This document shows, in pieces, positions 1 through 52,376 of a DNA stretch of 52,376 nt (within the stretch, counting starts at the first letter, position 1; the number at the start of each line of letters is the position of its first letter). The notes below the pieces were generated by a model. The model saw only the letters and a program-made list of their open reading frames with translations, was not told the origin of the DNA and did not search any database. Location: NCBI GenBank assembly GCA_019689585.1, contig JADGHG010000003.1:1-52376 (forward strand), written 5' to 3'. The position numbers and the translations under genes were made by a program. Source of the stretch: Clostridia bacterium (GTDB taxonomy: Bacteria > Bacillota > Sulfobacillia > RBS10-35 > JADGHG01).

Positions 1-2
1 AC

Positions 3-128
3 AAGGTGCCGCGCATCTACGAGTTCCGCGCCGAGCTGCCGAAGAGCATGGTCGGCAAGGTGCTGCGCCGCGTTCTCCTGGAGGAGGAGAAGGCGCGGCG
101 GGCCGAGGGGCGCGCCTCGTCGGGCTGA
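3..128 (+). CDS. C-terminal end of long-chain acyl-CoA synthetase / AMP-ligase (partial)
   Basis: Frame 3 reads KVPRIYEFRAELPKSMVGKVLRRVLLEEEKARR...SSG*; ELPKSMVGKVLRR is the typical acyl-CoA ligase C-terminal motif. Confidence 0.8.
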   Translation, partial: KVPRIYEFRAELPKSMVGKVLRRVLLEEEKARRAEGRASSG

Positions 129-231
129 GGCGGACCCGGTGCGCGGCGGCGCGGGGCGCCCGGCCGCCCGGCCGCAGGGCAGGGCCCGGGCGCCCTGGCG
201 TTCGCGGGGCCACGCCGGGTGCCTGCCCCGG

Positions 232-1110
232 TCAGCGCCGCGGACGCGGCCTGAGCGCGCCGAGGATGAGCCGGTCGCGCAGCCGCGTGGGAAGGCGGCG
301 GAGGAGGAGCGTCTCCCGCGCGCGCGCCGGCGGGGCCACGAGGTAGCGGGCGCGCGGCCTGGGGCTCGTGAGGGCGTGGACGACGGCCTCCGCGACCCGC
401 TCCGGCGCAATGCCGCGCTCGCCCGCGCGGAGCGCCGCGCGCATCGTCCGCTCGATCATCTCCCGGTAGGGGGCGACGGCCTCGGGCGGCGCCGCTTCGA
501 ACCAGCGGCGCGCGCGCTCGACCGACTTCGACCAGATGGGCGTCGCGACCGACCCCGGCTCGACGATCGAGACGGCGACCCCGAAGGGCGCGAGCTCGAC
601 GCGGAGCGTGTCCGCCATCGCCTCCAGCGCGAACTTCGAAATCGAGTAGGGGCCGAGGAAGGGGAGCGCGACGAGGCCCGACATCGAGCCCATGAGGACG
701 ATCCGGCCCCGCGTGCGGCGGAGGAGCGGGAGGAAGGCCTGCGTCACGAGGAGCTGGCCCGTGACGTTGACGTCCAGCTGGTCGCGGAACTCGGCGGCCG
801 GGACGAGCTCGAGCGGGCCGCCGACCGCGACGCCGGCGTTGTTCACGAGCGCGAACGCGGCCGGGCCGCCGCCCAAAGACCGGCCGTCGCGCGCGTCGCC
901 GAGGGCCGCCTCGACCGCGCGCGCCGCTTCGCGCACCGCGGCCTCGTCGCGCACGTCGGCCACGACCGGCTCGAAGCCGTCGGCCCGCACCGCCTCCGCC
1001 GCCTCTTGCGAGCGGACGCCGGCGAAGACGCGGAAACCGCGCGCGCCGAGCGCAAGGGCCACGGCGCGCCCGATGCCGCTTCCCGCACCTGTCACGAAGG
1101 CTGCGCGCAC
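232..1110 (-). CDS. SDR family oxidoreductase
   Basis: GTG start at 1110; TGAGSGIGRAVALALGARG nucleotide motif, NNAG, and YSISKFALEAMADTLR catalytic Y-x3-K. Confidence 0.88.
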   Translation of the reverse strand: MRAAFVTGAGSGIGRAVALALGARGFRVFAGVRSQEAAEAVRADGFEPVVADVRDEAAVREAARAVEAALGDARDGRSLGGGPAAFALVNNAGVAVGGPLELVPAAEFRDQLDVNVTGQLLVTQAFLPLLRRTRGRIVLMGSMSGLVALPFLGPYSISKFALEAMADTLRVELAPFGVAVSIVEPGSVATPIWSKSVERARRWFEAAPPEAVAPYREMIERTMRAALRAGERGIAPERVAEAVVHALTSPRPRARYLVAPPARARETLLLRRLPTRLRDRLILGALRPRPRR

Positions 1111-1148
1111 GTCCTCTCCCCTCGACCCCCGATGCCGGCCGGGCCGGG

Positions 1149-2381
1149 CTAGCCGTCGCCCGACGACGCGCCCGCCCAGGCCGGCTCGCCGCCCGCGACG
1201 ACGAGCGAGCGGTCGACGTCGGCGATCCTCGCGCGCCCGGCCAAGCCGAGCGTCAGGTCGAGGTCGGCGAGGAGGTTGCGCAGGAGCCTTCGCACCCCCG
1301 CCTCGCCCGCGACCGCCATGGCGTAGAGATAGGGCCGGCCGACCCCCACGGCGCGCGCCCCGAGGGCGAGCGCCTTCAAGACGTCGGCGCCCCGGCGGAT
1401 TCCCCCGTCGAAGAGCACGACTGCCCGTCCGCCCACGCGTTCGGCCACGGCGGGCAGGGCGTCGAGGGCGGCGAGGGCGCCGTCGACCTGGCGACCGCCG
1501 TGGTTGCTCACGACGACGCCGTCGGCCCCGAGGGCGACGGCGCGCTCGGCGTCGTCGGGGTGGAGGACGCCCTTCACGAGGAGCGGCCGGCGCCAGCGTT
1601 CGCGCACGAAGGCGAGGTCGTCCCACGTGAAGGCGGGGTTGACGTACACGGAGAGGAACTCGGCGACGGCGGCCTTCGGATCCTCCTCGGGCGGCTTGGC
1701 GAGACGGGCGCGGAAGGCGGGGTCGCCGAGGTAGTTCGCGAGGCCTTCGCCCGTGAGGAACGGCAGGTAGCCGAGGCGGAGGTCGCGCTCGCGCCAGCCG
1801 AGCATCGTCGTGTCGACGGTGACGACGAGCGCCTCGTAGCTGGCCTTCTCGGCCCGCGCAAGGAGGCTCGCCGTCACCTCGCGGTCGCGCGCCGGGTAGA
1901 GCTGGAACCAGAGCGGCGCCTCGCCCGCCTCCGCCGCCACCTCTTCCAGTGGCTTGGACGAGACGGTGCTGAGGGCGAACGCGAGTCCGAGCGCCTTCGC
2001 CGCCCGGGCCGCGGCGAGTTCCGCGTCCGGGTGCACGATCGACTGGACGCCGACCGGCGAGAGGTACACGGGGGCCGGCCAAGGCCGGCCGAAGACGTCG
2101 ACCGAGAGGTCGCGCCGGGAGACGTCGTTCAACATGCGCGGAACGATGCGCCAGCGGCGGAACGCCGCCCGGTTGGCCCAGGCGGTCGCCTCGCGCCCGG
2201 CCGCCCCTTCGACGTAGCCCCAGGCCCCCTCGTCGAGCACCGCCTCGGCGGCCTGGCGCCACTCGCGCGGCGAGACCGGCCAGCGGCCGTCGGCCAGCGC
2301 GCCCGGCCGCGCCACCCCCTCCGGGGCCCGGTTTCCGCCGAGGTAGATCTCCGTCTGCGCCTCGAGGCCGAAGTCCGCCAT
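1149..2381 (-). CDS. FMN-dependent alpha-hydroxy-acid oxidizing protein (lactate oxidase/monooxygenase-like)
   Basis: [16 protein letters not shown]...; [80 protein letters not shown] signatures. Confidence 0.9.
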
Positions 2382-2581
2382 GCGACCGCACCTCCGCCCG
2401 CCGGAAGCTTCCAGACCGGATCTTCGCGGGCGGTGCCCGCGCCACCTCTCGCGCGGCCGGCGGGCGCAGGCGGCGCGCTGCGACACGCCCGGCGCTGGCG
2501 CCCGGGGCGAGGCTTTGGGTACGCTCGGGCCGTGGCCCGTCCGCGGCCGCTCGGCCCGGGGGGTGCGAGGGAGGCGCGACC

Positions 2582-3373
2582 GTGAAGCAGTACCTCGACC
2601 TCTGCCGGCGCATCCTCTCCGAGGGCGTGCCCTCGGACGACCGGACGGGGACCGGCACGCTGGCCGTCTTCGGCCATCAGATGCGATTCGACCTCGCCGC
2701 CGGCTTCCCGCTCGTGACGACGAAGCGCATCAACATCCGCGCCGTCATCCACGAGCTCCTCTGGTTTCTCAAAGGCGACACGAACGTGCGCTACCTCCAC
2801 GAGCGCGACGTCCACATCTGGGACCCCTGGGCCGGCGAGGACGGCGACCTGGGTCCGATCTACGGCAAGCAGTGGCGCCGTTGGGAGGCCGGAGGGCGCA
2901 CGATCGACCAGCTCGGCTGGGTCGTCGACGAGATCCGGAGGCGGCCGGACTCGCGCCGCCTCGTCGTCTCGGCCTGGAACCCGGCCGACCTCGACCGCAT
3001 GGCGCTCCCCCCCTGCCATACGCTCTTCCAGTTCCGCGTGCTCGCCGGCCGGCTCCACTGCCAGCTCTACCAGCGGAGCGCCGACGTCTTCCTCGGCCTC
3101 CCGTTCAACATCGCGAGCTACGCGCTCCTCACCATGATGGTCGCGCAGGTGACGGGGTACGAGCCGGGCGAGCTCGTCCACACGATCGGCGACGCCCACA
3201 TCTACCGGAACCACCTGGAGCAGGTGAAGCTCCAGCTCACGCGCGAACCGCGCCCCTTGCCGCGCATGATCCTGAACCCGGAGGTGCGGGATCTCGACGC
3301 GTTCCGCTTCGAGGACTTCACGCTCGTCGGCTACGACCCCCATCCGCATATCAAAGGCGAGATCTCCGTGTGA
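2582..3373 (+). CDS. thyA: Thymidylate synthase
   Basis: [35 protein letters not shown]...[10 protein letters not shown]...[24 protein letters not shown] start. Confidence 0.97.
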
Positions 3374-3410
3374 CCCGGCCGCCGCGAGGTGGAGCTCACG
3401 CGGATCGGGC

Positions 3411-4430
3411 TCATCCGCCGCGCGCCCTGCCCGGCCGACGCCCGCTGCCCCTTCGCCCCCGAACGGCCAGGCCGCCCGCGCCTTCCGCGTCCGGCGGCTT
3501 CGACGTCGCCCGCAGGAAGCCGACGAGCCCCGCCAGGATGGCGGCGCCGCCCGCCGCCTCGGCCGCGGTCGGCAGCTCGCCCAGGACGAGCCAGGCGAGG
3601 AGCGTGGCGCCCACCGGTTCGCCCAGGTTGGTGACCGAGACGGTCGCAGCCGGCACGTGCTCGAGCGCCCAGTTGAAGAGCGTGTGTCCGAAGAGCGTCG
3701 GCACGACGGCCAGCGCCAAGAAGATCGCCCACTCGCGCGGGGGGTACGGGACGAGCGGCACGCCCGCCACCCGGGCGCCGAGCCCGAGGGCGACGGCCGC
3801 GAACGCGTACACCCAGGTCGTATAGGTCGCGTTGTCGAGGCGGCTCCGCAACCGGCGGCCGACCAGCATGTAGCCGGCGAGGCACGCGGCCCCGAGGAGC
3901 GCCAGGCCATCTCCGTAGAGGGCCGTCCCGCCGAGCGCGTAGTCTCCGCCGCCCACGATCGCCGTCCCCAAAAGCGCTACGCCCGCCGCGAGGTAGGCGG
4001 CGCGGGAAAGGGGCTCGTCCCCGAGCGGCACGGCCGCCGCCGCCACGAGGAGCGGGTGGCTCGAGACGAGCACGAGGGAGCTCGCGACGGTCGTGTAGCG
4101 GAGCGACGCGATCCAGCTCGTGAAGTGAAGGGCGAGCAAGAGGCCGCTCGCCGCCATGAGGGCCACATCGCGCGCCGCGGGCCACCGCGCGCGGGCCGCG
4201 GCCGGCCGCCCCGCGCGGGCGACCCCCGCCCCGCCGGCCGCCCGAGTGCGACCCCGGATCCCGGTGCCCGCGGCACTCGCGAGGACGGTCAGCGGCACCG
4301 CGAGCGCCAGCCGGTAAAAGGAGAGGACCACGGGCGGCGCGGACGAGAACCGGACGAAGATGCTCGCGAAGGAGACGGCGACGACGGCCGTCGCGAGCGC
4401 GAGAAGCACGCGGAGCGGCACGATCGCCAT
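3411..4430 (-). CDS. EamA/DMT-family transporter
   Basis: About 10 hydrophobic segments; MAIVPLRVLLALATAVVAVSFASIFVRFSSAPPVVLSFYRLALAVP and C-terminal NLGEPVGATLLAWLVLGELPT EamA repeat. Confidence 0.85.
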   Translation of the reverse strand: MAIVPLRVLLALATAVVAVSFASIFVRFSSAPPVVLSFYRLALAVPLTVLASAAGTGIRGRTRAAGGAGVARAGRPAAARARWPAARDVALMAASGLLLALHFTSWIASLRYTTVASSLVLVSSHPLLVAAAAVPLGDEPLSRAAYLAAGVALLGTAIVGGGDYALGGTALYGDGLALLGAACLAGYMLVGRRLRSRLDNATYTTWVYAFAAVALGLGARVAGVPLVPYPPREWAIFLALAVVPTLFGHTLFNWALEHVPAATVSVTNLGEPVGATLLAWLVLGELPTAAEAAGGAAILAGLVGFLRATSKPPDAEGAGGLAVRGRRGSGRRPGRARGG

Positions 4431-4493
4431 CCCCCCGCAGGCCGCGCCGCGCCGGCGCCTCACGCGGGTGCGGCGCGGCGCGGCATCTCCAGG

Positions 4494-6071
4494 CTAGCCG
4501 AGGCTTCCGTCCGCCGAAAGCCGCACCTCGCGGGTGGCGACGGCCTCGCGAAAGGCGCGGTCGTGCGAGGCGAAGACGACCGTGCCGCGGAACGCCCGCA
4601 GCGCCCGCTCGAGGGCCTCCCGGCCGGGGAGGTCCAGGTGGTTGGTCGGCTCGTCGAGGAGCAGGAGATCCGGGACCGAGACGAGTGCGAGGCAGAGGGC
4701 GAGCCGCGTGCGCTCGCCGGGGCTCAGGGTCGCCGCCGGCCTCAGGGCGGCCTCGCCGGGGACGCCTAGGGCGGCGAGAAGCGTGCGGGCCGTGGCGGCG
4801 TCCGGCGCCCCCGCGGCGAGCACCTGCGCGACGGCGCTGCGGCCGGGGTCCACGGCGCCCTCTTGCCGGAAGTGCAAGACGCGCGCGGACGGCACGACGC
4901 GCACGCGCCCCGAGAGTCTTCCCGACCACGCCTCGCCGCCCTCGCCGTGCCCACCGCCCGACCGGAGGCGCTGCCCTCCGCCTTCGAGGAGCGCGCGGGG
5001 CGCGCCGGAAGCTACGGCGGCCAGGATGCGGATCAGCGTCGTCTTCCCGCTCCCGTTCGGCCCGACCAGCGCGAGCCGTTCGCCGCGCCGGATCTCGAGG
5101 CGCTCGACCCGGAGAGCCGGCCGGTCCGGACGCGCGCCCGAGGCCCGGCCGTCGTGCCCGCTCCGGGCGTCGCCCGCGTCGCGCGCGTCACACCCGCCGG
5201 CGGCTTCCGCGGTGTCGCCGTCCCCGTACCGGAACGTCACGCCCTCCAGCTGCGCGATCACCGGCGGCAGACTTCGCGCCGGGAGGAAGGAGAGGTCGAG
5301 GGGCGGCACCCGCCAGGGCTTCTCGACGCGCCCCGCCTCGTGGCGCGCAAGGCGCGTCTCGATCGCCTTCGCCCTGTCCATGGCCTTGGCGGCCCGCTTC
5401 TTCAGGTACGGGTTCCGCTCCCCGGCCTGGCGGTGGGCCCGCTCGGCCCAGACCGCCTGGCGGCGGGCCGCCTCGAGCAGCCGGCGCCGCTCGGCCTCCC
5501 ACGCCTCGTACCGCTCGGCCTGCTGCCGGCGCTCCGCCTCCCGCTGGGCGCGGTAGGCCGAGTAGTTGCCCGGGTACTCCCGCACCCGACCCCGGTCGAT
5601 CGCCAGGATGCGGCCGCAGACCGCGTCGAGGAGCGCGCGGTCGTGGGAGGCCAGCACGATCGTGCCGCGGAAGGCGAGAAGCCGCCGCGCGACCCAGTCC
5701 TGCACCTCCTCGTCCAGGTGGTTCGTCGGCTCGTCGAGGAGGAGGAGCGCCGGCTCCGCGGAGAGCAGCCGGCCCAAGCGGCGGCGCATCCGCTCGCCGG
5801 AACTCTCCCCCGCCCTCCCCTCCGCCGCGCCGGGACACTCGTCCGGCGCGGGCTCCTGCCGGAAGAACGCGATCGTAGGCCGACCGCCCACCCAGTGGAG
5901 GCAGCGCGGGGGCGCCTCGAGTTCGCCCGCGAGGACGCGCAGGAGCGTCGTCTTGCCGGCGCCGTTCGGGCCGATCAGCCCCACCCGGTCGCCCGCCGCG
6001 AGGTGGAAGGAGACGTCGCGGAGAAGCGGCTCGTCGCCGAAGGAAACGGAAAGGCCGCGCACGCGCAGCAT
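4494..6071 (-). CDS. ABC-F family ATP-binding protein
   Basis: Two ABC domains (GPNGAGKTTLLR, GPNGSGKTTLIR; LLLLDEPTNHLD twice) and no TM segments. Confidence 0.93.
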   Translation of the reverse strand: MLRVRGLSVSFGDEPLLRDVSFHLAAGDRVGLIGPNGAGKTTLLRVLAGELEAPPRCLHWVGGRPTIAFFRQEPAPDECPGAAEGRAGESSGERMRRRLGRLLSAEPALLLLDEPTNHLDEEVQDWVARRLLAFRGTIVLASHDRALLDAVCGRILAIDRGRVREYPGNYSAYRAQREAERRQQAERYEAWEAERRRLLEAARRQAVWAERAHRQAGERNPYLKKRAAKAMDRAKAIETRLARHEAGRVEKPWRVPPLDLSFLPARSLPPVIAQLEGVTFRYGDGDTAEAAGGCDARDAGDARSGHDGRASGARPDRPALRVERLEIRRGERLALVGPNGSGKTTLIRILAAVASGAPRALLEGGGQRLRSGGGHGEGGEAWSGRLSGRVRVVPSARVLHFRQEGAVDPGRSAVAQVLAAGAPDAATARTLLAALGVPGEAALRPAATLSPGERTRLALCLALVSVPDLLLLDEPTNHLDLPGREALERALRAFRGTVVFASHDRAFREAVATREVRLSADGSLG

Positions 6072-6154
6072 CGCTCGTCCTCCCTGGGATGCGGGATGTC
6101 AGCGGACGGCGACGCGGCGCCTCACTCGCAGCCTCCCCTCGCTACGCTGCTCTC

Positions 6155-7465
6155 TCACACCGACTGTAGCACGGCGTCCTCGGCCGCGGCGGGGAACACG
6201 CACACGAATCGGCTCCCCGGGCCGCCTTCGCGGCCCTCCACCCACACGCGGCCGTCGTGGCGCAGGACGACGTGCTTGACGATCGCGAGACCCAGACCCG
6301 TGCCGCCGGTCTCGCGGCTGCGCCCCTTGTCGACGCGGTAGAAGCGCTCGAAGATGCGGGTGCGGTCGGCGGGCGGGACGCCGATGCCCGTGTCCTCGAC
6401 GACGAGCCTCGCCCACGGGCGCCCGTCCAGCTCGACGACGTCCGTGCGCAGGCTGACCCGTCCGCCGGGCGGCGTGTACCTGGCCGCGTTGCTGAGGAGG
6501 TTGCCGATCACCTGCTGGATCTGGTCCGGGTCGCCCAGGGTGGGCGCCCGCTCGAGCCGGAGGTCGACCGCGAGGTTCCGTTCGCGGAAGAGGGGCTGCA
6601 TGCGCTCGTGCGCCTCCTGCACCTCAGCCGCGAGGTCGAGCGGCACCTGGTGGAACGGCGTCTCGAAACTCTCCAGGCGCGCGAGCGTCATCATGTCGTC
6701 GAGCAGCCGCACCATGAGCTGCACGTTGCGCACGATGTTCGCGAGGTAGCGCTGGCGCGGGTCGTCCTCGGGCCACTCCTCGGCCAGCGTGTCCGCGTAC
6801 CCCTGGATCGCGGTGAGCGGCGTGCGGAGCTCGTGCGAGGCATTGGCCACGAACTCGCGGCGCATCCGCTCGACCGCCCGGAGCTCCGTGACGTCGCGCA
6901 GCACCACGAGCAGGAACGGCCGATCGTCGCCCTTCGGCGTCCCGAGAGGTCGGATGCGCACTTCGTAGGTGCGGCTGCCGTCGTCGCGGACGTACTCCAC
7001 CACGCGCGGCTTCCCGTCGCGGCGGGCGTCGCCGAGGGCCCGGTCGACGTCGGCCCGCCGGAACACCTCGATGGCGTACTTGCCCGTGACCACGGGGGCG
7101 AGAGGGCTCCAGGCCTCGCGTACGCTGTGGTTCGCGTAGATCACGCGCCCCAGAGGGTCGAGGAGGATCACGCCGTCGTCGAGCCCGTCCAGCGTCCGCC
7201 GCATGCTCTCGAGGTCCTCGCGCGTCTCGTCCCAGTACAGGAGGAGCCCGCGCACGACCGCGGAGAGCTCGCGCGCGAGCCGCCCCGCGCCCGGTTTCTC
7301 CTCCCCCTCGGCGTCCAGGAAGGCGCGCCCGCGTTCGACAGCGAACGACGCGACGGAATGGATGGGCCACCAGCGGCCCCGCTCCGCGCGAACGCCGCAG
7401 GCGTACGCCAGCGCGGCGACCGCGAGAGCCCCCGCCGCGGCGACCGCGATCCCGAGGGCGCTCAC
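6155..7465 (-). CDS. PhoR-like sensor histidine kinase (PAS + HisKA + HATPase)
   Basis: N-terminal TM, PAS-like region, FVANASHELRTPLTAIQGY, GTGLGLAIVKHV. Confidence 0.92.
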   Translation of the reverse strand: MSALGIAVAAAGALAVAALAYACGVRAERGRWWPIHSVASFAVERGRAFLDAEGEEKPGAGRLARELSAVVRGLLLYWDETREDLESMRRTLDGLDDGVILLDPLGRVIYANHSVREAWSPLAPVVTGKYAIEVFRRADVDRALGDARRDGKPRVVEYVRDDGSRTYEVRIRPLGTPKGDDRPFLLVVLRDVTELRAVERMRREFVANASHELRTPLTAIQGYADTLAEEWPEDDPRQRYLANIVRNVQLMVRLLDDMMTLARLESFETPFHQVPLDLAAEVQEAHERMQPLFRERNLAVDLRLERAPTLGDPDQIQQVIGNLLSNAARYTPPGGRVSLRTDVVELDGRPWARLVVEDTGIGVPPADRTRIFERFYRVDKGRSRETGGTGLGLAIVKHVVLRHDGRVWVEGREGGPGSRFVCVFPAAAEDAVLQSV

Positions 7466-8148
7466 GGTTCCTCGGACCTCAGCCGGTAGCCGACGCCGCG
7501 CACGGTCTCGATCAGGCCCTCGATGCCGGCCGCCGCCAGCTTCGAGCGGATATGACGGACGTGCACGTCCACCGTGCGCTCCTCCCCGACGAAGTCCGAC
7601 CCCCAGACGCGGTCGAGGATCTGGGCCCGGGACAAGACGGCCCCGGGGCGCTCCGCAAGCACGTGCAGAAGCCCGAACTCCATGGCGGTGAGCGGCACGA
7701 CGTCGCCGTCCACCTGCGCCAGCATCCGCACCGGGTCGAGCGACAGGCGTCCCACGCGCACCACGCCCGCGGACGGAGGGCGCGTGACGCGCCGGAGCAC
7801 CGCCCGCACGCGAGCCACGAGCTCACGGGGGCGGAAGGGTTTCACGACGTAGTCGTCGGCGCCCAGTTCCAGGCCGGCCACCTGATCCGCCTCGTCGGAG
7901 AGCGCCGTGAGGATCACGATGCCGACCGCCTCGCCCCGCTCGCGCAGGCGTCGGCAGAGGTCGAACCCATGCCCGTCGGGAAGCATGAGGTCGAGGACGA
8001 CGAGCTCCGGGCCCCACCGGGACACCAGCTCCCAGCCCTCCCGGGCGTCGCCCGCCGCCTTCACCTGGTAGCTGGCGCGCGTGAGGTGGTGACTCACGAG
8101 CTCCCGGATGTCCGCGTCGTCCTCGATCAAGAGGATCCTGCCGGGCAT
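7462..8148 (-). CDS. OmpR/PhoB-family response regulator
   Basis: ILLIEDDADIRELV...VVLDLMLPDGHG..LTALSDE..GADDYVVKPFRPRELVARVRA plus winged helix; overlaps the kinase start. Confidence 0.93.
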   Translation of the reverse strand: MPGRILLIEDDADIRELVSHHLTRASYQVKAAGDAREGWELVSRWGPELVVLDLMLPDGHGFDLCRRLRERGEAVGIVILTALSDEADQVAGLELGADDYVVKPFRPRELVARVRAVLRRVTRPPSAGVVRVGRLSLDPVRMLAQVDGDVVPLTAMEFGLLHVLAERPGAVLSRAQILDRVWGSDFVGEERTVDVHVRHIRSKLAAAGIEGLIETVRGVGYRLRSEEP

Positions 8149-8288
8149 GCGCGCTCACCCCTTTGGAATGCCGACGACAGCTCATGTTCATTAAGCCATG
8201 AGCCCTATCGTCGGATCCCGACCTGCGTGCTCCCGGCCCTCATCAGGTTCTCATCCCAGGACGGTATCCTTACGGGTTGGTGAGCCTC

Positions 8289-8978
8289 ATGCCCCTCGGG
8301 AGGATCCTCGTCGTCGAGGACGAGCCCTCGCTGGCCCGCTACCTCCAGATGGAGCTGGAGCACGAAGGCTACCGGTGCCGAATGGCCCATTCCGGCCCTC
8401 TGGCGCTGCAGCTCGCGCAGGCCGAAGCCTTCGACCTCGTGCTTCTCGACCTGATGCTGCCGGACCTCGACGGCCTGGAGGTCTGCCGGCGCCTCCGCCG
8501 CGCGAGCGATGTGCCGATCATCATGATCACCGCACGAGACGCCGTCGCCGACAGGATCGCGGGTCTCGACACCGGAGCCGACGACTACCTCACCAAACCC
8601 TTCGCCATCGAGGAGCTGCTGGCCCGCATGCGCGCCGTGGTGCGCCGCCGCGAGCGAAGCGCGCCTTCGACCGAGACGGCTGTGCTCGCGGTCGGCGCTC
8701 TCCGACTGAGCCCCGCCACCCGCGAGGTTCGCTGCGCCGAAAGAGTCATCGCCCTGACGAAACGCGAGTTCGATCTGCTCGAATACCTCATGGAGAACGC
8801 CGGTCGGGTCTGCAACCGGGACCAGATCATGGCCGCCGTCTGGGGATACGATTCCGAGGCGGAGACGAACGTCGTGGACGTCTACGTCCGTTACCTCCGG
8901 AGGAAACTGGGCCGGTGCGCCGGGTTCCTGCGGACGGTGCGGGGCGTCGGTTACCTCTTGCGAGAAGACGGTGCATGA
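8289..8978 (+). CDS. OmpR-family response regulator
   Basis: MPLGRILVVEDEPSLARYL...LVLLDLMLPDLDG...GADDYLTKPFAIEELLARMRA plus Trans_Reg_C; possible upstream TTG start at 8277. Confidence 0.93.
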   Translation: MPLGRILVVEDEPSLARYLQMELEHEGYRCRMAHSGPLALQLAQAEAFDLVLLDLMLPDLDGLEVCRRLRRASDVPIIMITARDAVADRIAGLDTGADDYLTKPFAIEELLARMRAVVRRRERSAPSTETAVLAVGALRLSPATREVRCAERVIALTKREFDLLEYLMENAGRVCNRDQIMAAVWGYDSEAETNVVDVYVRYLRRKLGRCAGFLRTVRGVGYLLREDGA

Positions 8979-10324
8979 ACCGCCTGAGCCTGCGCCTCAG
9001 CGCGGCCATCGCCGCCGTCTTCCTGCTGGCCCTCCTTTTGTCCGGCCTTCTGACGTACGCGGGCGTCAAGCGGCAGATGGAGCTCGCCGCCCGCACCCAG
9101 GCGGAGGCCGTGGTCCAGACGCTGCGACGTACGTATGCAGAACCGGAGGACGGCCAGCGGGACCAGCACGCCGACCCGGCCGACGGAGACTTCCTCGCCG
9201 GGGTGCCTCCGGGCATCGAGATCGTCATCCGCGACGGATCGGGACGGGTCGTGAACGCGACATCGCCCGGGGCGGTCCGGCTGCTCCCCGGCACGGGGAT
9301 CCAAAGCGCCGGCGAATCCTTGTACTGGGTGATCCGGAAACCGCTCGACCGCGACGGCCGGCTCATCGTCACGGTCGGTGTGCCCTTCGGCGGTGCGTGG
9401 GAGTTCCTCGAGCTGCTGCGCGCGCGCCTTCTCATGATCGGCGCCGGGAGCGGCCTCGCCGTGCTGGCCGTCGTCTTCCTCCTGGTCCGGGCCAAACTGC
9501 GCCCCCTGCGCGAGCTCGCACAGGCGGCCCGCCAACTGGGGCAGGGCGACTGGGGTCGCCGGTTCGACGCGCGCGGGTCGCCGGAAGAGGTCGCGGCTCT
9601 GGGTCAGTCGTTTAACGACATGGCCGACCGCCTGGAGGCCGCGTTCGAACGGCAGCGCACGTTCGTGGCCGACGCCGCCCACGAGCTGCGGACTCCGGTC
9701 GCCATCCTGGACGGGTACACGCGCATGCTCCAGCGTTGGGGGAAGTCCGATCCCCGCGTGCTCGACGAATCGCTGGACGCCATGTCCACCGAGACGGCAT
9801 ACATGGCGAAGCTCGTGCAGAAACTGCTCGCCGCAAGCCGCGACGGCCGGTCGGCGGCCGAGCCCCCGACCGCCTTCCACCTGGACGACCTGCTCGCGCA
9901 GGTCGTCTCTGCGACGCGACTCCTGGGCCGCGAGCGGGACGTCGCGGTGCGGCTCGGGACGATCAAGCCTCTCACGGTCAAGGGGGACCCGGACGCCATG
10001 CGGGAGGCCTTGCTCGCGGTGATCGAGAACGCCATCAAATTCACCAAGCCCGGAACCGCGGTGGAGGTGTCCTGCGAAGCGTCGGGCGACGCCGCCCGGG
10101 TCGTCGTCCGCGACCAGGGGCCTGGTATTGCACCCGAAGCCCTGCCTCACATCTTCGAGCGCTTCTTCAAGGCGGACCGCGCCCGCGCCCGCCACATCGA
10201 GGGCACGGGTCTGGGTCTGTCCATCGCCAGCGATCTGATGAAGTCCCAAGGCGGCCGCGTGTACGTGCTCGAGACGTCCCCTACGGGCACGGCCTTCGCC
10301 TTGGAACTGCCGCTCTTCTCATGA
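8975..10324 (+). CDS. HAMP-type sensor histidine kinase
   Basis: Overlaps RR stop (ATGA); two TMs, HAMP, FVADAAHELRTPVAILDGYTRML, GTGLGLSIASDLM. Confidence 0.93.
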   Translation: MNRLSLRLSAAIAAVFLLALLLSGLLTYAGVKRQMELAARTQAEAVVQTLRRTYAEPEDGQRDQHADPADGDFLAGVPPGIEIVIRDGSGRVVNATSPGAVRLLPGTGIQSAGESLYWVIRKPLDRDGRLIVTVGVPFGGAWEFLELLRARLLMIGAGSGLAVLAVVFLLVRAKLRPLRELAQAARQLGQGDWGRRFDARGSPEEVAALGQSFNDMADRLEAAFERQRTFVADAAHELRTPVAILDGYTRMLQRWGKSDPRVLDESLDAMSTETAYMAKLVQKLLAASRDGRSAAEPPTAFHLDDLLAQVVSATRLLGRERDVAVRLGTIKPLTVKGDPDAMREALLAVIENAIKFTKPGTAVEVSCEASGDAARVVVRDQGPGIAPEALPHIFERFFKADRARARHIEGTGLGLSIASDLMKSQGGRVYVLETSPTGTAFALELPLFS

Positions 10325-10399
10325 TGCTCTCAGTTTCTTTTCACAGGCGTTTCATCTGGCCGGACTACGCTTGAGCAAAGGGGAGGAGGTGAATACACG

Positions 10400-10717
10400 G
10401 TGAAGTGGAGCAGGTGGGCAACAGCGCTCGCCGTGGTCGGCATTGTATCCCTCGCGGGGTTCGCCGGCGGCCGGCTGGCGTTCGCGGCGCAGTCTCCGGC
10501 TCCGTCGGTCGATGCTGCGTCCCATGCCCAGGGGGATACGGACAACGTCGAGCAGCAGGTCGGCGACCAGAGCGGTCCCGATGGTCAGCAGGACGGCGAG
10601 GAAGCGGGGAGCGCCGACGAGGCGAACGACGGTTCGGACGCGTCGGACGCCGCGGTCGGCGACGTCTCCGGCCAGGTCGTTGGTGCGGACGAGGCAGACC
10701 AGGGCGAGGGTCGCTGA
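10400..10717 (+). CDS. Small Asp/Glu/Gly-rich secreted protein of unknown function
   Basis: GTG start with upstream GGGGAGGAGGTG; signal peptide MKWSRWATALAVVGIVSLAGFAGGRLAFAAQ then acidic low-complexity DNVEQQVGDQSGPDGQQDGEEAGSADEANDGSDASD. Confidence 0.65.
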   Translation: MKWSRWATALAVVGIVSLAGFAGGRLAFAAQSPAPSVDAASHAQGDTDNVEQQVGDQSGPDGQQDGEEAGSADEANDGSDASDAAVGDVSGQVVGADEADQGEGR

Positions 10718-10722
10718 CGCGG

Positions 10723-10753
10723 GCAGGCGCCTCTCTTCCCGAGAGGCGCCTGC
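10723..10753 (+). terminator. Hairpin terminator candidate
   Basis: Perfect 13-bp inverted repeat GCAGGCGCCTCTC-TTCCC-GAGAGGCGCCTGC, 5-nt loop, immediately after the 10400-10717 stop; weak T tract (gcgtttcc). Confidence 0.75.
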
Positions 10754-10867
10754 GCGTTTCCGCCGCGGGTCGCCGCACCCTGCGCAGCCTCAAGACCCGC
10801 GTCTTTCTCACCACGGTCTAATGAACGGCGGCGTACACCGCGCTAGCCTGGGACATGGAGTGACGCG

Positions 10868-12004
10868 ATGCGACGCGCTTCGACCGAGCGGAGACGCGCG
10901 GCGGCGATAGTGACACTCGCCGTGGGCCTCATTCTCGTGGCCTGCGCCCCCGTGTCGCAGCCGGCGACCTCGCCGCTTGCGAAGAGCGAGTACACGCTGA
11001 CCCCCTCCGAAGGCGTCGCCTCGGAGGCCTCCCCGTTCACGCTGGGCACGCCGTTCAGCCCCAGTGAACCGGCGCATCCGGGACCTTTGCCCGGCGACCT
11101 CCTCATCGCGGACCGCTTCAACCGGCGCCTAGTCATCGTCTCGCCGGCGAAGAAGATCCTGTGGGACTACACCTTCCCCGCCTCCGTGGACGGCGGTGTC
11201 GGCAAGCGCGGCCCCGACGACGCCTTCCTCACGCCCGGCGACAAGACGATCATCACGAACGAGGAAGACAATCACACGATCGAGGAGGTCGACCTCGCCA
11301 CCAAGAAGATCGTGTGGTCCTACGGGCATCCCGGCGTACCCGGAAGCAAGCCGGGATTCCTCAACACGCCGGACGACGCCTATCGGCTGCCGAACGGCTG
11401 GACCACCGTGGCCGACATCGGCAACTGCCGGATCCTCACGATCGCCCCCGACGGAACCGTCGTGAAGCAGTACGGTCGGACGCTGGTCTGCCGCCACGGT
11501 CCGCCGCGGACCTACGCGAGCCCGAACGGCGACACGCCTCTTCCCGACGGCGGCATGCTGGTCACGGAGATCGGCGGCAGCCACGCGATCCGCCTCGACG
11601 CCCAAGGGCGCGTCGTCTGGGATCTCAAGCTACCCATCCGCTACCCCTCGGACGCGCAACTCCTCCCGGATGGGAACGTGCTCGTCGTCTCCTACACGAG
11701 CCCCGGCACAGTCCTCAAGATCTCGCCCGAGGGGAAGGTGCTCTGGAAGTACGGACCCACAAGCGGCGAGGGCCGCCTGGACAAGCCCTCCCTGGCCATC
11801 GAACTGCCCAACGGCAACATCGCGGTCAACGACGACGCCAATCACCGCGTGGTCGTGATCGACCCGAGGACGAACGACATCGTCTGGCAGTTCGGGGTCA
11901 CCGGCGTCCCGGGGGACGACGCGACGCACCTGAACACCCCCGACGGCATGGACTTCGTCCCGTTCGCCGTCGGCGACGCCCTCTACTTCGCGAGCCACCA
12001 CTGA
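10868..12004 (+). CDS. Lipoprotein with NHL/PQQ-like beta-propeller
   Basis: Lipobox LILVAC; repeated LPDG/D..NHR blade motifs (LIADRFNRRLVIVSPAKKILWDY; NDDANHRVVVIDPRTNDIVWQFG). Confidence 0.82.
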   Translation: MRRASTERRRAAAIVTLAVGLILVACAPVSQPATSPLAKSEYTLTPSEGVASEASPFTLGTPFSPSEPAHPGPLPGDLLIADRFNRRLVIVSPAKKILWDYTFPASVDGGVGKRGPDDAFLTPGDKTIITNEEDNHTIEEVDLATKKIVWSYGHPGVPGSKPGFLNTPDDAYRLPNGWTTVADIGNCRILTIAPDGTVVKQYGRTLVCRHGPPRTYASPNGDTPLPDGGMLVTEIGGSHAIRLDAQGRVVWDLKLPIRYPSDAQLLPDGNVLVVSYTSPGTVLKISPEGKVLWKYGPTSGEGRLDKPSLAIELPNGNIAVNDDANHRVVVIDPRTNDIVWQFGVTGVPGDDATHLNTPDGMDFVPFAVGDALYFASHH

Positions 12005-12117
12005 TCCCCGGTCGCAGGCGCCCCGTCCGGGCTCGGGCAGCCGGCGGCAGGATCTCGGCGGCCGCGCCCCGAACCGCCCCGGCGTGCATCTTTCGTGACC
12101 CGAAAGGAGTCTGTGCC

Positions 12118-13914
12118 ATGGCGGAGCGCCCGCGGCGATCGCAGGTCCCCGTGGAGGAGACCTGGAACCTGCACGACATCTACCCGAGCGACGAGGCCTG
12201 GGAGGCGGACCTCGCCCGAGTGCCCGAGGCGGCCGCGGCGGTCCGCGCGTACCAGGGCCACCTGCACGAGGGCGGCGCCACGCTCCTCGCCTGCCTTCGC
12301 GCGCGCGACGCCTTCCTCGAGCTGGCCGCGAAGGTGGGAGCATACGCGCGCCTTCACCAGTCGGCGGACGGGACCGACCCGAACAACCAGTCGATGAGCG
12401 AACGGGCGGGGTCGGCGCTCGCCCGGGCCGAGGCGGAGGTGGCCTTCCTCACACCCGAGCTCCTCGCGCTCCCCGAAGGCACGATCGAGCGCTACCTGCG
12501 AGAGGAGCCCGGCCTCTCCACCTACCGGCGCCAGCTCGAGCGCGTCGCGCGCCGGCGGCCGCACACGCTGGGCGCGGAGGCCGAGGAGGCGATCGCCTCG
12601 CTGGGCGAGGCGCTCGCCGCGCCGTCTGCGATCTACCAGCGCGCGACGTCGGCCGACCTGGACTTCCCAAGCGTCCGCGACGCGCGCGGCGAGGAGGTCG
12701 CCGTCTCGCTCGCGGGGGCCCAGCGGCTCCTCGCCTCGACCGATCGCGACCTCCGCCGCCGCGTGCACGAGGCTCTCGGCGCGGGGCTGCGCCGTCACCA
12801 CCACACGCTGGCCACGGCGCTCGCGTCGGTCGTGAAGCGCAACGTGACCATGGCGCGGCTTCGCCGCTTCGCCTCGGCCGAGCAGATGATCCTCCACGGC
12901 CAGGAGGTGCCGTACGAGGTCTACACGAACGTCCTCGACGTCATCCACGACGAGATCGCGCCTCACGTGCGGCGGCTGATGAGGCTCCGGAAGCGCGTCC
13001 TCGGGCTCGACGAGCTGCGCAGCTACGACCTCGCCGTGCCGCTCGACCCCGGGTTCGACCCGCAGTACACGTGGGAGGACGCGGAGCGCCTCATCCGCGA
13101 AGGCCTGGCGCCGCTCGGGGAGGAGTACGGCGAGATCCTGCGCAGGGCCTTCCACGAGCGCTGGGTCGACCGGGCGGACAACGTCGGCAAACCGCACGGC
13201 GCCTTCTGCAGCAGCGTCTACGGGGTGCACCCGTACATCCTCATGACCTGGACCGGGAGGCTGCGCAACGTCTTCACGCTCGCCCACGAGCTCGGCCACG
13301 CCGCGCACGGGATGCTCGCCGCCCGCAACCAGGTGGTGAGCAACGTCTGGACGACGCTCTTCTTCGTCGAGGCGCCGTCCACGTGCAACGAAGTGTTCCT
13401 GGGCACGCACCTCCTCGCGACCGCGCGCGATCCGCGCCTGCGGCGCCACGTGATCCAGCAGTTCATGGGGACGTTCCTCCACAACATGGTGACCCACCTC
13501 CTGCAGGGGCACCTCGAGCGGCGGCTCTACCGGCTCGCCGAGGCCGGAAGGCCGCTCACGCTGGCGACGATCACCGAGGCCCAGGCCGAGGTCTACGAGC
13601 GCTTCTACCAGGGCACGGTGGTCTTCGACGAGGTCGACCACCTCGACTGGATGACGGTGCCCCACTACTACCGCGGGCTCTACCCGTACACGTACGCGGC
13701 CGGGCTCACCTGCGGCGTCGCGGTCGCACGGGCGGCGCAGCGCGAGGGGCGGCCGGCCGTGGAGCGGTGGCTCGAGGCGCTCAAAGCCGGCGGGACGCTT
13801 CCGCCGCTCGAGCTCATGACGACGGCCGGCGTCGACATGACGACGCCGGCGCCCATGCGGGAGGCGGTCGCGTTCTTCGGGGAGCTCGTCGCGGAGCTCG
13901 AGAAGAGCTTCTGA
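12118..13914 (+). CDS. pepF: Oligoendopeptidase F (M3B)
   Basis: SD AAAGGAG; VPVEETWNLHDIYPSDEAWE; FTLAHELGHAAHG zinc site. Confidence 0.93.
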   Translation: MAERPRRSQVPVEETWNLHDIYPSDEAWEADLARVPEAAAAVRAYQGHLHEGGATLLACLRARDAFLELAAKVGAYARLHQSADGTDPNNQSMSERAGSALARAEAEVAFLTPELLALPEGTIERYLREEPGLSTYRRQLERVARRRPHTLGAEAEEAIASLGEALAAPSAIYQRATSADLDFPSVRDARGEEVAVSLAGAQRLLASTDRDLRRRVHEALGAGLRRHHHTLATALASVVKRNVTMARLRRFASAEQMILHGQEVPYEVYTNVLDVIHDEIAPHVRRLMRLRKRVLGLDELRSYDLAVPLDPGFDPQYTWEDAERLIREGLAPLGEEYGEILRRAFHERWVDRADNVGKPHGAFCSSVYGVHPYILMTWTGRLRNVFTLAHELGHAAHGMLAARNQVVSNVWTTLFFVEAPSTCNEVFLGTHLLATARDPRLRRHVIQQFMGTFLHNMVTHLLQGHLERRLYRLAEAGRPLTLATITEAQAEVYERFYQGTVVFDEVDHLDWMTVPHYYRGLYPYTYAAGLTCGVAVARAAQREGRPAVERWLEALKAGGTLPPLELMTTAGVDMTTPAPMREAVAFFGELVAELEKSF

Positions 13915-14112
13915 TGGGACTGCCGGATGTCCCGGCACGTCAAGCACGGCGGGTCAAACGCGCCCTTGGAGCGCTCCGGACCCTCCCTGCTATACGTTGC
14001 CTCACCTCTTTCGCGACCGTCGCGTGCGGCGTTGCGCATCCGTACAGCGCAGCCCCGAGTGCGCGGCCATCCGAGCGGCGGGCCGCCCACGTCGGGTTGC
14101 CAGAATGTCGTC

Positions 14113-14586
14113 CTACTGCGCGTACCACAAGTTCCATCGGTCACGTTCCTTCGTGACAAACATCTCCTCACCCATCAGGCTGTTGCTGGGGGCGGCGTTC
14201 GGATATTGCACGAACACGACCCACGTGCTGTGTGCGACGTCGGCTCCACACCATGTAACGACAAATTGCCCCCAAACGCCCGCCTCTCCGGCCTGCTCCA
14301 GCCGAACGACCTTGAACGTGTTAAACATCGATTCGGAGGAAACGAACTCCGATTCGAGCTCCCGGACAGCTGCAATCGCCTTCGGCAATTGTCGAGCAAT
14401 CTCGTCATGGTCCCTGCTTCCGGTCGTCGCAAGCCGATCCGCCCGGGGACACGCATCCCACGGCTCAATGCCTGGTGTATACGTGACAACGAGGGGAAGA
14501 TCGCCCTGCGAAACGAGGCCCTGGCAAGCGCCGAGGAGTCCGGCTGCACCTATGGCCGCCACGGCGGCCGCTACCCGCCACCGCAC
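14113..14586 (-). CDS. Hypothetical lipoprotein
   Basis: MRWRVAAAVAAIGAAGLLGACQG lipobox; lower local GC. Confidence 0.6.
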   Translation of the reverse strand: MRWRVAAAVAAIGAAGLLGACQGLVSQGDLPLVVTYTPGIEPWDACPRADRLATTGSRDHDEIARQLPKAIAAVRELESEFVSSESMFNTFKVVRLEQAGEAGVWGQFVVTWCGADVAHSTWVVFVQYPNAAPSNSLMGEEMFVTKERDRWNLWYAQ

Positions 14587-14643
14587 CGGGTGTCATCCCC
14601 TTCCACCCACCACAACATGTACGTAGCCCTTCAGATATGAGGA

Positions 14644-15243
14644 CTAAAGATCTGGCGCATAGTCGACTATCTCACTCGAGAGAATTTCTTTCCACCGTGC
14701 TACTTCCTTCACACGTATCTCTGCCTGCCGAATCAGATCAGCTGTCACCTTCCTTCGCGCACGGTATTTCAGAATCCCGGGCCCAAGCGCAATCGCAGTA
14801 AGCCCAAGGGCGGCCGGGTGTGACAATGAGCCAGTAGGATGGAACGCTGTTCCAACCACTGCTGCTATGCTGCAAGCAAGTATAAAAAGGCTTCGCGCCA
14901 GTGTTCGTAAGGTAACGGTGTCATCGGCAGAACCACTGCAACCGCATGGTACAGGGGTCCCTCTTCTCAAGACCATCGACGTTGCCACAACGAAACAAAT
15001 TGCAAGGGCTATTCCGAGCATCGGGCCGACCACACTTGAGCCTGCGAAAAGAATGACGAGTCCTACCAACATCTCAAACCAAGGCAATGCGAGCCCGATT
15101 GGCCGCGTGAAGCTAGCCGGCAGGATTCCGTAAGCGGACACAACTGACCGAGACGACGGATAGTCCGCCAACTTCATCCCGGCCGAACACACAAACATCG
15201 TCCCCAGCCAAGCACGGATGATCGACAAGAGGTCAATATTCAC
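14644..15243 (-). CDS. MauE/DoxX-like membrane protein
   Basis: GTG start after AGAGGTAGG; RAWLGTMFVCSAGMKLADYPSSRSVVSAYGILP and VLRRGTPVPCGCSGSADD are typical of the MauE family; 4-5 TM segments. Confidence 0.7.
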   Translation of the reverse strand: MNIDLLSIIRAWLGTMFVCSAGMKLADYPSSRSVVSAYGILPASFTRPIGLALPWFEMLVGLVILFAGSSVVGPMLGIALAICFVVATSMVLRRGTPVPCGCSGSADDTVTLRTLARSLFILACSIAAVVGTAFHPTGSLSHPAALGLTAIALGPGILKYRARRKVTADLIRQAEIRVKEVARWKEILSSEIVDYAPDL

Positions 15244-15253
15244 AACCAACGAC

Positions 15254-15868
15254 CTACCTCTTGACCCACAATTTCGTGACACGAAAGCCACCATCCGGTA
15301 ATCTCAGCCCGACTGTACCTACAGTCATGCCCGGAACAAGTGCTGTGCGCCCGCCCTGCAGAGGGATATCGCCTTCACCCACGACCTCGAGCACCGGAGA
15401 CAGCTCAACCTTAACCGGTCCTCGCCTCGTCATCAAGTTCAGGTGGTCGGAGCCGACATGCTCGATAACCCCGTCACGACGGCCGATGTTGACCCACACC
15501 CACTGACTCCGGGCGCGGAGGCTGCCGTCTGGTAACGGCGTTCCCCGCACGTCAAGCCAGTCACCGATTTGAACTACCTGGTGGTTTCGAAAGACCTCCT
15601 TCCACACCACGGTGTCGGGCTGAAATCGAACAGCTCGAACGCCTGCACCGGACTCGAGGATGACTCCGGTTTCCGTGCGGTCTACAACACGTCCTGACGC
15701 AAACCCCGGGTCTGGGCCCACAACCTGATCCACAGTGGGTCGAAGTGCAGTCCGTCGCGGTGGGTGGGTGCCGATCGCCTGTAAGACCCCTGGGTACAGA
15801 AAGTCGACTACAAGAACGAGGGCTCCCCCCAGGATCGTCAGAAACGAACGACGGCTGATAGGCTCCAT
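15254..15868 (-). CDS. Tat-signal exported protein of unknown function (DUF5666-like beta domain, tentative)
   Basis: MEPISRRSFLTILGGALVLVVDFLYPG twin-arginine signal; beta-rich repeats; SD GGAGG. Confidence 0.65.
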   Translation of the reverse strand: MEPISRRSFLTILGGALVLVVDFLYPGVLQAIGTHPPRRTALRPTVDQVVGPDPGFASGRVVDRTETGVILESGAGVRAVRFQPDTVVWKEVFRNHQVVQIGDWLDVRGTPLPDGSLRARSQWVWVNIGRRDGVIEHVGSDHLNLMTRRGPVKVELSPVLEVVGEGDIPLQGGRTALVPGMTVGTVGLRLPDGGFRVTKLWVKR

Positions 15869-15900
15869 GCCAGCGCCTCCGTGTTGGCAACCGCTCCAGT

Positions 15901-16302
15901 CTAGCAGCACAGCTGTGTAGGCTTAGTCGCAGCGTTCATATTGGTTATTCGCCCTTGGTGCAGGGGAGCAAAGACGGTAAACATAGCCTTCGTGAAATCT
16001 ACCATCGCCGTGCTACTGGGGCCGGTGTCCACCCGCACGGCGGCGACCCAGTTCACACAATCGGTGGTGAACACCATTTGGTCTCCACAACTTGGACACA
16101 ACCCGCAGGATTTCGCCTGTCCGCACTCCCATGCGAACCCGCGGTTTCCGGAGTTGCATGTGCAGCACGCCCCGACTCCACATGCGTTCCCTTCGCCACA
16201 TGGCGTTGAGCAGTCACTCCCCTGGCAACAGCACGCGTCGCAGTCGCAAGTATCCGGGTAGCAGCAGAACCACGTTGCGTCGCCGCAGCACGGCTCGCTC
16301 AT
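15901..16302 (-). CDS. Extremely Cys-rich small protein (22 Cys in 133 aa), first gene of a putative operon
   Basis: SD GAGGAGGGG 6 nt before ATG; MSEPCCGDATWFCCYPDTCDCDACCCQGSDCSTPCGEGNACGVGACCTC...; ends QLCC*. Confidence 0.72.
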   Translation of the reverse strand: MSEPCCGDATWFCCYPDTCDCDACCCQGSDCSTPCGEGNACGVGACCTCNSGNRGFAWECGQAKSCGLCPSCGDQMVFTTDCVNWVAAVRVDTGPSSTAMVDFTKAMFTVFAPLHQGRITNMNAATKPTQLCC

Positions 16303-16346
16303 GTTTCCCCTCCTCGCCCGTTCCGTCCCGCATGATAGCCGCTACT

Positions 16347-16375
16347 ACCATACACTGCCGGGCCAAGAATTGCAA
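16347..16375 (-). promoter_or_regulatory. Candidate sigma-A-like promoter for the 16302->14113 operon
   Basis: On minus strand TTGCAA-N17-TATGGT, about 45 nt upstream of the Cys-rich ORF start. Confidence 0.45.
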
Positions 16376-16675
16376 CCCGGATAGGAACAGGTGTCGTAAA
16401 CGGCAGCCAAGGCTCGCCACGCTACGGCGACATGCCGGAGCATCAGTGGACCTGAGAGCTCGCGTCCGGCGACCCGGTCGAGTACGCCGCCCGGAGCAGT
16501 TCGATGGCGGAGGGATGCGCCCCGCCAACCACAGGACGGGGCGAGCAGCTTGCCGACATGCCGGGGGCTTCGCCGCCCGTCGCGGTCATGCCCCCGTCTC
16601 CGAAAACCGGCTCGCCGGTGCCCAAGCGGCGAGCCCGGCCGGGCGACGATGATCCCGCTCCCGCATCGCAGTCCG

Positions 16676-18514
16676 TCAGCCGCCCGGGTGGCGGCCGGGG
16701 CGATCGTCCTCGCCGCCGCCAGCGCCTCGGGAACCCATGCCGCCACCGGGCGCCGGAGGAGCGAGCTCCCTCGCCGGTGCGGAGGGCTGCATCGCGGGCG
16801 TAGGCGACCGCATGACGGGCGCGGAAGGCCGCACGGCCGACGCCGCCTCCGCACCCGCGCGCCTGGGCTCGGTCTCCTGGTCAGTCTCGCGGTAGAACTC
16901 GTCACGCCGGAGCGGGACCTCCGGCAGGAGGAGGACGCCGAGGAGCGCGACGGCCGCGAAGGCGAGCGCGGTCCAGAAGATCCCGCTCATGGAGGCGGCG
17001 AGCGTCTCGCGCACCGCGTGGATGAAGCCTTGGTAGAGTGCTTCGCCGTGCGGCCCGAAGGCGGCGAACCGGGCGTGCACGGCCGCCTGCCCCTGGGCGC
17101 TCACGAGCCCCTGCGGGTCGCGGAAGGCCTGGGCCTGGGCGGGCGGCATCTTGGCGAGGAGCGCCTTCAGCTCCGCGGGGAGGTGGCGGGGCAGCTCAGC
17201 CGCGAAGCGGTTCGCGAGCACCGTCCCGAGGATCGGCGCCGCGACGGCGCCTCCCAGCGAGTTCGCCGCCTGCTGGGTCGCGTTGACCGTCCCGAGCATG
17301 CGGTAGGGGAACGCGTTCTGGATCACGGTGCCCATCACGGGCATGAGGCTCCCGATGCCGAGCCCGAGGACGACCATGTCGCGCACGACCGTGAGCTGCG
17401 CCGTCCTGGCGTCGAGCCGGGTGAGGAGGTAGGCTCCGGCGACGAGGAGACACCCGCCCGCGACCGTGAGCGCCTTGTAGCGGCCCGTGCGGGACATCAC
17501 CTGGCCGGCCACGATGCTGGCCGCGATGAAGGAGAGCATCATCGGCGTGAGGATGTAGCCGGCGCTCTCGGCCGAGATGCCGAGCGCCCCCTGCACGAAG
17601 AGCGGCAGGAAGAGCATGGCGCCGAACATCGTCATGGAGACGGCGAGGCTGATCACCATCACGGACGAGAAGATCGGGTTCGCGAAGATCCGCATGTCGA
17701 TGACGGGCTCCGGCGCGCGCCGCTCGTTCCACACGAAGAGCGCGAGCATGAGGGCGGAGCCGGAGAAGAGCCCGATCACGCGCCAGTCGCTCCACGCGTA
17801 GGTCGTCCCGCCCCAGGTGACGCCGAGGAGCATCGGCACGAGCGCGGCGACGAGGAGCAGGCTGCCGAGGAAGTCTACGTGGCGGCGCGTCTCGGTGCGG
17901 ACCGTGGGAAGCGCGTAGACGACCATGGCGAGCGCCAGGGCGGCAACGGGCATGTTGACGTAGAAGACCCACCGCCAGCCCAGGTGGTCCGTGATCCAGC
18001 CGCCCACCCCGGGCCCGATGATCGTGGCGAGCCCGAACACGCCCATCGTGAGCCCGATCCAGCGCCCGCGTTCGCGCGGGTTGAAGATGTCGCCGATCGT
18101 CGCGCGCGGCATGCTCATCATGGCGCCGCCGCCCACGCCCTGGACGAGGCGCGCGGCGACGAGCATCGCCATCGAGTGGGCGCGCCCGGCCAGCGCCGCG
18201 CCGAGGAGGAAGACGAGGAGGCCGAAGACGTAGAACGGCTTCCGCCCGTACATGTCGGACAGCTTGCCGTAGAGCGGGATCGTCACGGAAGAGGCGAGGA
18301 TGTAGGCCGTGAACGCCCAGGCGTAGAGGTTGAAGCCCTGGAGTGCGCTGATGATCGTCGGCATGGCGGTCGAGACGGTCGTCTGGTTGAGGGACGAGAA
18401 GAACATGCAGATCATGACCGCGGCCAGCGCCCACCAGCGGCGCTCGCCCGTGATCCGGTTCGTCGTCTGCACCTGCGACCGGCGGGGACCGCGGTTCGAG
18501 CCAGCGCGCGCCAT
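16676..18514 (-). CDS. DHA2-family (14 TM) MFS drug transporter
   Basis: MICMFFSSLNQTTVSTAMPTIISALQGF...YGKLSDMYGRKPFYVFGLLVFLLGAALAG; long disordered C-terminus. Confidence 0.92.
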   Translation of the reverse strand: MARAGSNRGPRRSQVQTTNRITGERRWWALAAVMICMFFSSLNQTTVSTAMPTIISALQGFNLYAWAFTAYILASSVTIPLYGKLSDMYGRKPFYVFGLLVFLLGAALAGRAHSMAMLVAARLVQGVGGGAMMSMPRATIGDIFNPRERGRWIGLTMGVFGLATIIGPGVGGWITDHLGWRWVFYVNMPVAALALAMVVYALPTVRTETRRHVDFLGSLLLVAALVPMLLGVTWGGTTYAWSDWRVIGLFSGSALMLALFVWNERRAPEPVIDMRIFANPIFSSVMVISLAVSMTMFGAMLFLPLFVQGALGISAESAGYILTPMMLSFIAASIVAGQVMSRTGRYKALTVAGGCLLVAGAYLLTRLDARTAQLTVVRDMVVLGLGIGSLMPVMGTVIQNAFPYRMLGTVNATQQAANSLGGAVAAPILGTVLANRFAAELPRHLPAELKALLAKMPPAQAQAFRDPQGLVSAQGQAAVHARFAAFGPHGEALYQGFIHAVRETLAASMSGIFWTALAFAAVALLGVLLLPEVPLRRDEFYRETDQETEPRRAGAEAASAVRPSAPVMRSPTPAMQPSAPARELAPPAPGGGMGSRGAGGGEDDRPGRHPGG

Positions 18515-18638
18515 GCGACTGATTCTACGCGCGAAGGGCCCTCCGGGCAACGATCGCGTCAGCCCGCGCCGCGGCGGCGGCTGCGGCGCGGCCGGCGGGC
18601 GTCCCGGGCCTCGGCCGACGGCGCGCGGGGGCGAAGCG

Positions 18639-20771
18639 TCATTCGATCGCCACGGGCTCGAGCGCCTCGGCCGGCTCGAAGCCGAAGACGCGCGAGTAGA
18701 AGTAGAGCTCGGCCTCGAGCGCCCGCCGGATGTGCTCCGCCCGGCGGAACCCGTGACCCTCGCCCGGGAAGGCGAGGTAGGCCACGGGCACGCCCTTCGC
18801 CCGGAGCGCCGCGACCATCCGCTCCGCCTGGTCGGGCGGGACCACACGATCCTCCAGTCCCTGGAAGAAGATGACGGGGCAGCGGATGCGGTCGGCGAAG
18901 TGGATGGGCGAGCGCGCCAGGTAGAGATCGCGTCGCTCGGGGTAGGGCCCGATGAGACCGTCGAGGTAGCGGGACTCGAACTTGTGGGTGTCGCGCGCGA
19001 GGGCTTCGACGTCGCTCACGCCGAAGTGGCTCGCCCCCGCGTGGAAGACGTCGCGGAACGCGAGGGCGCAGAGCGTCGTGTAGCCTCCTGCGCTCCCGCC
19101 CCGGATGGCGAGGCGTTGAGCGTCGACCTCGCCGCGCCCGGCGAGGTGCAGGGCGGCGGCGCAGCAGTCGTCGACGTCGGCCACGCCCCAGCGGCCCTTG
19201 AGCGCATCGCGGTACGCCCGGCCGTAGCCTGTGCTTCCCCGGTAGTCGACGTCCACCACGGCGAAGCCGCGGCTCGTCCAGTACTGGATGCCGAGGTTGA
19301 ACGCGGTCGAGGTCGCGCCCGTCGGCCCGCCGTGGCTTACGACGAGAAGCGGCGGCCGCTCGCCGGCGGGAGGCGCGAAGTCGCGGTTCCGCGGCCGGTA
19401 GAAGAGGCCGTGGGCCGTCTCGCCCCCCGTCGTCGGGAAGGCGATCGGCTCCGGGACGGACACGTACCCGGGGCCGAGCTCCACCTCGAGCTCGCGCCGG
19501 AGCTCGCGGAACGCCGGCCGCCCACCCGCGAGGTCGAGCTCGACCACGGCCAGCGGGCGGTCCGGGGCCGAGCCGAGGAACCACACGCGGTCGCCCCGCA
19601 CCTGCACGGCGGCGATGGCCGTGTAGGGGAGCGCAAGGGGCGCGAGCGCCCAGCCGCCCGCGGCCGGCAGGCCGCCGGTCGCCCGCTCCGGGGCGAGGAT
19701 GGCGAGCCGGTCGACGCCGTCCTTGCGGTAGCAGGCGACGACGCTGCCGTCGGGCCGGAGGCCGTAGGTCGAGAGGCCGAACGCCCAGGCCGGCACGCCG
19801 AATTCGGCTTCCATCGGGAAGAGTGGCTCCACCGGACCCACCTGCGGCGCGCCGTCCGCGCCGCCCGCTGCGCTGCCCGCGACCGCCGCGCCCGGGAGCC
19901 GCACCCGGGCGCGGTAGTGGTTCCACCAGCCGGTCCGGTCGGAGACGAAGTGCAGGTGGCCGTCCTCCGACCACTCGGGCTGAAAGACCGACTCGCCGGG
20001 CCCCCCCGCGACGAGCGCCGCGGGTCCGAGACCGCCGTCCTCGGCGAAGGCCGCGACCCAGAGCTCCGTGCCGTCCCAGGGCATGCGCGGGTGGTCCCAG
20101 CTGAGCCAGGCAAGCAGCCGGCCGTCGGGCGAGATGCGCGGCGAGGAGAAGAAGTCGTGGCCCGAGACGAGGACGCGCTGGCCCGGCACGTCGTCGGGGG
20201 CCCCAAGGCCGTCGCCCGCGGCCGCCGAACCATCGCCTGGAAGCGCGATCGCCACGATCGCGTTCTCGCAGTCGCGGTCGGAGCGGCGGTGGTCCTCGCG
20301 CACGGCGAGGATCCGGCCGCGGCGCTCGTCCATGCGCATGTCGGCGTAGCGCAGGGGCAGCTCCGGCGTGATCGGCCGGGGTTCGGCAGGCGCGCCCTCG
20401 ACCGGCCGGCCGTGCGCCGGCACGCGGTAGAGCCTCTGGTCAGCGAAGTTGACGAAGTACGCGACGCCGCGGTGGACGAGGGCGGCGCCCCCGCCGTACT
20501 CGTGCACGCGCGTGCGGACGTTGAAGGGCCGGGGCGTCACATCGAGCGCCTCCGCCTCGCGCGACGGAGCCCCCTCGCCTCGCGGGGCCGCGCGCACGAG
20601 CACGCTCCGCCCCTCCTCCCACGGCCGCCCCTCGATCCAGTAGACGTCCTCCCCGTCGACGAGGAGCTCGGAGAGGCGACGCGCGCCCTTCGTGAGAAGC
20701 TCGGCCGTGACGGGCGAGACCCAGGAGCCGTAGGGCGCCGTCCGCAGCTCTGCCGTACCGCCTTCCGGCAA
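18639..20771 (-). CDS. S9 family peptidase (prolyl oligopeptidase-like)
   Basis: LLVVSHGGPTGATSTAFN...YRGSTGYGRAYRDALKGRWGVADVDD...IRGGSAGGYTTL; start uncertain (TTG 20771). Confidence 0.9.
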   Translation of the reverse strand: MPEGGTAELRTAPYGSWVSPVTAELLTKGARRLSELLVDGEDVYWIEGRPWEEGRSVLVRAAPRGEGAPSREAEALDVTPRPFNVRTRVHEYGGGAALVHRGVAYFVNFADQRLYRVPAHGRPVEGAPAEPRPITPELPLRYADMRMDERRGRILAVREDHRRSDRDCENAIVAIALPGDGSAAAGDGLGAPDDVPGQRVLVSGHDFFSSPRISPDGRLLAWLSWDHPRMPWDGTELWVAAFAEDGGLGPAALVAGGPGESVFQPEWSEDGHLHFVSDRTGWWNHYRARVRLPGAAVAGSAAGGADGAPQVGPVEPLFPMEAEFGVPAWAFGLSTYGLRPDGSVVACYRKDGVDRLAILAPERATGGLPAAGGWALAPLALPYTAIAAVQVRGDRVWFLGSAPDRPLAVVELDLAGGRPAFRELRRELEVELGPGYVSVPEPIAFPTTGGETAHGLFYRPRNRDFAPPAGERPPLLVVSHGGPTGATSTAFNLGIQYWTSRGFAVVDVDYRGSTGYGRAYRDALKGRWGVADVDDCCAAALHLAGRGEVDAQRLAIRGGSAGGYTTLCALAFRDVFHAGASHFGVSDVEALARDTHKFESRYLDGLIGPYPERRDLYLARSPIHFADRIRCPVIFFQGLEDRVVPPDQAERMVAALRAKGVPVAYLAFPGEGHGFRRAEHIRRALEAELYFYSRVFGFEPAEALEPVAIE

Positions 20772-20965
20772 GGTCGGTCCCTTCTCCGCACGTGACGATT
20801 GCGCGCGCGGGTCGCCGCATCCTGCCCCGGGCCGCCGTCTTGGTCCACCGCGCGTCACGAGGCGCGGCGCCTCCGGCCGGAGGGCGCGCCGCTGCCGAGC
20901 CCCTTGCGCCTCACCGCCCCGGGCGCGGATACTGGCTCGGTGAACCTCGGGCGGGGGGCCGCACC

Positions 20966-21901
20966 GTGCGCGCGATCGAGGTCGAGGGGCTCGTCAAGAC
21001 GTACGGCCCGGTGAGGGCCGTCGACGGCATCTCCTTCTCCGTCGAAGCCGGCGAGATCTTCGGGCTCCTCGGACCGAACGGCGCCGGCAAGACGACGACC
21101 CTCGAGATCCTCGAGGGGCTGCGCCGCCCCGACGCCGGGCGCGTCGCGGTCGCCGGCGTCGACGTGATCCGGGCGCCGCAGGCCGTCAAGCGCCGGATCG
21201 GCGTGCAGCTCCAGGCGACGGCCCTCTTCGACCTCCTCACAGCGCGCGAGACGGTCGCGCTCTATGCGCGCTTCGCCGGGCGCGACCGGCCCGAGGTCGT
21301 CGACGGCCTCTTGCGCGAGCTGGCGCTCGAGGAGAAGGCGGACACCTACGCGAAGAACCTCTCGGGCGGCCAGCGCCAGCGGCTGTCTGTCGCCCTCGCG
21401 CTCGCCAACGACCCGGAGATCGTCTTCCTCGACGAGCCGACGACGGGCATGGATCCGCAGGCGCGGCGCGGCCTCTGGGACACGGTGCGGCGCATGCAGG
21501 CGCGCGGCAAGACCGTCGTCCTCTCCACCCACTACATGGACGAGGCCGAGGCCCTCTGCGACCGGCTCGTCGTCATCGACCACGGGCGGATCATCGCGCA
21601 GGGCTCGCCCAGCTCGCTCGTCCGCGAGAACTTCTCGCACTCGTTCGTCGACGTGCAGCTCGAGCGGACGCTCTCGCCGGAAGGGGCGGGCGAGCTCCTG
21701 GGCCTCCTCGGCCAGCGTCGCGAAGCGCAGGCGGCGCCGGACTCCGGCTTCACGTTCGCGGTCGACGACGTGCCGCGGGCGATGGAGGCGCTCTTCGCCT
21801 GGTCGGCGCAGGCGGGCGTGGCGATCCGCGACGTCACCGTGCGGCGCCCCTCGCTGGAGGACCTCTTCCTCAAGCTCACGGGAAGGAGCCTGCGCGAGTG
21901 A
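20966..21901 (+). CDS. ABC-2 type transporter ATP-binding protein
   Basis: GPNGAGKTTTLEILEGLRRPDAG; NLSGGQRQRLSVALALANDPEIVFLDEPTTGMDPQARR. Confidence 0.95.
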   Translation: MRAIEVEGLVKTYGPVRAVDGISFSVEAGEIFGLLGPNGAGKTTTLEILEGLRRPDAGRVAVAGVDVIRAPQAVKRRIGVQLQATALFDLLTARETVALYARFAGRDRPEVVDGLLRELALEEKADTYAKNLSGGQRQRLSVALALANDPEIVFLDEPTTGMDPQARRGLWDTVRRMQARGKTVVLSTHYMDEAEALCDRLVVIDHGRIIAQGSPSSLVRENFSHSFVDVQLERTLSPEGAGELLGLLGQRREAQAAPDSGFTFAVDDVPRAMEALFAWSAQAGVAIRDVTVRRPSLEDLFLKLTGRSLRE

Positions 21902-23132
21902 AGGTCTGGACGGCGTTCTTCGTCGCCTCGTTCAAGCAGACGGTCCGCAACCGCCAGAACCTCTTCTGGAGCCTCTTCTTCCCGGTCGTGTTCATGGTGT
22001 TCGTCGGGTTCCTCGGCAACGCCTCGAACCAGACGATCGCCGTGGCCGTCTTCGACGAGGACCGGACGCCGCTTTCGGCGCAGGTGGTGAAGGCGCTCGA
22101 ATCCGTGCCCGCCTTCCAGGTGCGCCGGGAGCCGTCGCTCGAGCAGGCCCGAAGCGACCTGGAAGAGGCCCGCCTCCAGGCGGTGATCACCGTGCCGCGC
22201 GGTTTCGGGGCCGCGCTCGCGCCCTGGCTCGCCCCCGCCGGGAGAGCCGCGGGCTCGGGGGGTGAGACGGCCTCCTCCGGTCCCCCGCCCGCGGCGAGCG
22301 GGTCCGCTGGCGCGGCCACGGGGGCGAGGGCGGCGTCGCCGATCGCGCCGGCGCCGGAGCCGGCGCGCCGCCTCCACCCCAGGCCGAGCTCGAGGTCCTG
22401 TATGCGTCGCGCAACTACATCCAGGCGCAGGAGACGCAGAGCCTCGTCGAGTCCGTGGTCGAGCACGTGGGCCTCGCCCTCACGGGCCGGGGCTCGCCCA
22501 TCCGGGCCGCCTCGCAGGCTATCGGGGCGCGCGTGGCCTCCTTCCTCGACTTCCTCGTGCCGGGGCTTCTCGCGATGATGCTGATGAACAGCGCCGTCTT
22601 CGCCATCGCGATCACAGTGACGCGCTGGCGCGACCGCGGGGTGCTGAAGCGGCTGCGGGCCTCGGGACTGAGCCCGGCCACGATCATGACCACCTGGCTC
22701 GCGAACCAGTCGCTCACCGGCATCGCCTCGGCGGCCATCCTCCTCGCGCTCGCGATCTGGGGCTTCGGCGCGCACGAGACCCTGCGGCTCGGGACGCTCG
22801 CCGTCCTGGTCGTCATCGGGCTCCTCGCCTTCTTCGGCCTCGGCTTCTTCCTCGCCAGCGTGGCGCGCGACTCCGAAGGCGTGGCGCCCCTCGTGAACGT
22901 CGTCACGCTGCCCATGATGTTCCTCTCCGGCGTCTTCTTCCCCGTCGACTCGCTGCCGCGCTGGCTCCAGTCCGTCGTCCAGTTCCTGCCGCTCACGTTC
23001 CTCTCCCACGGCCTCCGGGAGACGATGAACGCGGGCGCGGGGCTCGGCTCCCTCGGCGTCGACGTCCTCGGGCTCATCGCCTGGCTCTGCCTCGCGGGCG
23101 CCGCCGGCGTGCGCTTCTTCCGGTGGGAGTGA
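21898..23132 (+). pseudogene. ABC-2 permease, split by an apparent frameshift
   Basis: 5' half in one frame (MKVWTAFFVASFKQTVRNRQNLFWSLFFPVVFMVF...) and 3' half in another (AELEVLYASRNYIQAQETQSLVESVVEHVGLAL...FFRWE); shift lies in a GC-rich linker at about 22230-22380. Confidence 0.75.
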
Positions 23133-23330
23133 AACGGGCGGTCAAGCGGGTCCCGTGCCCTCGTTCAAAATGTCGAGGTAGCCGGTGTACGCGAGGAGCG
23201 GTTGCGCCGAGAAGGGCGGCGTGCACCTCGCGGATGAGTCGGTTCGAGAGTGGCGTCTACTTCGGCGCCGAAGCGCGGCACCTGGTAGTGCCGGTCGGTC
23301 CCCGCTTCACGGCGTCGACTCCAACTCGAC

Positions 23331-23744
23331 ATGGGAGATCACGTCCAGGTCTTCGTGCCAGCTCGTGTGCAAAAGCCTGGCGTCATTGGACTTCTTCTTG
23401 ACTACCCCAAAGGAAACCGAGCCTCCACAACCGTGTACCGAGTGATCGCACATCCTGCTCCTCAACGAACTGACGTCTTTGTCACAGGGCCTGGTGGAAC
23501 GGTACACCTTCATGGTAACTTTGCTCTTCCGTCCGTCACATCGCCATCGTCCACACCGAGCTCAGGTGTGCAGCCCATGAACGCCGTTTGCGATGCCGTC
23601 TGCGTTGCTGTAGTGCTAGGCGTGTGCGGCCCACTCATCGACTGCGGACTTGCGGGAGCTCCGATCTTGACAGTCGTGTGCATAATAGTATGCGATACCC
23701 AACCAGGCAACGGTGGAGGCGGTGGTGGTGGGCGAGCGCGCTAG
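23331..23744 (+). CDS. Putative Cys-patterned hydrophobic peptide precursor (halocin C8-like architecture), possibly N-terminally truncated
   Basis: C-terminus NAVCDAVCVAVVLGVCGPLIDCGLAGAPILTVVCIIVCDTQPGNGGGGGGG; upstream region resembles the 34503 precursor (FVPA...P..IG.LL..P.G). Confidence 0.55.
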   Translation: MGDHVQVFVPARVQKPGVIGLLLDYPKGNRASTTVYRVIAHPAPQRTDVFVTGPGGTVHLHGNFALPSVTSPSSTPSSGVQPMNAVCDAVCVAVVLGVCGPLIDCGLAGAPILTVVCIIVCDTQPGNGGGGGGGRAR

Positions 23745-24057
23745 TAGGCGGTTCTGGGACACGTCGCGTGTTGTCCCGAGTCTTGTCTGGATTGTCACGG
23801 CTATTCTCTGGTTCGTGCTACCGTCGCCGTGGCGGTGGGTGGCCCTGGGCCTCGGGCTTGGCGCGCTTGGCGCGTTCACGTGGGCTGAGTGGGCGAATCA
23901 CGCCGTTCGGCGCAGGATGATGAGCGGCGCCAGCGCCCTCGTGTGGGGCGCAGCGACGTATGCGATAGTCGCGACCGGAGCAAACGCTCTGTGGACATTT
24001 GCTCTCACGGCCGCCGCCGCCGCCATTTGGGCCCTGCTCGTGCGGTTGATGCGCTAG
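23713..24057 (+). CDS. Small (~4 TM) membrane protein, candidate immunity/accessory protein
   Basis: Overlaps the end of the Cys-peptide ORF; SLVWIVTAILWFVLPSPWRWVALGLGLGALGAFTW...; GTG start (23713 or 23725/23728). Confidence 0.55.
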   Translation: MEAVVVGERASRRFWDTSRVVPSLVWIVTAILWFVLPSPWRWVALGLGLGALGAFTWAEWANHAVRRRMMSGASALVWGAATYAIVATGANALWTFALTAAAAAIWALLVRLMR

Positions 24058-24092
24058 ATATGGCTACGACCGTAGCAGTAACCGTACAACTG

Positions 24093-24590
24093 CTAGCTCC
24101 GGGTCGAGCAATGGATAAACCCCTCCGAAGTGAGGCTCGCAGGACGGTAGACGGACCCCACCTTCGCCCGGTCCCACTCTGACCGTTCGACGATGTGGTA
24201 GATCAGCTCGCCGTCCACTCCGTTCACGCCTCCAAGGGTAAGACATCGGTCAGTGGGAACCGTCGCGCGACTCAGAAGGGTTCTCGCCACCCGTCTTGCA
24301 CTGGTAGAGCTGCCTGAGCGCGCGGCGTAGCCGCGGGCTACCTGCTCCTGAATCTCGCGGAGTGGGGCGGCGTTGAGATGGTACCGGGTTTCCCGTCCCA
24401 CCTTGCGACCCTCCACCAGACCGGCCTTCTTCGGGATCGCCAGGTGCTTGGACACCCCGGTACGACCCATCCGGAACCTGGCTGTCATCTCGTGGAGAGG
24501 CAACTCGTCGACCTCCGCCAGCAAGTGGAGCAGCTGGCGGCGAGTTGGATCGGCGATCGCGCTGAAGACGTCTCTCGTGGGCCATCCCCT
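24093..24590 (-). pseudogene. Degraded ArsR-type regulator with adjoining truncated DUF952-like fragment
   Basis: RDVFSAIADPTRRQLLHLLAEVDELPLHEMTARFRMGRTGVSKHLAIPKKAGLVEGRKVGRETRYHL has no in-frame start (ATGGCC is out of frame); ELIYHIVERSEWDRAKVGSVYRPASLTSEGFIHCSTRS* is a DUF952-like N-terminus that stops early. Confidence 0.6.
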
Positions 24591-24862
24591 CTCTCGTCAA
24601 CACGACACTTTTTGGTGTCATGTTGGAGGCTATGTCACCCCTGTCAAGGCCTAAGAGGCGATCCGAAAATGGCTGGATGTGCGTGTCCACCATCGCCTGC
24701 AAACGGACAGCCGACGTTCCGTCCGGACGGGGCTCCTCGCCAGCCCGTCCGCGCCCCCGGCTTTCCGACGTTTCGTCGTATTTATGCACAGCTACTTCAC
24801 AGTTCGTCAGGCTGGAACGAGAATCGCTGACGAGACGTCGGTGGGGGGAGGGGAGAACGGCG

Positions 24863-25318
24863 GTGGACGCCATCGACCGCGCGATCTTGCGGCTCTTGCA
24901 CGCCCACGGTCGCATGAGCCAGGAGGACATCGCCCGTGAGGTCCACCTCTCGCGGGCGGCCGTCCACGGGAGGCTGCGGCGGTTGGAGGACCAGGGGGTG
25001 ATCCGCGGGTACCGCGCGCTCCTGAACTGGGCCGCCCTCGGCCAGCCGGTGACCGCCTTCGTCTGGGTGCGGACGTCGGGCGTCCGGTGCGATGCGGCGG
25101 GGCAGAGCATCATGCAGCTGAGCGGACCGGCCGCCGTGGTGGAGGAATGCCACCGCGTGACCGGGGACTGGTGCATGCTCCTCAAGGTTCGCGCGGGTTC
25201 AACCCTGGATCTTCAGGACCTCATCGACCGGATTCGCGATGTTCCAGGGGTGACGGCGACCATGACGACCGTGGTGCTCTCCACCCTGTCCGAGCACGGC
25301 GCCTCGGAAGGATCGTGA
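24863..25318 (+). CDS. Lrp/AsnC-family regulator
   Basis: VDAIDRAILRLLHAHGRMSQEDIAREVHLSRAAVHGRLRRLEDQGVIRGYRALL. Confidence 0.93.
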   Translation: MDAIDRAILRLLHAHGRMSQEDIAREVHLSRAAVHGRLRRLEDQGVIRGYRALLNWAALGQPVTAFVWVRTSGVRCDAAGQSIMQLSGPAAVVEECHRVTGDWCMLLKVRAGSTLDLQDLIDRIRDVPGVTATMTTVVLSTLSEHGASEGS

Positions 25319-25320
25319 CG

Positions 25321-26736
25321 ATGGAACGTGCTCTCGTCCGGACGATCACCCTCCCCGAGGGGGTGTCGCTCTACGTGGGCGCCGTGGTCGGGGCCGGAGT
25401 GCTCATCCTGCCCGGGGTCGCGGCATCGATGGCGGGGCCGGCGTCGCTCGTGGCCTGGACCTTCAACTGCCTGGCCGGCATCCCGCTCGCGCTCACCTTC
25501 GCCGCCCTGGCCGCCCGCTTCCCGGACGCCGGCGGCGTAGCCACCTACACGGCGAAGGCATTCGGACCCGCCTGGGGCGCGATCGTCGGCTGGCTCTACT
25601 TCGTCGCCGCGGCCACGGGCCAGGTGATCGTCCCGCTCACCGGAGCGTACTACGCGGCCGACGCGCTCAACCTTCGACGCGACGACACGTTCCTATGGGC
25701 GACGGCGATCCTGGGCGTCGCGGTCGTCAGCAACCTGCGGGGGCTGAAGGTGAGCGGGCGAGTCCAGCTGGCGCTGAGCGCAGCCGTGGCCGGCCTTCTC
25801 TTGGGAGCAGCGCTGGCTTCTCTGCCAAGGCTCAGCCTCGCGCACCTTACGCCGTTCGACCCCCGAGGCATGGACGCCGTGGGCCATGCGACGGTGCTCA
25901 TCTTCGTCGCCGTGTTCGGCTGGGAGGCGATCGCCCAGCTCTCGTCGGAGTTCCGGAACCCGGAGCGGGACGTGCCGCGCTCGACGATCTGGAGCGTGGG
26001 CCTCATCACCGTGCTGTACCTGGGCGTCGCCCTGGCCACCGTGGGCACGGGGACGTACGGGGATCCCGAGCTCGACCGCGTCGCGGTGGCCCGTCTCCTC
26101 GCAGACGGGTTGGGGATCGGCGCGAGACTGGTCGCCGCCGTCATGGCGCTGGTGATCGCCCTGGGCACGGCGAACGCGTTCGTGGCGGCCACGTCGCGGC
26201 TCGGCTACGCCCTCGCGCGGGACGACGCCTTCCCCGCCTGGCTCGGCGTCCTGGACCGGCGCGGCGTGCCTGGCCGAGCGGTGCTGGCGGTCGGCGCATG
26301 CGCGGCGGGCGGGCTTGCCCTCACCTACTTGACGGGACGTGGCGCCGAGAACCTCTTGGTGATCCCCGCCTCCCTCGGCATCACGACGTACGTGATCGGC
26401 GCCGCCTCCGGAGTCCGCCTGCTGACCGGTCCGGCGCGCTGGATGGCCACCGCCAGCCTCGTCCTGTGCCTGGTCGCACTGCCGTTCGCCGGTGCATCAG
26501 TCTCTTGGCCGCTCCTCGTCGCGATCTTCGCCCTGGGCTATCGCCTCTGGCGCCGCGGGCGGCAGAGGTTGCGCGGAGCTCGGTATTCCTCCTGCACGAC
26601 GTCTTCGGAACACACTAGAAGTGACGCCTCTACATCAGGTGTTGGCAGTCGGGCGCTGGACGGCGCCAGGGAAACGAAGAGGTCACGGCGCACTTCCTCT
26701 GGTGACGAACCGGGAGGAAGAGGTGCAAAGCCGTGA
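25321..26736 (+). CDS. APC-family amino acid permease with IS-derived C-terminus
   Basis: LPEGVSLYVGAVVGAGVLILPGVAASMAGPASLVAW and multiple TMs; final ~35 codons lie inside the IS remnant at 26633. Confidence 0.88.
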   Translation: MERALVRTITLPEGVSLYVGAVVGAGVLILPGVAASMAGPASLVAWTFNCLAGIPLALTFAALAARFPDAGGVATYTAKAFGPAWGAIVGWLYFVAAATGQVIVPLTGAYYAADALNLRRDDTFLWATAILGVAVVSNLRGLKVSGRVQLALSAAVAGLLLGAALASLPRLSLAHLTPFDPRGMDAVGHATVLIFVAVFGWEAIAQLSSEFRNPERDVPRSTIWSVGLITVLYLGVALATVGTGTYGDPELDRVAVARLLADGLGIGARLVAAVMALVIALGTANAFVAATSRLGYALARDDAFPAWLGVLDRRGVPGRAVLAVGACAAGGLALTYLTGRGAENLLVIPASLGITTYVIGAASGVRLLTGPARWMATASLVLCLVALPFAGASVSWPLLVAIFALGYRLWRRGRQRLRGARYSSCTTSSEHTRSDASTSGVGSRALDGARETKRSRRTSSGDEPGGRGAKP

Positions 26737-27090
26737 CCCTTGTGGACAGTGTATATCGCTTTCGGCGGCAGGTCATCCGCCGCGCGCAGGAGTTGCGCGA
26801 CGTGAGCCAGGCCTGCCGGGAGGCAGGGATCCCGCGGGCGCTGTTTTACCGCCGGCGCAAGCGGGATCTGGCCGAGGGAGCCGATGGGCTGCGACCGCGG
26901 CCGCAGGCGCGTGGGCGCCACCCGCGCCGGGCGCCGCCCGCGCTGGAGGACGTCCGCATCGAAGATCTGCAACGCGTCCTCGACAGTTACCTCCGATACG
27001 ACAACTTCGACCGACGCCATCAGGGCTACCGTCTCAGAGGACGCGTGCCGGCCGACCTCTTCTACCCAACACAACTGTCAACACCTGATG
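26633..27090. mobile_element. Internally deleted IS / MITE-like element (458 bp) with terminal inverted repeats
   Basis: TIRs CATCAGGTGTTGGCAGT (26633-26649) and ACTGTCAACACCTGATG (27074-27090), 16/17 matching; interior carries a truncated transposase. Confidence 0.75.
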
Positions 27091-27107
27091 GAGTCAGGAC
27101 AGCCTAA
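26733..27107 (+). pseudogene. Internally deleted HTH/integrase-type transposase
   Basis: N-terminal HTH RRQVIRRAQELRDVSQACREAGIPRALFYRRRKRDLAEGADGLRPRP joined to integrase C-terminus QRVLDSYLRYDNFDRRHQGYRLRGRVPADLFY; catalytic core missing. Confidence 0.78.
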
Positions 27108-27283
27108 GCGGTCCTGCCAACGACCGCGTCACGCGGCCCTGGCTGCGGCGGCTACTTCCAGGCAATCCTGGAGCCGCGCCGGAGGGAACGGAGGGAATAC
27201 GGAATAAGAAGGAATCTAGACGTCTCCGCCGAAACTATCCCATGATCGGGCGCGCTGCCCACTTCCTGCGGAGGTGATCCGTT

Positions 27284-27568
27284 TTGAGGCGGCTGGTGCA
27301 CGTCGCTATCGGCACGTTTGTTGCGGTGGCCCTCTGGACCGCAACGGCTGCTGCTCAGGGCGCTTCGACCGTGCTGTGCTATGATACCGGCGACTACGAG
27401 GACGTGGTTACAGCAGTGTACTGCAACGCGTGCGTGCCGCAGAGCAACCCCGACGAGATCAAGAAGGCCCGCTACGAGATCTACGTCTGTGAGGACGGCA
27501 GCCTGCTGTACCTCCTGACCAACACATGGACGGAATGCGGCTACGTAGCGCGCTGCACCCACGAGTGA
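27284..27568 (+). CDS. Small secreted 6-Cys protein
   Basis: SD GGAGGTGAT, TTG start; signal peptide MRRLVHVAIGTFVAVALWTATAAAQG; six Cys in mature part. Confidence 0.65.
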   Translation: MRRLVHVAIGTFVAVALWTATAAAQGASTVLCYDTGDYEDVVTAVYCNACVPQSNPDEIKKARYEIYVCEDGSLLYLLTNTWTECGYVARCTHE

Positions 27569-27577
27569 ACTGACGAC

Positions 27578-29941
27578 ATGCGGCGCGCCCGATCGTCGTT
27601 ACGCCTCGCACGCGGGCTCTTGGGAGGAGGTGACAGCGACCTCCCGCGCCTCCTCTCCGCCGTCGCGGGCGTGGCGGTCGTCCTTGCGATGGGCGTCATG
27701 GTGCTGGCCCTTGGGGCTCGCTTCGCTCTACCCGAGGACGTGGCCGAAACGGTGCGGGGCCTGCCGGGAAGCCTCGTCCGCGTGGGCATCGCAGAGGCAC
27801 GAACCCTTCCCAACGGAGCGTCGCTCGCCGGGGGCGTGCCCCTCTTCACCCTGGACGACTGGCAGCAACTCCGCGTGGCCGTGGGGGACGCCGGAGACGT
27901 TGCCGCCCAAGGGGCAGGTCACGGCAACTGCCCTGTTGAGCCCGGCGATCCCCCGGATCGAGTCGTCTACATGACACCCGTCACGCCCAACTACTTCGCC
28001 GTACGAGACCTGTCGCTCGCGGAGGGCCGCGTCCCGGCCATGGGCGAGGAAGGGGTCGTGGTCGGAGCCTCCGTGGACGTCCGCGTGGGCGATCGCATTC
28101 CCGACTGTGCGCTGCGGAGCAGCCGGGTCGCCCGCGAGGTCACGGTCCTGGGCCGCCTCGGCGAGACGGGGGACGCGGATCTCCTCAATCGCAGCGCATT
28201 GGAGCCGATCGATCCCTCACGGCCTCTGCCGCAGACGTACGAACAGGTCGGCTACTACCTCTGGGTCAAGCCCGCGGGGGCGGACACCCAGACCGTCCTC
28301 GACATCCTGCGTCGCAACCTGCCTGAACACCTGAGCGGCGCAGATCTCGCCTTCGTCACCTTCGGAGTGCAGCGCCTCGTCGTCGAGCACACGGGAGCCG
28401 TCACCGCGGTGGCGCTCCTTCTGTTCCCCGTCGTCATCTCGCTCATGGCGGCGCTGGTCCTGGCCGTGCTCGCCCTTTTGCGCGTCATCCGCGAGATCCC
28501 ACAGGTGGGCGTGAAGCTTGCCTTCGGCGCCTCGCCCGGCCGTCTGGCAGGCGAGTACGGCGTTCGTCAGGTGGGGCTCGTCGTCGGCGCGGTGGCCGTG
28601 GGAGCCGCGTGCGCCCTTCCGCTTCGCCCGCTCGCCGAGCGCTGGCTGGAGCAGCCGGTGCGGATCTCGTGGCCGGTCCTGGGTCTCTCCGCGGCGTGGA
28701 TGCTCGTCCTCGGGTTCGGCGCCTCCGTGCTTTCGGCCTGGTCGGGGACGCGGGTGGATCCGGCGGAGGCGGTGCGCCAGGAGCCGCTCACGTCGCCCAC
28801 CGGTGGCTGGGGCCTTCTGCGTTCGGGGTTCGCGGTGGCCTCCGCCGGCGTCGCCGTGGGCCTGGCCACGGCGCTTGTGGTGCTTGGGGTCGGGGAGGGC
28901 ACGACGAGGCAGACTGCACAGTATCTCGACCGAGTGGGCGCGCACGCCCTGGTCGTGCGACCGGCTTCGCCCGGCGCCTCGACGTGGTTCGCACCTGACG
29001 CAGTCCCGTCGGGACTCGACCGCGTGCCGGGGGTCGAGTCGGTGGAATGGACCGGGAGGGGCGTCGCCGTCGCCAGATCGGGACCGTCGGACGAGAGGCA
29101 GACCGTCACCGTCGTGGCTGCGACGGAGTCGTTCCTTCGCCAGCGCGGCGTGGACCTGGCGGAGGGTCGATATCCGCGAGCCCCGGGCGGGGAGATCGGG
29201 GAGGCAGCGGTCGGCGCCCAGCTCGCCGAACGTCTCTTCGGCACGGCGGACGCTGTCGGCTCCGCGTTCCAGCTGGGCGACAGGACGTTCCGGGTGGTCG
29301 GCGTCGTCGCGAAGCCGGGCGCGGGAGAGGTGGACTTGGGGTACCAGCGAGCGTGGAGCGTGTTCGTCGCTCCGCCCGTGGGGGCGGAGCTCGTCGAGTC
29401 GGGCATCGTGGCGCCCGAAGCGGCGGAGGCGTGGCTCGAGACGTCGGAAGGCGGCGACCTAGACAAGGTGATGGCGGCGGTAACGGCCGTCCTTCCGCAG
29501 GACTTCACGGTCGACTTCCCGTGGGGCGACCTCTCGAAGGCGGTCGACTTCCAGCGCCGCTGGACGGGAAGGCTCTTCGCGCTCGCGGGCATCATCCTGG
29601 TCCTCAGCGCTCTCGCTGCCGGAGGGGTGTTGCTCGTCTGGACCATGGCGCACACGAAGCAGATCGCGCTCCGAATGGCAGTAGGGGCGACGCCCGCGGA
29701 CGTGCGGCGGTTCGTCCTCGGGCGAAGCCTGCGCCTTTCGCTTTGCGCCGAAACCGCCGCCGCGGCGCTGGCTGTGGCGGCTGCAGCTGCCATGCGCCTC
29801 TCCGGCTACCCGGTTGCGTTCTCCTGGCAGATGCCGGTCCTAGTCGTGCTCTTCGGCGCGGCGCTTGTTCTCGGCTGCGGATGGGGGGCGGTCTCCTACG
29901 CCAGCCGCATGGACCCATCCGAGGGCCTGCGATACGAGTGA
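27578..29941 (+). CDS. MacB/FtsX-type ABC transporter permease
   Basis: Two FtsX-like TM domains (LLLFPVVISLMAALVLAVLALLRVIREIPQVGVKLAFGASPG; GVLLVWTMAHTKQIALRMAVGATPADVRRFVLG); 9 nt after the 6-Cys ORF. Confidence 0.88.
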   Translation: MRRARSSLRLARGLLGGGDSDLPRLLSAVAGVAVVLAMGVMVLALGARFALPEDVAETVRGLPGSLVRVGIAEARTLPNGASLAGGVPLFTLDDWQQLRVAVGDAGDVAAQGAGHGNCPVEPGDPPDRVVYMTPVTPNYFAVRDLSLAEGRVPAMGEEGVVVGASVDVRVGDRIPDCALRSSRVAREVTVLGRLGETGDADLLNRSALEPIDPSRPLPQTYEQVGYYLWVKPAGADTQTVLDILRRNLPEHLSGADLAFVTFGVQRLVVEHTGAVTAVALLLFPVVISLMAALVLAVLALLRVIREIPQVGVKLAFGASPGRLAGEYGVRQVGLVVGAVAVGAACALPLRPLAERWLEQPVRISWPVLGLSAAWMLVLGFGASVLSAWSGTRVDPAEAVRQEPLTSPTGGWGLLRSGFAVASAGVAVGLATALVVLGVGEGTTRQTAQYLDRVGAHALVVRPASPGASTWFAPDAVPSGLDRVPGVESVEWTGRGVAVARSGPSDERQTVTVVAATESFLRQRGVDLAEGRYPRAPGGEIGEAAVGAQLAERLFGTADAVGSAFQLGDRTFRVVGVVAKPGAGEVDLGYQRAWSVFVAPPVGAELVESGIVAPEAAEAWLETSEGGDLDKVMAAVTAVLPQDFTVDFPWGDLSKAVDFQRRWTGRLFALAGIILVLSALAAGGVLLVWTMAHTKQIALRMAVGATPADVRRFVLGRSLRLSLCAETAAAALAVAAAAAMRLSGYPVAFSWQMPVLVVLFGAALVLGCGWGAVSYASRMDPSEGLRYE

Positions 29942-30049
29942 CGCACACGACGCCGAGGACGGGCCCGGTGGCGACGTGTGAAGCGCGAAGCCCGGGAGCC
30001 TGGCCGGCCGGCCCGGCTCGCGGGGGCGAAGGGAGAGGCGTGTGGTCGC

Positions 30050-30772
30050 ATGGTCTCGACGGAACGACAGGCAGGTGACGAGCCCCTCGTCTCCCTCCGC
30101 GGGATCGGCAAGACGTACCTCCTCGCGGGCGGGGTGCCCTTCACGGCGCTCGCCGACGTGACGCTCGAGGTCGGGCGCGGCAGCTTCACGGTCGTCGTCG
30201 GGCCGAGCGGATCCGGGAAGTCGACGCTCCTTCACATCCTGGGCGGGCTCCTCACGCCCACGACCGGCGAGTACAGGTTCGAGGGGCGGCCGGTCGCGGG
30301 CCTCTCGCCCGCCGAGCTCGCGCGCTTCCGGAACCGGTACGTGGGCTTCGTGTTCCAGCGCTTCAACCTCCTGCCCGACGCCCGCGTGTGGGAGAACGTC
30401 GCGCTCCCGCTCGTCTACCGCGGCGTGGCGCGAGGAGCTCGTCGGGCGCGGGCGCTCGAGCTCCTCGAGCGGTTCGGACTGCGCGACAAGGCCGAACAGT
30501 ACCCGGCACAGCTGAGCGCGGGCCAGGAGCAGCGCGTCGCCATCTGCCGGGCGCTGGCAGGGGATCCTCAGCTCATCCTCGCCGACGAGCCGACCGGCAA
30601 CGTCGACCGGGCGGCCGGCAAGGTCATCATGGAGGAGCTCCTGCAGGCGGCGCGTCGGGGCAAGGCGGTCGTGCTCGTCACCCACGACCTCGCGCTCGTC
30701 GAGTACGCGGATCACCTAGTCGAGATCTCCGACGGCCGGATCGTGCGGGACGAGCGCGTCGGGGTGCGGTGA
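30050..30772 (+). CDS. LolD/MacB-type ABC transporter ATP-binding protein
   Basis: VVVGPSGSGKSTLLHILGGLLTPTTGEY; AQLSAGQEQRVAICRALAGDPQLILADEPTGNVD. Confidence 0.94.
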   Translation: MVSTERQAGDEPLVSLRGIGKTYLLAGGVPFTALADVTLEVGRGSFTVVVGPSGSGKSTLLHILGGLLTPTTGEYRFEGRPVAGLSPAELARFRNRYVGFVFQRFNLLPDARVWENVALPLVYRGVARGARRARALELLERFGLRDKAEQYPAQLSAGQEQRVAICRALAGDPQLILADEPTGNVDRAAGKVIMEELLQAARRGKAVVLVTHDLALVEYADHLVEISDGRIVRDERVGVR

Positions 30773-30823
30773 CAGCCCAACTGCGGAGGTCCGAGCGACG
30801 TTCGTCCGGCCGGCCGAGGCCTG

Positions 30824-31475
30824 CTACCGCTTCATGGGCCGCCACTCGCGCCGACTCGCTCCCCTCCTCGCGGACTTCGCCGGCATCCGGGCGGGAATGC
30901 GGCGCTGTACACGCCAGGCCTCCACGATCGGCTCCAGACGCTTTGTGAGCGCCGACACCGTGGACCGCGAAAGCCGGGTGCAGCACGGCTGCTGCGTCAC
31001 CCGCGCGACGTCGCGGGTCGACACGCCGTGCACGTCCATCTCCAAAAGCGCCAGCACAAACGCCTGCTCGTGCCGCTGGTAGCGCTGGAAAAGACGGGTC
31101 GAGAACCCGCCGTCCCGCGTCTGCGCCGCCCGCAACGTCAGCTCGCCGACGCGCGTGTACAGACTCCGCGGCTTGTACCCGTTGCGGTAGGTCAACCGCC
31201 GCGCCGTCCGCTCGTGCCGCTGCGCCCCGACGTATTCCGAGACCTCCGCCTTCAGCACCTCGTCGAGGATCTTGCCGAACAGCGCCCGCAGCTTCTCCGC
31301 ATCACCCGACAACAGGTCGTGCAGATCGTCCCGTCCGTGTCCCGGGTAACCTGGAACCGAGCCATCGCCTCGCCTCCCGACTGGTCTCGTTTCCAGCTCC
31401 CAGCCTGCCGAAGGCGCGGGGCGGCTCGCTCGCTTTCTGAAGAGCCCGTCCCGTTTTTACAGAACTTTTCGGACG
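30824..31475 (-). pseudogene. IS256/mutator-family transposase remnant
   Basis: MARFQVTRDTDGT then frameshift to LHDLLSGDAEKLRALFGKILDEVLKAEVSEYVGAQRHERTARRLTYRNGYKPRSLYTRVGELTL; truncated at the C-terminus; GTTCTGTAAAAA end sequence near 31475. Confidence 0.82.
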
Positions 31476-31551
31476 CTACTGTCGGCCCCGCAGAGGAGCC
31501 GGAGCGCATCCTCCGCGGCCGTCACCCCGTTCGGCGACCTGCGCCTCCGCC

Positions 31552-32562
31552 TCACGCTGGTACCGGGCCCCCGGTCGCGCCCCTCCCGCGGCGCCCGTCC
31601 CAGGCGGCCGAGATCGCCTCGAGCAGGAGCTCGGCCGCGACGAGCGCCGTGCGGCCGCTCGGGTCGAGAAGCGGGTTCACCTCGACGAGGTCGATCCCCA
31701 CGATCGGCATGCGGTCGCCGACGGCGCGCAGGAGCGTCTTCACCTCGGCGTAGGTGAGGCCGTCCGGTTCGGGGCTGCCGGTGCCGGGGCAGAGGGCGGC
31801 GTCGAGCCCGTCGATGTCGATGGTGACGTACACGGGTTCGCCGGCGGGAAGCGCCTCGGCGAGCGCGGCGAGCGCCGGGTGCCCGCCCCTCCGCACCGCC
31901 TCGTGCACGTCCCGCGCGAGGACGATCGTCGCCCCGCGCTCCCTCGCGGCGGCGAAGTCGCCCGGCGCGGTGCGCAGGCCCCGCACGCCCACGTTCAGCA
32001 CCCGTCCGACGAAGGGGAGCTCGGTCGCCCGCCGGATCGGGCTCGAGTTCGCGAGGCGCACGCCGAGGAGCTCGTCGCGGAAGTCGAGGTGCGCGTCGAA
32101 CTGGAGGATGTGAAGGCGCGCGCCCCGGAAGCGCCCGCCCTCCCCGAACGCCTCGCGCAACCCGGCGATCGACGGGAACGTGATCGAGTGGTCGCCGCCG
32201 AGCACCACGGGCAGCGCGCCGCGGCGGACGATGGCCCGCACGCCCTCGGCGATGCGGGCGAAGCTCTCCTCGGTATCGAGGTAGACGACGTCGACGTCGC
32301 CCGCGTCGACAAGGCGCAGGCCCCGGAGCCGGTGAAGCCCCGTCTCTACGTCCCAGAAGCCCTCGGACGGGAGCGCGTAGCGGGTCGAGGCGTCGCGGAT
32401 GGCGCGGGGCGCGACGCGGGCACCCGGCCGGTAGCCCACACCCCAGTCGTAGGGCACGCCGAGGACGGCCGCGTCCGCCGACCACTCGCCGTGGCGCGCC
32501 ACAAGCGGCGCCCGGGCGAAGGTCGCGACGCCCGTGTACGGAAGGCCGGCCTCGCCCTTCAC
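31552..32562 (-). CDS. Agmatinase/formimidoylglutamase-like ureohydrolase
   Basis: GVPYDWGVGYRPGARVAPRAIRDAS; VVLGGDHSITFPSI; QFDAHLD; ITIDIDGLDAALCPGTGSPEPDGL; overlaps hutI. Confidence 0.9.
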   Translation of the reverse strand: MKGEAGLPYTGVATFARAPLVARHGEWSADAAVLGVPYDWGVGYRPGARVAPRAIRDASTRYALPSEGFWDVETGLHRLRGLRLVDAGDVDVVYLDTEESFARIAEGVRAIVRRGALPVVLGGDHSITFPSIAGLREAFGEGGRFRGARLHILQFDAHLDFRDELLGVRLANSSPIRRATELPFVGRVLNVGVRGLRTAPGDFAAARERGATIVLARDVHEAVRRGGHPALAALAEALPAGEPVYVTIDIDGLDAALCPGTGSPEPDGLTYAEVKTLLRAVGDRMPIVGIDLVEVNPLLDPSGRTALVAAELLLEAISAAWDGRRGRGATGGPVPA

Positions 32563-34058
32563 CGGCGGTCACCCTCACGATCTCCCGGCCCCGACCGCGG
32601 GCGCGAGGCCGGCGGCCCCGACCGCGGGGGTGAGGCCGGCGGCGCCACCGCCTGCGAGAGCCCGGGCACGGCCGCGCGCGGGAACGTCCGCGCCTCGCGC
32701 GGCGATGTCTCCGCGTCGCGCCCCGCGCGGGACACCCGCACCCGTCCCGCCGCGATCACCGTGTGCGCCAGGTTCGCGCCCATCCGGTACGGCAGGTGCG
32801 CGAGCGCCGGGCAGTCCCAGATCACGATGTCCGCGCGCGCCCCGGGTTCGAGCGAACCCGCGCGTCCGCCGCGCCCGAGAGCGAAGGCAGCGTTGCGCGT
32901 CGCGGCGACGAGCGCCTCCTCGGGCGTCATCCGGAGGAGGAGGCAGGCGAGGCTCATGACGAGCGGCAGCGAGAAGCCGGGCTGCGTGCCTGGGTTCGCG
33001 TCCGTCCCCAGGGCCACGGGCACCCCGGCCGCGATGAGCTCCCGCGCGGCCGCGTGGCGCGGCTTCATGAGGAAGAACGAGGTCGCGGGCAGGAGGCAGG
33101 CGACCGTCCCGGAGTCGCGGAGCGCGGCGAAATCCCCGGGCGGCGTGACGGCGAGGTGGTCGGCCGATACGGCGCCGAGCTCGGCCGCGATGCGGGCCCC
33201 GCCCAGGTGGTGCACCTCGTCCGCGTGGATCTTCCGCCCGAGCCCGGCCCGCCGCCCGGCCTCGAGGACGAGGCGCGCCTCCTCCGGCCCGAAGGCGCCG
33301 TCCTCGCAGAACACGTCGACGAATTCGGCGAGGCTCTCCCGGGCGACGGCGGGGATCATCTCGCGGGCGACGAGCTCCGCGTACTCGCGCGCGCGGCCGG
33401 CGAACTCGGGCGGCACGGCGTGCGCGCCGAGGAAGGTGGCGACGACCTCCTGGCCTGTCCCCTCGGGCGAGGCGGCCCAGAGGGCGGCGCGCCGGATGGC
33501 GCGGAGCTGCTTCAACTCCGTGGCGAGGTCGAGGCCGTAGCCGCTCTTCACCTCGACCGTCGTCGTGCCCAGGCGCAGGAGCTCGAGAAGCCGTGCGCGG
33601 AGCGAATCGAAGAGCTCGTCCTCCGTGGCCTCGCGCGTGGCGCGGACCGTCTGCAGGATCCCGCCCCCCGCCTTGAGGATCTCGAGATAGTCGCGCCCCT
33701 CGATGCGCATGCGGAACTCCTCCGCGCGCCACCCGGCGAAGCAGAGGTGGGTGTGGCAGTCGACGAGCCCCGGGGTGACGAGCCGGCCCTCGGCGTCGAC
33801 GACGGTCGCGTCGGGCGTGGGCTCCACCGCCGCGAGCACCTCGGCCTCGGGGCCGGCGGCCACGATGCGACCGCGGAAGGCCGCGACGGCGCCGCCCCGC
33901 ACGAGGCCGGCCTCCCCTTGGGCCTGTCCGGCGAATGGGCGCCGCGGACCGGGAGGCGCGGAGGACGCGCCCCCTCCGACCGCGGCGCTCGACACGGTCG
34001 CGAGCTCGCCCGCACCGCGGACGACGAGGTCGGCGGGGAGAGTCGCTGCCTGGTCCAT
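32559..34058 (-). CDS. hutI: Imidazolonepropionase
   Basis: [76 protein letters not shown]. Confidence 0.93.
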   Translation of the reverse strand: MDQAATLPADLVVRGAGELATVSSAAVGGGASSAPPGPRRPFAGQAQGEAGLVRGGAVAAFRGRIVAAGPEAEVLAAVEPTPDATVVDAEGRLVTPGLVDCHTHLCFAGWRAEEFRMRIEGRDYLEILKAGGGILQTVRATREATEDELFDSLRARLLELLRLGTTTVEVKSGYGLDLATELKQLRAIRRAALWAASPEGTGQEVVATFLGAHAVPPEFAGRAREYAELVAREMIPAVARESLAEFVDVFCEDGAFGPEEARLVLEAGRRAGLGRKIHADEVHHLGGARIAAELGAVSADHLAVTPPGDFAALRDSGTVACLLPATSFFLMKPRHAAARELIAAGVPVALGTDANPGTQPGFSLPLVMSLACLLLRMTPEEALVAATRNAAFALGRGGRAGSLEPGARADIVIWDCPALAHLPYRMGANLAHTVIAAGRVRVSRAGRDAETSPREARTFPRAAVPGLSQAVAPPASPPRSGPPASRPRSGPGDREGDRR

Positions 34059-34231
34059 GGTGCGATGGCTTCGCCGCCGACAGCCCCGTTCCCGCCAGGG
34101 CGCGGTCCCAGCCCGGGTCCCACGCGCCGTCCGGCCATACCGCAGCCCTCTGACCGTCGACGAAACCGAGTCGACTTCAGAGTGGCCCATAACCCGTCCA
34201 CGAAGTACCATACAGATACCAAAGTAGAGAC

Positions 34232-34451
34232 ATGCGAGGTCGTATATCCCAGGACGCAGGCCAGGCCCCGCGTCCGACAGGTCTTCGGCTTCGACCACGA
34301 GTTGGTCGCTCGGATCGAGGAGGTGTCTGCCGGGCTCGACATCTTCCAGCGCGACCTGGTCGAGCGGGCCATCCGCCAATACCTCGACCGGCACGCTGGC
34401 GAAGTCGGGCACAAGCGGGGGGAGGTGGGGCGAGAAGGGCTGAGAACGTAG
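34232..34451 (+). pseudogene. Ribbon-helix-helix DNA-binding protein, start unclear (possible frameshift)
   Basis: Frame ending 34451 reads RVRQVFGFDHELVARIEEVSAGLDIFQRDLVERAIRQYLDRHAGEVGHKRGEV (RHH-like) with no ATG/GTG upstream; ATG 34232 is in another frame. Confidence 0.45.
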
Positions 34452-34474
34452 CCGTCGGGTGGGTGGCTTAGCCA

Positions 34475-34487
34475 CCTAGACTCTAGG
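34475..34487. promoter_or_regulatory. Perfect 13-nt palindrome CCTAGA-C-TCTAGG, candidate operator
   Basis: Exact dyad immediately upstream of the SD of the 34503 precursor; a second dyad GGTGGC-TTA-GCCACC lies at 34462-34476. Confidence 0.45.
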
Positions 34488-34502
34488 AAGGGAGTGCGAG
34501 GG

Positions 34503-35144
34503 ATGAGCGTGTGGCTGCGCGGAACTGCCGTACTGCTTTTGGTGGCCGCGATCGTCACCATCTCCAGTTCTGCCATTGCGGGGGCCACGAACCAGGGCCA
34601 GTGGAGGCCCGCCTCAGCGACAGAGGTCCTAGGGGTGCTCGGCGAACGGCACCTGGGGGCCGCCGGACTGCTGACCCAGGGCGCCGTGACGTACACCGCC
34701 ACGGATGGCACCCTCTCCACGTTCGTCCCCGCCGCCACGCAGACGCCGGAGTTCCTGGGCATCCTCATCGTCACGACCCCGGAGGGCCAGACCTTGGTCT
34801 ATCGGGCGTCGATGACGGTGAGTGCCCGGGGATCGACGGTCACGCTTGAGGGAACCCGCGGGGAGCCGACCGTGGTTCAGGACGTGGGGCACGTGTCCCT
34901 GCCCAAGCCGGCGAACCGAAGTGCCACCGGCGCAAGCGGTGGCGGGGTGTCCGCCGACAGTTACGTGGGTGGACTGATCTGTGGTGTAGTGTGCCCGGTC
35001 GTCGTGTGGTATACGTTAAACCCGGTAACTCTGGAGGGACAGTTAGCAGCTGGCGTCCTCTGCTACGTCATCTGCACGCCTCCCCCTGGAGGGGGACCGG
35101 TGGCACCTGGCACGGGCGGATGCACCAATGGATGCGCGAACTAG
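34503..35144 (+). CDS. Putative secreted Cys-peptide precursor (halocin C8-like architecture)
   Basis: Signal MSVWLRGTAVLLLVAAIVTISSSAIAG; ~150-aa N-terminal domain; C-terminus SYVGGLICGVVCPVVVWYTLNPVTLEGQLAAGVLCYVICTPPPGGGPVAPGTGGCTNGCAN. Confidence 0.65.
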   Translation: MSVWLRGTAVLLLVAAIVTISSSAIAGATNQGQWRPASATEVLGVLGERHLGAAGLLTQGAVTYTATDGTLSTFVPAATQTPEFLGILIVTTPEGQTLVYRASMTVSARGSTVTLEGTRGEPTVVQDVGHVSLPKPANRSATGASGGGVSADSYVGGLICGVVCPVVVWYTLNPVTLEGQLAAGVLCYVICTPPPGGGPVAPGTGGCTNGCAN

Positions 35145-35156
35145 AAGGGGTTGACG

Positions 35157-35378
35157 ATGGCACCGATACGGAGCCGCAAGGAACACCTAGAACTGCTGGG
35201 GCGGCTCTACTTCGGGTGGAGTGTGACTGAGGCCCTGGTCTTGTGGAGCCACGTGCCGCTCATCGGGAAGATCGGCCTCGTCCTCTTGGTCGGGTCCGGG
35301 TACTTCGTGGCCCGGAAATACGGTCGGATGAAGGGCTTTCTGGCCGGATTCCGTCAGGACCAGGGCAAGACTGGCTGA
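35157..35378 (+). CDS. Small membrane protein, unit 1 (candidate immunity/accessory)
   Basis: MAPIRSRKEHLELLGRLYFGWSVTEALVLWSHVPLIGKIGLVLLVGSGYFVARKYGRMKGFL; 12 nt after the precursor stop. Confidence 0.65.
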   Translation: MAPIRSRKEHLELLGRLYFGWSVTEALVLWSHVPLIGKIGLVLLVGSGYFVARKYGRMKGFLAGFRQDQGKTG

Positions 35379-35380
35379 GT

Positions 35381-35413
35381 GCCGGTGCCGCCCCGTGGCT
35401 GGGCGGCACGGGC
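35381..35413 (+). terminator. Hairpin after unit 1
   Basis: GCCGGTGCCGCCC / GGGCGGCACGGGC, 13-bp stem with one mismatch. Confidence 0.6.
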
Positions 35414-35454
35414 TACCTCGGCCGTGGTGGTGGGAGGAGGCGGCCGAACCCCGT

Positions 35455-35554
35455 AGCCGCCATAGTCATGTGCTACGTGCTTTGCGCCCCTGTCGACGGC
35501 GGCGCACCGCCAACACCGGGTACAGGCGGATGCACGAATGGATGCGCGAATTAA
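35455..35554 (+). pseudogene. Remnant of duplicated Cys-peptide precursor C-terminus
   Basis: AAIVMCYVLCAPVDGGAPPTPGTGGCTNGCAN* matches unit 1 GVLCYVICTPPPGGGPVAPGTGGCTNGCAN*; rest of the gene absent. Confidence 0.75.
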
Positions 35555-35565
35555 GGGGTTTGAAA

Positions 35566-35787
35566 ATGGTCCCCATACGGAGTTGGAAGGAGTTCCTTCA
35601 AATCCTCGCGCGGTTCTTCGCAGCGTGGAGCGTCTTGCTGGCCCTGATGTCGTGGCGCTACGTACCGCTCATCGGGAAGGTCGCCTTGGTGCTCCTGATC
35701 TGCGTCGCGTGGTTCGTCGCTCGGAAGTACGGGGGCATGAAGGGCTTCCTGGCCGAGTTCCGCGAGGACCGAGGCAAGGATGTCTGA
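35566..35787 (+). CDS. Small membrane protein, unit 2
   Basis: MVPIRSWKEFLQILARFFAAWSVLLALMSWRYVPLIGKVALVLLICVAWFVARKYGGMKGFLAEFREDRGKDV, clear paralog of unit 1. Confidence 0.7.
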   Translation: MVPIRSWKEFLQILARFFAAWSVLLALMSWRYVPLIGKVALVLLICVAWFVARKYGGMKGFLAEFREDRGKDV

Positions 35788-35789
35788 CA

Positions 35790-35983
35790 CGAGTTGAAAG
35801 GAACTGCTAGAAAGGCTAGCGCGGTACTGCTGGGGGTTCAGCCTGTGTGTGGCCTTCAGCTCATGGCACTACGTACCGCTCATTGGGAAGATCGGCCTCG
35901 TACTCCTGGTCGAGGTCGGGTGCTTCGCGGCCGGAAAGTACGGCCGGGCGAGGTGGTTCAACGAGGACCTAGGCGACGGCTGA
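35790..35983 (+). pseudogene. Small membrane protein, unit 3 (decayed)
   Basis: S*KELLERLARYCWGFSLCVAFSSWHYVPLIGKIGLVLLVEVGCFAAGKYGRARWFNEDLGDG*; start lost and the Trp of SWKE is TGA. Confidence 0.72.
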
Positions 35984-36000
35984 ATTAAGGCCGGTCGAGT

Positions 36001-36033
36001 GCCGGTGCCGCCCCGCCACAGGGCGGCACCGGC
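36001..36033 (+). terminator. Hairpin after unit 3
   Basis: GCCGGTGCCGCCC-CGCCACA-GGGCGGCACCGGC, perfect 13-bp stem, near-identical to the 35381 hairpin. Confidence 0.65.
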
Positions 36034-36046
36034 TGCCCCCCGTGCA

Positions 36047-36527
36047 TCACCGCTTGACGCGTCCGAACCGCAGCCGGGCGCCGGGCGCGAGCTCGGCCAG
36101 ACGGCCGAGGTCGGCCTCGGAGATCACAGTGCGCAGAATGCCGCCGCCCGAGTTCAGGTTCTCGATAGTCGCGCCCCTCGAGGCGCATGCGGAACTCCTC
36201 GGCCCGCCAGCCGGCGAAGCAGAGGTGGGTGTGCGCGCCGACGAGCCCCGGGGTGACGAGCCGGCCCTCGGCGTCGACGACGGTCGCGTCGGGGGTCAGC
36301 TCCACCGCCGCGAGCACCTCGGCCTCAGGGCCGGCCGCGACGACGCGGCCCCGGAAGGCCGCCACGGCGCCGCCCGGGACGACCCCTGCCTCGCCCTGGG
36401 CCCGCCCGGCGAACGGCCGGGGTGGGCCGGAAGGTGCGCCCGTCTCCGCGGCCGCGCCCGACGCGGTCGCGAGCTCGCCCGCGCCGTGGACGATGAGGTC
36501 GGCGGGGAGGCGCCGCGGCTCACCCAT
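36047..36527 (-). pseudogene. Chimeric pseudogene: hutI 5' portion joined to pxpC/kipA 3' portion
   Basis: [24 protein letters not shown]...[22 protein letters not shown] then a 2-nt deletion, then [34 protein letters not shown], the last part matching the pxpC tail [24 protein letters not shown]. Confidence 0.85.
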
Positions 36528-36587
36528 CGTGCGATGGCTTCGCCGTCGGCCGCCAGGTTCCCGCCCGGACCCGCGCCGGCCGGTCCC

Positions 36588-38336
36588 TTACCCCTTGGCC
36601 CGGGCGAAGCGGAGCCGAGCGCCCGGCGCGAGTTGCGCGAGGCGGTCGAGGTCGGCTTCGCAGACCACTGCGATCTTCGGGTAGCCCCCGATCGTCTGCG
36701 CATCGGCAAGGAGCACGATGGGCGTCCCGTCGCCCGTCACCTGGATGGTGCCGTGCGGGATGGGCTCGGAGAGCGGCTCCCGCCCCGGGGACACTGGAAG
36801 GGCCGGGCCGAGGAGCCGCATGCCCATCCGGTCCGAGGCGGGCCCGACCCGCCAGACCGTACCGAAGAAGGTCTCGCTCGCCGAGGGGCCCAGGCACCCG
36901 CCGTCGGGGCCCGTAAGGGCGCGGACGGTGACGAGATCGACGCCCCCTCGCGCACCGCTTGGGGCAGGCCCGGTCCCCCGCGCGCCCTGCCCCGCCCAGG
37001 GGGCTTCCGCGTGCGGCGCGTGCGGCGCGTGCTCGTCGCCGGGCGGTGTGCCGAGCGGCAGGAGGTCCCCCGGCCGGAGCGCCCGGCCGGCAAGGCCGCC
37101 GATGCCCGAGCGCAGGTCGGTCGCGCGGCTCCCTCCGACGACCGGGACGTCGAATCCCCCCTCGACCGCCAGGTACGCGCGAAGCCCGCTCCGCCGCCCG
37201 CGGAAGACGAGGCGGGAACCCGGTCGCAGCTCTCCGACCTCGCCCGGAGCGAGCGGCCGTCCGTCAAGCTCGGCGCCGAGGTCCGCGCCCGCCACCGCGA
37301 CGCGCCGCGGCGGGGCGCCCCCGGGCGCCCGGCAGTCGAGCGCCGGGCCGCGCAGCGTCACCTCGAGCCCGGCCGCGCCGTCGGGGTTGCCCACCCTCCG
37401 GTTGGCCATCCGGAGCGCGCCGCGGTCCAAGGCGCCGGCGAGCGGGAAGCCGAGCTCGCGCCAGGCCATTCGGCCGAGGTCCTGGACCGTCGTGAGAAGC
37501 CCGGCCTCGCGCACGAGGAGCGCCCACGAGGCCGCCTCGGTCGCCCTCTCGGCAGCCTCGCGCACGCGCGTCTCCCACGCGGCCGCCTCGGCCGCCTCGC
37601 GCTCCTCGATCCGCCGGAACTCCGCCTCGCCGATGGGCTCGAAGCGCACAGCGTCGCCCGGGCGGATGAGGACCGGCGGGTCCTCCCAGGGCCGGTACAC
37701 GAGGCGTGGGGTTCGGCCCAGGATGCGCCAGCCGCCGGGGCTCTCGCTCGGGTAGACGGCCGTCTGCCGGCCTGCGACGGCGACCGACCCGGCGGGCACC
37801 CGAGTGCGCGGCTGGGGCAGCCTTGGTACCGCGAGATCCTCGGGCAGCGCGCCGAGGTAGGCGAAGCCCGGCGCGAAGCCGAGGCAGAAGGCGTGGTAGC
37901 GCGTCTCCGAATGCCGGCGCACGACCTCCTCGGGCGTGCGCCGGAGAAGGCGCGCGACCTCCGCCAGGTCGGGGCCGTGCGCGCCGCCGTACAGGACCGG
38001 GATGACGACCGTTGAGGGCGGCGCCGCGCGCGCGAGCGCGGCCTCCCCGCCGCGGCCGCTCAAAAGCCGCGCGGCCTCGCGACGCAGAAGCTCGGCAGCG
38101 GGCGCGAGGCCACCCGGCGCCGCCTCTCCGGAAAGCTCCAGGTACAGCGAAGCGTACCCGACGAGGACCGCCGCCGCCCGGCCGCCGAACCCCGCGCGGA
38201 GCCGGCCGGCCAAGGCGTGGAGCCGCCCGTTGACGTCTACATCGGGGCCCTCGACCGCGACGCGGAGGAGGAGGCCGCGCTCCCCGAAGGGGAGGACAGC
38301 GAACGCCGCCGCGCCTCGCCGGGTCTCCCAGGCCAC
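36588..38336 (-). CDS. 5-oxoprolinase subunits B-C fusion (PxpB/KipI-PxpC/KipA)
   Basis: VLYGGAHGPDLAEVARLL, FCLGFAPGFAYLGALPEDLAVPRL (KipI) followed by LLTTVQDLGRMAWRELGFPLAGALDRGALRMANRRVGN (KipA). Confidence 0.92.
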   Translation of the reverse strand: MAWETRRGAAAFAVLPFGERGLLLRVAVEGPDVDVNGRLHALAGRLRAGFGGRAAAVLVGYASLYLELSGEAAPGGLAPAAELLRREAARLLSGRGGEAALARAAPPSTVVIPVLYGGAHGPDLAEVARLLRRTPEEVVRRHSETRYHAFCLGFAPGFAYLGALPEDLAVPRLPQPRTRVPAGSVAVAGRQTAVYPSESPGGWRILGRTPRLVYRPWEDPPVLIRPGDAVRFEPIGEAEFRRIEEREAAEAAAWETRVREAAERATEAASWALLVREAGLLTTVQDLGRMAWRELGFPLAGALDRGALRMANRRVGNPDGAAGLEVTLRGPALDCRAPGGAPPRRVAVAGADLGAELDGRPLAPGEVGELRPGSRLVFRGRRSGLRAYLAVEGGFDVPVVGGSRATDLRSGIGGLAGRALRPGDLLPLGTPPGDEHAPHAPHAEAPWAGQGARGTGPAPSGARGGVDLVTVRALTGPDGGCLGPSASETFFGTVWRVGPASDRMGMRLLGPALPVSPGREPLSEPIPHGTIQVTGDGTPIVLLADAQTIGGYPKIAVVCEADLDRLAQLAPGARLRFARAKG

Positions 38337-38373
38337 GGCCCGCCCCCGTCCGCCGGGCGGAAGTCCCCGGGTA

Positions 38374-39771
38374 TCAGCGCGCGAGCGAGCCCATCGGGTC
38401 CCAGGGCGGGAGCACGATGGGCGGCTGCTTCAGCGCCTCCTGCAGCTCGGGCGGGAGGTAGCTCTTCTTCACGACCACCTGGTACATGAACTCGTCGAAC
38501 CAGTCGTCGCTCATCACGAAGAACCCCTGGTGACCCGGCTCCGTGCCCCAGCTGTTCTCGACCTTCCAGCGGTTCGGCCGCCCGTTCACGAGGTTCACGC
38601 CCGTGAAGACCATCGCGTGCGTCATGCGGCTCTCGCCGTAGTCGAGCCGCCCCGCCTTGTCGAGGTCGAAGCGCACGCCCAGGACGCCTTCGTAGTCGTA
38701 GAGCCGCGCGTCGAGGACGCCCGAGGCGCGGTCCGACATCTTCCCCACGTCGCACCCGAACCAGACCGGCTCGCCGTCGAGGAGCTGGCGCAGCGCCATC
38801 TCCTTCAGGGTCTCGATCTCGACGTTCAGGTAGAGCACGTCCCGCCCGCCCTTGACGTAGCCGAGGTACTGGACGGTGTACGTGCGGCCGAAGGGCTTGT
38901 CGGCGGTCGGGGCGTGGATGAGGCTGACGTACTCGGAGAGGTCCAGCCCGACGTACGCCTGGAGGAACTCCTGCGGCGTGAGCCCGGGGTCGCGGTGGAA
39001 GTCGCCGTCCTTGTCGCGGTACTCGAAGTCGAAGCGGCTCGGCGGTTCGCCCAGGAACCGGACGAGGAGCCGGTAGACCTCGCCGAGCATCCGCTCCTTC
39101 TCGGCCCGGAGCTCGGCCAGGGAGGCGTTCCCCTGGTGGTACATCTCGCGGAGGCGCCTCGCGTACTCGCGCAGCTTGAGCGTGAGGATGCGGTTCATGC
39201 CGGCCGAGTCGCTCGAGTGGAACGACTCCGGCATCGCGTACTTCGGCACGACCCCGTACTTCTCGACGAGGTTCACGAACATGTCCCACTGGCCGCCGTC
39301 GTTGAGCGGCGCGTCGAGGAGCCAGGCGACGAGCCGGCCGTGGAGGTCCTCGTCGCGGGTCTCGATGATCGCCTCGAGGAAGTAGTTCGAGCGCTCGAAC
39401 TTGTCCCAGAACATCTGATAGGCCTGCGAGAGCTCGAACTCCTTGAGCTTGCACCGGCGCATCACGGCGACGCGCAGGGTGTTGAGCCCGGCGAACATCC
39501 AGCAGCGGCCGCTCTTCTTCTGGTGGGTGATCGGCCCCGTCTCGATCTCGTGAGAGAACGTGTAGGGCCGCGCGGTGATGATGTCCTGGTTCAGCGCGAC
39601 GGCCTGGACGCCGTTCTTGCGGATGGCGTTCGCCGTCGCCCGCACGAGCGGGTCGGCCTTCGCCTCTGCGGAGAAACGCGCGACGAGCTCGGGCGCGACG
39701 GCGCCGTCCGCCGCGGCCGCGGAAGGCGCGATGGCCCCGCCGGCGTCCGGCCGCACGGCTGCGTCCGACAT
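38374..39771 (-). CDS. pepC: C1B family aminopeptidase (bleomycin hydrolase-like)
   Basis: KKSGRCWMFAGLNTLR catalytic Cys; DRASGVLDARLYDYE; MTHAMVFTGVNLVNGRPNRWKVENSWGTEPGHQGFFVMSDDWF. Confidence 0.94.
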   Translation of the reverse strand: MSDAAVRPDAGGAIAPSAAAADGAVAPELVARFSAEAKADPLVRATANAIRKNGVQAVALNQDIITARPYTFSHEIETGPITHQKKSGRCWMFAGLNTLRVAVMRRCKLKEFELSQAYQMFWDKFERSNYFLEAIIETRDEDLHGRLVAWLLDAPLNDGGQWDMFVNLVEKYGVVPKYAMPESFHSSDSAGMNRILTLKLREYARRLREMYHQGNASLAELRAEKERMLGEVYRLLVRFLGEPPSRFDFEYRDKDGDFHRDPGLTPQEFLQAYVGLDLSEYVSLIHAPTADKPFGRTYTVQYLGYVKGGRDVLYLNVEIETLKEMALRQLLDGEPVWFGCDVGKMSDRASGVLDARLYDYEGVLGVRFDLDKAGRLDYGESRMTHAMVFTGVNLVNGRPNRWKVENSWGTEPGHQGFFVMSDDWFDEFMYQVVVKKSYLPPELQEALKQPPIVLPPWDPMGSLAR

Positions 39772-39856
39772 GACCCCAACCTCCTTCGGGACCCTTCCGG
39801 TTCTCCTTGCGTATTCCGCGGCAGCCGGTGCAATCCCTCGTCCCGACGCGCTCCCG

Positions 39857-40429
39857 CTAGGCCTCCGCCGGCGTGAAGTCGGGGCAGTACTTGCGCGCTT
39901 CCTCTTCCGAGAGGAACGCCTGCAGGAGGTTGCAGCGGTGCGGCTCGGGCGAGCCGGGCGCCGCGTTTTCGCGGAAGTGCGCGCACCCGCGGCAGGGTTC
40001 CGCCACCTCGAGGTGCCCCGCCGCGCGAAGCGCCCAGATGACCGCCCCGAGGCCGCGCTCGAGGGTCCCGCGCTCCTCCACCGGAAGCGCGGCGAGGGCC
40101 TCGCCCAGGAGGTGGCCCCAGCGCTCGAGGCGGTCGGCCGCGCGCCGTCCGGCGTCGGTCAGGCGCAGAAGCGTGCTCCGCCGGTCGCGGGGGTCGGCTT
40201 CGCGGCGGAGGAGCCCGCGGGCGACGAGCCCGTCCACCACGCCCACGGTGCTCGCGTGCGTGGCGCCCAGGTGCCGCGCGAGATTCCCGACCGAGGTGGC
40301 GAAGGACTTCGTGTCGCGGACGAAGAGGAGGGTCTGCGCCTGCACGGGCGTGAGGCCCGCCTCGCGCGCCTCGGCGAGCGTAGGATGCCGACTTTTTGCA
40401 GGGCCGTCAAGGGGTGGGCATGGGGCCAT
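39857..40429 (-). CDS. MarR-family regulator with C-terminal Cys/His motif
   Basis: winged helix LARHLGATHASTVGVVDGLVARGLLRREADPRDRRSTLLRLTDAGR; C-terminus CRGCAHFRENAAPGSPEPHRCNLLQAFLSEEEARKYCPDF. Confidence 0.85.
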   Translation of the reverse strand: MAPCPPLDGPAKSRHPTLAEAREAGLTPVQAQTLLFVRDTKSFATSVGNLARHLGATHASTVGVVDGLVARGLLRREADPRDRRSTLLRLTDAGRRAADRLERWGHLLGEALAALPVEERGTLERGLGAVIWALRAAGHLEVAEPCRGCAHFRENAAPGSPEPHRCNLLQAFLSEEEARKYCPDFTPAEA

Positions 40430-40537
40430 GCGAGGCCGCCCCCGGCGGGCGGCGCGAGGAGGCGCGCCGGGGCGGACGTGCCTCCGGCGCCGCGAGCGCA
40501 CCGTCGTCGCCCGGCGTGCGGAACGCCCGGGCCGTCG

Positions 40538-42217
40538 TCAGGACTCCTGCATGGGGATGCGCAGGCCGCGCTCGCGGGCGACCGCGAGGGCGCGCTCGTA
40601 CCCGGCGTCGGCGTGGCGGACGACGCCGCTCCCCGGGTCGGTCACGAGGACGCGCGAGAGCCGCTCCTCCGCCTCGTCCGTTCCGTCGGCCACGACGACC
40701 ATGCCGGCGTGGAGCGAGTACCCGATCCCGACGCCGCCCCCGTGGTGGACCGAGACCCACGTGGCGCCGGCGGCCGTGTTGAGGAGCGCGTTCAGGATCG
40801 GCCAGTCGGCGATGGCGTCGGAGCCGTCCCGCATCCCCTCGGTCTCCCGGTAGGGCGAGGCCACCGAGCCCGCGTCCAGGTGGTCGCGCCCGATGACGAT
40901 CGGGGCCGCGAGCTCCCCCCTGCGCACCATCTCGTTGAAGCAGAGGCCCGCCCGGTCGCGCTCCCCGTAGCCGAGCCAGCAGATGCGTGCGGGGAGCCCC
41001 TGGAACGGCACGCGCTTCTCCGCCATCTCGATCCAGCGGCGCAACGACTCGTTCTCGGGGAAGAGCTCGAGGATGGCGCGGTCGGTCTTGCGGATGTCCT
41101 CGGGGTCGCCCGAGAGCGCCACCCAGCGGAACGGCCCCTTGCCCTCGCAGAAGAGGTTCCGGATGTAGGCGGGCACGAAGCCCGGGTACGAGAAGGCCTC
41201 GTCGCGCGGAAGCCCGCCGAGCGCGGCCTGCTCGCGCAGGTTGTTGCCGTAGTCGAAGGCGACGGCCCCCCGGGCCTTCAGGTCGAGGATCGCCCGCACG
41301 TGCTCGACCATCGAGGCCCGCGCGCGCCGCACGTGCTCGTCGGGGTCGCGCCGCCGGAGCTCCGCGGCCTCCGCGACGGAAAGGCCCTTCGGCACGTAGC
41401 CGTTCAAGGGGTCGTGGGCCGAGGTCTGGTCCGTGACGACGTCCGGCACGACGCCGCGCCGCACGAGCTCCGGAAGCACGAGGGCGGCGTTGCCGAGGAG
41501 CCCGACCGAGAGCGCCTCGCGGCGGGCCGTAGCCTCGCGGACGAGCGCGAGCGCCTCGTCGAGCGAATCGGTCGCGCGGTCGAGATAGCGCGTGCGGAGC
41601 CGCCTCTCGATGCGCTGCGGGTCGACCTCCACGACAAGCGCCACTCCGCCGTTCATCGTGACGGCGAGCGGCTGCGCGCCGCCCATGCCGCCGAGCCCGG
41701 CCGTCACGACGAGCCGCCCCGCGAGGGAGCCGCCGAAGTGCTGGCGCGCGCACTCGGCGAGCGTCTCGTACGTGCCCTGGACGATGCCCTGGGTGCCGAT
41801 GTAGATCCAGGAGCCCGCCGTCATCTGGCCGTACATCGTGAGGCCCAGGCGGTCGAACTCGCGGAAGTGCTCCCAGTCGGCCCAGGCCGGGACCAGCATG
41901 GCGTTCGCGATGAGCACGCGCGGGGCCAGGCGGTGGGTGCGGAACACGCCGACCGGCTTGCCCGACTGGACGAGGAGCGTGTCCTCGGGCCCCATCGAGC
42001 GGAGCGTCCGCACGATCGCGTCGAAGGCCTCCCAGTTGCGGGCCGCCTTGCCCGCCCCGCCGTAGACGACGAGCTCGTCCGGCCGCTCGGCCACCTCGGG
42101 GTCGAGGTTGTTCATCAGCATGCGGAGCGGCGCCTCGAGCTGCCAGGAGGCGCAGCTCAGCTCCCTGCCGCGCGGCGCGCGCACCGGGCGCGGTCCGCTG
42201 GCCACAGCGCTCGCCAT
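40538..42217 (-). CDS. hutU: Urocanate hydratase
   Basis: [69 protein letters not shown]. Confidence 0.96.
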
Positions 42218-42348
42218 TCTCCCCCGCCTCCCCGGAGCCAGCGTAGCACGCCGCCTGCGCGCCCGTCGGCGCGGCCGGCCGGCGAGCCCTGGGAGCCGGT
42301 CTCGGTTCGGGGTATCGTAGGTGGGCACGGGGAAGGGGGGGCCGGAAG

Positions 42349-43011
42349 ATGGAGCGCCTTCTCAGCGACGAGATCCGGCGCAAGGTGGCGGAGGTCCTCG
42401 GCGATGTCGAGCGGGAGGTCGAGCTTCTGCTCGTCGCCCGGGAGGAAGACGACGAGGCCGACGTGATCGCGGAGCTCCTCGCCGAGGTGGCCGAGGCCTC
42501 GCCGCGTCTCTCGAGCCTCCGGCTCTCCCCCGAGGCGGCCCGGCGCGAGGGCCTCGTGGGTGAACCGCACCCGGCCGTGTACGTCCGCGCGAAGGGCGGC
42601 CCGGCGCCGCGCTTCCGCTTCCTCGGCGCCCCGGCGGGCTACGAGTTCGGCAGCCTCGTGGAGGACGTGCGCGACGTCGCCCGCGGTACGACCGGCCTTT
42701 CCGAGGAGACGCGCGCCTTCCTCGCGAGCCTCGCCGACCTGGCGGAGCCCGGCGTGCGCATCGAGCTCGAAGTCTACACGACGCCGACCTGCCCCTACTG
42801 CCCGCGGGCGGTTCGGCTCGCGCACCAGATGGCGATGGAGAGCGAGCGGGTGACGGCCGTCGCGATCGACGCCCTCTCGTTCCCCGAGCTCGCCGACCGC
42901 CACTCCGTCTACGCGGTGCCGAAGACGGTCATCAACGGCGTCCACTCGATCGAGGGAATGGTGCCCGAGGCGGTGCTCGTCGCGCACATCCGAGAGGCGC
43001 TCGGGGCCTAG
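42349..43011 (+). CDS. Protein disulfide oxidoreductase (PDO-like, tandem thioredoxin fold)
   Basis: [27 protein letters not shown]...[10 protein letters not shown]; ~220 aa. Confidence 0.88.
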
Positions 43012-43994
43012 CGCAGGAGGGCGCCGACGAGCCGCCCGCCGGCGTAGGCCACGGCGAACCCGGCCGCGGGGCCGACGGCCCACCCGGCCAGGATCCCTCG
43101 CACCGTGCGCCAGTGCACCGTCTCGAGCCCGCGCGCCAGCCCGGCGCCGGCGAGGGCCCCGACCATCGCCTGGTTGAGCGACGTGAAATAGCCGAAGACG
43201 ACGGCCACAAGGACCACGAGCGCCTGGACCGCCTGGGCCGCGACGGCCACGCCCGCGTCGACCCGGACGATGTCGTAGGCGACGGCCGAAAGGAGCGGCC
43301 GCCCCCACGTGAGGGCGCCCAGGGCCAGCCCGAGCCCGCCCGTGAAGGCGGCGCCCCAGGTGCCCATGAGCCCCGTCATGAGGAGCACGCCGCTCGCGTT
43401 CGAGACGTCGTTCGCGCCCATGGTGAAGGAGACCGCGACGCCCACGCCGATGAGGAAGGCGGCCACGCCCGCTCCGGCGCCCCGCCGACCCGCGCTCGCC
43501 GCGCCTTCTACCGCCCGCCCGAGGACGGGGTGGCGCACGAGGGCCCGCGAGAGGAGGAAGCCGAGGACGGTCGCCGAAAGCGGCGCCGCCACCCACACGC
43601 CCGCAAGGCGCAGGACGGTCGCCCAGTGGACGGCCGCACCGGCCGCCGTCGCCGCGCCCGCCACGCAGAAGACGAGGATCTGGATCGTCGAGGTCGGCAT
43701 CTTGAGGTACGTGAAGAGCGTCGTGAGAAGGAAGGCCGAGGCCACGACCGCGATGGCGGGGGCCACGCCCATCGCGCGGGCGTCGACGAGCGCGAAGGCC
43801 ACCGTGTGCTGCACGGCGTGGCTCGCGAGGGTGGCGCCGAGAAGCGAGAAGCCCGCGACGACGGCGAGCGATCGGACGAGGTCGAGGGCGCCGGCCGCGT
43901 ACGGCATGCCCATGCAGGCGCCGGTGTAGTGGGCGCCCATGCTCCAGGCGAAGGCCAGGGCGAGCGCGACGAGGACGAGGTCCGCGCCCGTCAC
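43008..43994 (-). CDS. PiT-family inorganic phosphate transporter
   Basis: FAWSMGAHYTGACMG; MPTSTIQILVFCVAGAA; GVAVSFTMGANDVSNASG. Confidence 0.88.
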   Translation of the reverse strand: MTGADLVLVALALAFAWSMGAHYTGACMGMPYAAGALDLVRSLAVVAGFSLLGATLASHAVQHTVAFALVDARAMGVAPAIAVVASAFLLTTLFTYLKMPTSTIQILVFCVAGAATAAGAAVHWATVLRLAGVWVAAPLSATVLGFLLSRALVRHPVLGRAVEGAASAGRRGAGAGVAAFLIGVGVAVSFTMGANDVSNASGVLLMTGLMGTWGAAFTGGLGLALGALTWGRPLLSAVAYDIVRVDAGVAVAAQAVQALVVLVAVVFGYFTSLNQAMVGALAGAGLARGLETVHWRTVRGILAGWAVGPAAGFAVAYAGGRLVGALLR

Positions 43995-46069
43995 GCACCG
44001 GCCCCGCCCGAGGCGGCCGGGCGGGCCTCGCCGGCCTCGTCCCCCTCGGCGGCCGGCTCGGCCGCCTGGAGGAGGTGGCGCTCGAACCAGCCGACGATCG
44101 CGCCGAGCCGCTCGATGCGGTTGACCGGCCGGCCGGAGCGCGAGAGCTCGTGGTTCTCGCCCGAGAAGCGGAGGAACTCGACCGTCTTCCCGAGCCGCTT
44201 GAGCGCGACGTAGAACTGCTCGGCCTGCTCGATCGGGCAGCGGTAGTCCTCGTCGGAGTGGATGATGAGGAGCGGCGTCGCGACGTTTCTCGCGTGCCGG
44301 ATCGGCGAGCGCTCCATGATGCGGTCCTCGGCCTCCCAGAGCTCGGCGTCGCCGAGCTCGCGCCGGTTGAAGTGGAAGCCGATGTCGCTCGTCCCGTACA
44401 TGCTGTAGAGGTTCGAGATGCTGCGCTGGGTGACGGCGGCGCGGAAGCGGTCCGTCTGGGTGACGATCCAGTTCGTCATGTACCCGCCGAAGCTTCCGCC
44501 GGTCACGCCGAGCCGCTCGCGGTCGATCCAGCCGAAGCGCCGGAGCACCTCGTCGACGACCTGCATGAGGTCCTGGTAGTCGCGGCCGCCCCAGTCGCCG
44601 ACGCAACCTCGGGTGAAGGCTTGGCCGTAGCCCGTCGAGCCGCGCGGGTTCGAGAAGAGCACGCCCAACCCGCGCGCGGCGAGGAGCTGGAATTCGTGGA
44701 AGAAGGCGCGGCCGTACGCCGAGTGCGGGCCGCCGTGGATCTCGAGCACGAGGGGGGCTTTGGCGCCGGGCGCGAGACCGAGGGGCTTCATGATCCAGGC
44801 GTCGATCTCGGCGCCGTCGTCGGCGATGACCGTGAAGTGCTCGGGCTCGGAGAGGCCCGTCTCGGCGAAGAGCGCGTCGTTCAAGGCCGTGTGCCGGCGG
44901 GCGCCCCGGCCGTCGAGCCCGACGGTGTAGAGGTCGCCGGGCGCGAGGAAGCCGGCGCCGACGTAGGCCGCGATTCCTGCCCCGGGCGCGGCGGTGAACG
45001 AGGTCACGACGACCGGGTCGGCCGTCACGCGGCGCACGCGGCCCGTCTCGACCTCGACGGCGAAGAGCGGCGCCTCCCCGCGCTCCGTGAAGGTGAGGAA
45101 CACCTCGCGGCCGTCCGCGCTCCAGACGGGGCGCGAGGGCCCGTGGTCCCAACGCGCGTCGGCCCCGACCGAGTTGCCGGCCGTGTGGTCGAAGGCGCGC
45201 GTGACATTCCTCGGCTCGCCGCCCTCGACCGGCACGATCCAGAGGTCCTGGTTCGCGACCTGGTCGCCTTGGTCGTGCCCCACGTAGGCGAGGAGGCGAC
45301 CGTCCGGGGAGAAGGCCGGCGACTGCGACGGTCCTCGGCTCGGCGTCAGCCGGCGGGGCTCGCCGCCCTCGACCGGCACGACGAATACGTCCGACCAGCT
45401 CTCGTCCGGGTCGTCGACGCGGTGGTTCGAGACGAAGGCGAGGAGGCGTCCGTCCGGGGAGAAGGTCGGCTGCGACTCGTCGAAGGGGCCGTCGGTGAGC
45501 TGGCGCGATTCGCCCGTCTCGACGTCGACGAGGTGGATGTGGCGCCGGCGGTCGGGGTCGAGGAAGCCCGCGCCGTTGAACTTGTACCGGAGCTTCGTGA
45601 TGCGCCGGCAGGTCGGTTTCGGCTCGCCCGCCTGGCGCTCGTCGTCGTCCTTCCTCTCGGGGTCGCGAAGCGCGACGGCGAGCCGGCGGCCGTCGGGCGA
45701 CCAGGCGAGCTCGCCCGCGCCCGCCTCCTCGCTCGTCACGGGCTGAGCCTCGCCGCCCATCGCCAGGTCGAGGACGTACACGCGCGGCTTCCCCGAGCGG
45801 TTGCTCGTGAAGGCGAGCCGGCGGCCGTCGGGCGACCAGCGCGGATTCTCGTCCACCCCGAGGCCCTCGGGCGGCCCAGCGAAGGTCAGCCTCCGCGGCC
45901 CGGCCTCCGGCCGGTCGAGGTCGAGGAGCCAGATGGACGACTCGTACCCGTTCCGCCGCCGGTCGGCGCGCGTGCGCACGAAGGCGACGCGCCGGCCGTC
46001 CGGCGAGATCTGCGCGTCGCCGACCCACTCGAACCGGAAGAGATCCTCCGCCTGGATGCCCCGTGCCAC
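43991..46069 (-). CDS. S9 family peptidase (acylaminoacyl-peptidase-like)
   Basis: TolB-like WSPDGRRLAF repeats; LVLEIHGGPHSAYGRAFFHEFQ; GVTGGSFGGYMTNWIV. Confidence 0.93.
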   Translation of the reverse strand: MARGIQAEDLFRFEWVGDAQISPDGRRVAFVRTRADRRRNGYESSIWLLDLDRPEAGPRRLTFAGPPEGLGVDENPRWSPDGRRLAFTSNRSGKPRVYVLDLAMGGEAQPVTSEEAGAGELAWSPDGRRLAVALRDPERKDDDERQAGEPKPTCRRITKLRYKFNGAGFLDPDRRRHIHLVDVETGESRQLTDGPFDESQPTFSPDGRLLAFVSNHRVDDPDESWSDVFVVPVEGGEPRRLTPSRGPSQSPAFSPDGRLLAYVGHDQGDQVANQDLWIVPVEGGEPRNVTRAFDHTAGNSVGADARWDHGPSRPVWSADGREVFLTFTERGEAPLFAVEVETGRVRRVTADPVVVTSFTAAPGAGIAAYVGAGFLAPGDLYTVGLDGRGARRHTALNDALFAETGLSEPEHFTVIADDGAEIDAWIMKPLGLAPGAKAPLVLEIHGGPHSAYGRAFFHEFQLLAARGLGVLFSNPRGSTGYGQAFTRGCVGDWGGRDYQDLMQVVDEVLRRFGWIDRERLGVTGGSFGGYMTNWIVTQTDRFRAAVTQRSISNLYSMYGTSDIGFHFNRRELGDAELWEAEDRIMERSPIRHARNVATPLLIIHSDEDYRCPIEQAEQFYVALKRLGKTVEFLRFSGENHELSRSGRPVNRIERLGAIVGWFERHLLQAAEPAAEGDEAGEARPAASGGAGA

Positions 46070-46163
46070 CCTAGCCCGCTCCCCCTTCTCCTCGCTTGGG
46101 ACGCTCGGGGGGAGTTCCCCACGCGGGCCGCGAATGCCTTCGCAACGAGCGGGAGGTCGCACG

Positions 46164-47435
46164 ATGGGGGACGAAGAGCGGACGGCCGCCCGGGCCCGAG
46201 GGACGGTGGGCGGCGAAGGCGGGCGCGCCGAGGAGCTCCAGCCGGCCACCCTCGCCGTGCACGCCGGCCGGCCCGGCTGGCGCGGCGACGGCGAGACGGG
46301 CCTTCCCCGCACGGCCGGCATCCCGACCTCGCCGCCGATCCACCTGAGCACCGCCTACTGGCACCCGACGGCCGAGGACCTCGACCGCGCGATGGCGGGC
46401 GAGCCGGGGCGGTACAGCTACGCCCGCTTCGGAAGCCCGACCGTGGCCGCCCTCGAGGAGGCGCTCGCCGCCCTCGAGGGCACGGAGGCGGCGTGCGCGT
46501 ACCCCTCGGGCATGGCGGCCGTCTTCGCCGCGCTCTCCGCCGCGGGTCTCGGCCCGGGGACGTCGCTCCTCCTCTCCCGGGACGTCTACGGCGCGACGCT
46601 CGCCCTCGCCCGCGACCACTTCGCCCCCCTCGGCGTCGAGGTGAGGACGGTCGACGCGACCGACCTCCGGGCCGTCGCCCAGGCGCTCGCCGAGACCCGG
46701 CCGACCGCCTTCCTCTTCGAGTCCGTCTCGAACCCGCTCCTGCGCGTGGCGGACGGCCCGGAGCTCGTGCGGCTCGCGAAGGCGGCCGGGGCGCGCGTCG
46801 TCGTCGACAACACCTTCGCCACGCCGCTTGGCGCCCGGCCGGCCGAGTGGGGCGCCGACTTCGTCGTCCACAGCACAACCAAGTTCCTCGCCGGCCACGG
46901 CGACGTCCTGGGGGGCGCCGTGCTCAGCTCGGCCGCGGACCGCGAGCTCCTTTCGGCGCGCACGAAGCTCATCGGCTCGGTGCCCTCCCCCTTCGACGCC
47001 TGGCTCGCCTTGCGCGGCCTAAGGACCCTCCACGTGCGCCTCGCCCGCCAGGAGGAGAACGCCGCCCGGCTCGCCGACTGGCTCGCCGGCCACCCGGCCG
47101 TCGCCCGCGTCCACTATCCCGGCCGGCCTGACCACCCCGATCACGAGGTGGCGCGGCGCGTCCTCCGCGGCCCGGGGGCCATGGTCTCGGCCGATCTCGC
47201 GGGCGGCCGGCCAGCCGCCTCGCGGCTCCTCGCCTCGGTGAGGCTCTGGGTGCCCGCCACGACCCTCGGCGACTGCCACTCGCTCGTCCTCTACCCGGCC
47301 GAGAGCTCGCACCGCGGCCTCACCCCGGCCGAGCGGCACGCGCTCGGCATCGGCGACGGGCTCGTCCGCTTCTCGGTCGGCATCGAAGCTTTCGAGGACC
47401 TCCGGCGCGACCTCGCGCGCGCGCTCGCCGGCTGA
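46164..47435 (+). CDS. Cys/Met metabolism PLP-dependent enzyme (cystathionine gamma-synthase/lyase-like)
   Basis: YSYARFGSPTVAALEEALAALEGTEAACAYPSGMAAV; VVVDNTFATPLGARPAEWGADFVVHSTTKFLAGHGDVLGG. Confidence 0.94.
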   Translation: MGDEERTAARARGTVGGEGGRAEELQPATLAVHAGRPGWRGDGETGLPRTAGIPTSPPIHLSTAYWHPTAEDLDRAMAGEPGRYSYARFGSPTVAALEEALAALEGTEAACAYPSGMAAVFAALSAAGLGPGTSLLLSRDVYGATLALARDHFAPLGVEVRTVDATDLRAVAQALAETRPTAFLFESVSNPLLRVADGPELVRLAKAAGARVVVDNTFATPLGARPAEWGADFVVHSTTKFLAGHGDVLGGAVLSSAADRELLSARTKLIGSVPSPFDAWLALRGLRTLHVRLARQEENAARLADWLAGHPAVARVHYPGRPDHPDHEVARRVLRGPGAMVSADLAGGRPAASRLLASVRLWVPATTLGDCHSLVLYPAESSHRGLTPAERHALGIGDGLVRFSVGIEAFEDLRRDLARALAG

Positions 47436-47571
47436 AGGCGTCCTTCGGGCGTCGAAGGAATCGGCGCGCCGAGGTGCCGAATCGGTTTCTTCGGAACGCG
47501 AGGGATCTCCGGCGAGACCGCAAGGCACAGACGGCGACGGGGGCCTTCCCGGCCCGGGCGGGGCCGGGGCG

Positions 47572-48825
47572 GTGGCCCCGGCCCGCACGGCGACACCGCG
47601 CCGCGCCTGGCCGAAGGCCGTGGCCGCGCTCGGCGAGCCGAACTTCCGTCTCTTCTGGGTCGGCCTCTTCCTTTCGAACGTCGGGTCCTGGATCCAGACG
47701 GTCGCGCAGGGCTGGCTCGTCTACGAGCTCACCGACTCTTCCGCCTACCTCGGCGCCGTCGGGGCAAGCCGCGCCGTGCCGCTCGTCGCCCTCTCGCTCG
47801 TCGGCGGCACCTTCGCCGACCGCTTCGACCGTCGCCGCCTCCTCTACGCGACGAACGCCGCCTCGGCCGCCCTCGCCCTCGCGCTCGCCGTCGACACCTG
47901 GCTCGGCTGGGTGAGGCCGTGGCACGTGCTGGCGACGAGCTTCCTCGCGGCCGCCGTCCTGGCCTTCGACCAGCCGGCGCGCCAGGCGCTCTTGCCGGCC
48001 CTCGTGCCGCGCGAGCTCCTCCTGAACGCCATCTCGCTCAACTCGATGACCTTCAACGGCGCCGCCATCCTGGGCTCGGCCCTCGGCGGGGCGCTCGTCG
48101 CGCCGATCGGCACAGGCGGCTGCTTCTTCGTGAACGGGCTGAGCTTCGGCATCGTCATCCTCGCGCTTCGCCGGATGCGCCTTCCCTCGGGCGCGGCCGG
48201 CTCCCCGGGGCGCCCGGGCGGCTCGCTCCTCGGCGACCTGGCGGAGGCGCTCGCCTACGTGCGGCGGAGGCGGGTGATCCTCGCGCTCCTTGTCACGGCC
48301 GCAGGCACGAGCTTCTTCGCGCGCGGCTACCAGGCGCTCCTGCCCGTCTTCGCGCGCGACGTCCTCGCCGTCGGCGTGCGCGGCCTCGGGTGGCTGTCGG
48401 CGGCGCCGGGCGCGGGGACGGTGGCCGGGGCGCTCTCGCTCGCCGCGCTCGGGGAGGTGGGCGGCAAAGGCCGACTCCTCCTCGCGACCTCGCTCGGACT
48501 CGCCGGCACGCTCGTCGGCTTCGCCTACGCGCGGAGCCTCGTCCTCGCCGCGCTCCTCCTGCTCCTATCGGGGGCCTTCTCGATCCTGGCGAGCGCCACG
48601 CTGCAGACGCTGCTCCAGCTCGGCGTCGACGACCGCATGCGGGGGCGCGTCATGAGCATGTACACGCTCACGATGCTCGGGATGATGCCGCTCGGCCAGC
48701 TGCCGCTGGGCGCGGCCGCGGACCTCGTCGGGGCGCCGGCCGCCGTCGCGCTCGGCGCCCTCTTGGCGGCCCTCTGCGTCTCGGGAGCGGCGCTCTGGGA
48801 GCCGCGCCTCGCCCGCGCCCGGTAG
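47572..48825 (+). CDS. MFS transporter (EntS-like)
   Basis: EPNFRLFWVGLFLSNVGSWIQTVAQGWLVYELTDSSAYLG; GTFADRFDRRRLL. Confidence 0.92.
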   Translation: MAPARTATPRRAWPKAVAALGEPNFRLFWVGLFLSNVGSWIQTVAQGWLVYELTDSSAYLGAVGASRAVPLVALSLVGGTFADRFDRRRLLYATNAASAALALALAVDTWLGWVRPWHVLATSFLAAAVLAFDQPARQALLPALVPRELLLNAISLNSMTFNGAAILGSALGGALVAPIGTGGCFFVNGLSFGIVILALRRMRLPSGAAGSPGRPGGSLLGDLAEALAYVRRRRVILALLVTAAGTSFFARGYQALLPVFARDVLAVGVRGLGWLSAAPGAGTVAGALSLAALGEVGGKGRLLLATSLGLAGTLVGFAYARSLVLAALLLLLSGAFSILASATLQTLLQLGVDDRMRGRVMSMYTLTMLGMMPLGQLPLGAAADLVGAPAAVALGALLAALCVSGAALWEPRLARAR

Positions 48826-48859
48826 GCGGCGCGCGCGCCCGGGCGCGGCGCCCGGCGGT

Positions 48860-49972
48860 TCAGCTCGGGACGAGCTCGGCCTCGGCCTCCCGCACGCGGG
48901 CGATCCGGTCCCAGCGCACCTCGTAGCCGATGCCGGGCCCCTTCGGCGGGAGGATGGTGCCCTCCGGCGTGACGACGACGGGCGGCTCGATGATGTCCTC
49001 GTCCCAGTAGCGGGAGCTCGCCGCCGTGTCGCCGGGGAGCGTGAAGCCGGGGAGCGTCGTGATGGCGACGTTGTGGGCGCGGCCGATCCCCGTCTCGAGC
49101 ATGCCGCCGCACCAGACGGGCACGCCGGCCGCGCGGCAGACGTCGTGGAGCTCGAGCGAGCGCTCGAGCCCCCCGACCCGCCCGATCTTGACGTTCACGA
49201 CGCGGCAGGCGCCGATCGCGATCGCCTTCTCGGCGTCCTCGGGCGTGTGGATGCTCTCGTCGAGGCAGATCGGCGTCCGGAGCCGCGACTGCAGCCGCGC
49301 GTGCCAGACGATGTCGTCGTGGCCGAGCGGTTGCTCGATCATCATGAGGTCGTAGTCGTCGAGCCGGGCGAGGTGGTCGGCATCGGCGAGCCGGTAGGCC
49401 GAGTTGGCGTCGACCATGACGGGCACGTCGGGGAAGGCGCGGCGCACGGCCGCCACGTACTCGAGGTCGGCGCCGGGGGCGATCTTGAGCTTCACGCGCC
49501 GGTAGCCGGCCGCCAGGTAGCCTTCGACCTTCCGCACGAGCGCCTCGGGCGAGGGCTGGATCCCGACCGAGATGCCGACCGGGATCGGCCGCCAGCTCCC
49601 GCCGAGCGCCTCCCAGAGGGGGATGCCGCGCGCCTTGGCGTAGGCGTCCCAGATCGCGCTCTCGATCGCCGACTTCGCCATGCGGTTCCCGCGGATGAAG
49701 TCGAGCTTCGGCGCCACCTCGCGCGGGTGGTCGAAGTCGGCGCCGAGAAGGGCCGGCGCGAGGAAGTCCCTCAGCATGAGGAACGCGCCCTCGACCCACT
49801 CCTCGTTGTAGAGGGGCTCGACCATCGCGACGCACTCGGCCACGCCGACGGCGCCTTCGACGTCGGCCTCGACCAGGATGACGCGCTTCTCCTCCTCGAC
49901 CCCGAAGCTCGTGCGGAAGGGCTCCTTCATCCGCATGCGCAGGACGTGCAGCCGGACGCGTTCGAGCCTCAC
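48860..49972 (-). CDS. o-Succinylbenzoate synthase / N-succinylamino acid racemase family (enolase superfamily)
   Basis: MKEPFRTSFGVEEEKRVILVEAD; VKLKIAPGADLEYVAAVRRAFPDVPVMVDANSAY; LDESIHTPEDAEKAI; GGMLETGIGRAHN. Confidence 0.92.
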   Translation of the reverse strand: MRLERVRLHVLRMRMKEPFRTSFGVEEEKRVILVEADVEGAVGVAECVAMVEPLYNEEWVEGAFLMLRDFLAPALLGADFDHPREVAPKLDFIRGNRMAKSAIESAIWDAYAKARGIPLWEALGGSWRPIPVGISVGIQPSPEALVRKVEGYLAAGYRRVKLKIAPGADLEYVAAVRRAFPDVPVMVDANSAYRLADADHLARLDDYDLMMIEQPLGHDDIVWHARLQSRLRTPICLDESIHTPEDAEKAIAIGACRVVNVKIGRVGGLERSLELHDVCRAAGVPVWCGGMLETGIGRAHNVAITTLPGFTLPGDTAASSRYWDEDIIEPPVVVTPEGTILPPKGPGIGYEVRWDRIARVREAEAELVPS

Positions 49973-50904
49973 CCCGCCCCACCCCCTCCGTCGACGAGGA
50001 CATAGGCGCCGACGCCGCGCGCCCGGTCCCGCCGGAAGGCGACGGCCAGCGCGCCCGCGGCGAACGCTCGCTGGGCCACCTCCGCCGAGGCCGCCCGCCA
50101 CTCCTTCGCGAGCCCCATGTCGCGCGCCTTCATGTCCTGGTAGTCGAGCGGGATCTCGACCAGCCAACGGATGGGGGCGATACGGTCCGCGGCGGCCGGG
50201 GGCGGCTCGGGCGCGCGGAACGCGTGGATGGGGAGGGCGCCGCCCGAGCCTCCGCCATCCGATCCGCCCGGGGACGGGCCGCGGAGCGCGTCGAGCGCCC
50301 GGCCGACCCGGGGGACGACGAGGCCGTCCTCGCGCGGCACGGCGGCGAGCAGCACCTCGGGTTCCACCCCCTCGCCGTCCGCGGGCGAGGCCGGGGGCGC
50401 GGCGGCGTCCGTCACCCACCACTCGCACCAGAACCGGTCCGAGGGGACGCCGCGGTTCAGCGGGTCGTCCATCTCGCCGTAGTGGTTCGGCAGGAAGCGG
50501 CGCACGAGCGCGCCCAACACGTTCAGGTTGAAGTTCGCGTTCCCGGCCTGCAGCGGGTCGAACGTCCAGGTGATGAGGGGGAGCCCGCGCGCGCGCGCGA
50601 TCTCGTACTGGCGGCGCTTCAAGGCGGTGCCGACCCCGAGCCCCCGGAAGCCCGGCCGCACCGCCGCCATGTGCGACCAGAGCCAGGCGCGCCGCCCGTC
50701 GTAGGCGAGGAGGGCGTAGACGAAGCCGACGACCTCGCCGCCCAGGCGGGCGACGAGCGCCATGCCGCCGCACTCGACCGTCACCATGAGGACGTTCGCG
50801 GGGACGACGACGGACGGGCTCCACGTCTCGGCCTGGATGCGCTCGATGGCGGCGAAGTCCGCGAGCGTCTCCGCCGGCTCGACGCGGACAGCCTCACTGT
50901 ACAT
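49969..50904 (-). CDS. GNAT-family N-acyltransferase (COG3375-like)
   Basis: IQAETWSPSVVVPANVL; VRPGFRGLGVGTALKRRQYEIARARGLPLITWTFDPLQAGNANFNLNVLGA; overlaps the racemase start. Confidence 0.87.
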   Translation of the reverse strand: MYSEAVRVEPAETLADFAAIERIQAETWSPSVVVPANVLMVTVECGGMALVARLGGEVVGFVYALLAYDGRRAWLWSHMAAVRPGFRGLGVGTALKRRQYEIARARGLPLITWTFDPLQAGNANFNLNVLGALVRRFLPNHYGEMDDPLNRGVPSDRFWCEWWVTDAAAPPASPADGEGVEPEVLLAAVPREDGLVVPRVGRALDALRGPSPGGSDGGGSGGALPIHAFRAPEPPPAAADRIAPIRWLVEIPLDYQDMKARDMGLAKEWRAASAEVAQRAFAAGALAVAFRRDRARGVGAYVLVDGGGGAG

Positions 50905-50999
50905 ATGGCAGTCACACTTCTCTGGCCGCGGGCGCTTCCCCTTCTCGCTGGGCTCGCCCGGCCTGGGGTAGAATGCGGTGGACCCGGAGGGATGGCGCG

Positions 51000-51272
51000 T
51001 TGTCCGAGGAGCACGGCCGCTTCACCACCCAGGGCCTCGAGGTGTACACCGAGTTCGTCGACGAGCACGGGACCCCGGTCAAGGTGAAGGACAGCGGCGC
51101 CGCCGCCCCGCGCGTCTGGATCCTCACGCACAACGCCCACCTCGACCTCGAAGGCGCCCGCCGCGTGCGCGACGCGCTCGACCGCTTCATCGCCAAGCAC
51201 GCGCCTCACGACGAGGCGGCCCCGGCCGCCCCGAGCCCGACCGGCACCACCTCGCCCAAGGCGGCCAAGTAA
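51000..51272 (+). CDS. Small conserved-looking protein of unknown function
   Basis: GGAGG upstream; TTG start LSEEHGRFTTQGLEVYTEFVDEHGTPVKVKDSGAAAPRVWILTHNAHLDLEGARRVRDALDRFI. Confidence 0.6.
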   Translation: MSEEHGRFTTQGLEVYTEFVDEHGTPVKVKDSGAAAPRVWILTHNAHLDLEGARRVRDALDRFIAKHAPHDEAAPAAPSPTGTTSPKAAK

Positions 51273-52376
51273 AGGTACGCCTCGCGCACGGGGACGCCCG
51301 TGATCTCGCGCACGGCGCGGGCGTACGTGCGCACCTGCCCCTCGTGCCGCCGCAGGAGCTCGGCCGCCCCGCCGGCGGGCTCCCGGTCCGTCTTGAAGTC
51401 GACGAGGAGCCAGCCGGGCTCACCGCCCTCGTACGCGCGCGGCCCGGCCAAAAGGTCGACGACGCCCTGGACGACGACGAGGTCGTCGGGCGCCGCGACG
51501 ACGCCCGGGTAGGCTTCGGAGGCGCCGAGGCCGAGGGTGAACATCCACTCGCGGCGGACGTCCTCCGGGTGCGCGAGGATCCTCCGCCCGACCTCGCTCG
51601 CGAAGAAGGACGTCACCCAGGCCGGGTCGACGGCGCCCGCGGCCGCCTCGCGTACGTACCCGAGCTCTCGGAGCCGCTCGAGGGTGGCGCGCACCTCCGC
51701 CTCGCCCGGCGGCCGCCCCGGCACGAGGGGCAGGTGTTCGAAGACGAGGTGGAGCGCCGTCCCGACCTCGGCCCCCGTCGGCTCACCCGAGCCTCCGGAC
51801 GCCAAAGGACGGGGGCGGACGGACGCCCCGCCCCGCGCGGGCTTCGCCTCGCCGAGCGGCGCGGCCTCCTCCCCGCCGGGATCGGCCGGCCACTCCCAGT
51901 CGCTGGCCGCCCGTTTCGCCGGCCGGTCGGCGAGCGCCCCGTAGGGGTACGCGAAGGTGAGGCGGGCGGCGAGCTCCGCCGTCCGCCTGTCCAGCTCCCC
52001 CTCGCCTCCAGCGTCGCCTTCGCCTACGGGGGCCTGGCCGGACGCGGCGGCCGGGCCGGCGGGCCGGGCGCCCGGAGGCTCCGCGCCGCCCGGGCCGCGC
52101 GCGCCGTCGAAGTGGGCCTCGAGCTCTTCGGCGGCGTGGAACGTGAGCGACCAGGGCGGCTCGCCCGCCTCGGCCTCGGCGAGGGCCGCCGGCACGACCC
52201 AGTCGAGGTAGGTGCGGGCGGCGAAGAAGGCCCCTTGCGGGATCGGCTCGCCCGGACCGGGCGCGTCGAGCTCCCAAGCGAGGCGCCGGTCGGCGAGCTC
52301 GCTCACCGAACCGACGAGCACGAGGCGGTCGCGCGCCCTCGTGAGCGCCACGTAGAGGACGCGCGCCTCCTCGGCC
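51206..52376 (-). CDS. addA: UvrD-like helicase/nuclease C-terminus (AddA-like), partial at window edge
   Basis: YVALTRARDRLVLVGS; GTALHLVFEHLPL; VVQGVVDLLAGP...WLLVDFKTDR (RecB-type nuclease motif). Confidence 0.85.
   Translation of the reverse strand, partial: AEEARVLYVALTRARDRLVLVGSVSELADRRLAWELDAPGPGEPIPQGAFFAARTYLDWVVPAALAEAEAGEPPWSLTFHAAEELEAHFDGARGPGGAEPPGARPAGPAAASGQAPVGEGDAGGEGELDRRTAELAARLTFAYPYGALADRPAKRAASDWEWPADPGGEEAAPLGEAKPARGGASVRPRPLASGGSGEPTGAEVGTALHLVFEHLPLVPGRPPGEAEVRATLERLRELGYVREAAAGAVDPAWVTSFFASEVGRRILAHPEDVRREWMFTLGLGASEAYPGVVAAPDDLVVVQGVVDLLAGPRAYEGGEPGWLLVDFKTDREPAGGAAELLRRHEGQVRTYARAVREITGVPVREAYLYLAALGEVVPVGLGAAGAASS

Follow-up and report, generated by a model that had tools for sequence, protein, structure and literature searches.

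A tandemly duplicated cassette, inserted between housekeeping genes, that encodes a candidate bacteriocin-like precursor and a small membrane protein

Results

A predicted secreted precursor with a Cys-patterned tail

We analyzed a 52,376-nucleotide stretch of DNA from a Clostridia bacterium (contig JADGHG010000003.1 of assembly GCA_019689585.1), referred to here as the window. At the locus of interest, a putative secreted precursor, PRE1, is followed by a small membrane protein, MP1, a hairpin and further copies of these elements (Table 1). The original prediction had described an ORF of about 213 codons with a signal peptide, a Cys-free middle and six C-terminal Cys, followed 12 nt downstream by a 73-aa protein with two transmembrane segments and then by a hairpin, and this arrangement was borne out. 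The tandem copies, the threefold CxxxC pattern, the insertion and the ribbon-helix-helix (RHH)-like ORF were absent from it.

Table 1. Features of the cassette and its flanks, in window coordinates.
Feature	Position	Strand	Basis or remarks
Inserted cassette, about 1.9 kb	34122..36045	.	Duplicate alignments, GC
RHH-like frame (RVRQVFGFDHELVARIEEVSAGLDIFQRDLVERAIRQYLDRH)	34183..34451	+	phrog_3887, RHH models; possible regulator
Perfect palindrome GGTGGC-TTA-GCCACC	34462..34476	.	Sole exact match in window
Putative secreted precursor PRE1	34503..35144	+	213 aa; downstream 33-aa paralogue under amino-acid constraint
Membrane protein MP1	35157..35378	+	73 aa, basic, two-helix; candidate immunity or helper protein
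GC-rich hairpin after first unit	35381..35413	+	Folding energy, no T-run
Decayed second precursor, last 33 codons (VAAIVMCYVLCAPVDGGAPPTPGTGGCTNGCAN)	35453..35554	+	Similarity to PRE1 tail
Second membrane protein MP2	35566..35787	+	Intact, 60% identical to MP1, same ribosome-binding site
Third membrane-protein copy	35792..35983	+	Broken, TGA early in frame
Second hairpin copy	36001..36033	+	Terminates array
Cassette-free duplicate of kipA end and hutI start	36048..36587	-	hutI' 36132-36587, kipA' C-terminal 36048-36133

PRE1 runs from an ATG preceded by a purine-rich GGAAGGGAG stretch to a stop codon at 35142-35144. In DNA this rich in GC, the length of the ORF alone is no evidence for a gene, since a 214-codon ORF has a probability of P = 0.20 in composition-matched random sequence. 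The product consists of an N-terminal signal segment, a middle region free of Cys (approximately residues 29-145) and a C-terminal Gly/Cys region that is hydrophobic and contains three CxxxC motifs. The export signal was judged by eye and by hydropathy, which reached 2.26 over 19 residues in the N-terminal hydrophobic segment MSVWLRGTAVLLLVAAIVTISSSAIA; no twin-arginine motif was found by direct reading of the N-terminus MSVWLRGTAVLLL, which makes the signal Sec-like and not Tat. The Cys at positions 160, 164, 187, 191, 207 and 211 form the motifs CGVVC, CYVIC and CTNGC, and residues 1-159 contain none. Confinement of all six to the last 54 of 213 residues has a probability of P = 2e-4 under random placement. 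If the tail is taken to begin ten residues ahead of the first Cys, it contains no Lys or Arg and two Asp/Glu residues, and hydropathy over 19 residues is 1.4-1.9 at residues ~149-177.

Pairs of the CxxxC type are frequent in thiol and metal chemistry. PRE1 might be a surface-anchored or redox-active secreted protein, in which the tail (about residues 156-177) would be a membrane anchor, the CxxxC pairs would serve metal, cofactor or thiol chemistry, and MP1 would be a membrane partner. The hydropathy of residues ~149-177 fits one membrane segment, no oxidising Dsb system was detected, and further Cys-rich secreted or membrane-associated genes occur elsewhere in the window. However, no redox domain of Pfam, NCBIfam or PHROGs matched, and the restricted distribution, the insertion, the decay of a tandem array and the constrained extreme C-terminus, all presented below, would be unusual for a housekeeping redox protein. 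We consider this explanation rather unlikely, if worth keeping in view.

DsbB, VKOR and Thioredoxin_4 were not detected in the genome (95% complete), so that any oxidation of the PRE1 Cys would be spontaneous or would depend on another system. Metal binding and enzymatic modification are possible alternatives to disulfides. In the latter case, PRE1 would be the precursor of a RiPP, whose CxxxC motifs might carry thioether bridges, for example, installed by enzymes whose genes lie elsewhere in the genome. A Gly-rich C-terminal core in which CxxxC recurs and the lack of a detected disulfide system are compatible with such a peptide, but PRE1 begins with a Sec-type signal instead of a RiPP leader, and the window genes scanned included no gene of the radical-SAM, lanthipeptide or YcaO kind; we consider a RiPP very improbable.

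Several other genes of the window encode Cys-rich or thioredoxin-like proteins. A TTG-start ORF of 94 aa (27284-27568, + strand), with a signal peptide, seven Cys and no family match, lies directly 5' of a MacB/FtsX-type permease gene (27578-29941), and an ABC ATPase is encoded at 30050-30772. The region at 14644-16302 (- strand), a stretch of lower GC, encodes a very Cys-rich protein of 133 aa (MSEPCCGDATWFCCYPDTCDCDACCCQ...) without a family match. After it come a protein that starts with a Tat-like RRSFL and weakly matches DUF5666, and a MauE protein. Finally, a 220-aa protein encoded at 42349-43011 (+ strand) has a C-terminal Thioredoxin_3/glutaredoxin-like domain.

The small membrane protein and a possible regulator

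MP1 begins 12 nt past the PRE1 stop codon and has its own AAGGGG site. It contains 11 Lys/Arg and 4 Asp/Glu residues, and helices are predicted at residues 7-31 and 35-69. The original prediction had proposed structure prediction for both proteins; models were obtained, but that of MP1 (pLDDT 64) was too weak for judging an immunity fold, and the single-sequence AlphaFold model of PRE1 (pLDDT 42) was too poor for judging a toxin fold. The hairpin that follows MP1 has a folding energy of -32.4 kcal/mol (z = -2.6). A scan for the sigma-70 consensus found no promoter.

The RHH-like frame, which ends just upstream of PRE1, matched the transcriptional regulator family phrog_3887 in PHROGs (E 4.4e-4) and, in Pfam, RHH_1 (E 0.12) and RHH_9 (E 0.088). 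The closest start codon in this frame is a GTG near 34183; lacking a clear start, the frame may be damaged. The palindrome between this frame and PRE1 is a possible operator, and the RHH-like product possibly regulates the cassette.

The signal peptide, the short conserved C-terminus and the possible regulator next door would also suit a pheromone: PRE1 would then give rise to a secreted signalling peptide that is sensed or matured through the membrane protein and the RHH-like regulator, and small membrane proteins can take part in signal maturation. However, no sensor kinase or receptor gene adjoins the cassette, the membrane protein has been multiplied along with the precursor, and the constrained tail, which is long, hydrophobic and contains six Cys, is unlike short linear pheromones. 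A signalling role thus appears quite improbable.

Tandem copies reveal amino-acid constraint

Downstream of the first hairpin, the remnant of a second precursor is 70% identical to the PRE1 tail; it retains all four of the Cys that lie in its stretch, and its final 12 residues, PGTGGCTNGCAN, are unchanged. MP2 is intact although its partner precursor has lost its 5' part. The simplest history, as read from the sequence, would begin with tandem units of precursor, membrane protein and hairpin, from which the 5' part of the second precursor and the stretch between MP2 and the third membrane-protein copy were probably lost later.

We compared the identities between copies with those expected when unconstrained divergence was simulated with the same base changes. 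The precursor tails share 23 of 33 amino acids, against 15.3 +/- 1.9 expected (0 of 5000 simulations), and MP1 and MP2 share 44 of 73, against 34.9 +/- 2.7 (P = 0.001); dN/dS (NG86) was about 0.22 for the tail and 0.42 for the membrane protein. These comparisons show directly that the precursor and the membrane protein are real genes and that both products, above all the Cys-containing tail, were under selection; the divergence is summed over both branches and is no proof that PRE1 works today.

Another possible account is that the cassette is a decaying selfish or orphan element with little present function, an array in the course of being lost in which only the PRE1-MP1 unit is still intact. 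Two of the three units are broken, the RHH-like frame lacks a clear start, the adjacent hutI' and kipA' fragments (see below) are broken too, and no relatives were found. Nevertheless, PRE1, MP1 and MP2 are all intact and have ribosome-binding sites, and the pattern of divergence between the copies indicates past selection. We regard such decay as an improbable account of the locus as a whole.

The cassette was inserted between hutI and a kipA-like gene

The cassette lies between hutI and a gene for a fused KipI/KipA-type carboxyltransferase (kipA-like), with a C1-type peptidase, MarR and hutU encoded among its other neighbours. Its GC content is 61-69%, compared with 75-80% in the flanking kilobases. 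Almost directly after the carboxyltransferase stop lies a second hutI start, hutI', that is 82% identical to the first; joined to it at 36132/36133, and preceding the cassette, is kipA', which duplicates the 3' end of the carboxyltransferase gene. Both fragments are broken. One copy of the junction thus carries the cassette and the other does not, which places the insert at about 34122-36045; it is bounded by the stop of the kipA C-terminal duplicate (about 36046-36048) and, on the side upstream of hutI, by the end of the duplicate homology at 34121.

The resident hutI is 82% identical to hutI', compared with 71% to the hutI of the nearest relative, and this closeness suggests an exchange with a close lineage. 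Around four hutI loci in three other genomes of the order, no kipA-like gene was present, and hutU lay upstream in two of the genomes. The ends of the cassette showed no terminal repeats, and hence gave no evidence for transposition. The joint at 36132/36133 is probably a recombination scar, a chimeric metagenome assembly being a less likely possibility.

A fragment of a Mutator-family (IS256-type) transposase gene was also observed in the window, at 30824-31312 (- strand).

Search for relatives

No significant match to the precursor, its tail or the membrane protein was found in Pfam, NCBIfam, PHROGs or the PDB. Translated searches of plasmids and phages (for phages, with the precursor only), motif scans of viral contigs and, for both profiles, pattern scans across 85,488 GTDB species yielded no homologue, the GTDB and viral scans requiring exact short motifs that distant relatives may escape. 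Whole-genome profile searches, of higher sensitivity and over fewer genomes, found no relative of the membrane protein among 154 genomes of the class and none of the precursor among 399 genomes of the phylum. Within these collections, the orphan status of both sequences is well supported. Furthermore, no unrelated domain was found over the Cys region and no homologue without the Cys, the two outcomes that the original prediction had named as telling against it.

Scattered profile matches in 300 relatives at E <= 0.1 were rejected, those translated being unrelated, and weak matches between the membrane protein and YneF-like sequences (E 0.016-0.019), which covered only one hydrophobic segment, were discarded. 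In the Cys-free middle, a stretch of 32 residues (86-117) of PRE1 is 44% identical to FlgF encoded by a genome from the same phylum, the best match from 399 genomes with an E value of 9e-4 per genome and therefore borderline, and PRE1 has a weak match to a hook-basal body protein in NCBIfam (E 0.024). The likeness to FlgF/FlgG is limited to this stretch, the rest of PRE1 and its Cys tail being unrelated, and probably reflects a shared beta-hairpin pattern or chance.

Discussion

Of the functions considered for this locus, that of an orphan bacteriocin-like precursor with a candidate immunity protein ranks first, followed by a surface or redox protein, a decaying orphan element, a signalling precursor and a RiPP, and we put the first forward tentatively, at somewhat less than an even chance. 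The signal segment and the restriction of Cys to a hydrophobic tail that has two acidic residues and lacks Lys and Arg point to it, as do the constraint on that tail between copies, with four shared Cys and an identical end. A basic two-helix membrane protein lies directly 3' of the precursor and was duplicated together with it, and MP2 has stayed intact while its partner was truncated. Insertion at a junction of housekeeping genes, patchy distribution and lower GC also argue for this reading, and the plan is one shared with SdpC/YitM of Bacillus subtilis (PMC6818787). On the other side, no homologue with a known function was present in the collections searched, and neither the cassette nor its immediate surroundings contained a recognisable SdpA/SdpB-like, RiPP-modifying, double-glycine ABC or dedicated protease gene. 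A bacteriocin-like peptide with a small membrane protein for immunity, as put forward in the original prediction, stays the best single, if provisional, reading.

In the model that we infer, the insert would supply a peptide weapon together with protection from it. PRE1 would be exported by the Sec pathway and its signal then removed, and the C-terminal ~55-65 residues would be freed by cleavage as a small hydrophobic peptide, uncharged to acidic, whose three CxxxC motifs would close as tight loops, most simply by disulfides. The released peptide would kill close relatives by targeting their membranes. The Cys-free middle might serve as a pro-domain, either holding the peptide in a harmless state or aiding export, and the basic two-helix MP1 would confer immunity. 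Multiplication of the unit in tandem would have been followed by decay, and the extra intact MP2 would fit an orphan immunity gene.

A bolder proposal, which we hold to be possible and on balance doubtful, is that the cassette represents a new family of Sec-exported toxins with three CxxxC motifs and a two-helix immunity protein, spread in a high-GC lineage as a regulator-precursor-immunity cassette by recombination through flanking housekeeping genes, and found in no other genome of the class that was searched. If so, it would add a bacterial peptide toxin family and its antidote that current sequence models miss, and would have been caught in mid-process, with a filled site, a duplicate junction of the unfilled type and decayed copies on one contig. 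If this interpretation is wrong, the locus would still provide a clean pair of orphan secreted and membrane protein genes, once under selection and confined to one lineage among the genomes searched.

Comparison with known systems

The original prediction had considered the locus a possible bacterial relative of halocin C8 (ProC8/HalI/HalC8; TIGR04449), a haloarchaeal system that it resembles in having a long exported precursor with a putative active, Cys-containing C-terminal peptide. Membership in this family was rejected on the features tested. Neither the precursor nor its tail matched TIGR04449 at E <= 10, and the genome gave no match at E <= 1, in a search that was positive in the controls Haloferax volcanii and B. 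subtilis. The PRE1 tail has six Cys in 54 residues, whereas the C-terminal peptide of halocin C8 is larger, a Cys-rich peptide of 76 aa with ten Cys. Here the membrane protein has a separate gene and the host is bacterial, whereas immunity to halocin C8 lies in the N-terminal part of the precursor ORF. Furthermore, the PRE1 signal is Sec-like, while ProC8 is exported by the Tat pathway (PMC11509114). Failure to belong to this family does not weigh against a bacteriocin-like function. In contrast to class II bacteriocins, PRE1 is a Sec-type protein of 213 aa with no double-glycine leader, and no peptidase-containing ABC exporter is encoded beside the cassette.

In B. subtilis, SdpC and YitM are made as precursors of ~200 aa with an N-terminal signal and a hydrophobic C-terminal toxin region; the toxin region of YitM differs in sequence and has acidic residues and no basic ones, and the immunity proteins of the two systems, among them SdpI, are membrane proteins unrelated to each other (PMC6818787). 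The yit genes have been inserted along with a regulator gene, in some strains between chromosomal genes, and some strains retain only immunity genes (PMC6818787). No sequence similarity between the cassette and these systems was detected and no Pfam or NCBIfam family was matched at or near the cut-off, the neighbours of the cassette include no SdpA/SdpB-like partner genes, the three CxxxC motifs of the precursor extend to the C-terminal end, and its partner is a single two-helix protein of 73 aa. Nevertheless, the same plan is seen here: a precursor of ~200 aa with an N-terminal signal and a C-terminal hydrophobic region, which, as in YitM, has a tail without basic residues; a neighbouring membrane-protein gene, here duplicated and a candidate for immunity, with an RHH-like neighbour; and insertion between chromosomal genes, with a surplus membrane-protein gene that may be compared with the immunity-only loci. 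By analogy, SdpC/YitM of Bacillus would be the closest functional counterpart of the cassette, its plan fitting better than that of halocin C8.

Follow-up and report, generated by a model that had tools for sequence, protein, structure and literature searches.

Tandem copies of a candidate immunity gene and an orphan precursor tail in a putative bacteriocin-type locus of a Clostridia bacterium

How can a locus come to contain more copies of a small membrane-protein gene than of the precursor gene in front of it? This question is raised by a cassette found in a window of 52,376 nucleotides (the whole stretch of DNA that was analysed) from a Clostridia bacterium, whose assembly is fragmented (1.86 Mb in 173 contigs). 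The membrane-protein gene is present there as two intact copies and a broken one, and the precursor as one intact gene and one tail. This agrees with the original prediction, according to which the membrane gene is kept more often than the precursor, as would be expected of immunity genes that outlive their toxin.

Organization of the cassette

The cassette (about 34105-36048; Table 1) has a G+C content of 65%, compared to 72% for the window. It lies inside a partial duplication, with an intact hutI on its left and a pxpC/hutI fragment on its right, these names being assigned by reading of the translations. Two segments of the right border could be matched to nearby copies: a duplicated pxpC 3' fragment (36049-36134), similar to 36590-36673 with 76.5% identity, and a duplicated hutI 5' fragment (36133-36569), similar to 33653-34100 with 83.6% identity. 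This extra copy, a hutI/pxpC fusion fragment on the minus strand, marks the site of the cassette. The low G+C content and the duplicated hutI/pxpC border are consistent with a foreign origin, and the partial duplication around the cassette suggests that it arrived with recombining DNA. No clean pre-insertion (empty) site was found in relatives; in the closest relative of the order, hutI stands in a different gene context.

Table 1. Features of the cassette and of its right border, with positions in the window
Feature	Position	Strand	Basis or remark
Ribbon-helix-helix (RHH)-type regulator ORF, 89 aa, GTG start (assigned here)	34182-34451	+	PHROG phrog_3887, E 8e-4
Two overlapping palindromes, GGTGGCTTAGCCACC and CCTAGACTCTAGG, candidate operator	34462-34487		between RHH ORF and precursor; putative
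Precursor, 213 aa	34503-35144	+	gene-like GC by codon position
Small membrane protein of unit 1, 73 aa, candidate immunity gene	35157-35378	+	two helices predicted
Hairpin 1, 13-bp arms, one mismatch	35381-35413		fold -30 kcal/mol, z -3.5
Orphan precursor 3' tail, last 33 codons, stop TAA	about 35453-35553	+	E 8.2e-9
Intact small membrane protein of unit 2, 73 aa	35566-35787	+	60% aa identity to unit 1
Unit 3 membrane-protein pseudogene	35780-35983	+	in-frame TGA 35795-35797, small C-terminal deletions
Hairpin 2, perfect 13-bp stem	36001-36033		fold -32 kcal/mol, z -4.2
pxpC 3' and hutI 5' fusion fragment, flanking partial duplication	36049-36673	-	identity to nearby copies

The first ORF matches a PHROG transcriptional regulator family, with weaker matches to Pfam RHH models (E 0.12-0.17), and is likely to be the regulator of the cassette. 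Both palindromes just 5' of the precursor are perfect. Transport or maturation genes were absent from the cassette itself, no secretion or injection system linked to it was identified, and an Rfam scan of the window gave no match.

As judged from sequence and hydropathy, the precursor begins with a signal-peptide-like N-terminus with an AIA-G site. A middle region of approximately 120 aa leads to a hydrophobic C-terminal stretch, in which three C-x3-C pairs (CGVVC, CYVIC and CTNGC) are found. The precursor is probably the source of an exported, six-cysteine, bacteriocin-like peptide. Its structure model had a pLDDT of 42 and was discarded for fold comparison, and a PDB sequence search with the precursor returned no match. 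For the membrane protein, helices are predicted at residues 7-29 and 35-69 (pLDDT 62, a low confidence obtained with three sequences only), and the intact copies have a net charge of +6/+7.

The 33-nt hairpin reported originally after units 1 and 3 is present at both places, although hairpin 1, with arms GCCGGTGCCGCCC and GGGCGGCACGGGC, is not the perfect palindrome that had been described. The stem of hairpin 2 is among the two longest perfect ones in the window. The hairpin pattern is restricted, within the genome, to these two copies, the second of which sits between the cassette and the oppositely oriented gene fragments. Both folds are predicted to be stable and both hairpins are likely terminators, a role that stays putative because the U tract is absent.

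Tandem copies of the membrane-protein gene

A self-comparison of the region confirmed the existence of direct repeats, and the tandem duplication of cassette units is borne out by alignment scores far above those of shuffled sequences. Units 1 and 2 share 70.7% DNA identity over 335 nt (35044-35378 against 35454-35787), with a score of 275 for a shuffle maximum of 61. Units 2 and 3 are 67.1% identical over 210 nt (score 139, shuffle 45), and units 1 and 3, hairpin included, 69.0% identical over 268 nt (score 191, shuffle 45). DNA divergence between any two of the three membrane-gene copies is therefore roughly equal, at about 30%; had unit 3 been derived recently from unit 2, these two would be expected to be closer to each other. 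When the unit 1 membrane protein was searched against its own genome, exactly three places were found (E 3.5e-46, 1.7e-24 and 4e-13), of which the last is interrupted by a single TGA. The same search with the precursor gave two places only, the whole gene and positions 35453-35551, where the match was that given for the tail in Table 1.

The presence of an orphan precursor tail after unit 1 is thereby established, as is the intact state of the unit 2 membrane gene, whose ATG is preceded by the ribosome-binding-site-like sequence AAGGGG. The tail has 70% aa identity to the intact precursor; it includes two of the three C-x3-C pairs, and its last 12 residues are identical to those of the precursor. 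The description of the third copy, said to have a lost start and an internal TGA, was right for the TGA and needed correction for the start: an in-frame ATG exists at 35780, overlapping the unit 2 stop and reading MSDTS*, and it is the conserved MxPIR start that is gone. The TGA is in register with the Trp codon (TGG) of the unit 2 sequence SWKE. It may be a sequencing error, since a single base creates it and the assembly is fragmented.

The spacing of the units drops from 409 nt to 211 nt, so that the unit 2/3 junction lacks approximately 200 nt, corresponding to a hairpin, a precursor tail and the initial codons of unit 3; no precursor remnant was found 5' of unit 3. A single deletion of this length would explain the absence of both the unit 2 hairpin and the unit 3 tail.

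Selection on the copies

Selection was estimated with Nei-Gojobori counts and Fisher tests, pairwise within the single locus. The comparison of units 1 and 2, proposed with the original prediction as a check, gave a dS of 0.69 and a dN of 0.29, that is, a dN/dS ratio of 0.42 (P = 0.005), so that both copies must have been maintained as protein-coding genes over a large part of their past. The ratios for units 1 and 3 (0.68, P = 0.26) and for units 2 and 3 (0.60, P = 0.14) were not significant, so that unit 3 is indistinguishable from neutral, as for a pseudogene. Between the tail and the intact precursor the ratio was 0.20 (dS 1.14, dN 0.23, P = 8e-4), indicating strong constraint on the C-terminal end of the peptide in the period when it was a gene; such pairwise ratios, including that of units 1 and 2, record past constraint and are blind to whether it still acts on unit 2 or on the tail. 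The idea that the membrane genes may have outlived the toxin as immunity genes fits the ratio between units 1 and 2 at this one locus.

These values bear on an explanation of the locus by partial tandem duplication alone, in the absence of selection. A block of about 410 nt, reaching from mid-precursor as far as the hairpin, would have been duplicated, perhaps twice, with the extra copies drifting, and the excess of membrane genes would only reflect where the duplication ended. The 409-nt unit indeed has its 5' end within the precursor gene and its 3' end close to the hairpin, which yields an orphan tail with no need for decay, and both the broken state of unit 3 and the nearly equal divergence of the three copies are accounted for. 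We nevertheless consider this explanation unlikely: a neutral copy so old would be expected to carry stops, whereas unit 2 is intact after about 30% divergence, has retained its ribosome-binding site, and shows constraint relative to unit 1.

Search for relatives

Only chance-level matches to the precursor or the membrane protein were obtained in about 200 related genomes, and the same was true for the membrane protein in 399 genomes of the phylum and for the precursor C-terminus in 154 genomes of the class. Pattern scans of 84,980 GTDB species and of IMG/VR, which rely on short conserved peptides and may miss distant relatives, also gave chance-level matches only. Plasmid and phage collections yielded no relative of either protein. 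Six of the weak matches were inspected in three reading frames, and none was accepted as a relative. Neither the precursor nor the membrane protein matched a family model of Pfam, NCBIfam or PHROG, the unit 2 protein being covered by the NCBIfam comparison. With the RHH regulator used as an anchor for similar cassettes, only its own genome was returned. The peptide family thus appears to be new, with no relatives in the collections searched, and the cassette proteins either belong to a very narrow family or have diverged beyond the reach of the searches used.

Possible history of the locus

The explanation that we retain, with moderate confidence, is that of a bacteriocin-type locus formed by a secreted peptide and a membrane immunity gene, in which units 2 and 3 are orphan immunity modules. 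The RHH regulator would control an exported 213-aa precursor, from which the C-terminal, six-cysteine hydrophobic peptide would be freed outside the cell and attack closely related organisms at their membranes. Protection of the producer would come from the small, cationic membrane protein with two helices that is encoded directly 3' of the precursor. Units 2 and 3, and with them an extra block of precursor 3' end, immunity gene and terminator, may have been generated by partial tandem duplication, or left behind when a newer block of precursor, immunity gene and terminator was inserted upstream. The deletion of about 200 nt would have come later, taking the unit 2 hairpin and the unit 3 start, and thereby fusing units 2 and 3.

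The original prediction spoke of decay of the peptide cassette. This holds for the third copy; for the tail, in-place decay is not the sole route. The present arrangement would equally result from a duplication starting inside the precursor, or from the arrival of a new effector-immunity block as in the T6SS model (PMC5361080), and in neither case would a second full precursor have had to decay in place. Partial duplication and effector displacement lead to one picture, and with one strain they are inseparable.

The orphan tail and unit 2 might alternatively form a silent module that recombines into the precursor and switches peptide and immunity, like the orphan modules of Rhs/CDI systems; replacement by orphan modules in Salmonella is cited in PMC5361080. 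The tail is a peptide C-terminus with its coding sense preserved (dN/dS 0.20), joined to an intact immunity-like gene, and its 12 identical last residues could act as a crossover site. It lacks, however, one of the three C-x3-C pairs, there is no second strain with a switch, and a constraint predating the orphaning of the tail gives the same numbers, so that we hold such a module to be quite improbable. Equally speculative is the broader proposal of a new, lineage-specific bacteriocin family with three C-x3-C pairs, whose reservoir of tail and immunity gene would switch the specificities of peptide and immunity together. There is also little to recommend a cell-surface or signalling role for the secreted protein, with the membrane protein as its partner (anchor, chaperone or sensor), for although no antimicrobial homolog was found and the middle region of about 120 aa is unexplained, a partner role would not explain why diverged copies stand in an array together with a remnant of the precursor, and a Cys-rich hydrophobic C-terminal tail is typical of peptide bacteriocins.

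Comparison with known systems

The reading as a bacteriocin-type locus invites comparison with halocin C8, for which production and immunity were reportedly assigned to a single gene by Sun and colleagues in 2005 (cited in PMC12893001). Halocin C8-like loci, on plasmids of Halobacterium salinarum and Haloferax larsenii, were found with a halocin C8 sequence as query; the comparison rests on the matched loci, as these are annotated independently as halocin C8-like. They share with the present locus an exported-type precursor in which a long N-terminal part is followed by a hydrophobic, Cys-rich peptide at the C-terminus, with a C-x3-C pair among its cysteines, features that were recognized here by sequence and hydropathy. 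In two of them, a 68-aa hydrophobic membrane protein is encoded 19-24 nt 3' of the precursor, which repeats the gene order seen here and speaks for the bacteriocin-type reading. They differ in having about 10 cysteines, compared to 6 in this precursor, and by a signal that is Tat-like there and Sec-like here (by eye), and the small membrane proteins of the two systems do not align.

Membership in the halocin C8 family was rejected. The precursor had no match to TIGR04449 (cut-off 24 bits) at E <= 10, and scanning its own genome with this model gave no match, while the known halocins, used as a control, were matched. Nor did it match PF22862 (Hac8_like_N), which recognizes the known halocins strongly. 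Profile comparison gave a 1% probability over 14 residues, which is noise level. On the halocin side, the 68-aa protein is conserved right after the halocin gene (2304-2510 in locus L087, 2299-2505 in L088), and a 75-aa hydrophobic protein is encoded divergently upstream in the same two loci. Both are possibly accessory immunity or export genes.

Orphan immunity arrays with effector remnants are already known from T6SS and T7SS. In the TspA/TsaI system of the Staphylococcus aureus T7SS, an array of membrane immunity genes lies 3' of the toxin gene, together with a toxin-gene fragment (PMC9484751). The likeness resides in the several copies of a membrane immunity gene, a candidate one here, and in the fragment; the toxin there is a large T7SS protein, the immunity proteins belong to DUF443, and the copies number 11. 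In the T6SS arrays of Vibrio cholerae, old immunity genes persist downstream of a more recent effector-immunity pair, and the 3' end of the effector that was displaced is found there too, in a shifted position (PMC5361080). Retained immunity genes, candidates in the present case, and a leftover effector 3' end are common to both situations, but those arrays hold heterogeneous immunity types and T6SS effectors, whereas a single family, with no linked injection system, is found here. The present locus has the layout of an orphan immunity-gene array, in that a single putative effector gene is followed by several candidate immunity genes homologous to each other, with a remnant of the effector 3' end among them. 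If our reading is correct, a bacteriocin family without known relatives would be added, immunity arrays of the kind seen for large injected toxins would also arise behind small secreted peptides, and the locus would offer a compact case for asking whether selection keeps orphan immunity genes.
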